From Thermoproteales archaeon (GTDB taxonomy: Archaea; Thermoproteota; Thermoprotei; Thermofilales; Thermofilaceae): 38,448 nucleotides of DNA. Positions 1-38,448 of this stretch are shown here, in pieces. The DNA is taken from NCBI GenBank assembly GCA_021163245.1, contig JAGGXB010000110.1:1-38448 (forward strand), written 5' to 3'. The notes beneath the pieces were generated by a model. The model searched no databases. It was not told the DNA's origin and saw only the letters and a list, made by a program, of their open reading frames with translations. Numbering within the stretch: the first letter of the stretch is position 1; each line of letters begins with the position of its first letter. The translations under genes were made by a program, and so were the position numbers.

Positions 1-1
1 A

Positions 2-1150
2 TATAAAGGAGCTATCGTATTAAAACCAAAGCCCGGTATCCATAAAAATGTCGCAGTACTAGATTTTTCTTCTATGTATCCTAATATCATGATACAGAAA
101 AATATATCTCCAGATACTTATGTACCACCTTTTGAGAAAATCGACGAAAGCAAAGTTTATATTGCCCCTGAGGTAGGTCATAGATTTTTAAAAAACCCAC
201 CGGGATTTTATAAGAAAATATTAGAACGTTTATTAAAAGCACGTAAAGAAATAAGAAATAAAATGAAAAAGCTAGATCCATCAAATATTGAATACAGGAT
301 TCTTGATGAAAGACAAAAAGCATTGAAAATTATAGCAAATGCTACTTATGGATATTGTGGCTGGAGCAATGCAAGATGGTATAAACGCGAAATAGCTGAA
401 GCAACTACAGCATGGGGAAGAAAACTTATAAAAGATACTATAAATTTTGCTAAAAAAATAGGGCTTGAGATAATCTATGGAGACACAGATAGCATATTTG
501 CTTATTATGACAAAGAAAAAATTGAAAAATTAATTAAGTATGTAGAAAAAGATCTTGGATTTGATATAAAGATAGATAAAGTATATAAGAAGGTCTTTTT
601 TACGGAAGCTAAAAAGAGATATTGTGGCTTACTTGAAGATGGAAGGATAGATGTTGTTGGATTAGAAGCTGTTAGAGGAGATTGGACGGATTTAGCGAAA
701 GAAGTACAAGAAAAAGTTATAGAAATAATTCTAACGAAAGAAAATCCTTATGATGCAGTAGAATATGTTAGACATATCATTAAAGACTTTAAAGAGGGAA
801 AAATACCGCTTTATAAACTTATAATATGGAAATCACTGACAAAACATATCTCTGAATATGCTGTAGAAACTGCACACGTTGCTGCAGCTAAACAATTAAT
901 TCAAATGGGCTATAAAATATCAAAAGGAGAAAAAATCGGGTTTGTTGTCTGCAAAGGCGGAGGAGAAAAACTTTCTTCAAAGTCTAAACCATATATTCTT
1001 ATTAAAGATCAAAGCGAGATAGATGAAGAATATTATATAAATAAACAAATTATTCCTGCAGCACTAAGAATATTGTCTTACTTCGGAATACGTGAAGATA
1101 ATTTCATCTCGACAGAACGCCAAAGTTCACTTTTAGACTTTTTCCAATAA
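2..1150 (+). CDS. polB: Family B DNA polymerase, C-terminal part (5' truncated by window)
   Basis: This is the polymerase half of a replicative family B DNA polymerase. The reading frame is already open at base 2, so the start lies outside the window. Polymerase motif A (D-F-S-S-M-Y-P, nt 62-82) is followed by motif B (K-I-I-A-N-A-T-Y-G, about nt 328-354) and motif C (Y-G-D-T-D-S, about nt 476-493) with the two catalytic aspartates. A thumb domain follows. The last residues are Q-S-S-L-L-D-F-F-Q, which fit the PCNA-interacting consensus Q-x-x-[ILM]-x-x-[FY]-[FY], so the enzyme is probably clamp-tethered. The exonuclease domain is not visible here. It ends 17 bases from the convergent DUF47 gene. 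The identification is certain; which polymerase paralogue (B1, B2 or B3) is not, although intact motifs and a PIP box argue against the inactivated paralogues. Confidence 0.95.
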   Translation, partial: YKGAIVLKPKPGIHKNVAVLDFSSMYPNIMIQKNISPDTYVPPFEKIDESKVYIAPEVGHRFLKNPPGFYKKILERLLKARKEIRNKMKKLDPSNIEYRILDERQKALKIIANATYGYCGWSNARWYKREIAEATTAWGRKLIKDTINFAKKIGLEIIYGDTDSIFAYYDKEKIEKLIKYVEKDLGFDIKIDKVYKKVFFTEAKKRYCGLLEDGRIDVVGLEAVRGDWTDLAKEVQEKVIEIILTKENPYDAVEYVRHIIKDFKEGKIPLYKLIIWKSLTKHISEYAVETAHVAAAKQLIQMGYKISKGEKIGFVVCKGGGEKLSSKSKPYILIKDQSEIDEEYYINKQIIPAALRILSYFGIREDNFISTERQSSLLDFFQ

Positions 1151-1167
1151 ACATGATATATTAAAAT

Positions 1168-1839
1168 TTAAACTAAGTCTAGCAGTATAATGTATATATC
1201 GTCAGCTGCTGAATTTATTGCATCCGATATATCTTCTAACATTTCAGAGATATTCATTAGAAGAAGTATAGTACTAAACGATAAATTAGACTTTAATGTT
1301 TCAAATATAGAGGAACGATAAAGTTCATCTATCTTAGTTTCCCAAGCTGCAACTGATTTTCTAAGAGCTAATGCCTTAGAAGGATTTAATATAAGTAAAT
1401 TTAATACATTAACATATTCATTTATTATTTCTTCTACAGCTTCAGTCAATTTTATAAGCTTATCCTGAATATTACCAGTTATTTCCCATCTATTTTTAAC
1501 TAAAAACTCTAACCTATAGATAGCTCCACTCATCTTATCCACTACATTGCCTAGTTTGGAAGTTATACGAATCCAATCTTCTCTATGATATAAAGCTGGA
1601 GAAGTTCTAGAGATATAGCTTAATAAACTTTCTTGTATTTGAGATATATTATCTTTTATCGTTAAAGAATCCCTTATTGCTGTGTTTAGTTTTTCTTCAT
1701 CAAATGCATTTACTATCCGTAATATTTCTTTAATATCCCTTAGCATACTTTTAGAAAGCGTAAGTTCCTGTTCAAGATATCCAATTATTTTACTATCTGA
1801 AAGAGATGTTCTTTTAACTTCTAAATCTTCTCTTCTCAC
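1168..1839 (-). CDS. DUF47 / PhoU-like protein
   Basis: The product is about 223 residues, almost entirely alpha-helical, with regularly spaced amphipathic helices and an acidic C-terminus, resembling the DUF47 (PhoU-like) family that often accompanies Pit phosphate transporters. No Pit transporter is present next to it. A GTG at 1848 is possible, but it lies inside a strong ribosome binding site (GGGGTGA on the minus strand, bases 1851-1845); the next GTG, at 1839, sits five bases after that site and is preferred. It follows the 90-residue gene at 1845-2114 with essentially no spacing, so the two are co-transcribed and probably translationally coupled. The family assignment is from overall pattern only, as DUF47 proteins have no sharp catalytic motif. 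Confidence 0.6.
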   Translation of the reverse strand: MRREDLEVKRTSLSDSKIIGYLEQELTLSKSMLRDIKEILRIVNAFDEEKLNTAIRDSLTIKDNISQIQESLLSYISRTSPALYHREDWIRITSKLGNVVDKMSGAIYRLEFLVKNRWEITGNIQDKLIKLTEAVEEIINEYVNVLNLLILNPSKALALRKSVAAWETKIDELYRSSIFETLKSNLSFSTILLLMNISEMLEDISDAINSAADDIYIILLDLV

Positions 1840-1844
1840 AATAT

Positions 1845-2114
1845 TCACCCCTCTTTTTTATTCAATGCTCTAACTGTTGCAATTGTGTTATCTGCTACAC
1901 CATTAGCTCTTAACTCCTCCTCATTACACCATACTTCGTTTAAAGGTATATTTTCAAAAGGCATAACATTAAAGTATAACTTCTTTTTTCCACCAATAAC
2001 AACTTCAATTCTATTATTTATCCCTAAGTCCTCCATAGTTTTAGGATTCATTTTCGCATACTCTTTCAAAACGTCGTCTTTCCTTCGAAGTCGCAGCCTT
2101 CTTTCCTTAACCAT
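1845..2114 (-). CDS. Small basic protein, possible double-psi barrel fold
   Basis: An 89-residue protein with a very basic N-terminus (about ten K/R in the first 16 residues). It then has a segment M-N-P-K-T-M-E-D-L-G-I followed by beta-rich sequence and N-G-V-A-D-N-T-I-A-T-V-R near the end. The M-N-P...L-G-I and nG-xxDxTxxTVR pattern recalls the double-psi beta barrel seen in Cdc48/VAT N-domains and related small archaeal proteins, but that is inference. Two ATGs are available; the second (2114) lies six bases after a perfect GGTGAT ribosome binding site (2126-2121), the first immediately abuts it, so 2114 is chosen. The gene leads directly into the DUF47 gene. Function unknown. Confidence 0.7.
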   Translation of the reverse strand: MVKERRLRLRRKDDVLKEYAKMNPKTMEDLGINNRIEVVIGGKKKLYFNVMPFENIPLNEVWCNEEELRANGVADNTIATVRALNKKEG

Positions 2115-2213
2115 TTTCATATCACCAGTATATTTTATTTATCTCAGTAAAAGAAACTCATCTGTTATATATTTTTATATGTTTTTGAAAAGATTCTTAT
2201 ATTATAGGATTTT

Positions 2214-3287
2214 CTACAATCTCGATTTAATAACAGATATTTTTGTTATACCACTATTGGTAACTATATATGCCTGTCCCCTTTTAAGAGAATTTACGTC
2301 ATGTAATAAGTCTTTTATTCCAAGAATCTCAATATCTTTAGGAAAAATCCTATGGATTATCACGATTTCAGAATTTTTAACTATACTCCAAGCTGTATCG
2401 CTTATAGATTGAGATATACCTATTATACATTCTCCATATTTCCTAAGTTCAGCAAACAATCTTTCTCCAATAGATGGAAATGCATCTAAGCGTCTATACG
2501 GTATTGTTGCCCATGCTTCCTCTATAACTGTACAATGCTTAATTGTGTCTACTATACCTCTTTTCATAACGGAATAATCATATAGCATTTTTAGCACGAT
2601 CAAAAGAAAAAGTTTTTTTATTCTAATATTTCTAATTTTTCCCAAGTTAATTATTATGTTTTTAGTAAACAATTCTTCAATATCAGAAGATTTTTTTGAG
2701 TTTAAAGATTGGCCTATTACACCCTCAGTCAAAGGTTTAAGCCGTCTAATAATCGCCATCTTTATTTCATGATCATAATAAGATTTTGAAACTATACTGG
2801 TCAACTCTTCCAACACATCAGTCAATATAGGATTACTTTTCTTAGAAAAAATATTTTTTAGAGCTATCCTAAACATGTATCTCTGCGGCTCAGTTAGATT
2901 AAAACTATCACCAAAAAGATCAACTAAAAAATCTATATGTTCCTCTTTAATGTATGGTTTAAGAGGATTAATAAAAAGTGTAACGCCTGGCTCTAAAATA
3001 ATGAAATTTTTCAATTTATATTCTCCAGCCCAATCAAGTACCAGCACTGGAACTTTCTCCGAAATTTTTTTAATGAGTAATTTTGCTGTATTGCTTTTTC
3101 CCATACCTGTTTTTCCATATATCATAATATGTCCAGCTGAAATCTTTAAAAAATATGGACAAAAAAACTTCCAACCCATAAAAATCTTAAAACTGTTTTT
3201 CTTTATGATTAATCTTATAATACTTTTTAATAGAAAAACACTGAATAAAATACCGAGTATAGTTATTATAAACCTATATATTTTCAT
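2214..3287 (-). CDS. Membrane-anchored HerA/FtsK-type ATPase (DUF87-like)
   Basis: A 357-residue P-loop ATPase of the HerA/VirB4/FtsK superfamily. Residues 5-27 form a hydrophobic membrane anchor. Walker A is G-K-T-G-M-G-K-S at 58-65, followed by the family-typical V-L-V-L-D-W-A-G-E-Y at 81-90 (HerA-like proteins usually have D-x-x-G-E-Y here). The Walker B equivalent ends in E-E-A-W (256-259), and the sensor segment is G-I-S-Q-S (about 290-294). HerA proper pairs with the nuclease NurA in DNA end resection; no NurA gene is in this window, and the N-terminal membrane segment plus the lack of an N-terminal HAS barrel argue for a different role, such as DNA translocation at the membrane. It is transcribed divergently from the splicing endonuclease gene with 98 bases between. 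Confidence 0.8.
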   Translation of the reverse strand: MKIYRFIITILGILFSVFLLKSIIRLIIKKNSFKIFMGWKFFCPYFLKISAGHIMIYGKTGMGKSNTAKLLIKKISEKVPVLVLDWAGEYKLKNFIILEPGVTLFINPLKPYIKEEHIDFLVDLFGDSFNLTEPQRYMFRIALKNIFSKKSNPILTDVLEELTSIVSKSYYDHEIKMAIIRRLKPLTEGVIGQSLNSKKSSDIEELFTKNIIINLGKIRNIRIKKLFLLIVLKMLYDYSVMKRGIVDTIKHCTVIEEAWATIPYRRLDAFPSIGERLFAELRKYGECIIGISQSISDTAWSIVKNSEIVIIHRIFPKDIEILGIKDLLHDVNSLKRGQAYIVTNSGITKISVIKSRL

Positions 3288-3385
3288 TTAAAAACCATAT
3301 ATTATATCCATAAGTAAATATAAGAAAAAACAAAATTTTAAAAATAGTAAATCCATAGTAGAATCTATTAGGTGTTATACTCATT

Positions 3386-3937
3386 ATGAACAACACTATT
3401 ACAGCATACCTAGTAGGAAATCGGATAGTTATATTAGACCGAGAAAAAGCCAACACTCTTTATTTTAGAGATTTTTATGGAAAATTCTATGACATAGAAA
3501 AACCTAAAACACCAAACATTACAAAGGAGCTAGAGCTATCATATTTCGATACACTTTATTTACTAGAAAAAAATGTGATCAATGTAAAAACATTAGATAA
3601 TAGAGAGATTGACAGAGAAGAACTATTAAGAATATTTGAACAAAACTATGAGAATTTTAGAGAATCATACATCGTTTATAGAGATCTTAGAATGAGAAAA
3701 CTTGTAGTAAAGAGTGGTATGAAATTCGGTTCAACATTCGCTGTATATAAGTTTGGTCCAGGTATTGATCATGCTCCATTTCTTGTACATGTATTACCTT
3801 ATAAGAGTAAATTAGATCCTTTAGAAATAATAAGAGCAGGTAGATTATCTCATTCTGTACGAAAGAGATTTATAATAGCATACGTGGATTCTTCTACTAT
3901 GAAAGTAAATTATTTTATATTTAAATGGTTCATGTAG
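3386..3937 (+). CDS. endA: tRNA-splicing endonuclease, catalytic subunit
   Basis: The enzyme cuts bulge-helix-bulge structures to release archaeal tRNA introns. The 183-residue length is typical of the single-unit archaeal catalytic subunit. The C-terminal catalytic domain begins with Y-x-V-Y-R-D-L-R (95-102) and carries the expected triad: Tyr121 (in V-Y-K-F-G-P-G), His129 (D-H-A-P-F-L-V-H) and Lys160 (S-H-S-V-R-K-R-F). Residues 1-90 are the N-terminal domain. In Thermoproteota this subunit pairs with a structural subunit, giving an enzyme that accepts introns at unusual positions; the T-loop intron in the tRNA-Asp at 11731-11841 fits that. The structural partner is not in the window. An AGGTGT ribosome binding site lies about 11 bases upstream of the ATG. 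Confidence 0.92.
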   Translation: MNNTITAYLVGNRIVILDREKANTLYFRDFYGKFYDIEKPKTPNITKELELSYFDTLYLLEKNVINVKTLDNREIDREELLRIFEQNYENFRESYIVYRDLRMRKLVVKSGMKFGSTFAVYKFGPGIDHAPFLVHVLPYKSKLDPLEIIRAGRLSHSVRKRFIIAYVDSSTMKVNYFIFKWFM

Positions 3938-4017
3938 TCTTCTCTTTAATTCACTATAAATATCTTAAATTAAGTTATAATTTATATAACTTATTTAAGA
4001 TAAAATACTTCGGGAAC

Positions 4018-5853
4018 ATGTTTGGTTGGACTGGAAAAATACTTATTTTAGATCTAACTAAACAAAGATTTAAAACATGGTCATATGAGAAAGAACTTGC
4101 TTATAACTATATTGGAGGAAGAGGATTTGCTATAAAAATTCTTTGGGATTTACTGCCAAGAGGTATAGATCCTTTATCACCTGAAAACATTTTAGTTATA
4201 GCTGCAGGTCCTTTAACAGGATTACCTATTCCTAGTTCTGGAAAAATTGTAATAGCTTCAAAAAGTCCTTTAACAAACGGTTATGGAGATGGAAATATAG
4301 GAACTTTGGCATCAGTAAAAATGAGATATGCTGGTTATGATGCTATAGTTATAAAAGGAAAATCTAAGAGACCTATATACATATTTATTGAAAACGACAC
4401 TGTAGATTTTATATCTGCAGACGAATTATGGGGGCTTAATACTTTTGACGCTGAGAAAAAAATTATAGAAAAACATGGAAGAAATGTTGGAATTCTTTTG
4501 ATTGGACCAGCGGGTGAAAATCAAGTCAGTTTTTCTACTATTATATCACAACAGGGAAGAAGTGGCGGGAGACCAGGTATCGGAGCAGTCATGGGCTCAA
4601 AAAATCTAAAAGCTATAGTATTAGAAGGAAACAAAATGCCAGATTTATATGATATAAAAAATCTCAGAAAACTTTCTAGTGAAGCATATAATACTATTAT
4701 AAAAAGTAAACTATATGATCTATGGAAAAGACAGGGAACAATGGCAACAATAGTTTGGAGTAATGAAAATAGTGTTCTCCCGGTGATGAATTTTTCTGAA
4801 GGAGTTTTTGATAAGTATCAGGAGATTAGTGGAGATGTAATGGAGAAAATGAAAATAGATCAACGTGGCTGTCCAATGTGTAACGCACAATGTGGAAATG
4901 TAATAGAAGACTTTGAAGATTTTCCGGTTGAACTTGACTATGAAAATGTTGCTATGTTAGGATCTAATCTATTTTTAAGCAACCTTAGAAAAATAGGAGT
5001 TTTTAATAGACTAGCTGATATGTATGGGGTAGACACTATAAGTTTAGGTAATGTTTTAGGATTTGCAATAGAAATCAGCGAAAGAAAAATACTAAAGGAT
5101 CTATCCCTTGAATGGGGCGATTTTAAAGGAATACGTAAAATGATAGATGATATAGTTTATAGAAGAGAATATGGTAAAATATTTTCTCAAGGTGTACATA
5201 AAGCTTCAAAGGTCATAGGTAAAGAAGCTGAGGAAATTGCTATGCATGTAAAAGGGTTAGAAGTAAGTGGTTATGACTGTCATGCTGCTCCAGGTATGGC
5301 ATTATCTTATGGAACTAGTCCAATAGGTGCTCATCATAAAGATGCTTGGGTTATATCTTGGGAAGCACAACATGATAGGCTATCCTATGATAATGAAAAA
5401 GTTCAGAAAGTTATACAACTTCAGAGAATTAGAGGGGGATTATTTGAAGTGTTAGTCTCGTGTAGATTTCCTTGGGTAGAAATCGGTCTTGGTCTCGAAT
5501 GGTATCCAAAACTTCTAAAAGCTGCCACTGGAGTTAATTATTCTTTAGATTATTTAACACATATAATAGGAGACCGAATCTATGCATTGATACGATTATT
5601 TTGGATCCGTGAAATAGGTAACTGGGATCGATCATATGATTATCCACCAAAGAAATGGTTTAGCAAACCATTGACAAAGGGTCTATTTAAAGGAATTAAA
5701 TTAGATCCAGCTAAGTATGATAAAATGTTAACAACATATTATTCGGAAAGAGGCTGGGATAATAGAGGCATACCTAAGAAATCTACATTAATAAATCTTG
5801 GTTTATCGAAAGAAGCAGATTATATACAGGGAATTATACCTTTATCTCCTTAG
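4018..5853 (+). CDS. aor: Aldehyde:ferredoxin oxidoreductase (tungsten type)
   Basis: This cytoplasmic enzyme oxidises aldehydes to acids with ferredoxin as acceptor, using a tungsten-bispyranopterin and a [4Fe-4S] cluster. The 611-residue product starting M-F-G-W-T-G-K matches the family length and N-terminus; an upstream in-frame start at 3925 would overlap endA and add an unrelated 31 residues, so 4018 is used. The N-terminal domain (1-205) contains the pterin-binding segment R-S-G-G-R-P-G-I-G-A-V-M-G (181-193). Cluster cysteines are C285, C288, C292 (C-P-M-C-N-A-Q-C) and C482 (L-V-S-C-R-F-P-W). The substrate-pocket segment reads G-Y-D-C-H-A-A-P-G and I-G-A-H-H-K (419-441). The substrate within the AOR/FOR/GAPOR/WOR family cannot be read from sequence. 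Its last 20 bases overlap the end of the convergent helicase gene. Confidence 0.93.
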   Translation: MFGWTGKILILDLTKQRFKTWSYEKELAYNYIGGRGFAIKILWDLLPRGIDPLSPENILVIAAGPLTGLPIPSSGKIVIASKSPLTNGYGDGNIGTLASVKMRYAGYDAIVIKGKSKRPIYIFIENDTVDFISADELWGLNTFDAEKKIIEKHGRNVGILLIGPAGENQVSFSTIISQQGRSGGRPGIGAVMGSKNLKAIVLEGNKMPDLYDIKNLRKLSSEAYNTIIKSKLYDLWKRQGTMATIVWSNENSVLPVMNFSEGVFDKYQEISGDVMEKMKIDQRGCPMCNAQCGNVIEDFEDFPVELDYENVAMLGSNLFLSNLRKIGVFNRLADMYGVDTISLGNVLGFAIEISERKILKDLSLEWGDFKGIRKMIDDIVYRREYGKIFSQGVHKASKVIGKEAEEIAMHVKGLEVSGYDCHAAPGMALSYGTSPIGAHHKDAWVISWEAQHDRLSYDNEKVQKVIQLQRIRGGLFEVLVSCRFPWVEIGLGLEWYPKLLKAATGVNYSLDYLTHIIGDRIYALIRLFWIREIGNWDRSYDYPPKKWFSKPLTKGLFKGIKLDPAKYDKMLTTYYSERGWDNRGIPKKSTLINLGLSKEADYIQGIIPLSP

Positions 5854-7429
5854 ATTTATATTCTAAAATAATTTTTTTAAAATCGATTAAAGAATCAATT
5901 CTATATAAGTCTAGATATTCATTCAAAAATTTTTTAAAGGAATAAAACCTGTAATCTGCAAGTATAATAAGTGGCTTTGACTCAGGCGATCTTAAAGCTC
6001 TTCCTATACATTGAAGAGTTGCAACCAACATAGGAACATCACTACTTAATTCTCTTGCATTTAAATATCCAATCTTTTTGTAAACATTGAATAATTTCGA
6101 TATTACGGGGGGAGTAAGGTAAGGTGCTCCAAGAATCATAACCGCATCGGAATCAATATCAACACCTTCTGAAAATTTTCCTCTTGTTTTTAATAAAAGT
6201 ATACCTTGCCATTTCTTGGGTAGGTTTAGTAAATTATCCTCAGTAAAGGTTGCATAATTTTTAACTAATGAAATAACTCTCTCACTTGCAAATACAACAA
6301 CACGATTTAGTAACTTTAACAGTGTTAAAATTTTTTTATATTCATTTATATTTCTCTCCAATTCACTATATCTGGTCGTCACCCATCCTAAAATGAAACC
6401 ATTTAACTTTTTTCTCCAAGAAACTTTTATCTCTGCGTCAACCTTTAAAAAATTTTTAAAATATTCGAGAAATGTACCGCTAACATATATTGTTGGACTC
6501 CACTCAAAATTCTTATTTAATTTAATAATAGAAAAATAATCATTTTCTCTATAGGCTATGATACATCCGTAAAGTTTTATAAAATATCCTATATCTGTTT
6601 TTATTCCCTCTATTATTTTCTTTAGATATAATGTCTCTATTTCTTCCAATGTTTCCAAGTTAAAAAATAAATATAGATCCCAACCTGTTTTTTCCAAGGT
6701 TATAAATTTTAACAAAGATTCAACTTGTTTTCTTGCTTTTCTTGATAAATCACTCCTAAGAAGCTCATTGAGTGCATTAAGAAGACTTGAGACAGAAATC
6801 CTTATTTCTCTAGGAGCCAATATATTATGAGCTTCATCTATAACAAGTGAAGAAAATATTCTTGGTCTTTTCCTATAATAGTTTTGAATGATGATATCTG
6901 ATCTATAAATATAGTATTCTTGCGCATAATATGGACAAAAAAATTCTTCTTTTCCAAGTTTTACTATTTCCATAAAACTCTTCAGATTCTTAAAGACATC
7001 ATGCTTTCTTAGTCCAATAAAAAAAGGACACTTAAACCTGCTGTATTTACAAAAATAGTATATATCAATATCATTTTTGTATCCTTTATATAAGCACGTC
7101 TTATCTCTTCCACCAGCTATAAATCCATTTAACCCTATTTTTTCAGCATCCTCTAGAACTCTTTCCCCTACGCTCAAGCTTCTTACTAACCATAATATTG
7201 GAAGTTTACCAGATTTTTTTAAAGCAATCAATGTCACTAACGTCTTCCCCCATCCAGTTGGAGCATTTAAAATAACTTTTTTATTCCTTTTTACTAAATC
7301 ATAAAGTTTCTCAGCTACTTCTAATTGACCTGCTCGCGGAATTATTTTCTTAGGCCATATATCTAAATCTTCCAAATGGCCCCATTTATAAAAACAAAAT
7401 ACATTAATAATAAAAAATAAAAATGTCAA
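5834..7429 (-). CDS. Fe-S superfamily 2 helicase, DinG/XPD-like
   Basis: An up to 531-residue DNA helicase of the XPD/DinG/Rad3 group, probably for DNA repair. Walker A is A-P-T-G-W-G-K-T (56-63). Four cysteines at 112, 127, 134 and 165 lie between motifs I and II and match the [4Fe-4S] domain that defines this group. Motif II is D-E-A-H (198-201), and the C-terminal helicase domain shows G-K-F-S-E-G-V-D-I and Q-C-I-G-R-A-L-R-S-P (motifs V and VI). It is shorter than classical XPD (about 600 or more), so the Arch domain is reduced. The start is uncertain: both in-frame candidates are TTG (7429 and 7375), and the first 18 residues of the longer form are hydrophobic and unlike the family, so 7375 may be right. 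It begins about 20 bases after the PEP synthase stop and may be co-transcribed with it. Confidence 0.85.
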   Translation of the reverse strand: MTFLFFIINVFCFYKWGHLEDLDIWPKKIIPRAGQLEVAEKLYDLVKRNKKVILNAPTGWGKTLVTLIALKKSGKLPILWLVRSLSVGERVLEDAEKIGLNGFIAGGRDKTCLYKGYKNDIDIYYFCKYSRFKCPFFIGLRKHDVFKNLKSFMEIVKLGKEEFFCPYYAQEYYIYRSDIIIQNYYRKRPRIFSSLVIDEAHNILAPREIRISVSSLLNALNELLRSDLSRKARKQVESLLKFITLEKTGWDLYLFFNLETLEEIETLYLKKIIEGIKTDIGYFIKLYGCIIAYRENDYFSIIKLNKNFEWSPTIYVSGTFLEYFKNFLKVDAEIKVSWRKKLNGFILGWVTTRYSELERNINEYKKILTLLKLLNRVVVFASERVISLVKNYATFTEDNLLNLPKKWQGILLLKTRGKFSEGVDIDSDAVMILGAPYLTPPVISKLFNVYKKIGYLNARELSSDVPMLVATLQCIGRALRSPESKPLIILADYRFYSFKKFLNEYLDLYRIDSLIDFKKIILEYKSKEIKV

Positions 7430-7450
7430 AAAATAGAGAAAAGAAATTGT

Positions 7451-9925
7451 TTATTCTATTTCATCAACTTTCCTTGCCCAAACGTTAGGCAGTCCTCTTC
7501 TTCGACGATTCATTGGCCAACCAAGATCTTCTTCTAAATGTTCAACGCCTAAAGCTCTTTCCACTAGTATTCTTCTTTCAACAGCAGCAACAAGCTCTTT
7601 GGTCCTTGCAACAACATCAGGATTTACACTTATACTATCTATGCCTTGCCGTACAAGAAAAGCTGCAAACTCTGGATAAACCGAGGGAGCCTGACCACAG
7701 ATTGAAACTGTTCTATAGCCGTATGGTGAATTATGTGCTTTCTCTATCAATAATGCAATAGCTGTTTTTACAGCAGGATCACGTTCATCAAAATATCTTT
7801 TATCGATCTTAGGTAATATTGCTGAATCTCTATCAGTGCCTAATGTTAGCTGAGTAAGATCGTTACTACCTATACTGAATCCATCAAAATACCTAGAGAA
7901 CTCTTCTGCCAGAAACACAATACTTGGTATTTCAGCCATTGCCCAAACTTTGAAGTCCCTGCCTGATTCCAACCCTTCTTCCTTTAACAGATTTACAAAT
8001 TTTTCTGCCTCCCACAATGTTCTTACAAAGGGTGCCATCACCCATACATTTGTTAATCCTTGCTCCCTAACTTTCTTTATAGCTTGAATCTCTAATCTAA
8101 ACGCCTTTTCATACTGTGGACTTATATACCTTGAAACACCTCTCCATCCAAGCATAGGATTATCTTCCTGTGGCTCATATTTCTCTCCACCTTTAAGTTG
8201 TCTATATTCATTCGTCTTAAAGTCACTGAAACGAACCACGATTGGTCGCGGATAAATCTCTCTAGCAACCATAGCTATTCCTTCAGCCATCTTGTCAACA
8301 AGTACTTGACCTCTACCAGTTTCAAGAAGATATAACGGGTGTTCTCCAACATAGCTTGCCATTATAAATTCTACACGCATTAATCCAATACCATCAAACG
8401 GTAAATCTTTATAATCTTTTATTTTTTCAGGTACTCCAAGATTCATGTATATTTTCGTTCCAGTAATAGGCTTATACACTATTTCTATAGGTGCACCTGC
8501 CACTGCCTTTGGCTTTTCTTCCTCTAATAATTCTCCAACCTTACCTTCATAAACTATTCCAGCCCTAGCATCAACTGTATAATCTTTACCTGTCTCCATC
8601 GTTTTAGTAGCCTCTCTTGTACCTACAATAGCTGGAATTCCTAACTCTCTACTAACTATCGCGGCATGAGCAGTCATACCGCCTTCATCAGTAACAATAG
8701 CCGAAGCCATCTTCATGTATGGTACCCAGTCAGGGTCTGTCATAGTAGTAACTAAAATATCTCCTTGCCGCATCAATTTCTTAGCATCTTCCAATGATAA
8801 ACAAACCTTTGCTTTTCCATAAGCGACACCGGGGCTTGCAGGTAGACCTTTAACAACTACTTTTGCTTGAGAGACAGTTACTGTTTCAGCCTTTTCAACA
8901 GATTTCTCTTCCTTCATACTCCAAACAGTTTCCGGTCTCGCTTGCACAATGAAAACACTCTCAGGGAAAGAAAGATCTCTATCAATAGCCCATTCAATAT
9001 CCATAGGCATACCATAATGTTTCTCAATTAGATTCGCTAGCTCTGCTAATCTTTTAACCTCTTCAGGAGTTAGACAGGGCACATTTCTTCTTTCTGGAGG
9101 TACCTCAGCGTGTATAGTTCTACCCGTTTTAAGATCTCTTATATACTCTACAGTCTTTTCAACTATTCTTTCCTCTAAAATTTCTAAAGTGTTTTTATCA
9201 ACTACCCATTCATCAGGTGTGACAGATCCACTTACAACCGCTTCTCCCAATCCCCAGTTCCCTTCAATGACAATCACATTTTTATCTCCGGTAACTGGAT
9301 GAATTGTAAACATAACTCCCGCAGACTTAGAATTGACCATCTTCTGAACAGCGACACTGATCAGAACCTTCTCATGTTTAAACCCTTTTTGCTCTCTATA
9401 GAATATTGCCCTGGGTGTAAATAGACTGGACCAACATTTTTGAACTTTCTCAACAACCTCATCTTCTCCTTTAACATTTAGATAAGTCTCTTGCTGACCA
9501 GCAAAGCTTGCGCCAGGTAAATCTTCAGCCGTAGCACTACTTCTTACGGCAACAAATTCTTCGTCTTTACCAACACGCCTACTCAATTCACGATAGGCCT
9601 TTCTAATTTCCTCCTCTATGTCTTCCGGCATTTTAGTACTCTCTATTAACTTTCTAATCTCAGTACTAGCATCCATATAGTCCTCGGGCTTAGCAGCCGT
9701 CTCAGGCACTTTTTCCTTAAGAATTTCATATATTTTATCTTTAATTCCAGTCTCCTCAATAAACTTTTTATAAGCATATGCCGTTACAGCATATCCTGGA
9801 GGCACTGGAATACCTGCCTTAATCATCTCTCCAAGATTTGCGTTTTTTCCACCTACCAATGGTACATCATCCTTTGTTAACTCTTCAAACCATAGTATTA
9901 GTTTTGTAGCTTTATCAGATGCCAA
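7451..9925 (-). CDS. ppsA: Phosphoenolpyruvate synthase
   Basis: The enzyme converts pyruvate, ATP and water to PEP, AMP and phosphate, either for gluconeogenesis or, in some archaea, in the glycolytic direction. Domains appear in the usual order: nucleotide-binding domain (V-G-G-K-N-A-N-L-G-E-M near the start and V-R-S-S-A-T-A-E-D-L-P-G-A-S-F-A-G about 130 residues in), a swivelling phospho-histidine domain with T-A-H-A-A-I-V-S-R-E (catalytic His about residue 420), and the PEP/pyruvate TIM barrel ending with S-I-C-G-Q-A-P-S (catalytic Cys). The frame is open from a TTG at 9946, but a perfect GGTGAT ribosome binding site lies four bases before the TTG at 9925, which gives a 824-residue protein of normal family length; that start is preferred. 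All catalytic residues are present. Confidence 0.95.
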   Translation of the reverse strand: MASDKATKLILWFEELTKDDVPLVGGKNANLGEMIKAGIPVPPGYAVTAYAYKKFIEETGIKDKIYEILKEKVPETAAKPEDYMDASTEIRKLIESTKMPEDIEEEIRKAYRELSRRVGKDEEFVAVRSSATAEDLPGASFAGQQETYLNVKGEDEVVEKVQKCWSSLFTPRAIFYREQKGFKHEKVLISVAVQKMVNSKSAGVMFTIHPVTGDKNVIVIEGNWGLGEAVVSGSVTPDEWVVDKNTLEILEERIVEKTVEYIRDLKTGRTIHAEVPPERRNVPCLTPEEVKRLAELANLIEKHYGMPMDIEWAIDRDLSFPESVFIVQARPETVWSMKEEKSVEKAETVTVSQAKVVVKGLPASPGVAYGKAKVCLSLEDAKKLMRQGDILVTTMTDPDWVPYMKMASAIVTDEGGMTAHAAIVSRELGIPAIVGTREATKTMETGKDYTVDARAGIVYEGKVGELLEEEKPKAVAGAPIEIVYKPITGTKIYMNLGVPEKIKDYKDLPFDGIGLMRVEFIMASYVGEHPLYLLETGRGQVLVDKMAEGIAMVAREIYPRPIVVRFSDFKTNEYRQLKGGEKYEPQEDNPMLGWRGVSRYISPQYEKAFRLEIQAIKKVREQGLTNVWVMAPFVRTLWEAEKFVNLLKEEGLESGRDFKVWAMAEIPSIVFLAEEFSRYFDGFSIGSNDLTQLTLGTDRDSAILPKIDKRYFDERDPAVKTAIALLIEKAHNSPYGYRTVSICGQAPSVYPEFAAFLVRQGIDSISVNPDVVARTKELVAAVERRILVERALGVEHLEEDLGWPMNRRRRGLPNVWARKVDEIE

Positions 9926-10049
9926 ATTTATCACCACAGCAATCAATGTCTAAGGATTACTTAAACTTTTTTTAGAAATATTATCAATGTAAATTAGAAT
10001 ACGTAACCAAAAAATTTATTCTAGCCATATACATAACCTTATAATTAGA

Positions 10050-10123
10050 AGCCCGGTGGTGTAGCGGCCAAGCATGGCGGGCTTTGGACCCGCAGATCGG
10101 GGGTTCGAATCCCCCCCGGGCTA
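10050..10123 (+). tRNA. tRNA-Gln (UUG), intronless
   Basis: A 74-base cloverleaf. The acceptor stem is AGCCCGG paired with CCGGGCT, with discriminator A. The anticodon stem GCGGG/CCCGC encloses loop CTTTGGA, giving anticodon UUG. The T arm is GGGGG-TTCGAAT-CCCCC. The A1-U72 first pair is the known identity feature that lets archaeal tRNA-Gln be charged through the GatDE amidotransferase route. No CCA is encoded and there is no intron, unlike the other four tRNAs in the window. Confidence 0.97.
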
Positions 10124-10158
10124 CTATTCCCTACTTAAAAAAGAAAAAATAATAGAGA

Positions 10159-11652
10159 TTATTTTAACAACTCCCATAAAGGCTTTCTAGAAATATCTCT
10201 TTCACCAAGAAGTATAGGAGTTATTCCTGTTATCTCACAGAAATAAATTAATTTTCGAACATGGTCTCCAGCAACCGCATGAATATGATTAGCAGGAAAC
10301 AGATTTACAAATTCATCATATGAACAATTAAGCCTAGCATGAACATGCGGCCAAGTTGGATTAGTCTCAGAATTAATTCTCTTTCTTTCTTCTTCATTTA
10401 ACTCGACGCTTTCCCCCCGTACAATAACCATATAAATTTTATCGTTCCATATACCCAACCTAGCAAAAGTGAGAGGGCCGGGACCAGCATCAAAGGATAC
10501 TGACGCTCCACCAGCCTTAAAATAAAATTCCAACGCCGGATATAAAGTAACCTTTTTAAAATTTTCTTTGGGATCAAAGCTTCGTGAAGCATACCAGCTT
10601 GCATGATTTCCAGAGTTACAGAAATCCCATATATTAAGATCAGGATGATAAAGCCTTACATCCATAAATAAAACCGGTAATCCACCACTGATATATTTCA
10701 AGATCTGCATTGTTAAAGCACCGAATGAATCTGCCTCAGTGGAACATACAGTTGGTTCTTTTATACCATTCCAGTCATATGGATCATTTAACAGCATCTC
10801 AGCAACATCCGGTATCACAACATATTCGGAAAGTTCTCTTTGTCCTTTAATTCCACAAAAATCAAAACCCATTTCTTTATTAATTTCTTTAATAGCCAAA
10901 TATAGCTTAATCTGTTTAGACAATGTCTCTCTTGTAAGCATTTTTCCATCATATTTGATTCTATCCCCCAGCATTTCCTCGAACCATCTTAGAGCCTTCT
11001 CTACTTCTTTTTCATCTATTTTCTTCATCTTCTCAACGATTAATAACTGATCTATTTGTCGAACAGTAGTACCAAAGTATCTATGGATAGGAATCATATG
11101 GAAATATCCTGTTTCCATGCCCATAGAATGCCCTCCGTACATTCCATAGACTTCATTTCTAATGTTTGTAGCAGCTATAGATGCCATAATCCAGTTTTTA
11201 ACTTCTTCTTTAACATTAGGATCGTCTGGATCTCCAATTATTCTATGAGTCTTAACACCTGCTTGTCTCAATGCACCATCAGTAGCCAGTAATCCTACAT
11301 TACCTGGATATCGGCCTTCATTGTTTGAAAGATTTAGTATAGGTTTATCTCTACCTAGAGTATTTATAAATGGCCATACTAGGTACGGAAAATTCCAGAC
11401 ATTATAAACTATGATAACCTGTCTTACTCCCTTTCTAACAAGTTCTTCTCCAACCTTTCTTGCTGAATTAATAGAATGTATAAGCTCTGAAGACACCACA
11501 ACTTCTGGATTACTCCCATCCACAAATTTTATTTCATTCTCTATAAACATTGCCCATTTTTTAACAATATTAAAGCAATACTCATAATATTGGGGATATA
11601 CATGTGGTCTCTCATCAAGAAGCATTGTTAATCCAATAACAGTGCTTTTCAT
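10159..11652 (-). CDS. L-fucose isomerase family protein
   Basis: A 497-residue member of the L-fucose/L-arabinose isomerase fold, which interconverts aldoses and ketoses with a divalent metal. The metal and catalytic residues of FucI have clear counterparts: Glu306 in S-T-E-A-D-S-F-G-A, Asp331 in L-F-M-D-V-R-L-Y-H-P and His456 or His458 in A-N-H-I-H-A-V-A-G-D-H. Y-N-V-W-N-F-P-Y and N-L-S-N-N-E-G at 83-113 lie in the N-terminal substrate-binding domain. It is about 100 residues shorter than E. coli FucI, as is usual for archaeal members. The sugar substrate is unknown. It stands alone, 35 bases after tRNA-Gln on the opposite strand; a GDSL esterase with a glycosidase-like propeller at 25.9-27.5 kb is the only other carbohydrate-related gene nearby. 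Confidence 0.85.
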   Translation of the reverse strand: MKSTVIGLTMLLDERPHVYPQYYEYCFNIVKKWAMFIENEIKFVDGSNPEVVVSSELIHSINSARKVGEELVRKGVRQVIIVYNVWNFPYLVWPFINTLGRDKPILNLSNNEGRYPGNVGLLATDGALRQAGVKTHRIIGDPDDPNVKEEVKNWIMASIAATNIRNEVYGMYGGHSMGMETGYFHMIPIHRYFGTTVRQIDQLLIVEKMKKIDEKEVEKALRWFEEMLGDRIKYDGKMLTRETLSKQIKLYLAIKEINKEMGFDFCGIKGQRELSEYVVIPDVAEMLLNDPYDWNGIKEPTVCSTEADSFGALTMQILKYISGGLPVLFMDVRLYHPDLNIWDFCNSGNHASWYASRSFDPKENFKKVTLYPALEFYFKAGGASVSFDAGPGPLTFARLGIWNDKIYMVIVRGESVELNEEERKRINSETNPTWPHVHARLNCSYDEFVNLFPANHIHAVAGDHVRKLIYFCEITGITPILLGERDISRKPLWELLK

Positions 11653-11730
11653 AGCTCACACAAACTATACATTCCTTCAATGAAATATAAATCTCTCTTT
11701 TATTAAGAAAAAGAATATTTGCAAAATTAA

Positions 11731-11841
11731 CGCCCCGGCCGGGAATTTCAGGCCTATCATGGCCTTTTGAACCCGGGTTCTGGCGGGATCTGTGCAGGGC
11801 TTGACAGCCGCCCATACTAGACCTGGCTATACGACCGGGGC
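11731..11841 (-). tRNA. tRNA-Asp (GUC) with two introns (37/38 and 59/60)
   Basis: The 111-base gene reads on the minus strand from 11841 to 11731. Acceptor stem GCCCCGG pairs with CCGGGGC, discriminator G. Exon 1 (11841-11802) ends after C-T-G-T-C-A of the anticodon loop. Intron 1 is 14 bases (11801-11788): helix CTGT/ACAG flanked by bulges CA^A and AT^C, giving the mature loop CTGTCAC with anticodon GUC. Exon 2 (11787-11766) carries the 3' anticodon strand CCGCC and T stem CCGGG. Intron 2 is 21 bases (11765-11745) inside the T loop: helix TTCA/TGAA, bulges AA^A and AT^T, and a GGCC/GGCC stem with a six-base loop. Removal restores T loop TTCAAAT and stem CCGGG/CCCGG. The mature tRNA is 76 bases. 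Both introns have the canonical geometry, cut between the second and third bulge bases. Confidence 0.93.
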
Positions 11842-12039
11842 TATTTTTGTTTTAATCAAAACTATATTATATATTTTTTGTATATTCAGTAATCCTAAAA
11901 GAAATTCATTAATAAATTACATCAACCATAATTCAAACATATATAAGCTTAAAATTATTTTTAGAAAATGGTTCTTTCTATAAACTAAATATTTTTATTT
12001 TTAACATTCTATTCTTCTTGTTAAAAGGTGTTTTAATCG

Positions 12040-13524
12040 ATGAAAACAGCAACACTGGAAGAAATCACAAATCTTTGTATAAGAAGAGGGTTCTTTTTTC
12101 CATCAGGTAAAATCTATGGTGGTCTCTCAGGATTCTATGATTATGGGCCTTTAGGAGTTGAACTACGAAATGAAATCCTTAATAGCTGGTGGAACTTTTT
12201 TGTCAGAAACAGAGAAGATATTGTTGGAATACATGGCAGTATATTAACCCATCCTAAAACATGGGAAGCGAGCGGACATACAGAATCATTTATTGACATA
12301 ATTGTTAAATGTACTAGATGCAGCTCAGAGTTTAGAGCAGATCATCTCTTAGAAGATAAAGGAATAAAGATAACAGAGCTAACTATCGAAAACCTTAGAA
12401 ATTTAATAAAAAAACACAATATTAAGTGTCCAATATGCAAGGGTGAGCTATCTGATCCCGAGCCCTTCAATTTAATGTTCCAAACATATGTCGGTCCCAA
12501 AAAAACAAAAGCAAATATAGCTTACCTAAGACCTGAGACAGCTCAATTAATTTTCACAAACTTTAAGAATATCTATATATCTATGAGGTTAAAATTACCT
12601 TTTGGAGTAGCACAAATAGGAAAAGCTTTCAGAAACGAAATATCACCACGTAACTTTCTTTTTAGAGTAAGAGAATTTGAACAAATGGAAATAGAATATT
12701 TTGTTAATCCACATAAATTAAATGATTGTCCATTATTCAATGAAGTAAAAGATACAAAGATAAATTTACTCACGGCAAAGCTTCAAGAAAATAGTGTAGA
12801 AAAAACAATAGAAATAACTATAGAAGATGCATATGAGAAGGGATTAATTACAACTAAGTGGCATGCGTATTGGATAGGTAAATCTATAGAATGGATGTTA
12901 AAAATAGGTCTAGATGCTACAAAAATTAGAGTAAGAGAACATATGAAAAACGAGCTTGCACACTATGCTATACAAACCTTTGATATAGAATATTATTTTC
13001 CTGACATGGGATGGAAAGAAATAGAGGGTATATCAAATAGAGGAGATTATGATCTATCTCGACATCAAAAATTCAGTGGAAAAGATCTCACAATCCTTGA
13101 CAATGATAAAAAGGTTATTCCTTATGTTATAGAACCTTCTTTTGGATTAGAAAGAATAATACTTGCACTTCTTACTAGCTCATATAGGGAGATTGACAAC
13201 CGGAAAGTACTTTCCTTAAAACCCTTTATAGCTCCTATCAAGGCCGGAGTATATCCGTTAATTAAAAAACCAGAATTTATAGAAAAAGCAAGAGAAGTAT
13301 ATTATCTACTTAGAGAAAAAATAAATGTATTCTATGATGAAAGTGGAAGCATAGGAAAAAGATACGCTAGAGCAGACGAAATAGGTGTACCTTTAGGAAT
13401 AACTATAGATGGAGAAACCCTTGAAAATAACACTGTCACAGTAAGATTTAGAGATACAAAACAACAAATTAGAATTAAGCTAGATAATCTCTGGGAAGAT
13501 ATTAAAAAAATATTGGAAGAATAA
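12040..13524 (+). CDS. glyS: Glycyl-tRNA synthetase
   Basis: A 494-residue class II synthetase of the archaeal/eukaryotic alpha-2 type, charging tRNA-Gly. The N-terminus has the family signature R-R-G-F-F-F-P-S-G-K-I-Y-G-G and G-F-Y-D-Y-G-P-L-G. A zinc-type C-x-x-C pair (C-T-R-C and C-P-I-C) occurs in the insertion around residues 90-135. Motif 2 is seen as F-R-N-E-I-S-P-R (about 198-205) and motif 3 as P-S-F-G-L-E-R-I-I-L-A (about 369-379). The C-terminal anticodon-binding domain (about 395-494) is complete. It is somewhat shorter than many archaeal GlyRS. The start is fixed by an AAAAGGTG ribosome binding site about ten bases upstream of the ATG. Confidence 0.96.
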   Translation: MKTATLEEITNLCIRRGFFFPSGKIYGGLSGFYDYGPLGVELRNEILNSWWNFFVRNREDIVGIHGSILTHPKTWEASGHTESFIDIIVKCTRCSSEFRADHLLEDKGIKITELTIENLRNLIKKHNIKCPICKGELSDPEPFNLMFQTYVGPKKTKANIAYLRPETAQLIFTNFKNIYISMRLKLPFGVAQIGKAFRNEISPRNFLFRVREFEQMEIEYFVNPHKLNDCPLFNEVKDTKINLLTAKLQENSVEKTIEITIEDAYEKGLITTKWHAYWIGKSIEWMLKIGLDATKIRVREHMKNELAHYAIQTFDIEYYFPDMGWKEIEGISNRGDYDLSRHQKFSGKDLTILDNDKKVIPYVIEPSFGLERIILALLTSSYREIDNRKVLSLKPFIAPIKAGVYPLIKKPEFIEKAREVYYLLREKINVFYDESGSIGKRYARADEIGVPLGITIDGETLENNTVTVRFRDTKQQIRIKLDNLWEDIKKILEE

Positions 13525-13529
13525 TAAAA

Positions 13530-13718
13530 TTATTCTTCTGTTAAATCCTTTATTTCTGCTGAATTAGCATACCTTTTTACGGCTTCAATTCCCTTTATAC
13601 AATTTTGTTTAGTTGTATAAGCTTCACTTACTGCAATTACTTGATTATTTGGAGCTACTAATCTAAATCTATACTGACCGGATTTATCCTTATATATTTC
13701 AAATCTTTCTTTTGCCAT
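13530..13718 (-). CDS. YegP-like small protein (DUF1508)
   Basis: A 62-residue single-domain protein. F-E-I-Y-K-D-K-S-G-Q-Y-R-F-R-L at 6-20 followed by N-N-Q-V-I-A-V-S-E-A-Y and a helix with C-I-K-G-I-E-A-V-K matches the DUF1508/YegP repeat, which folds as a small alpha-beta unit. Bacterial YegP has two such units and archaeal proteins often only one. Molecular function is not established. It ends five bases from the GlyRS stop in convergent orientation. Confidence 0.8.
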   Translation of the reverse strand: MAKERFEIYKDKSGQYRFRLVAPNNQVIAVSEAYTTKQNCIKGIEAVKRYANSAEIKDLTEE

Positions 13719-13840
13719 ACTCTTTCATTATTAAATACGTTATCATCATTTAAAAACTTGTCTTTAATGCCCCATTTTTTAAAAGGAATATATACAATTG
13801 AATAAATCAAATAATAAAAAAGAAAATATTCTAAAAATAC

Positions 13841-14356
13841 CTAATTTTTTTCTTTAGTTTTCTCAATGAGATCGATTGTATAACTTATAAGTTTCAAAGA
13901 TGAAAATCTATCCTTCGCAGAGAAAATTACTACCGGAGAATCTTTAATAAAATCACTACTAATCTCCTTTTTTAATCCTTTATTTCCACGCATATTTATT
14001 CCAATGACAATAGGTTTCCCATATCTTTTTAATTCATCAAGCTTCTCCCGAATTTTTTGAGGATCTTCTATATATTTATCATCTATCAGAAAAATAAATG
14101 CCTTAACACCTTGACTTAACACGTCAAGCATAAATGAAAACCTACTCTGCCCTGGAGACCCCAAAAGAAAAATCTCTTTACCTTTAATTCTAACTTTAGT
14201 AAAATCAAATGCTACTGTTGTTGTATTCTTTTCTTTAGATAAAGTTAAAGGTACCTCTGTACTTAGAAATTTACCTTCACTTACTGTTCTAACTAACGTA
14301 GTTTTTCCTGTGTTGAATGGTCCAGTTACAAGAATTTTTACGGTATTATCCCTCAT
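13841..14356 (-). CDS. Small Ras-like GTPase (COG2229-type)
   Basis: A 171-residue small G protein. The P loop is G-P-F-N-T-G-K-T-T (12-20); the G3 motif reads G-S-P-G-Q-S-R-F, with the catalytic Gln position of Ras-like proteins kept in the form D/S-x-x-G-Q. The G4 position is N-M-R-G-N-K, a departure from N-K-x-D that is common in the prokaryotic MglA/SRX-related GTPases, and a weak G5 (F-S-A-K-D) follows. No membrane anchor or partner domain is visible. In other prokaryotes such GTPases pair with roadblock proteins in polarity or motility control; no roadblock gene is present here. The gene is isolated between the YegP-like gene and tRNA-Pro. Confidence 0.8.
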   Translation of the reverse strand: MRDNTVKILVTGPFNTGKTTLVRTVSEGKFLSTEVPLTLSKEKNTTTVAFDFTKVRIKGKEIFLLGSPGQSRFSFMLDVLSQGVKAFIFLIDDKYIEDPQKIREKLDELKRYGKPIVIGINMRGNKGLKKEISSDFIKDSPVVIFSAKDRFSSLKLISYTIDLIEKTKEKN

Positions 14357-14464
14357 ATATCTTCAATATATTATTGTTGAAACAGTAATTATAACAATCT
14401 AAAAATCTAAAATAGGAAATACCAAGGTAATCTAGAGATATCCCTGTGATATTTCATTTATTAG

Positions 14465-14550
14465 TGGGGCCGCCGGGATTTGAACCCGGGACCACCTGGG
14501 TTCCCGAAAGATCCCGAGCCAGGCATCCTTCCAAGCTAGACTACGGCCCC
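14465..14550 (-). tRNA. tRNA-Pro (CGG) with one intron
   Basis: Minus-strand tRNA from 14550 to 14465. Acceptor GGGGCCG/CGGCCCC with discriminator A, anticodon stem CCTGG/CCAGG, T arm CCGGG-TTCAAAT-CCCGG. The 12-base intron (14512-14501) sits at the canonical 37/38 site. The splicing helix is CTCG/CGGG with one G-U pair, and the bulges are GG^A and AA^C. There is no second intron stem, only a five-base loop on the helix, so this is a relaxed bulge-helix form. The spliced loop has anticodon CGG, which reads CCG. The mature tRNA is 74 bases. Confidence 0.93.
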
Positions 14551-14638
14551 CATATAACTACTATATGAAGATAGAAATAATAAATTTTCATGTTATAATT
14601 GATATTTTAGAGAACCCTATCTTTTTAAGGTGAAATAT

Positions 14639-15478
14639 ATGAAAAAACCTAGAAAATTATTCTTTGGTACTGCAGGAGTTCCTCATTCAGCAAAAGGTAG
14701 AGGAACAAAGGACGGAATTATTCAAATAAAGACTCTTGGTCTTGACGCCATGGAGTTAGAATTTGTCCGTCGTATTAGCTTAACAGAAAAATCAGCAAAA
14801 GATGTATATAAAATCGCTCATCCTCTTAATATCCTTTTAACAGTACATGCCCCTTATTATATAAATCTCGCATCACCAGATGAGAAAAAAATAGAGGCAA
14901 GTATTGAGAGAATATATATGACCGCTAAAGTTGCTTCTATAGCTGGATCATGGAGTCTATGTTTCCATGCAGGATATTATATGGATAAAGACCCGATAAT
15001 TGTCTATGAAATTATAAAGAAAAACATAGAAAAGGTAATAAAAAGATTACAAGATGAAAGTATAGAAATATGGATAAGACCAGAAACTACAGGCAAGCTT
15101 ACACAGTTTGGAACAATCGAAGAAGTATTAAAATTAAGTACAGAGTTAGAGATGGTTATGCCCGTCATAGATTTTGCACACATACATGCTCGTTTTAACG
15201 GTAAATATAATTCAGAAGATGAATTTAGAAGTATACTTATGATGATAGAAAAATATCTTGGAAAAACCGGACTAAGAAATATGCATATACATGTATCCGG
15301 TATAGAATATAATGAAAAAGGCGAAGTAAGACACCTAAACCTAGAAGAATCAGATCTACGGTACATAGAGTTATTGAAGATACTTAAAGAATTTAAAGTA
15401 AGAGGAGTATTAATATGTGAAAGCCCAAATCTTGAAGAAGATGCACTACTCCTTAAAAAAACATATAGGTCTCTCTAA
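14639..15478 (+). CDS. nfo: Endonuclease IV (AP endonuclease)
   Basis: A 279-residue TIM-barrel metalloenzyme that nicks DNA 5' of abasic sites in base-excision repair. Metal-ligand segments appear in order: H-A-P-Y-Y-I-N-L, C-F-H-A-G-Y-Y, R-P-E-T-T-G-K (in place of the more common l-E-n-t-A-G), D-F-A-H-I-H-A-R, M-H-I-H-V-S-G-I and C-E-S-P near the end. The length is normal for the family (about 280). A GTG at 14630 would add three residues, but it is part of the AAGGTGA ribosome binding site, so the ATG at 14639 is chosen. It lies convergent to dph2, four bases apart. Confidence 0.92.
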   Translation: MKKPRKLFFGTAGVPHSAKGRGTKDGIIQIKTLGLDAMELEFVRRISLTEKSAKDVYKIAHPLNILLTVHAPYYINLASPDEKKIEASIERIYMTAKVASIAGSWSLCFHAGYYMDKDPIIVYEIIKKNIEKVIKRLQDESIEIWIRPETTGKLTQFGTIEEVLKLSTELEMVMPVIDFAHIHARFNGKYNSEDEFRSILMMIEKYLGKTGLRNMHIHVSGIEYNEKGEVRHLNLEESDLRYIELLKILKEFKVRGVLICESPNLEEDALLLKKTYRSL

Positions 15479-15482
15479 AAAT

Positions 15483-16505
15483 TTAGATATTCAGTATAAG
15501 ACAATCTCTAAGTGAATACTCTTCTATTTTCGCTATCCCTAAAATGTATTTTACTTCTCCTATATTTACTACAGGCCCAGGAAAAATTTCTGGGTCATCG
15601 ATACTTAATCTTGGACAAGCAGAATTAATATATCCGTAGTCGTTAACTCTCATATTTATGAATGTTTCTCTTCTGACTTCCTCAGTAATAATCTTCAAAA
15701 CCTTTTTACCATGTTTTTTTAGCATTTTTTCAATTTTTTTAGCCTGAGAAAAGAAAAACTGACCGGGCTTTGTCGAAATAACAATAATAAACTTTTCTTT
15801 ATCTATAGCATTAATTATATTGTGAAGCCTCAAAGAAAGAATTTTTCTTATGTTAGGCGTAACATCCTTTATTTTTAAAATATATGGATCAAGTGAGAAA
15901 ACCTTTTTTTCGCTTCTCCACAACCCTATGCTCAAAGCATGAAAAATTCCACCAGCAATAACGACAATAACATCCACATCCTTTTCCAAATAATCACTGG
16001 CTCTAGGATCACATCCAATTATAACACCCCTTGGAAGGAAAGGATCGGGGCTTTTACCCGTATATACTCTAATCTTCTGTTTTTCTAATTCATTAACTAT
16101 CTTCTTAAAATCTCTATAATGTTGTATAGTCGTAAATAATCCTATACTATTATATTTTCCTCTAAGAAAATCGATCAGCAAAACTGAAACCTTCTCAGTA
16201 TCAATCTCATAATACCCAGGTATAAATAAGACCTTAATACCTCTAAAATTAGCGACTCTTACTGGTCCATGATGACCTATATGAACAATATGTCTAATCC
16301 CTATACTTATAGCTTCATTAAAAGCTATGTCACATCCACCCCATGTATGAGAACCAGATACAAAAACTGAAATGTCGTTCTCTACCAGGAAATTAACGAG
16401 TCCTCCAATATAAGGTTTTATACCGTCTGGAACCTGAAGAAGAACTTCATTAACGTTTTCTGACCGTAGCCATCTCAATATTCTATCTTCTTCAAAAGAA
16501 TACAT
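15483..16505 (-). CDS. dph2: Diphthamide synthase subunit Dph2 (archaeal)
   Basis: The enzyme starts diphthamide formation on elongation factor 2, moving the 3-amino-3-carboxypropyl group of S-adenosylmethionine to a histidine with an unusual [4Fe-4S] radical mechanism. The archaeal protein works as a homodimer. At 340 residues it has normal length. The three cluster cysteines, one per domain, are C58 (T-W-G-G-C-D-I-A), C165 (I-I-G-C-D-P-R-A) and C297 (N-S-A-C-P-R-L-S-I-D-D). The segment I-G-H-H-G-P-V at 76-82 is also typical. The gene starts nine bases after the stop of the PflX-like radical SAM gene, so the two form an operon. Confidence 0.93.
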   Translation of the reverse strand: MYSFEEDRILRWLRSENVNEVLLQVPDGIKPYIGGLVNFLVENDISVFVSGSHTWGGCDIAFNEAISIGIRHIVHIGHHGPVRVANFRGIKVLFIPGYYEIDTEKVSVLLIDFLRGKYNSIGLFTTIQHYRDFKKIVNELEKQKIRVYTGKSPDPFLPRGVIIGCDPRASDYLEKDVDVIVVIAGGIFHALSIGLWRSEKKVFSLDPYILKIKDVTPNIRKILSLRLHNIINAIDKEKFIIVISTKPGQFFFSQAKKIEKMLKKHGKKVLKIITEEVRRETFINMRVNDYGYINSACPRLSIDDPEIFPGPVVNIGEVKYILGIAKIEEYSLRDCLILNI

Positions 16506-16514
16506 TATAATTCA

Positions 16515-17627
16515 CTAACTTATGGGTCTCCACACAATCTTTAATTTATCTGCATATCTATATATCTCATCTAACTCTTCTTTAGGAACTCTATGAGAAA
16601 TTTGGGAATATTTGTCAGGATATTTTAAAACAAGATATTCAGGTCTATATTGATCCATTATATTAACCAGAGCATTAGAACAATTATCAGCAATCCATTT
16701 CAGTACTGGCTTACTACAACATTCAATATGCATGGGTAACACAAGATGTCTGATTATAACACTATTATTTCCTTTACAGATAATTGAATGATTTCTCGAA
16801 ACCACATCAAAATATCGTGGTACACGTGAATATCTCAAAGCGCATTCATTATTACCATATTTAAAATCAGGTAGCCATATATCAATAAGATCTAAGAGAA
16901 CTTCTAAAACTTTTTCTGTCATATACATGTTACTATTCCATAGAAGGGGGATATTTACATCCATATATCTGAGTGATTCAACTATAACGTGTAGTTGCTG
17001 ATCTGGATTTCCTCCAACATAATTTATATTTTTTGCCCCCTCATAATACAATTTTTTAGCTATCTCAGCCAATTCCCTGGGACTTACTACTACACCATTT
17101 AGTGGATCAGAGGATATATCCCAGTTCTGACAAAATACACATTTAAAACTACACCCCGTAAAAAAAATTGTTCCCGAAGGAACTAATGGCGCTTCCTCAC
17201 CCATATGTAAGAAAGCAGATGAGACTCTTACGTTCGCATCTAAACGACATACCCCTTTTTCTCCCTTATATCTATTTACACCGCATCTCCATTCACATAA
17301 ACTACATTTCTCTACTACTTTCTTAATCAGAAAAATTTTAAGATCTAAAAAACTTTTTTTAGGTATTGGAAGAGAATGATAGAATGACCCATCATTCACT
17401 ATATCTTTATAATATTTTTCGAATTCTTTATGCTTTTTAGAATGTAAATCCCATAGTTCACAATCATCCATTTCTTCACTGAAATCTACTGGAAAACGTT
17501 TTACAATAAGGTATTTTGCAGGAATATTATCTTTCATAACATTATAATAGTGATATAGTCTTTCCCTAACTTTTCTATTATTCCATACAAATATTGAATC
17601 TGGCCTAATAAAACGCCAGTCTATCAT
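16515..17627 (-). CDS. PflX-like radical SAM protein (COG1313)
   Basis: A 370-residue radical SAM protein related to pyruvate formate-lyase activating enzymes. The SAM-cluster motif C-S-F-K-C-V-F-C is at about 160-167. Four further cysteines upstream (C109, C112, C116, C128, in C-S-L-C-E-W-R-C) probably bind a second cluster or metal; this layout is the PflX/COG1313 pattern. No formate-lyase gene is nearby, and the natural substrate of the family is not established. Co-transcription with dph2 suggests, without proof, a link to translation-factor or RNA modification. The frame opens at TTG 17630, but the next codon is ATG (17627), the more likely start, with AGGTTG upstream. Confidence 0.82.
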   Translation of the reverse strand: MIDWRFIRPDSIFVWNNRKVRERLYHYYNVMKDNIPAKYLIVKRFPVDFSEEMDDCELWDLHSKKHKEFEKYYKDIVNDGSFYHSLPIPKKSFLDLKIFLIKKVVEKCSLCEWRCGVNRYKGEKGVCRLDANVRVSSAFLHMGEEAPLVPSGTIFFTGCSFKCVFCQNWDISSDPLNGVVVSPRELAEIAKKLYYEGAKNINYVGGNPDQQLHVIVESLRYMDVNIPLLWNSNMYMTEKVLEVLLDLIDIWLPDFKYGNNECALRYSRVPRYFDVVSRNHSIICKGNNSVIIRHLVLPMHIECCSKPVLKWIADNCSNALVNIMDQYRPEYLVLKYPDKYSQISHRVPKEELDEIYRYADKLKIVWRPIS

Positions 17628-17693
17628 CAAACAACCTATAAATGATATAGAAGAACAATCTTTTTAATTTTATCTACAAAGCAACAAAAAAGA

Positions 17694-17703
17694 TTTTATA
17701 AAT
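17694..17703 (+). promoter_or_regulatory. TATA-box promoter of tpiA
   Basis: The sequence TTTTATAAAT is preceded by a purine-rich run (AAAAAAG) like the archaeal BRE. It lies about 34 bases upstream of the tpiA ATG, which predicts a transcript starting a few bases before the gene. Confidence 0.55.
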
Positions 17704-17723
17704 AGTAAAACATATACCACTAG

Positions 17724-18413
<690 letters not shown>

Positions 18414-18437
18414 ACTCTAATATTTTTAAACTTTCTA

Positions 18438-18447
18438 TTTTATACAT
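18438..18447 (+). promoter_or_regulatory. TATA box of tRNA-Arg (GCG)
   Basis: TTTTATACAT centred about 22 bases upstream of the tRNA 5' end; the same box at the same distance precedes the second tRNA-Arg copy (21709-21718). The short distance suggests that transcription starts at or close to the mature 5' end. Confidence 0.5.
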
Positions 18448-18463
18448 TTCAATGTATATATGT

Positions 18464-18550
18464 GGGCCCGTGGCCTAGTTTGGAAAGGCGTCGGCCTGCG
18501 GAAACATTGGAGAGAGCCGAAGATCCCGGGTTCGAATCCCGGCGGGCCCG
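18464..18550 (+). tRNA. tRNA-Arg (GCG) with one intron
   Basis: The 87-base gene has acceptor GGGCCCG/CGGGCCC with discriminator G, anticodon stem TCGGC/GCCGA and T arm CCGGG-TTCGAAT-CCCGG. A 13-base intron (18502-18514) at 37/38 is bounded by bulges GG^A and AG^A. The mature loop CTGCGGA gives anticodon GCG, reading CGC/CGU. The four-base splicing helix should form between CTGC of the exon and GGAG of the intron, but the third position is a G-G mismatch; in the twin gene at 21735 the same helix is perfect. The mature tRNA is 74 bases. Confidence 0.93.
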
Positions 18551-18616
18551 TAAAATAATAATCTTCTCTTATATAAATAAAAAGGAGATAAGAAAATAAT
18601 TACTAAGAAATATCCA

Positions 18617-18639
18617 ATTGTTACCTATTTGGTAACAAT
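18617..18639. repeat. Inverted repeat ATTGTTACC-N5-GGTAACAAT
   Basis: Two perfect nine-base arms separated by TATTT, 23 bases in all. The size and symmetry are those of a binding site for a dimeric regulator. No gene starts within 400 bases, so its target is unclear. Confidence 0.7.
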
Positions 18640-18760
18640 ATGTATTCAGTTCAGTACATAAAAATACTAAGAATTAACAAATTTTCTAAAAGAATATTTT
18701 ATTATGTGAAAAAGATAGTCATGGCGCCTAAATAAATTGGAATGAAACATACTAGAAAAT

Positions 18761-18778
18761 GTATACAAAGTTGTATAC
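18761..18778. repeat. Inverted repeat GTATACAA-AG-TTGTATAC
   Basis: Perfect eight-base arms around a two-base centre. It resembles a dimeric regulator operator. It is 122 bases (centre to 18627-28 about 142) downstream of the other palindrome and shares no sequence with it. Confidence 0.7.
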
Positions 18779-19029
18779 TGTCAAGGACAAAAATATCAAG
18801 AAAATATAAGGATAATCCGTTACTATTATTGTTCGATATTTAATTAATCCATCAAATAATTATACTCTGAAAAACTCTAACAAACTTTACGAAATAGATT
18901 ACCTCTAAGATAAAAGAAAGTAATTTGATAAGAATAAATTAAATACATATCAAGTAATAACATCTAGACTATATAAAAAGAAAACAGTATTATATCTAGT
19001 TATAATGAAGACTTAAACACACTGAAAAC

Positions 19030-19037
19030 TTTAAATA
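19030..19037 (+). promoter_or_regulatory. TATA box of the QueT leader
   Basis: TTTAAATA preceded by AAAAC. Archaeal spacing puts the transcription start at about 19056-19060, exactly where the sequence turns from AT-rich to GC-rich, so the transcript would begin with the folded leader. Confidence 0.5.
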
Positions 19038-19057
19038 GTAATATATCATATATCTTG

Positions 19058-19177
19058 AGACCGGCGGGGAGGGAGGTCCGCCGTTACTCCCGATATGCGT
19101 TCTCTCATAGATGTTTGAGAGAACAAAGGGAGAAAACGTCACTCCCACCTAGAAAGGTTGGGGAATATGTGATTATC
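19058..19177 (+). ncRNA. GC-rich structured leader of queT (candidate riboswitch)
   Basis: About 120 bases of GC-rich sequence lie between the predicted start of transcription and the queT ATG, in an otherwise AT-rich intergenic region. Stems that can be read directly: CGGCGG/CCGCCG (19062-19067 with 19078-19083) closing a G-rich ten-base loop; CTCCC/GGGAG (19087-19091 with 19128-19132) enclosing a perfect nine-pair stem GTTCTCTCA/TGAGAGAAC (19099-19107 with 19116-19124); and a hairpin just before the start codon, CCCACCT paired with AGGTTGGG (19144-19150 with 19155-19162, one bulged T, AGAA loop). CTCCC occurs twice (19087, 19142) and GGGAG twice (19071, 19128), so alternative pairings are possible, as in a switch. 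I do not recognise it as a known riboswitch class. Confidence 0.6.
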
Positions 19178-19705
19178 ATGAAAAAACGTATGAAAACCCA
19201 AAAAATAGCATTAGCATCTATTATCGCTGCTACGTATGCTTCACTAGTAATATTTCTTCCAGTAATCTCATTTTATGCATGGCAAATTAGAATAGCCGAT
19301 GCTTTATTGCCACTATCAACTATACTAGGAATTCCAGCAGTCATTGGAGTAACCATAGGATGTTTTATAGGTAATCTCTTCGCTCCCTGGGGTTCATTTG
19401 GATTAATAATGCTAGATGCTATTGGCGGAAGTATAGCAAATCTTATAGCTAGCTATATAGCATATAGGATAGCATACAATAAAAATAGACTTCTTAGACT
19501 AGTTGCAACACTATGTGAGATAATAATTGTGACAATTATTGTAGGATCTTATCTAACCTATATTTTTTCAGGAAAAATAGACCTTTCTCCAACGTTTATT
19601 GCCACAATTTTAGGAATTTTTACCGGCAGTGTTATCTCGATAGGCGTGATAGGGTTTACAATTACAGAGGCAATAATAAAAACATTATATAGCAAAAATA
19701 AATAA
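19178..19705 (+). CDS. QueT-family transporter (queuosine/archaeosine precursor uptake)
   Basis: A 175-residue integral membrane protein with about five to six hydrophobic segments. The core L-F-A-P-W-G-S-F-G followed by L-D-A-I-G-G-S-I-A-N-L is characteristic of the QueT (COG4708) family, which takes up queuosine precursors in bacteria and is thought to act as an ECF-type substrate subunit. Archaea make archaeosine from related 7-deazaguanines, so preQ0 or a related base is a sensible substrate. The frame is open upstream to 19055, but that part is the folded leader; the ATG at 19178 has GTGAT four bases before it. No ECF energising subunits are nearby. Its stop codon abuts the ArgRS stop from the other strand. 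Confidence 0.8.
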   Translation: MKKRMKTQKIALASIIAATYASLVIFLPVISFYAWQIRIADALLPLSTILGIPAVIGVTIGCFIGNLFAPWGSFGLIMLDAIGGSIANLIASYIAYRIAYNKNRLLRLVATLCEIIIVTIIVGSYLTYIFSGKIDLSPTFIATILGIFTGSVISIGVIGFTITEAIIKTLYSKNK

Positions 19706-21649
19706 TTACATTTTTTCAGGAGGCGAAAAACCGAGTAGATACATTCCATTTTTTAAAGTCTGAGATACCATTCTTACTACACCCAAACGAGCTGAAAGTT
19801 TTTCTTTATTAGGACTCATTAATATAGGGACTGTATCATAATACCTATTAAACTCCATAGCTAGAGTATTAAGGTACAAAGCAACAAAATCTGGTCGTAA
19901 TTTATCAGCTGCATTCTTCACTGTTTCAGGAAATTCTCCTAGCAGAACAATTAATTTTCTCTCCTCTTCACCTAATCCTTCCGGATTAAAATCTAATTCT
20001 TGGTACTCTTTCTCTTCAGCTTTTCTTAGTATGCTTTTAGCACGTACATAAGAATATTGAACAAAGGGTCCACTATTTTGGTTAAAGTCAAGAACACGCG
20101 ACCAGTCGAATGTCAGAACCTTATTGGGAGAAACATTCAAGAAAAAGTATTTTATGGCTCCTATCCCTACCTTTTCAGCAATATTTTTTCTCTCATTAAC
20201 ATCACTAATTCTTCCCTCTATCTCTTTGAGAGACCTAGATATAGCTTCGTCTATAAGATCGTCAGCAGCAACATACTTGCCTCTTCTACTAGACATTTTT
20301 TTACCCGGTATTCTGACCATTTCATAAGAGTAATGAATAAGATTCTTAGCCTCCCTTCTAGCTCCAAGAGCATAAAGAGCCAAACGAATCTGCATTTGCG
20401 CTAAGGTTTGCTGAACAGCTATAACATTTATAATCTTTTCAGCTCTCTTAAATTTCCATAAAGAATAAGCTATATCCCTTATCGTGTATAATGTCGTTCC
20501 ATCAGATCTCTTTAAAACAAGAGGAAGAACCTCATAATTTTTTGGAATTAAAAGCTCTTCTCTAACATCCTTATATTCTGCTAGTTTATCTGCAGCAAAA
20601 ACCAATGCACCATTATCCATAAAAACCAAACCTGTATCCTTCAGCTTTTCAATTACATCTTCAACAAGGCCGTTCCATACCGTTAACTCACTCTCCCAAT
20701 CCCAACTATCAAAAGCAATATCTAATCTTTCAAATGTCTGTTTAAATCCTTCAATACATTTCTCAGTAACGTCACGAATTAATCTAAATGCCTGAATATC
20801 GCCTTCTTCATATCTTCTATTAATTTCATATATTTTCTTTAATGCATCTTTATCTTCTAGAATTTTTTCACTAAGAATATCAAATATAGATCGATATTTT
20901 TCTCTAAGCTCCTCAGCGATCCATAACCACTCAGATAACTTATTATTTAATTTAGTTACATCTTCATTCCTCTTCCTCTTTTCTTCTATTTTCTTCTTCA
21001 AATCCTGGATAGTCACAATAGCAGTCGTTATAGAATAAATTATACCTATTAGATGATCAGGTTTTCTCTCGTTTATCTTTCCTTTAACTTTGGAGTAGCC
21101 ATATGCAGCATATGCTACTTGCAGACCAGTATCATCTATATAGAAATGTCTACTAACTTTATGTCCCCTCATCTCAAGTAATCTTGAGATAGAATCCCCT
21201 AACAAACTATTCCTTAAATGTCCTATATGGAGTGGATGTATAGGATTGGCACTAGTATGTTCAACTATAATTTTTTCTATTTTTTCAGCAGGAACAAAGC
21301 CGTATCTACTGCCTAGTTTAGAAAAAGCACGATGTACAATATCTCCATACCTTGGTACATTTATCCAAAAGTTTAGAAAAATACCAGGTGAATCAAACTT
21401 TTCAATATATTCTAATGATTTTAATGATTCTCTAAATAACCTTCCAACATTTTTTACAACAACAGTGGGTTTTTCTCCGATCCTCTCGGAAAGTCTAAAT
21501 ATCTTTAAAGAAATATCTCCCATATTTCTTGGAGGTCTTTCAATCTGTATAAGTTTTCGAAGCTCTTCAATCGTAAAATCACTAAATTCTTTCTGAAGAA
21601 TATTAAGCAATTCATCCTTGATGATATCTAAAGGATTATAGACATTCAA
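19706..21649 (-). CDS. argS: Arginyl-tRNA synthetase
   Basis: A 647-residue class I synthetase. The N-terminal Add1 domain (1-110) is present. The HIGH motif is H-I-G-H-L-R-N at 141-147 within P-I-H-P-L-H-I-G-H, and the second signature is G-K-K-M-S-S-R-R-G-K (about 450-460). A charged helical insertion (about 205-260, K-I-E-E-K-R-K-R) is seen in several archaeal ArgRS. The C-terminal DALR anticodon-binding domain (about 525-647) ends L-G-F-S-P-P-E-K-M. The start codon is TTG. The gene lies between two tRNA-Arg genes; the tRNA-Arg (CCG) gene starts 86 bases away in the divergent direction. Confidence 0.96.
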   Translation of the reverse strand: MNVYNPLDIIKDELLNILQKEFSDFTIEELRKLIQIERPPRNMGDISLKIFRLSERIGEKPTVVVKNVGRLFRESLKSLEYIEKFDSPGIFLNFWINVPRYGDIVHRAFSKLGSRYGFVPAEKIEKIIVEHTSANPIHPLHIGHLRNSLLGDSISRLLEMRGHKVSRHFYIDDTGLQVAYAAYGYSKVKGKINERKPDHLIGIIYSITTAIVTIQDLKKKIEEKRKRNEDVTKLNNKLSEWLWIAEELREKYRSIFDILSEKILEDKDALKKIYEINRRYEEGDIQAFRLIRDVTEKCIEGFKQTFERLDIAFDSWDWESELTVWNGLVEDVIEKLKDTGLVFMDNGALVFAADKLAEYKDVREELLIPKNYEVLPLVLKRSDGTTLYTIRDIAYSLWKFKRAEKIINVIAVQQTLAQMQIRLALYALGARREAKNLIHYSYEMVRIPGKKMSSRRGKYVAADDLIDEAISRSLKEIEGRISDVNERKNIAEKVGIGAIKYFFLNVSPNKVLTFDWSRVLDFNQNSGPFVQYSYVRAKSILRKAEEKEYQELDFNPEGLGEEERKLIVLLGEFPETVKNAADKLRPDFVALYLNTLAMEFNRYYDTVPILMSPNKEKLSARLGVVRMVSQTLKNGMYLLGFSPPEKM

Positions 21650-21708
21650 CTTTATCCAACCCTATTATAATAAATCTATGCATGATTATCTCTAAAACTT
21701 ATTATATA

Positions 21709-21718
21709 TTTTATACAT
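21709..21718 (+). promoter_or_regulatory. TATA box of tRNA-Arg (CCG)
   Basis: TTTTATACAT at the same distance from the tRNA as in the first copy. Its transcript may run on into the radical SAM gene, which begins 24 bases after the tRNA. Confidence 0.5.
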
Positions 21719-21734
21719 TTCAATGTATATATGT

Positions 21735-21821
21735 GGGCCCGTGGCCTAGTTTGGAAAGGCGTCGGCCTCCGGAAACATTGGAGAGAGCCGAAGATCCCGG
21801 GTTCGAATCCCGGCGGGCCCG
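21735..21821 (+). tRNA. tRNA-Arg (CCG) with one intron
   Basis: Identical to the tRNA-Arg at 18464 apart from anticodon base 34, so the mature loop is CTCCGGA and the anticodon CCG, reading CGG. The 13-base intron (21773-21785) is excised from a canonical junction: helix CTCC/GGAG of four perfect pairs, bulges GG^A and AG^A. The perfect helix suggests that this copy, not the GCG one, is the original partner of the intron. The mature tRNA is 74 bases. Confidence 0.94.
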
Positions 21822-21845
21822 TCACAAAGGAGAAAATGGAAAACT

Positions 21846-23342
21846 ATGAAGTATAATGAGATAAATATCATAAGGAAAAGGGGTAGACCAACCGATATAA
21901 GAGTAGCAATAGCCTATCCATCCATATATGAAGTAGCTATGAGTAGCTTAGCATATCAAATGATATATTTCTACGTGAATTCTCGAGAAAATTATATAGG
22001 AGAAAGATATATTCTTAATAAAGAAAAGATTTTAAGCATAGAGTCAGGAAATCGTCTTGCTAATAATGATCTCATAATTTTTTCTATTCATTATGAACTA
22101 GATTATGTTAATATTATCAAAATGTTAATGAAATCTAAAATAGAAATCTTTTCTCATAAAAGAAATAAACCAGTAATTGTAATCGGTGGACCCCCAATAA
22201 TTGCTAATCCAGAACCCCTTTCTCATATAGCTGATGTTTTATTATTAGGAGAAATAGAGCCAATTTTTCCAAAGATATTGGATTTATATGCTGAATATCG
22301 AGATAGTAAAAAGAGATTTCTTGAATCCCTTTCGCCAAATGAAGGATTTTATGTCCCCTCACAGAATCCCACTGAAATAAAGGTCGCTTATGCATCAACC
22401 CTTTTATTAGACTTTCATCCGATAGCTCAAATACAATCATTAAATAAAGAGCACACATGGATGAGATCAACTATAATAGAGGCAATGCGGGGATGTTTAA
22501 GAAAATGTAGGTTCTGTCTTGAGGGAAATATTTTTTGGAACAAGAGGGATAGACCTTTATCACAAATAAAAGAAATAGCTTTAAAGGGTAGAGAATATAA
22601 TAGGACTAGTAATATAGTATTATATTCTCTTTCCTTTTTTGATCATAAAGAATCTGATAATATACTGGAATTCTTAATAGATGAAAAATTCTCTTTTTCC
22701 GTACCATCTATGAGAATAGAAACCCTGAATGAGAAAAGACTGGAACTAATACATGAGGGGGGACAGAAAATGTTAACTATTGCTCCTGAAACAGTTTCTA
22801 GAAAGCTAAGTATTTTTCTAGGGAAAGCTTCTCCACAAGAAATGATAGAGAACATAGTATTATTAGCTAGAAAAAATGGTTTTACATCTTTAAAGATGTA
22901 TTTCATTATTGGAATACCGGGAGAAAAACTAGAGGATATAAAAAGAAACATATACTTTATCAAAGATATAGCTCAAAAAACAGGATATAAAGGAGAAAAA
23001 CAATTAAAAATTAGTATAACTCCCTTCATACCTAAGCCACATACACCACTTGAATCATATCCATTCGAAGATATCAGGATTTTAATGAAAAAGATAAAAC
23101 TTTTTAAAAAAGAGCTGGGCGGTATCGCAGATATACGGGAATATAGTCCAAAACATGCACAAATACAAACAATATTATCTAGAGGAAACAGAGAATTATC
23201 CAAAACTTTAGTTTTATGGGCTTATTATGGTGGAAATCTAGGAGCATGGAAAAAGGCTATAAAAGAAAATAACATCAATGTAAAAAAATACTTAGATAAT
23301 TTAGAACCGCCTTACCCTTGGCATAAGATAAAAATTAAATAA
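21846..23342 (+). CDS. B12-binding-domain radical SAM protein
   Basis: A 498-residue member of the large radical SAM group with an N-terminal Rossmann-like B12-binding domain (TIGR03960/COG1032-like). Residues 1-150 hold the Rossmann part, including V-I-V-I-G-G-P-P and L-L-L-G-E-I-E. The SAM-cluster motif G-C-L-R-K-C-R-F-C is at C217, C221 and C224. Downstream, Y-F-I-I-G-I-P-G-E is a usual radical SAM strand. The reaction is unknown. The ATG at 21846 starts 24 bases after tRNA-Arg (CCG); the purine-rich site AAAGGAG (21826-21832) is 13 bases away. A six-codon reading frame (ATG 21836 to TAA 21856) in another frame overlaps the start and could affect its translation. Confidence 0.82.
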   Translation: MKYNEINIIRKRGRPTDIRVAIAYPSIYEVAMSSLAYQMIYFYVNSRENYIGERYILNKEKILSIESGNRLANNDLIIFSIHYELDYVNIIKMLMKSKIEIFSHKRNKPVIVIGGPPIIANPEPLSHIADVLLLGEIEPIFPKILDLYAEYRDSKKRFLESLSPNEGFYVPSQNPTEIKVAYASTLLLDFHPIAQIQSLNKEHTWMRSTIIEAMRGCLRKCRFCLEGNIFWNKRDRPLSQIKEIALKGREYNRTSNIVLYSLSFFDHKESDNILEFLIDEKFSFSVPSMRIETLNEKRLELIHEGGQKMLTIAPETVSRKLSIFLGKASPQEMIENIVLLARKNGFTSLKMYFIIGIPGEKLEDIKRNIYFIKDIAQKTGYKGEKQLKISITPFIPKPHTPLESYPFEDIRILMKKIKLFKKELGGIADIREYSPKHAQIQTILSRGNRELSKTLVLWAYYGGNLGAWKKAIKENNINVKKYLDNLEPPYPWHKIKIK

Positions 23343-23393
23343 AGTATAAGGGAAATTATAAAAATAAGAACTACCATATCATCAAGATTTAAG

Positions 23394-24161
23394 ATGATTC
23401 CAATAGCTATATTTATAGTAGGGATATTTGCAGGATTTCTAGGTTCAATGCTAGGTGTTGGTGGAGGGTTCCTTATAGTTCCTCTCCTTGTACTAATCCT
23501 CGACATACCAATGCACTTAGCTGTTGGTATAAGTTTAACATCTGTTGTAATGACATCAGTATCTTCATCTATAATCTATGCAAAAAGAGGATTAGTTGAT
23601 TTTAAATTAGGATTATTTTTAGAAACAGCAACTACTACTGGTGCATTAGTAGGCTCATATGTAGCTCTTCTATTACCAGAATTTATTCTTGAAATTATCT
23701 TTGGTATAGTCTTAATATATGCTTCCTTTAAAATGATTCTTTCAAAAAGCGTAACAGAAGAAAAGAAAACACTTGAATCATTATCTAGAAAAAGATTACT
23801 TTTAGGGCTTGGAGGGTCCTTCATAGCTGGTATGGCGTCTGGAATGTTAGGCATTGGTGGTGGTACACTAAAAGTACCAATTCTAGTTCTTATCTTAGGA
23901 ATAGCCACAAAGACAGCTATTGCCACAAGTACATTTATGATAGGATTAACAGCGTCTGTAGCTTCATTAACTTATCAAGCCCATGGATTGATAGACCCAA
24001 TACAAGTTGCTTTTATTATACTAGGTATTTTTATAGGAGTATTCATTGGTTCACATATAGCTATGAAAATAAAATCTCTAACGCTTAAGAGAATGTTTGG
24101 TGTGATACTTTTCTTCTTTGCACTGAGAATGTTATTGAAAGGAATAGGTGTTAATATATGA
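23394..24161 (+). CDS. TauE/SafE-family membrane transporter (DUF81)
   Basis: A 255-residue integral membrane protein with about eight hydrophobic segments in two repeated halves. Each half begins with the family signature: G-S-M-L-G-V-G-G-G-F-L-I-V-P (about 17-30) and A-S-G-M-L-G-I-G-G-G-T-L-K-V-P (about 147-161). TauE/SafE proteins export sulfite, sulfoacetate or related anions; the substrate here is unknown. It overlaps the next gene by four bases (ATGA), so the two are translationally coupled. Confidence 0.9.
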   Translation: MIPIAIFIVGIFAGFLGSMLGVGGGFLIVPLLVLILDIPMHLAVGISLTSVVMTSVSSSIIYAKRGLVDFKLGLFLETATTTGALVGSYVALLLPEFILEIIFGIVLIYASFKMILSKSVTEEKKTLESLSRKRLLLGLGGSFIAGMASGMLGIGGGTLKVPILVLILGIATKTAIATSTFMIGLTASVASLTYQAHGLIDPIQVAFIILGIFIGVFIGSHIAMKIKSLTLKRMFGVILFFFALRMLLKGIGVNI

Positions 24162-24436
24162 AAGTACATGATATTTATTCAAAAATAATGAATACTCTAT
24201 TATATATCTCAATTCTGGGTGTCGGTGTAGGCGTTATAGTTTACTATGTAAATAGAATTTTCTCAGAACCAATAATTATTTTTGCACTCGGAATATTAAC
24301 AATCTCTCCTTTCATAGGGATGCTAGCATTGGGATACTATTATATAAGAAAAAAAGACTATAAAACAATCCTTAATATAATTATAGTAATGATAATTGCT
24401 TTATTGAATCTCATAAATCTATGGCTGAGAAAATGA
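24158..24436 (+). CDS. DUF1634 membrane protein
   Basis: A 92-residue protein with three hydrophobic helices (about 12-30, 38-60, 70-88). Size, topology and position directly after a TauE/SafE gene fit DUF1634, which is commonly found next to DUF81 transporters and may be an accessory subunit. The start codon overlaps the upstream stop codon and its end overlaps the Nudix gene. Confidence 0.7.
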   Translation: MKVHDIYSKIMNTLLYISILGVGVGVIVYYVNRIFSEPIIIFALGILTISPFIGMLALGYYYIRKKDYKTILNIIIVMIIALLNLINLWLRK

Positions 24437-24954
24437 GAAAAATTTTAAAAAAAGAATACGTTTTTCATGGTAGAAAATTCTCTGTAAGACTTGACTACTA
24501 TCAAATAAATAGTAAAATATATACTGCTGAAATTGTAGAACATAAAGGTGCTGTTGTAATCCTCCCATTATTACAAAATAAAGTTATACTAATTGAACAA
24601 TACAGATATCCTATCCAAAAATATATTCTTGAGCTTCCTGCTGGCACACTTGAAAAAGGAGAAAAACCAGAAGAAACCGCCAAAAGAGAACTTATCGAAG
24701 AAATAGGATATAAAGCTAATAGGCTTGAACCACTGGGAAAACTCTATGCGTCTCCTGGCTACACAACTGAAATACTATATGCATACTTAGCTTTAAATCC
24801 AGAAAAAACACTGTCTCATCCAGAAGAATATGAAGATATAAAACCTGTAATCATCAACATTGATAAAATACCAGCTTTAATCAAAGAAAACAAAATCATA
24901 GATGGAAAAACTTTAGCAACCTTTATGCTTTATTTTTCTAGAAGAAAAAATTAA
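24421..24954 (+). CDS. Nudix hydrolase, ADP-ribose pyrophosphatase-like
   Basis: A 177-residue Nudix enzyme. The complete box G-x5-E-x7-R-E-U-x-E-E-x-G-U runs from G75 to Y97 (R89-E90 and E93-E94 are the metal-binding core). P-A-G-T-L before it and the sequence P-G-Y-T-T-E about 15 residues after it are typical of ADP-ribose pyrophosphatases. It clears ADP-ribose or related nucleoside diphosphate compounds. A second ATG at 24433 would avoid the 16-base overlap with DUF1634; neither has a good ribosome binding site, and translation may be coupled. Confidence 0.9.
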   Translation: MAEKMRKILKKEYVFHGRKFSVRLDYYQINSKIYTAEIVEHKGAVVILPLLQNKVILIEQYRYPIQKYILELPAGTLEKGEKPEETAKRELIEEIGYKANRLEPLGKLYASPGYTTEILYAYLALNPEKTLSHPEEYEDIKPVIINIDKIPALIKENKIIDGKTLATFMLYFSRRKN

Positions 24955-24964
24955 TATTTTTCTG

Positions 24965-25027
24965 CCAGCTACAACGGGCTCTATCTTCCTCCGCCTCTGG
25001 CGGGTGACAGTAGCCTCGTGTAGCTGG
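24965..25027. ncRNA. Unidentified GC-rich hairpin RNA element
   Basis: Sixty-three bases of GC-rich sequence, in AT-rich surroundings, form one long hairpin. The outer stem is CCAGCTACA/TGTAGCTGG (24965-24973 with 25019-25027, nine perfect pairs). It continues, with one bulged base, into CGGGCT/AGCCT-G (24975-24980 with 25012-25018). Then come a large internal loop and a tip hairpin CCGCC-TCT-GGCGG (24991-25003). It starts eleven bases after the Nudix stop and ends about 110 bases before the next gene. It could be an independent small RNA, a processed 3' end or a stable terminator-like structure. It is not a tRNA, and the spacing to the nearest ACA (25035) is too long for an archaeal H/ACA guide. 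The strand cannot be decided. Confidence 0.5.
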
Positions 25028-25110
25028 TTTCAGAACACCTTCAAGTTATTTAGAAAAAATTTAGTTATTATATTTATTGATAATGAGTAGAAATATCCTT
25101 AAAAAAATAT

Positions 25111-25120
25111 ATTTAAAATA
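25111..25120 (+). promoter_or_regulatory. TATA box of the thioredoxin-like gene
   Basis: ATTTAAAATA centred about 25 bases before the ATG at 25141, which fits a leaderless or nearly leaderless transcript. Confidence 0.45.
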
Positions 25121-25134
25121 TTATATATTAGAAA

Positions 25135-25661
25135 GTGCCTATGACAACAACATCAGAAAAAGATGACATTGGAAAGATTATAGAAAAATACGTTAGTGCT
25201 CTTCTCGAAAATAGAGAAATAAAAGAAAATAAAAATCCTATAGGTTATCGTGTCATATCTGAAAACTGTCCCCATGGAATCTACATTTATGACCGAAAGA
25301 CTGGTCTTTGGAAACTTATAACAAACAATGAATTAATTAGAGACGGATACTATGTAATCTATTTTAACAACTCACAATGCATAGCATGCAAACTATTTGA
25401 TTTCTCATGGTATATTTTTATAGAGACTATTGGAAAGAATTATGAAAATATTTTTTTATTATAGTTCGCTGTGAATGGTTTACTACATCTTGTAATTCAA
25501 AACTGGCTAAAGAATACTTTAAAAAATTCAATATTACTTCTTCTCCCTCCCTAATATTAATTAAAGCCAAAAATAGTGAGATAATAGTTAAAAAACATAT
25601 AAGAGGAGTAAAATCACCTGATGAACTAGTTGAAGAAATTGAAAAATTTATGCAGACATAG
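25135..25661 (+). CDS. Thioredoxin-fold protein interrupted by a -1 frameshift
   Basis: Read straight, the frame stops at 25464 after 109 residues. A -1 shift in the run of seven T at 25451-25457 joins it to a second open frame ending at 25661, giving about 175 residues. The joined protein has a thioredoxin layout: strand Y-Y-V-I-Y-F, then C-I-A-C, a helix, the strand I-F-F-I-I-V that spans the junction, C-E-W-F, and the cis-proline segment S-S-P-S-L-I-L-I followed by a final helix. Neither half is a complete fold alone. The junction sequence is T-TTT-TTA in the zero frame, a perfect slippery heptamer, two codons before the stop. Alternatives are a sequencing error in the homopolymer or a decaying gene. 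GTG 25135 and ATG 25141 are both possible starts. Confidence 0.7.
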
Positions 25662-25692
25662 ATTTATCTAGTATAATTATAATTATAATAAT

Positions 25693-25899
25693 ATGACAGT
25701 TGTAAAAATAATAGAATTAATAGGTTCTTCTAATATTAGTTGGGAAGACGCAGCTAAAAATGCACTAAAAGAAGCTAGAAAAACTGTTCGTAACATAGTG
25801 GGAATGGATGTATTAAAATTCTCAGCAAAGATAAAGGATGGAGAAATAATTGAATATAGGGCAAATGTAAAGATAGCATTTATAGTTGAACGCCCATAA
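25693..25899 (+). CDS. Dodecin-family protein (archaeal SecE2-like)
   Basis: A 68-residue protein with a beta-alpha-beta-beta plan. K-I-I-E-L-I-G-S-S followed by S-W-E-D-A-A-K-N-A-L and a last pair of strands Y-R-A-N-V-K-I-A-F-I-V-E match dodecins, small dodecameric proteins. Flavin-binding dodecins have a stacking Trp on the middle strand; here the corresponding strand reads L-K-F-S-A-K-I without Trp, as in the archaeal calcium-dodecin/SecE2 branch, so flavin binding is doubtful. The stop codon abuts that of the convergent esterase gene. Confidence 0.85.
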   Translation: MTVVKIIELIGSSNISWEDAAKNALKEARKTVRNIVGMDVLKFSAKIKDGEIIEYRANVKIAFIVERP

Positions 25900-27513
25900 C
25901 TAGAATTCAATAGAAAGAATAGCTAGATATATATTTGGTTTATAATCGCTTGTAAAACGTCTATACCTATTCACTAAATTATTTTCATAGAGATATCTTT
26001 CATGCGATGAATAATAACTAATTGCTATTTTTCCATTCTTAAGTTTTACTACTCCTGGATAAGAAGTATCTCCTGCACTTGGAAGCTCCATTAAAAGTTT
26101 CAATTTATTTTCTTCTAATAGGAAAATGCCGGTCCTGGCGTGGTCTGGCAAAAACACTTTTCCTCCCCTACCAGTGTACATTCTTCCAATAGCAAAAATT
26201 TTGCCCCTATACTCCATAAGTAGAGGACCTTGAAGAACTGTATTTAATCTATTAATACTCCATTCCCTAAAGGGATGACGTGACTTTAATAATAGAGGTT
26301 TCCTCGGATCTTTCTCTATTCTTGCCAAAGCAATAGCTTCATTTCCTATGAATAATATATCTGTCTCATTAACATATTCTCCAGTATATATAGTAGTAAC
26401 TTTCTCCCAATGTAATCCATCACTAGAAACAAGGAGATCTATCTGTCTTTCACCCTCTTCATCCCTCCTCCATTTACCACTTTCCACAGGATGATAAGCT
26501 ATAACATAAGCTTTTCCTTCATATACTCTGGGTCTCCAAAAGACCTGTTCACCACAATCATACGGCCCATACCATTTATTTCCATCATCAGTATAGAATA
26601 CGAATGTCTCATGAATTCTCTTTATAGGACTCCATGACTGAGTATAGATGAAAAGCCTATCATTAAGAACTAGGAACTTTGGATCTCTGGCATCCCATCC
26701 TTCAACCTCTAAAAGTGCAATCCTCTCCCATTTCTCTAGATCTTTAGATTTGATAACCATTATTTTTCCATCAGCCACATCGGGTATAAAATGAGCAGAA
26801 CCTTGTCGAAAAGTAATGTAATACTCTCCCCTCCAATAAATCATATCGGTAAAAGCATTATAGTTGCCATCAGCCCAAACAGTAATAAGCTTCTCAAGAT
26901 TCATTCTAACCATGCTTTTACCACTAAAACTTAGCAAGCTATACGCTAAATATGACCCCAACATACATTGTCCTATATAATCCGGATGCACACCATCATA
27001 TAACGTCTCTATATAGTTTTCGTTATCTAAGAAAAGCTGAAAAACATCTATCAGTGGAACGTTTAATTCTCTTGCTATTTTACGTACCCTCTCTACAAAT
27101 ATCTTAAGTCTCTCCAAGCTTTTACCTTCCCTATATCTTATGAAACGTTCAGTTACTGGATTCGGAGTCAACAACACGACTTTAATATTTCTATTATTTG
27201 CAAGCTCGACTATGATCCTTAAATTATTTTCATATTCTTCAGCTGTAATACTCCTATACACATTTAAAGCATCATTCAATCCAAACATTACTAACAGATA
27301 ATCAGGCTCATGCTGAAAAACATCTCTATCCAATCTGTTTAAAGCACCTCTTGTCGTATCTCCTCCCACTCCTGAATTTATAATTATGACCCTCTCTTCA
27401 AGATTTGAAGATAAGACCCTCTCTAAGATTTTAGGCCAGGAATGAAGAATCCAAGGCGATCTTTTAGGCCCATAAGAAAGCGTTACCGAATCTCCTAAGG
27501 CTACAATCTTCAT
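25900..27513 (-). CDS. GDSL/SGNH esterase fused to a beta-propeller
   Basis: A 537-residue two-domain protein. Residues 1-200 are an SGNH hydrolase: block I G-D-S-V (Ser9 nucleophile), block II G-V-G-G-D-T (about 48-53), block III G-L-N-D (Asn80) and block V D-G-V-H-P (Asp173, His176), so the catalytic set is complete. Residues about 205-535 are beta-rich with repeating W-x-(G/D), S-x-D-G-x-x-W and aspartate-rich turns that resemble five-bladed glycosidase or sialidase propellers. There is no signal peptide, so it is probably cytoplasmic. A deacetylase or esterase acting on sugars, with the propeller binding or cutting a glycan, is the natural inference. The gene stands alone and convergent to the dodecin gene. 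Confidence 0.82.
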   Translation of the reverse strand: MKIVALGDSVTLSYGPKRSPWILHSWPKILERVLSSNLEERVIIINSGVGGDTTRGALNRLDRDVFQHEPDYLLVMFGLNDALNVYRSITAEEYENNLRIIVELANNRNIKVVLLTPNPVTERFIRYREGKSLERLKIFVERVRKIARELNVPLIDVFQLFLDNENYIETLYDGVHPDYIGQCMLGSYLAYSLLSFSGKSMVRMNLEKLITVWADGNYNAFTDMIYWRGEYYITFRQGSAHFIPDVADGKIMVIKSKDLEKWERIALLEVEGWDARDPKFLVLNDRLFIYTQSWSPIKRIHETFVFYTDDGNKWYGPYDCGEQVFWRPRVYEGKAYVIAYHPVESGKWRRDEEGERQIDLLVSSDGLHWEKVTTIYTGEYVNETDILFIGNEAIALARIEKDPRKPLLLKSRHPFREWSINRLNTVLQGPLLMEYRGKIFAIGRMYTGRGGKVFLPDHARTGIFLLEENKLKLLMELPSAGDTSYPGVVKLKNGKIAISYYSSHERYLYENNLVNRYRRFTSDYKPNIYLAILSIEF

Positions 27514-27560
27514 AAATATATTTTATCTATTTAGGATTAATATTCTTATCACTCCGTTGA

Positions 27561-28079
27561 TTATAATAGTCTAAAATCTTCTTTTATCGTATTTAGTATT
27601 AGATGAGTATTAGTCCTCTCTATATATTCCATGGATAAAAGTGATTTAACGAACCTGCTTAATTCCTTCCTGTTCTTAAACTTGGCTATTATCATAGCAT
27701 CCGTAGTACCTGTAACATCATAAACAGCAAGAACATTTCTATACTTAGCTATTTTTTGTTCAACATAGGTTAATTTCCCCTTCGATACCACTATTTCAAT
27801 TATAACGGAAATCTCATAGCCCAGTTTCTCATGATCTAGCATCGCCGTATAACTTTTAATAACTCCCTGAGACTCTAACCTCCTTACATGCTGTATAACT
27901 GTGGCAATCGATGTTTTTGTCTTCCTTGCTATTTCACGATAAGATAAACGAGAATTTGAGAGCAAAAGAGAAAGAATTCTCTTATCCAAAGGCTTCAATT
28001 CTATCATTTGTTCATTAATTTTATCATTTTTAAAACCATTATCAATAATTGTTTTATTTTGATCTAAAAAATTATTCAT
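27561..28079 (-). CDS. Lrp/AsnC-family transcription regulator
   Basis: A 172-residue regulator. An unusual polar 28-residue extension precedes the helix-turn-helix (L-D-K-R-I-L-S-L-L-L...L-S-Y-R-E-I-A-R-K-T-K-T-S-I-A-T-V, about 32-65), and the C-terminal RAM ligand-binding domain (about 80-165) has V-T-G-T-T-D-A-M-I. Such proteins sense amino acids. It is transcribed divergently from the glutamine synthetase gene with 56 bases between, and two direct repeats lie in that gap, so it probably controls glnA and itself in response to glutamine or a related amino acid. Met25 is an alternative start and would remove most of the extension. Confidence 0.92.
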   Translation of the reverse strand: MNNFLDQNKTIIDNGFKNDKINEQMIELKPLDKRILSLLLSNSRLSYREIARKTKTSIATVIQHVRRLESQGVIKSYTAMLDHEKLGYEISVIIEIVVSKGKLTYVEQKIAKYRNVLAVYDVTGTTDAMIIAKFKNRKELSRFVKSLLSMEYIERTNTHLILNTIKEDFRLL

Positions 28080-28120
28080 ATGTTCATTATTCTTGCTCTA
28101 AAATATAAAAATATGTTCAT
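28080..28120. promoter_or_regulatory. Direct repeats ATGTTCAT between lrp and glnA
   Basis: ATGTTCAT occurs at 28080-28087 and at 28113-28120, 33 bases apart (about three helical turns), so both face the same side of the DNA. Lrp proteins bind phased sites in this way. The second copy lies 15 bases before the glnA ATG and the first touches the lrp start codon, so binding could repress both genes. Confidence 0.5.
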
Positions 28121-28135
28121 AAAAATAGGAAAAGT

Positions 28136-29392
28136 ATGTTAAATAATGTCGATTTTATAGAACTTGGTATTGTAGACCTTGTAGGCAGATTGAAAACGAG
28201 AACATTAATGAATAAAAATATAGAAAAAATATTGGAGGAGGGAATAGGATTTGATGGTTCTTCAGTCAATCTCAGTGATATAGAGGACTCAGACCTTTTA
28301 GCGATCCCAGATCCTACCACTTTAAAAATATACTCTTCTAATGGCCATAAAATAGCATTTTTCCTATGTGATGTCTATAAAGATGGAAAACCACTCTCCT
28401 ATTATCCAAGACAGATACTCAAAAATATCCTTAAGAAAAAAAACTATAAATTTAAAGCTGGTCCAGAAATAGAATTCTATGTTAAAAAACAAAATTTTTT
28501 GGGAAACCATGAATACATGAATCCTTATCCTCTAGACGAAATTAAGCCTCTCAAAAGAATACTGATGAAAAAACTGGATGAAATTGGATTTGATATAAAA
28601 TTGGAACATCATGAAGTTGGAGATGGCCAACATGAAATCACCATGAATCATCAAGACGCCCTAGAAATGGCTGATAACATAATATTCTATAAATATTATT
28701 TACGAATATTCTTTAAAGAAAACGAAAAGGAAATAACATTTATGCCAAAGCCATTCTACTGGCTAAATGGTAGCGGGATGCATATACATTTTACACTTCA
28801 CAATAATAATGGAGAAAACTTATTTTCAAATGATGGAAAGCTAACAGAAACAGCCCTAAAATTTATAGGAGGTATCCTAAGATATTCAAGAGAAATAACT
28901 TTAGCTACAAACCAAACCGTCAACTCCTTTAAGAGACTAGTTCCAGGATTTGAAGCCCCAATATATATTTCATGGGGCTACGGTAATAGGTCGGCACTAA
29001 TAAGAATACCAAAATATCGCAAAGACAATATTAATAGAATAGAAGTCAGAATGCCTGATCCACTCTGTAACCCATATATTGCTATCGCTGCAATATATGT
29101 AGCTGGACTAAAAGGATTAGAAGAAAATATTATACCACCCGACCCAATACAAGAAAACATTTATCATATGAAAAATGAATTAGAAACACTACCATCAAAT
29201 TTAGAAGAGGCTATAAAAGAAGCGGAAAGAGGCACTATACTAAAAAAACTTCTAAATAATGGGTTTACCAGATTACTAAAGGAGAAAGTAAATGAGTGGA
29301 ACAACTATATGAAATATCTTAAAGAAAAAAACATGTCTAGAAACACTCTTAAGATAACAGAATGGGAAATAAGACAATATTTCTATATGTAA
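28136..29392 (+). CDS. glnA: Glutamine synthetase (type I)
   Basis: Makes glutamine from glutamate, ammonia and ATP. Active-site segments appear in order: G-F-D-G-S-S-V (about 38-44, N-terminal domain), G-P-E-I-E-F-Y-V (metal-binding Glu), H-H-E-V-G-D-G-Q-H-E-I, N-G-S-G-M-H-I-H, N-S-F-K-R-L-V-P-G-F-E-A-P and R-I-E-V-R-M-P-D. At 418 residues it is a little shorter than bacterial GSI (about 440-470), and the adenylylation loop with its tyrosine is absent, as in the GSI-alpha type. Control is therefore likely transcriptional, through the divergent Lrp gene. Confidence 0.95.
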   Translation: MLNNVDFIELGIVDLVGRLKTRTLMNKNIEKILEEGIGFDGSSVNLSDIEDSDLLAIPDPTTLKIYSSNGHKIAFFLCDVYKDGKPLSYYPRQILKNILKKKNYKFKAGPEIEFYVKKQNFLGNHEYMNPYPLDEIKPLKRILMKKLDEIGFDIKLEHHEVGDGQHEITMNHQDALEMADNIIFYKYYLRIFFKENEKEITFMPKPFYWLNGSGMHIHFTLHNNNGENLFSNDGKLTETALKFIGGILRYSREITLATNQTVNSFKRLVPGFEAPIYISWGYGNRSALIRIPKYRKDNINRIEVRMPDPLCNPYIAIAAIYVAGLKGLEENIIPPDPIQENIYHMKNELETLPSNLEEAIKEAERGTILKKLLNNGFTRLLKEKVNEWNNYMKYLKEKNMSRNTLKITEWEIRQYFYM

Positions 29393-29399
29393 AGCCTAA

Positions 29400-29576
29400 T
29401 CCTTAATAGAAAACTGCCATGGTTATTTCTGCACAAAAAAGAAAATAACCTGGGAATATCTACAGAATAAGGCTAGACAAGAAAACATTGAGTTAAAACT
29501 TCTAGAAATTAAAAAATTCTCGAATAAATTTTTTATTAAGGATGTATCAAAACTACTAGTCGTATTAATAAACTAA
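29400..29576 (+). pseudogene. Short open frame without a start codon (possible gene remnant)
   Basis: A 58-codon open frame after glnA reads as a protein-like sequence beginning E-N-C-H-G-Y-F-C-T-K-K-K-I-T-W-E-Y-L and ending in a strand-like K-L-L-V-V-L-I-N. It has no ATG, GTG or TTG at the front. The C-x4-C followed by T-W-E-Y-L recalls small [2Fe-2S] ferredoxin-like domains, but this is weak. It may be a decayed gene or chance. The rest of this 318-base gap (29393-29710) holds nothing I can identify. Confidence 0.25.
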
Positions 29577-29710
29577 TTATAAATTTATTCTATATAATGT
29601 TTCTAGCCTCAGCAAGCCCCCATCTAAAAATAAAAAAGAGAAACAAGCCTATTATTTTATTTTTATTAATGAAATCATTCTTAAATAGATCTATAGACTG
29701 ACGTGAGAAA

Positions 29711-30421
29711 ATGTTTAATAAAAAACTATTCATCTCTTATATACTTATATTCCTCTTAGGCATGGCTTTAGGTATCTATACAATATCTAAAATAAACAAC
29801 GAAACAAGAATTAATCACTTGGAAACGGAGATAGATAAACTAAGAAAAAGAATACAGACACTTGAAGAAAACATTTCTTCTCTCGAAGAAATTCTTAAAA
29901 ATAAAGACTTACAAATAGCTAAGCTGGAAAAGACCATTAAGCAATGTAATACTACTATAATTCTATTACCAGACACTGAATACTACAACATTATAAAGAA
30001 ACTTATCTCAAATGCAAACAAAAGCATTTATCTAGCAATGTACTCTATCAAATATGACCCCTATGAGACAGTGTATAACGACCCTGTTAACATGTTACTA
30101 AAACTTTTAATCGAAGCCCATAATAAGGGAATCGAAATAAAAATACTAGTGGATGACAAAACCAATACTAGCTATCGACAAACAATCAAATATCTAAAAA
30201 ACCATGGAATAGAGATAAAGTTAGACCCAAGGAAAGACATCACGACACATGTAAAAATCTTAATAATTGATTCCACATGGATAATCATAGGAAGCCATAA
30301 CTGGACAGAATCAGCATTATGGCATAATAATGAATACAGTGTACTAATAGAAAACCAATACTATGCCAAAAAAATGGAACAATACTTTTACAATCTATGG
30401 AAAAATGGAAGAAACTGCTAA
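29711..30421 (+). CDS. Membrane-anchored phospholipase D-type hydrolase
   Basis: A 236-residue protein. Residues 7-27 are a membrane anchor, 30-78 a long coiled coil rich in E, K and L, and 80-236 a single phospholipase D domain. The HKD motif is H-V-K-I-L-I-I-D followed by I-I-G-S-H-N-W-T, complete with the trailing G-S-x-N. One HKD per chain means it must dimerise to be active, like the Nuc/BfiI endonucleases. The usual activity of this compact group is phosphodiesterase or nuclease; the anchor puts it at the cell surface if the N-terminus is inside. The neighbouring winged-helix gene is convergent. Confidence 0.88.
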   Translation: MFNKKLFISYILIFLLGMALGIYTISKINNETRINHLETEIDKLRKRIQTLEENISSLEEILKNKDLQIAKLEKTIKQCNTTIILLPDTEYYNIIKKLISNANKSIYLAMYSIKYDPYETVYNDPVNMLLKLLIEAHNKGIEIKILVDDKTNTSYRQTIKYLKNHGIEIKLDPRKDITTHVKILIIDSTWIIIGSHNWTESALWHNNEYSVLIENQYYAKKMEQYFYNLWKNGRNC

Positions 30422-30429
30422 AATCATTA

Positions 30430-30999
30430 TTACTTATCTTTGTTCTCTAATTCTTCCTCAAGGGAGGGTTCCCAAGCAAACGCCATCCCAGAAGCTACTA
30501 TAAGTGCAATCTCACCCTTAGGAGTAATAGCATAAGTCCCCCGTTTAATAAGTCTAATAAAATCTCTTCTCATAAGCTCCCTTAAATGATGATAAAGTTC
30601 ACCGCCCTCTAAGCCAGTTTCCTCTGAGAGCTGAGACATACTTATTGGACGCTTCCTTAAAATAATTCGTAGAATCTTAATCCGTTGCTCACTAGTCAAA
30701 GGAGAAAGAAGTCTAACTATACGACTCGGATGAATCTCAAAAACCTCATCTAAGGAATAATCAAAACTCCAACTATCCTTGACTTTTCCATCCTCCTTAA
30801 TAACACCTGCACATACAAAAATAGACTCTTCTCCAGAATCCTCAAGAAACTTACTCACAGCTTTACCAACACCCCGTGAAACATCCATCGAAAAACTCTC
30901 CTTAGGTTTCCCATAAACAATCTTTTTTAGCTCCTCAACCTCTCTACTCAGTAACTCAACCCTCTTCTTTAATTCATCCATCTCGGACATATTCATCAT
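30430..30999 (-). CDS. Winged-helix (ArsR-like) transcription regulator
   Basis: A regulator of about 189 residues. The N-terminus is a short coiled coil (R-V-E-L-L-S-R-E-V-E-E-L-K-K-I-V). A middle domain (about 40-95) of unknown type contains a single Cys in S-I-F-V-C-A-G-V. A winged helix follows (about 100-172): L-T-S-E-Q-R-I-K-I-L, then I-S-M-S-Q-L-S-E-E-T-G-L with the recognition helix G-E-L-Y-H-H-L-R-E-L and the wing R-G-T-Y-A-I-T-P-K-G. Several ATG codons are close together at the start (30999, 30996, 30990, 30981), and the first is used. The gap to the divergent gene at 31136 holds a palindrome and direct repeats that may be its operators. Confidence 0.85.
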   Translation of the reverse strand: MMNMSEMDELKKRVELLSREVEELKKIVYGKPKESFSMDVSRGVGKAVSKFLEDSGEESIFVCAGVIKEDGKVKDSWSFDYSLDEVFEIHPSRIVRLLSPLTSEQRIKILRIILRKRPISMSQLSEETGLEGGELYHHLRELMRRDFIRLIKRGTYAITPKGEIALIVASGMAFAWEPSLEEELENKDK

Positions 31000-31010
31000 A
31001 TACAATTATC

Positions 31011-31085
31011 TATACTAACATATATATATTTATCTATAAAATTATAGATTAACTATATTCTAACTATCTACTTATACTAACATAT
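31011..31085. promoter_or_regulatory. Operator-like cluster in the divergent promoter region
   Basis: Two identical 13-base direct repeats, TATACTAACATAT, lie at 31011-31023 and 31073-31085, 62 bases apart (about six helical turns). Between them is a palindrome ATCTATAA-AA-TTATAGAT at 31032-31049. All of it sits in the 136 bases between the winged-helix gene and the gene starting at 31136, so self-regulation by the winged-helix protein is the natural guess. Confidence 0.5.
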
Positions 31086-31135
31086 TTTTAGAAGAAAATT
31101 TGATATCCATTTAAAAGATAATTACTTAGTTATTG

Positions 31136-32276
31136 ATGAATAAGAAAGAAAATAACATAAAGTATTTAGCAATAAATAAACAGACAGAAAGAAAAATAGA
31201 CAAACTTCTAAATTATGTAAATAAAAACAATCTCGTTAAAGAAATATTAGAAACAATAAATAAACTATCCTATAACAACAAACCCGACATGATCCCTACA
31301 TATATAGTTGATCTACTCAACAAGATCGAAAACCCAAACAAATATACCGATCTAACATGGTGGATAAAAGCATGGAAAAAAGCTGCCACTCTCAAAGAAA
31401 AATATCTACCAGCCAAAATCATAGGCGACCTAGACTACGTTGAAACAAGCCTAACCAACGCAAAAGCTTTAAAAATAACCGAGAAAACACTCATAAAAAT
31501 ATTTACACCTTGGAGCAACAAAACAATATACGGGACCGCATCCTTTTCCTCAGGAGTCTTTAGAATATCAGTAAAAAGACAAATACTATACTTGACAGAC
31601 TTTCTAAACCTAGAAAAACAAAAAACCATAGATAAGGCGAAGACAGAACCATTCTTTATAGGAGTACAAGAACAGGAAAAAATAGGCTTCTTCACCTCCA
31701 TCACTACAGGAGGAATATTCGCATTACCCAACGAAATACCGAAAAATAGGGAAACAAAAACTCGTATTCATAAAGATAACAAGCAAAGATCAACTGCAGA
31801 AAACATATGCAAGAACAATAAACTTTTCAACATCAAAAACGAGAAAACCCGAACCATATCTCCAAATAAGAGAACTACCCAAAGGAATATACTACGTCAC
31901 ATTATACACCCATAAAAGCTTCCTTTCACAGATACCAGAACAAACAACCAACCTATATGGACAAAACATAAAGATAAACAAACATACACCACTAGAAAAC
32001 ATCGAGAAAACCGGAAGATACCAATACAAGATAGGTAAAGCAATACTATCAATAAACAACGAAACCTACCTACCAGTAAACATACAAGTAGACACAAAAA
32101 ACAACCAAATAAACTATACCCAAACAGCAGATGATAACAAAACAATACTAAACATAATACAACCACTAACAGAAAACAAACCAAACAAACTAGAAATAAA
32201 AGCCTACGGCAAAAACTATCCAGTAACAGCGATAAGAGAAATCTCAGTTCAAATAAAAAATATATCTACATCTAAC
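31136..32276 (+). pseudogene. Unknown gene with an apparent frameshift near 31745
   Basis: From the ATG at 31136 a protein-like frame runs for about 200 codons (K-I-D-K-L-L-N-Y-V... to F-A-L-P-N-E-I-P) and then turns into low-complexity K/N/R/T sequence until a stop at 31915. The frame one base further on becomes protein-like at the same point (K-I-G-K-Q-K-L-V-F-I-K-I-T) and continues with beta-rich sequence to at least 32276. One extra A in AAAAA (31742-31746) would explain the shift. The shifted frame has no stop before it merges in frame with the cassette A gene at 32277. The segment is very poor in G on the plus strand and changes sharply at about 32280. I recognise no family; the first half is helical and the second beta-rich. 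Confidence 0.55.
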
Positions 32277-32999
32277 ATGTATCTTATCCTTGGCGAAATG
32301 AAAAGAAAAGATAGAATATATAGAAAAAATATCTTAATTTCCGAATACGGACTAATAGCTAAAGATCAAAAAATTTATGAGCATGTATTGAATGCAAAAA
32401 TACCAGAAATTAACAAGGATACAAGATTATTCTTTGATATAAAATTGGTTAGTTATCCTATTAGGGTACACGAGTTGAATATTGAGAACCATATATCTAT
32501 TAAGTTGGATGATAAAGTTTCAACTAGCCTGTACTATTGGAATATACTTAAAAAATATGGTAACATTGGAGATATAGGAGAAACGATAGCCGAAAAAATG
32601 ATGAATGAGATAGTGGATTTCATCATAAATAGGTATGAATTATCAAAAGATAAAATTTTCTTTGAATATCAAGGAAAAATAAGAGATAGAGACCTTTATA
32701 GATCTGATTTTGAAGTATACTGTAAAGAACATAACAATATTGTAGGATTTGTAGAGGTTTCAATAGGACAAAATATTGAAAAAACACTTAGCAAACATCT
32801 TCTCAAACAACTTGAAGAAAGATTTACTAAAGAAAGATATAGTAAAGTATTAATCGGAGTGATTATTGCTATAGAATATTCTCCTAACAATAATTTAGGA
32901 AAAATAGTAATACTAGCAAAAGAGAAAAATCAAAAAATTATAGATATAACAAAATATGTTTATAATAAAATGATTAAAAAGAGGAATAAAGATGAATAA
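32277..32999 (+). CDS. Cassette A gene 1: PD-(D/E)XK-like unknown protein
   Basis: A 240-residue protein homologous to cassette B gene 1 at 37728-38447. Shared segments, in order: Y-x-I-L (start), I-L-x-S-x-Y (about 19-24), L-D-D (77-79), G-x-I-G-E-x-I (98-104), S/P-D-F-E-V/I (Asp144), I/V-G-F/V-V-E-V-S/T (Glu160, Ser162), K-H-L-x-x-Q (173-178) and a strand I-G-V/I-I-I. A Glu helix, then D, then E-V-(S/T), then a helical Gln is the order of catalytic groups in PD-(D/E)XK nucleases, with S/T where the Lys is usual. The nuclease assignment is inference. Its stop overlaps the start of gene 2 by eight bases (ATGAATAA). The upstream frame is open without a stop, so the true N-terminus is uncertain. 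Confidence 0.7.
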   Translation: MYLILGEMKRKDRIYRKNILISEYGLIAKDQKIYEHVLNAKIPEINKDTRLFFDIKLVSYPIRVHELNIENHISIKLDDKVSTSLYYWNILKKYGNIGDIGETIAEKMMNEIVDFIINRYELSKDKIFFEYQGKIRDRDLYRSDFEVYCKEHNNIVGFVEVSIGQNIEKTLSKHLLKQLEERFTKERYSKVLIGVIIAIEYSPNNNLGKIVILAKEKNQKIIDITKYVYNKMIKKRNKDE

Positions 33000-33735
33000 G
33001 TTATTCTTTGATGAAAAGTTTATTAGAAAAATTATAGATAAAACAATAATTTCATTAGCAGAGATAAATCAAATAGATAAATCTTATTTTTCCTATAAAA
33101 TTTACACCAATCCTAAAAAATGGCCTATCGAGTTCCTTATCAAACCAAGATATTCAAAATTATGCGAGAAAAATATTTTTCCTAAATACATGCTGAATAT
33201 AAGCTTAGCATATTTTATAAAAACTAGCCTTAATAATAACAAATATCTTTTTATGATTCTTATAGCATGTATTCCTCATTTTCGAGAATATCTAGACTTT
33301 GAGTTCAAAAGATGGGGATGGTTAAGCAAGTTCAAATCATTTAATGAATTTTTATACTATCTTGAGAAAAATTGGATGCTTAATAAATTTGAATTAATCA
33401 TTCTCGAAGATAAAGATTTAAAAATACTAGAATCCACTGCACTGACAACTTATAGACATATAAATAATATTTTTAGCTTATTAGGAGATAAAGTATATCT
33501 TTGGACATATAGCGACTTAAACAAACTTTCATTCGGATTAATAGATGACTTCACAAATTTGGACAAAGAAGAAATACTAAACAGAATACCGGGCCTCATA
33601 TATAAGGCAGCAGAAACACAAGATAAATTAAAACAAAAATACATGAAAAAAATTGAATCCAAGAAAGTTATCAAGATTGATTCATGCAGACAAAAACTCT
33701 TTAACCTAGGAGTATGGGTACTTGCATCATGGTGA
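32992..33735 (+). CDS. Cassette A gene 2: conserved partner protein
   Basis: A 247-residue protein homologous over most of its length to cassette B gene 2 (37027-37728). Shared segments: F-P-K-Y followed by an alternating helix ending Y-F/I-I-K (63-78), I/V-A-x-x-x-P-x-F (about 92-97), L-E-K-N-W (124-128), I-I-L-x-x-x-x-L/I-x-x-L-E (136-148), a block ending Y-L/M-W-T-Y/W-x-x-L-x-x-L/I-S-F/I-G (169-182) and a D-F/V-T-N turn (186-189). No catalytic motif or known domain is recognised. It overlaps gene 1 by eight bases, so the two are made together and probably act as a complex. Confidence 0.7.
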   Translation: MNKLFFDEKFIRKIIDKTIISLAEINQIDKSYFSYKIYTNPKKWPIEFLIKPRYSKLCEKNIFPKYMLNISLAYFIKTSLNNNKYLFMILIACIPHFREYLDFEFKRWGWLSKFKSFNEFLYYLEKNWMLNKFELIILEDKDLKILESTALTTYRHINNIFSLLGDKVYLWTYSDLNKLSFGLIDDFTNLDKEEILNRIPGLIYKAAETQDKLKQKYMKKIESKKVIKIDSCRQKLFNLGVWVLASW

Positions 33736-33759
33736 AACACTCCTAATCTATAAAAATAC

Positions 33760-33800
33760 TAAGATATATTTCATACGTCTTTTATGAACAATATATCTTA
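33760..33800. repeat. Long hairpin between convergent genes
   Basis: TAAGATATATT (33760-33770) pairs with AATATATCTTA (33790-33800). The stem continues with TCATA/TATGA across a two-base bulge, closing a seven-base loop. The near 16-pair, AT-only hairpin lies between the cassette A stop and the stop of the convergent membrane-protein gene. It may be a transcript end for both sides, or a recombination or binding site. Confidence 0.6.
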
Positions 33801-33837
33801 TTAATGAATCCGGATTCCAATGCTAGAATTTCTTATA

Positions 33838-35073
33838 TCAGTGCGACCTTTTCCTCCTGAGTATATAGATTGCAATTACTATAGGTGCTATTACTATAGC
33901 TACAAAAAGTATCTTCATAGCAAGAAAATAAATTTCAGTAGCCATATCTGATGGCCCAATATCAACATTAGTCTTTTTCAAAGTCACATGGTTTCCTGTC
34001 ATGGTATTCACACCAGCCACTATGAATAAAGGCTCAAGATCTAGTTCCCCACAGAGAAGAATACCAGTATCTGTGTCATATAGAACTGATACACCCTCTC
34101 CTTGAAGAGTATAATTGTGATTATTGAAAAAACCCACTACTGTATAGTTATACCTAACACTGACCGCTTTCTGATGCCCATAACCAGGTATAAACATGAC
34201 ATTAGTCTTTTCGACTTTTCCCTTGATATTTTTCTCATATACCCTTGTTAAATTCACCTCTTCATACTTATGAGGAATAGGCCATAAAAACATGGCAGTC
34301 ATACCGATTTCCTTCCCCTTATAGTATACCTTTCTATTATTCAGATTTACTCTAACATAATCCATTACAGATAATACAATTTTACCGCTAGAATTCACTA
34401 AAGTAAAGTTTACTAATAGCGTCGCTTGGCTTCCTGAAATATTTATACACTTCCACATCAGATAACTCTTCCAGTCACCCTGTATTATTGTACCATTTAC
34501 GAACATGATAGACATAAAGCTATTAGCCGTGTATACTGCATATGTTCCCGGCTTCATCCAAACAGGCACAGAATAAACTGGCCGAATAGACAATACAAAA
34601 AATATCAATATAGCGATCAACGCTACTCTTCTTTCTTTAACCATGCTTAAAATATACAATATTATACCTATGATCAATATAAAAACAGCGTGCGTCAATA
34701 AGTCTCTCTCCATTCCATAAAAACTGATCTTGGCACTCACCGTACAGTTTCTATCAGCTTTAATCATTTTTATCAAAAGATAAGAATGACCTCTTTCTGT
34801 AATCTGTAGTCTCTCTATAAAACCATTAGTATTATTCCACTCCCTTAAGAATTTACCATTTGAATAAAGCTTAATATCAGCCTCACCTCTCTCGACTACA
34901 ACGTTCAAATAAATGTTTCTCGGCGCCCAAACACCATCCAAGAGCTTAAAAGACTTTCCCATAATGCAGGGAATAGACTCATTATTAGTCCATGTCGTAT
35001 AGCCTCTTATAAGAGAAGAAACAAGAAGCCCGATTCCACAAGCAATCAACGCCACAGCTAAAGCCCGGATCAT
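33838..35073 (-). CDS. Membrane protein with an exported beta-rich domain
   Basis: An integral membrane protein of about 411 residues. A signal-like hydrophobic segment is near residue 5-25; a beta-rich domain of about 100 residues precedes two close membrane helices (about 128-147 and 150-168). A second beta-rich domain with many N-x-S/T sequons follows (about 170-375), and a last membrane helix (about 385-405) is followed by a short basic tail, R-R-K-R-S-H. It is the third gene of an ABC-2 operon, four to twelve bases after the permease, and is probably an external accessory subunit. ATG 35073 with GTGAT in front of it is preferred over GTG 35082. No family recognised. Confidence 0.7.
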   Translation of the reverse strand: MIRALAVALIACGIGLLVSSLIRGYTTWTNNESIPCIMGKSFKLLDGVWAPRNIYLNVVVERGEADIKLYSNGKFLREWNNTNGFIERLQITERGHSYLLIKMIKADRNCTVSAKISFYGMERDLLTHAVFILIIGIILYILSMVKERRVALIAILIFFVLSIRPVYSVPVWMKPGTYAVYTANSFMSIMFVNGTIIQGDWKSYLMWKCINISGSQATLLVNFTLVNSSGKIVLSVMDYVRVNLNNRKVYYKGKEIGMTAMFLWPIPHKYEEVNLTRVYEKNIKGKVEKTNVMFIPGYGHQKAVSVRYNYTVVGFFNNHNYTLQGEGVSVLYDTDTGILLCGELDLEPLFIVAGVNTMTGNHVTLKKTNVDIGPSDMATEIYFLAMKILFVAIVIAPIVIAIYILRRKRSH

Positions 35074-35085
35074 ATTAATCACTAT

Positions 35086-35841
35086 CTAGTCCAAATCCAT
35101 CTTTTCAAATAAGAATAAAGAAGACAAAAAGAAGATACATGGAAAAACAATAGAAAATAAAACTGTAGCTAACGCATCTAACTCCATAATAGTTTTAAGA
35201 AAATTCGGCGAGCTTAGAGCCCTATACAAGACCACGATCAGATAATTTAGCGATAACATCTTAGCTATTTTTTCTGCATGAATAGACCAAAGAAAACCTG
35301 GAGCTATTTCAAACGTATACAGTGTTAACATTGAGCCTATAAGTGACATTAAAGGTTCCCTCAATATTACTGAGAAAAGTATAGCTAGAGTGGAGCTAAA
35401 CAAGAGCTTAACTGCAAAAACCAGTATTAAAGCTATAAATACCTTCATATCAACACCATATAAAAATTGTAAATATAGCTCCGGTAAAATTCCTGAAGGC
35501 AGAAAAACCAAGTAGTTTGTAACTAGTTTAGTAATAAGAAGACGCCTTCTACTAATAGGATAACACAAAATAGTCTTTATCAAACCATTAGATATTTGAC
35601 TTGCTATACTCTTAGAATAAATATAGCTAGATAAGCCGATAAGCAAGAAAAAGGAATACATATAGCTACTTGCAACATCTTGAAGATACACTATACTACC
35701 TCCATACAATGTTAATATTCCAGTAGTTACATTAAGACTCGCTGTATAAGCTATGAATATCAAAGCATATACCATTCCCAAAGTTAAATATCTCCATGTA
35801 AGATCATATTCCAGCCTTAGGAGATCTAATATCTTACTCAC
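35086..35841 (-). CDS. ABC-2-type transporter permease
   Basis: A 251-residue membrane protein with six hydrophobic segments and the ABC-2 plan: an N-terminal amphipathic helix (L-L-R-L-E-Y-D-L-T), then a large loop with I-K-T-I-L-C-Y-P-I-S-R-R-R-L-L, the usual coupling region between helices 2 and 3. It overlaps the ATPase gene by eight bases. With the ATPase and membrane protein it would form an exporter of unknown substrate. The start codon is GTG within a GGTGA ribosome binding site. Confidence 0.85.
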   Translation of the reverse strand: MSKILDLLRLEYDLTWRYLTLGMVYALIFIAYTASLNVTTGILTLYGGSIVYLQDVASSYMYSFFLLIGLSSYIYSKSIASQISNGLIKTILCYPISRRRLLITKLVTNYLVFLPSGILPELYLQFLYGVDMKVFIALILVFAVKLLFSSTLAILFSVILREPLMSLIGSMLTLYTFEIAPGFLWSIHAEKIAKMLSLNYLIVVLYRALSSPNFLKTIMELDALATVLFSIVFPCIFFLSSLFLFEKMDLD

Positions 35842-36733
35842 CTACTATCACCTTTCTAAAGACCTCTTCTAGACTCGTACCCACTGCTTCAATCTTATAC
35901 ACATATATACGATATTCTTCAAGCTCACCTAACACCCTATATAGTCTCCAATGAATATCCGATTTTACCAATAGGTAGCCACCTTTATCTTCTACTTCAA
36001 ACCCCCTCTCCCTAAGCAACATCATCAATCTCTTATTATTAGACGAAATTATCCTATACTCATTATATAGTCCTCTAGGAATTATCTCACCAGGCTTACC
36101 CTCTATTACAGCCTTACCTTTATCTATTATCGAAACCCATCCAGCTATTTCCTCAAGCTCCGGCAATATATGAGTAGAAACAAGAAAATTTATCCCATAC
36201 TCCTTATTCATCTTTGCAATAAGCTCCAAGATCTCTACCCTTCCTATAGGATCAAGGTTTGCCGTAGGCTCATCAAGTATTATAAGCTCCGGACTACCCA
36301 GCAAAGCCTGAGCCAATCTAAGTCTTTGCATCATTCCAGCCGAAAGACTCTCAATCCGCCTATCAACAAAATCTTTCAACCCAACTATCCCAAGAACCTT
36401 CAATACCTCTTCCCTATCTGACCCACATAGTTTAGCGACATGATTTAAAAAAGTAAACACTCTAACACTCTTAGGTAAAGCCTGACCCTCTAACATAAAC
36501 CTTGTTTTCCTCCTAATTCCAAGACTCTCACTCCAAACATCCAATCCTAAAACTCTAGCTTTCCCACTAGTCGGCTTCACTAAACCCGCAAGAATATTTA
36601 TAGTAGTTGTCTTACCAGCACCGTTAGGACCTATCAACCCCGAAATACCTTCAGGAACATGAATACTTAAATCATCAAGAGCCTTTATATGCCCAAAAAA
36701 TTTAACAAGACCTTCAGTCTCGATTACAAACAC
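35834..36733 (-). CDS. ABC transporter ATP-binding protein
   Basis: An ATPase of about 299 residues. Walker A is G-P-N-G-A-G-K-T-T, the signature L-S-A-G-M (in place of L-S-G-G-Q), Walker B L-I-I-L-D-E-P-T, and the switch His is in S-T-H-I-L-P. The Q-loop position reads M-L-E-G-Q-A-L-P. A C-terminal extension of about 90 residues is typical of drug- or lipid-export ABC-2 ATPases. An ATG at 36787 would add 18 hydrophobic residues not found in the family; GTG 36733 gives the expected M-F-V-I-E-T-E-G-L start. A palindrome lies at 36802-36821. Confidence 0.92.
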   Translation of the reverse strand: MFVIETEGLVKFFGHIKALDDLSIHVPEGISGLIGPNGAGKTTTINILAGLVKPTSGKARVLGLDVWSESLGIRRKTRFMLEGQALPKSVRVFTFLNHVAKLCGSDREEVLKVLGIVGLKDFVDRRIESLSAGMMQRLRLAQALLGSPELIILDEPTANLDPIGRVEILELIAKMNKEYGINFLVSTHILPELEEIAGWVSIIDKGKAVIEGKPGEIIPRGLYNEYRIISSNNKRLMMLLRERGFEVEDKGGYLLVKSDIHWRLYRVLGELEEYRIYVYKIEAVGTSLEEVFRKVIVGE

Positions 36734-36801
36734 AGATATTATAAAAAATATATCAAGTATATATATTAAATCCAACTTCACTGACATCTATAGATTACCC
36801 C

Positions 36802-36821
36802 AATCTTTTTATTAAAAGATT
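36802..36821. promoter_or_regulatory. Palindrome AATCTTTT-TATT-AAAAGATT upstream of the ABC operon
   Basis: Perfect eight-base arms about 70 bases before the ATPase start. The position fits an operator at the operon promoter. The rest of the gap to 37026 shows nothing identifiable. Confidence 0.4.
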
Positions 36822-37026
36822 AGAAATATACCAAAATCCAACATAATTAAGTCACCGCCCAGTCTAGAATAAATACAAAAATAAGATTACTAATGTAGGT
36901 ATTCAAGCAGAGAAAACATTTAGATAACACATAACATAAACTAAGATATCATACATAGAACCCCTATAATCATACAAGAAAAACATGTAAACAAAAGGCT
37001 CATAGAAAAATACATAGTTATATCTT

Positions 37027-37728
37027 CTAAAAATATGTTATTATCCAATTATTAATCTTATATTTAACCAAATGATCTTTCTCAATTACAATAGCCTCCT
37101 CACCTGATTCAGCACCATATATCTCTGCCATAACATCCTGTATCTTTTTCACCTTCAATATCTCTTTCCTAGCTTGTCTAACAATCTGAGACACACTCTT
37201 GTTTGTTACATCTATTACAGTACCTATACTGATGTCTTTTAAAGTATTCCACGTCCACATATAGGCGTTAGGTATCTTAGAAGCATATATCGTCCTCAAT
37301 CCAAGTTCCAGTTCCCTGTAAACATCATAGTTCTCCAATTCTCTTATATGTTCTTCTCCAAGAATTATAATATCCTCATCATGTATCCATTTATCTCTAA
37401 GCTTTTTAATAACCTCTTCCCAATCCATGACACCCATAAAATCGGGTAAAAACATAGCAACAAAAAAGAGACCCACAACATTTTTTCCAAGCTTTCCAGA
37501 ATTTTTAATATATCTCATAAATATTGTAACAGGATATTTTGGCGGAAAACTTTTTCGAACATAAAGCTTTTTATAATCAAATCCTATTGTAAATGATCCC
37601 AAGCCATTCTCTGATAGAGAATAATATGCTTCGATATAATTATTTTTGAATCCATTCAACTGAAGGAGAAGTATCGATAGTTTAAAAACTAGCTCCTTTA
37701 CTTGTTTTTCTTCAGTATACCACTCCAC
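37027..37728 (-). CDS. Cassette B gene 2: conserved partner protein
   Basis: A 233-residue paralogue of the protein at 32992-33735. It keeps the same ordered segments: F-P-P-K-Y and M-R-Y-I-K (61-75), F-L-P-D-F (93-97), L-R-D-K-W (110-114), I-I-I-L-G-E-E-H-I-R-E-L-E (120-132), Y-M-W-T-W-N-T-L-K-D-I-S-I-G (156-169) and I-D-V-T-N (172-176). The C-terminus (about 190-233) differs from cassette A. Its GTG start shares one base with the TAG stop of gene 1 (TAGTG), so translation is coupled. No known domain recognised. Confidence 0.7.
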   Translation of the reverse strand: MEWYTEEKQVKELVFKLSILLLQLNGFKNNYIEAYYSLSENGLGSFTIGFDYKKLYVRKSFPPKYPVTIFMRYIKNSGKLGKNVVGLFFVAMFLPDFMGVMDWEEVIKKLRDKWIHDEDIIILGEEHIRELENYDVYRELELGLRTIYASKIPNAYMWTWNTLKDISIGTVIDVTNKSVSQIVRQARKEILKVKKIQDVMAEIYGAESGEEAIVIEKDHLVKYKINNWIITYF

Positions 37729-38447
37729 TATACTCCACCAAGATAATTAAAATATATATCTTTATTAATAGAATACTTTTTATTGTCTCTCTTTGCTACA
37801 AATATAAAACATTGAATCTTCTTCGGATTTTCATGACTATATAATAATATTATTCCTATTCCAATTCTAATACTACTAGACCTTAATCTTTTCTGAATCT
37901 GGAAATCCAAATGCTTTATAGCATTTTCAAGATCAGTCTGTAATGTAACCTCTACTACTCCGATTATCTCAGATCCGTATAATATTTCAAAATCAGGCGC
38001 AGATTCTCCATGTTTAAGAACCCCTTTATGTAGAATTTTAATCTCGTTCTCAGATGCTGACAATTTGTCGGAGATAAACCTAGCTAAAGGCTCCCGAAAT
38101 ATACTCATTACAATATTTTCTCCAATATAGCCTAGATCCAAAGTCCTGCTCTTATCTTTTATACATTTTAGTATTTTAAAGGCAGTAGTATCATCTAATC
38201 CCAAAATTATTTTATCCTTAAATACAGTATCCTTAGATATATCACCTACATAATCCTTAGAAGTGATTTCTATCCTATCCGTATTTTTTTCTCTGAATCC
38301 CCTATCAATGTCAAGAGAATAATTAGATAATAATATTTCTCTTCTTTTATATTTAGTCCCTGCTCTTCTTTCACTTAAAATTCTATACAATACATGTCTT
38401 TCATTATTTAGCTTTATATAATATTCTTCTAGTCCTTTTATCTCATA
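37728..38447 (-). CDS. Cassette B gene 1: PD-(D/E)XK-like unknown protein (5' end outside window)
   Basis: Paralogue of the protein at 32277-32999. The frame is open up to the window edge, so the N-terminus is missing; a TTG at 38390 is the first in-frame start candidate inside, and the extra upstream residues (Y-E-I-K-G-L-E-E-Y-Y) look protein-like. Counted from that TTG, the conserved groups are G-Y-I-G-E-N-I (Glu91), A-P-D-F-E-I (Asp133), I-G-V-V-E-V-T (Glu147) and K-H-L-D-F-Q (Gln164), then the strand I-G-I-G-I-I-L. As in cassette A, the third motif has Thr/Ser where PD-(D/E)XK nucleases normally have Lys. Function not established. Confidence 0.7.
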   Translation of the reverse strand, partial: YEIKGLEEYYIKLNNERHVLYRILSERRAGTKYKRREILLSNYSLDIDRGFREKNTDRIEITSKDYVGDISKDTVFKDKIILGLDDTTAFKILKCIKDKSRTLDLGYIGENIVMSIFREPLARFISDKLSASENEIKILHKGVLKHGESAPDFEILYGSEIIGVVEVTLQTDLENAIKHLDFQIQKRLRSSSIRIGIGIILLYSHENPKKIQCFIFVAKRDNKKYSINKDIYFNYLGGV

Positions 38448-38448
38448 T

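Follow-up and report, generated by a model that had tools for sequence, protein, structure and literature searches.

The window is a whole contig (C51) of 38,448 nucleotides from a Thermoproteales archaeon. It carries two gene pairs, at 32277-32999/32992-33735 and 38447-37728/37728-37027, whose open reading frames (ORFs) were confirmed at these coordinates, first given in the initial annotation. Genes 1 and 2 overlap by 8 nt in pair 1 (32992-32999) and by 1 nt in pair 2 (37728). The pairs face each other, and between them lies an ABC-type operon on the minus strand, with an obvious ABC ATPase sequence at 35834-36787. The shared gene order and overlap and the convergence around the operon, as originally described, are borne out by the ORF coordinates.

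The bounds of gene 1 needed correction. The ORF of about 240 aa first called gene 1 is the C-terminal domain of a longer, modular protein of about 620-680 aa, and 32277 is not the start of copy 1, since the reading frame extends without a stop as far upstream as 31686. In translated matches, residues 310-676 of a 680-aa homologue (P0003) from another genome of the same order (G288) aligned to 31845-32966 (E = 2.2e-34) and residues 92-270 to 31196-31738 in another frame (E = 7.8e-14), indicating that copy 1 is a longer gene with a frameshift near 31740. The features are as follows:

31136..31740, plus strand: gene 1 copy 1, N-terminal part in frame 2, about 201 aa, terminated by the frameshift near 31740 (P0003 match and alignment)
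31746..32276, plus strand: gene 1 copy 1, middle beta-rich part, in frame with the 32277-32999 ORF and without a start codon (open frame 31686-32996, P0003 match)
32249..32280, plus strand: base-composition change point within copy 1, just 5' of the nuclease and gene 2 cassette
32277..32999, plus strand: gene 1 copy 1, C-terminal part, PD-(D/E)XK-like domain, with the nuclease-like core (IGE, DFE, EVS, HL) at about 32570-32910
32992..33735, plus strand: gene 2 copy 1, partner protein, 247 aa
37027..37728, minus strand: gene 2 copy 2, 233 aa (AF2 model, pLDDT 77, pTM 0.77)
37728..38447, minus strand: gene 1 copy 2, C-terminal 239 aa, PD-(D/E)XK-like domain, reaching the contig end

Copy 1 may be a pseudogene, and its frameshift may be an assembly error. 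The end of the window falls inside gene 1 copy 2, the N-terminal part of which was located on contig C98 (L052:1160-3, minus strand; 386 aa toward the contig end). This copy is open over 386+239 codons, and gene 2 is open in both copies.

Two-sequence BLASTP confirmed that the pairs are paralogous in both genes, with 24% identity over 234 aa for gene 1 (E = 7e-6) and 23% over 230 aa for gene 2 (E = 8e-10). The local duplication proposed at the outset found no support: the distance between the two copies was 3.4 and that from either copy to the G288 homologue 2.5-2.8, and a tree of the three (supports 0.13 and 0.35) could not group the window copies to the exclusion of G288. Each window copy is thus at least as close to its G288 counterpart as to the other copy, and the data do not show that the pair was duplicated locally in recent times.

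Predicted fold and active site of gene 1

The AF2 model of the gene 1 C-terminal domain has a pLDDT of about 90 across residues ~100-220 and contains, in order, helix 102-129, strands 136-140, 153-157 and 160-170, helix 173-188 and strand 195-203, which corresponds to the alpha-beta-beta-beta-alpha-beta core of the PD-(D/E)XK superfamily. The top Foldseek match was 3ijm, a restriction endonuclease-like fold protein from Spirosoma linguale (prob 1.00, E = 1.1e-3, TMt 0.47), and the top BFVD match carries the name PD-(D/E)XK nuclease (prob 0.93). The modelled structure thus supports a restriction-endonuclease-like fold for this domain. A profile search of PDB sequences yielded no meaningful match.

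The suggestion that gene 1 is a PD-(D/E)XK enzyme therefore holds for the fold, but the catalytic lysine is absent. E102, D144 and E160 are invariant, and the lysine is replaced by serine or threonine (EVS/EVT) in all three close members (copy 1, copy 2 and G288), so that this branch may be inactive or may use another residue. The core E, D, E and H are nevertheless kept in three sequences that are only about 25% identical. Most of the relatives in Brockarchaeota have (D/E)xK, some have ExE or ExG, and distant relatives retain PD...EVK, which likewise speaks for the restriction-endonuclease-like fold. Core fold and, in relatives, the motif order E...D...ExK are common to this family and the PD-(D/E)XK superfamily, from which the window family differs in the lysine replacement and in the lack of any match to PDB or Pfam at the level of sequence. 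Once the G288 homologue was compared, the IGE, DFE and EV(S/T) motifs persisted, while only H-L was kept of the proposed K-H-L-x-x-Q; the helical glutamine taken as RecB-like is not conserved. We consider the domain a putative nuclease.

Distribution, partner gene and modular architecture

Scans of both pairs against Pfam, NCBIfam and PADLOC gave no significant family for either gene, and the PADLOC-DB count was 0 families, whether the query was either pair or a full-length gene 1 homologue. This is consistent with an undescribed family, neither gene having been recognised initially. Single-sequence scans of genome contigs, IMG/VR, phages and plasmids likewise retrieved no relatives. A profile search overturned the impression that the pair is shared with G288 alone. 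Close relatives were found in that one genome, and distant ones occur mainly in Brockarchaeota, with up to 14 nuclease paralogues per genome, which form the tips of giant membrane proteins or stand alone as short orphan modules. The nuclease profiles of the window family and of Brockarchaeota match each other with E = 8.5e-14, and the two gene 2 profiles with E = 2.9e-5; another profile comparison (A2 against A5) proved circular and was set aside. A Brockarchaeota-only profile matched the gene 1 C-terminal domain (copy 1, E = 3.6e-9; copy 2, E = 3.2e-8) and left the window gene 2 copies unmatched, their link running via G288. In the window family, the first two thirds of gene 1 had no detectable homologue among Brockarchaeota proteins.

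Gene 2 lies always directly 3' of gene 1 within the close family and directly 3' of the nuclease at about 25 loci over the sampled genomes, G288 with the same gene order included, in addition to the window. The conserved two-gene unit initially proposed is thus recovered across genomes, and gene 2 occupies the position of immunity genes in polymorphic toxin systems. Extra copies, tandem or fused, stand behind one nuclease at five loci (L086, L090, L097, L128, L123) and gene 2 occurs without a nuclease at three (L125, L127, L129), as expected for an immunity gene. Some relatives carry the nuclease and no gene 2 (L035, L036, L042, L096, L197), so that gene 2 is not always required. Of the motifs noted in gene 2, DxTN, W158 and S167 recurred in the third homologue and K-W did not. 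Its fold matches were non-significant (best E 0.06), with weak similarity of the model to class I secretion-chaperone folds such as CesT, ExsC and SicP (chaperone-like folds, E 0.2-1).

Third-position composition in copy 1 breaks at 32249 with a log-likelihood ratio (LLR) of 32.6, compared to a maximum of 10.1 in 200 permutations and values of at most 5.2 in 13 other window genes, and the G288 homologue has a weaker break at codon 516, just 5' of the nuclease. Short orphan nuclease modules of 200-280 aa with gene 2 occur beside the giant versions, and a BLASTP mosaic among Brockarchaeota relatives (L041/L042/L095/L096 versus L035/L036/L037) places related C-terminal tips on different N-termini, and the reverse. 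As judged from the mosaic and the composition break, the C-terminal domain is swapped between different N-terminal modules, a property by which polymorphic toxins are recognised. No hydrophobic segment was found in P0003, nor by eye in the window copies; such segments are present only in the giant Brockarchaeota relatives. In contrast to classical polymorphic toxins, no secretion signal was found in the close family.

Proposed effector and inhibitor cassettes and rival explanations

The scattered occurrence of the family, its multiplication into paralogues and the swapping of modules indicate a conflict system, and the alternative of genome maintenance, raised along with defence, gains no support. 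We give roughly even chances to the reading that the pairs belong to an undescribed modular system in which an exchangeable nuclease effector and its cognate inhibitor are used in conflict. Each pair would be an effector-inhibitor cassette with which a longer, modular gene closes at its 3' end. The C-terminal domain of gene 1 would be a PD-(D/E)XK-type nuclease, presumably active, and the co-translated gene 2 would encode a small cognate protein that keeps this domain inactive by binding to it, as immunity protein or antitoxin and possibly as chaperone as well. The N-terminal two thirds of gene 1 would set where and when the nuclease is used, and tip and gene 2 would be inherited and exchanged as one unit among N-terminal modules, as polymorphic toxin systems do. 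Gene 1 of this archaeon is apparently soluble and would probably act within the cell that makes it, where some trigger would free it from gene 2 to serve as a nuclease of defence or abortive infection.

The likeness to polymorphic toxin systems (Zhang et al. 2012, PMC3482391; Tox-REase and immunity genes) extends to a C-terminal restriction-endonuclease-fold domain on varied long proteins, a small downstream gene with tandem copies, orphan tips and swapping of N- and C-terminal modules. The system here differs in being archaeal, in matching no Pfam toxin or immunity model, in the neighbour resembling tRNA-guanine transglycosylase (TGT) at some loci and in a gene 1 without secretion or membrane parts or recognisable processing domains. 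The apparent solubility of the close family and the existence of TGT-like neighbours weaken the reading as a purely secreted polymorphic toxin. VARTIG modules of Thermococcales (PMC8416519), themselves likened to polymorphic toxin systems, are also archaeal and combine a large variable modular protein with variable small genes; the part of that source used here names Ig domains and no nuclease, and by this description they are set apart, as they are by lineage.

A TGT-like gene lies directly 5' of the nuclease and gene 2, overlapping or abutting, in G288 and in the distant G063, and in all eight TGT-nuclease neighbour pairs the two genes share a strand and the nuclease comes second. The same slot behind the TGT-like gene holds, in 12 of 20 sampled loci, a LAGLIDADG protein (PF14528, E = 1.6e-16), the slot proteins in G063 have a common N-terminal tail (E = 1.9e-8), and window copy 2 begins with MGQF, similar to MGQY in G288. 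These observations would fit an ancestral unit of TGT-like protein, exchangeable nuclease and small partner. On this reading, to which we give limited credence, the TGT-like protein, its transglycosylase aspartates lost, would recognise modified or unmodified guanine in nucleic acid and direct or license the nuclease, and the window copies would descend from such units by loss of the TGT-like gene. Taken as a whole, an undescribed archaeal conflict system built of a catalytically altered TGT-like base sensor or licence, a slot for PD-(D/E)XK or LAGLIDADG nucleases and a small cognate inhibitor, multiplied up to about 15-fold per genome in Brockarchaeota and with two TGT-free offshoots in the window, seems to us unlikely rather than far-fetched. 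No TGT-like gene of this family was found in the window genome (G000; assembly 93% complete), most Brockarchaeota nuclease loci bearing gene 2 have none, and the TGT-like proteins of the relatives (weak match to the PADLOC TGT model) lack both catalytic aspartates, which makes DNA modification by them unlikely and sensing a guess.

The adjoining of a TGT-family protein and nuclease genes in G288, G063 and Brockarchaeota relatives also recalls 7-deazaguanine DNA modification (Dpd, DpdA; PMC6884629). With the catalytic aspartates missing, no dpd gene set seen and no such gene in the window genome, hence no catalytically competent DpdA/TGT at the locus, Dpd-like modification or restriction is weakened. 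Two further candidates at TGT loci were discarded: homology to gene 2 for the third gene at the LAGLIDADG loci, which found no support (hhalign E = 0.48), and a 3129-aa TGT fusion ORF (L179), which consists of masked sequence (X).

Translational coupling, strict gene order and the chaperone-like gene 2 model would also suit a two-subunit nuclease, in which gene 1 would need gene 2 for cleavage, as a positive subunit that binds DNA, mediates dimerisation or acts as a folding chaperone; same-family nucleases without gene 2, and gene 2 copies in tandem or free of a nuclease, make this improbable. Least credible is that the pairs are the nuclease-dead remains of an acquired system and no longer have a function, as EVS/EVT in place of EVK, the frameshift and missing start of copy 1 and the absent TGT-like gene might suggest, since the conserved core residues, the open frames of copy 2 and of both gene 2 copies and a frameshift that may be an assembly error speak against decay.

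Implications for archaeal conflict systems

Polymorphic-toxin and modular nuclease systems known from archaea are few, and by the account of PMC8416519 none had been characterised experimentally at the time of its writing. The unannotated gene pair of the window opens onto a large, fast-changing family in which tip and partner occur on giant membrane proteins or as orphan modules. The family also fills the slot that follows a TGT-like protein, in which even the type of nuclease varies between loci. If the link to TGT is functional, guanine-base recognition would be joined to a nuclease in a manner not found in the literature searched. If gene 2 is indeed an inhibitor, small, testable effector-inhibitor pairs from Thermoproteota would become available.

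Two gene pairs and the full length of gene 1

Both gene pairs, 32277-32999/32992-33735 (+, copy 1) and 38447-37728/37728-37027 (-, copy 2), were recovered as open reading frames where the initial annotation had placed them, gene 1 carrying a C-terminal PD-(D/E)XK-like nuclease domain and gene 2 being the small partner directly downstream. In agreement with that annotation, each gene has its paralogue in the other pair (BLASTP E = 7e-6 between the gene 1 copies, 8e-10 between those of gene 2), gene order and tight coupling have been kept (overlaps of 8 nt and 1 nt), and the pairs point towards each other across an ABC ATPase operon on the minus strand. Pfam, PADLOC and NCBIfam gave no significant match to either gene. 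A recent local duplication is not supported: each copy is nearer to a homologue in genome G288 than to the other copy, in a tree with low branch support.

When Thermoproteota genomes were searched, a single close relative turned up for each of the two genes, in both cases in G288, which belongs to the same order but another family. The pair was thereby found in a second genome, with a 680-aa gene 1 product (P0003) and gene 2 directly after it. Using P0003 as a query against the window's own genome, we mapped the parts of gene 1 as follows.

31196-31738 (+), gene 1 copy 1, N-terminal part, matching P0003 residues 92-270
31845-32966 (+), gene 1 copy 1, remainder in a different frame, matching residues 310-676
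37791-38438 (-), gene 1 copy 2, C-terminal part, matching residues 435-663
75-938 of contig C98, gene 1 copy 2, N-terminal part, matching residues 118-396

The reading frames first annotated thus cover only the last 240 residues of proteins of about 620-680 aa. By these matches, copy 1 starts near 31136 and is frameshifted near 31740. Copy 2 is truncated by the end of the window contig, and its N-terminal 386 aa are on C98, where a divergent EF-2 gene adjoins them; the two contig ends are compatible in orientation and alignment, giving a putative join.

A 22-nt AT-rich inverted repeat (95% complementary) has one arm at 31074-31095, just 5' of gene 1 copy 1, and the other at 37023-37044, where the second copy of gene 2 has its 3' end; it may be due to chance or be a trace of mobility. 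Two genes upstream of copy 1, 29711-30421 encodes a PLD-like protein (PF13091, E = 4.9e-26) with an N-terminal hydrophobic segment and a coiled coil.

The putative nuclease domain and its distant relatives

An alignment of the close members, three in number, shows G98, I100-G101-E102, D144-F145-E146, E160-V161 and H174-L175 to be invariant; E160-V161 is followed by S or T, and in none of the three by K. The motifs I-G-E, D-F-E and E-V-(S/T) noted initially therefore stand, while of K-H-L-x-x-Q only H-L is invariant. An AlphaFold2 model of copy 2 with 22 aligned relatives had a core pLDDT of about 90, the N-terminal 80 residues being of low confidence. The suspected PD-(D/E)XK fold was supported by Foldseek, which ranked the restriction endonuclease-like protein 3ijm first (probability 1.00, E = 1.1e-3, TMt 0.47) and matched a protein named PD-(D/E)XK nuclease from Halogranum tailed virus 1 in BFVD (probability 0.93). 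Membership of this fold class is well supported, and the window branch is a putative nuclease.

Additional matches to a three-member profile were mostly confined to one Brockarchaeota genus, g25 (one contig being JAFNIQ010000075.1, Candidatus Brockarchaeota GD2_1), and the profile enlarged with these matches identified 50 places in 6 of 8 g25 genomes, including 14 in G039 and 13 in G006. As a non-circular test, a Brockarchaeota-only profile was searched against all reading frames of the window and of locus L007; it singled out gene 1 of G288 (E = 4.1e-11) and both copies in the window (3.6e-9 and 3.2e-8), the next match being at 0.27. Profile-profile comparison of the two groups yielded 8.5e-14. 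Most Brockarchaeota relatives have (D/E)xK, with ExE or ExG as variants. Only the nuclease core is common, the N-terminal two thirds of gene 1 having no detectable kinship to Brockarchaeota proteins. The genomes are MAG-like and the families were sampled, and locus counts rest on stop-to-stop reading frames and profiles built for the analysis.

TGT-like genes and the slot behind them

Two genomes, G288 and the distant G063, have a tRNA-guanine-transglycosylase-like gene directly before gene 1 (TGT-like; PADLOC TGT about 1e-4 in both, E = 2e-15 to each other). The G063 protein matches PF01702 at 7e-5, below the cut-off, and CxCxxC...H is retained in both. The family has 13-16 matches in each of three Brockarchaeota genomes. 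Of 20 sampled loci, 12 carry a LAGLIDADG gene (PF14528, E = 1.6e-16) in the next position instead of the PD-(D/E)XK one. Since the PD-(D/E)XK protein of G063 and the LAGLIDADG proteins share their first 30 or so residues (E = 1.9e-8), one slot accepts different nucleases. Window copy 2 starts with MGQF and the G288 protein with MGQY, similar to other slot proteins, a likeness that is no more than suggestive.

DpdA (PMC6884629) is the literature comparison for the TGT-like gene. With both catalytic aspartates of canonical TGT absent from the set examined, these proteins are unlikely to modify DNA. A TGT-linked base-sensing system, our main alternative for the pairs, has a rather low probability. 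For it speak eight TGT-like members with the PD-(D/E)XK-type nuclease just downstream, all on the same strand; against it, the family has zero matches in the window genome.

TGT-like genes with LAGLIDADG_3 recur many times per genome in Brockarchaeota and G063 (L179, L183-L191, L196, L198), often with a third gene of about 225 aa without an assigned family. At L192:869-3951 (G248, of the window's order) a TGT-like gene (2329-3951) is followed by a 519-aa reading frame, MGQYKRSRLEYYNW after a possible internal start, with a weak HTH match only. Canonical TGT exceeded the Pfam cut-off in all tested genomes of the window's order and in none of eight g25 genomes (G006, G015, G031, G039, G055, G070, G077, G084), reflecting either loss of the archaeosine pathway or incomplete MAGs.

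Gene 2, probable cassette exchange and proposed function

The window copies of gene 2 connect to Brockarchaeota gene 2 via G288, whose gene 2 is matched by a Brockarchaeota-only profile at E = 4.9e-6 (window-family versus Brockarchaeota profiles, 2.9e-5). The AlphaFold2 model of gene 2 copy 2 (pLDDT 77, pTM 0.77) had no significant match in the PDB; the recurring matches were several class I secretion-chaperone folds (TMt near 0.5, E = 0.2-1), a hint only of such a likeness.

Among sampled genomes, gene 2 directly follows the nuclease on the same strand at about 25 loci. It is duplicated in tandem or fused at L086, L090, L097, L123 and L128, occurs without the nuclease at L125, L127, L129 and others, and is missing from about 16 nuclease loci, including the L035/L036/L042 type. 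An obligate two-subunit nuclease formed by both products, favoured by the tight linkage but disfavoured by these separate occurrences, is unlikely, and decay of the window pairs, one of them frameshifted, more so. In two genomes an AAA_17 gene lies upstream of a double gene 2 fusion without nuclease (L125:6636-7853 and L127:4264-5526); near the L125 fusion there are, in addition, genes for pyruvate kinase and a transglutaminase-like protein.

Brockarchaeota carriers of the nuclease, which is placed at the end in each kind, comprise 1400-2400 aa proteins with hydrophobic segments, soluble 700-850 aa proteins and 200-280 aa orphan modules, and their N-termini and C-terminal tips are paired in varied combinations. 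Giant nuclease-tipped proteins of 1564-2394 aa with several hydrophobic segments (L035:1559-8740, L036:3050-10069, L034:2813-7504) had no significant PADLOC match, and those of L034 and L035 none in Pfam either. Third-position composition in copy 1 shifts abruptly at 32249 (LLR 32.6, against a maximum of 10.1 in 200 permutations and ≤5.2 in 13 control genes), from A/C-rich to A/T-rich, and gene 2 has the composition of the latter part. A smaller break precedes the nuclease in G288 gene 1 (codon 516), with gene 2 again resembling the part after; none was found in copy 2. Because the breaks in copy 1 and G288 precede the nuclease and gene 2 matches what follows, the data fit exchange of both as a single cassette. 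Several Brockarchaeota relatives have breaks at other protein positions, so the boundary is not uniform across the family.

Polymorphic toxin systems and their rarity in archaea have been described (PMC3482391), and the VARTIG modules (PMC8416519) offer a comparison for modular archaeal systems. We favour an effector nuclease with gene 2 as its cognate inhibitor, a reading we hold with even confidence, because of the tight linkage, extra gene 2 copies, orphan tips and cassette exchange. Since the close family has neither membrane nor signal segments, its members probably act within the cell.
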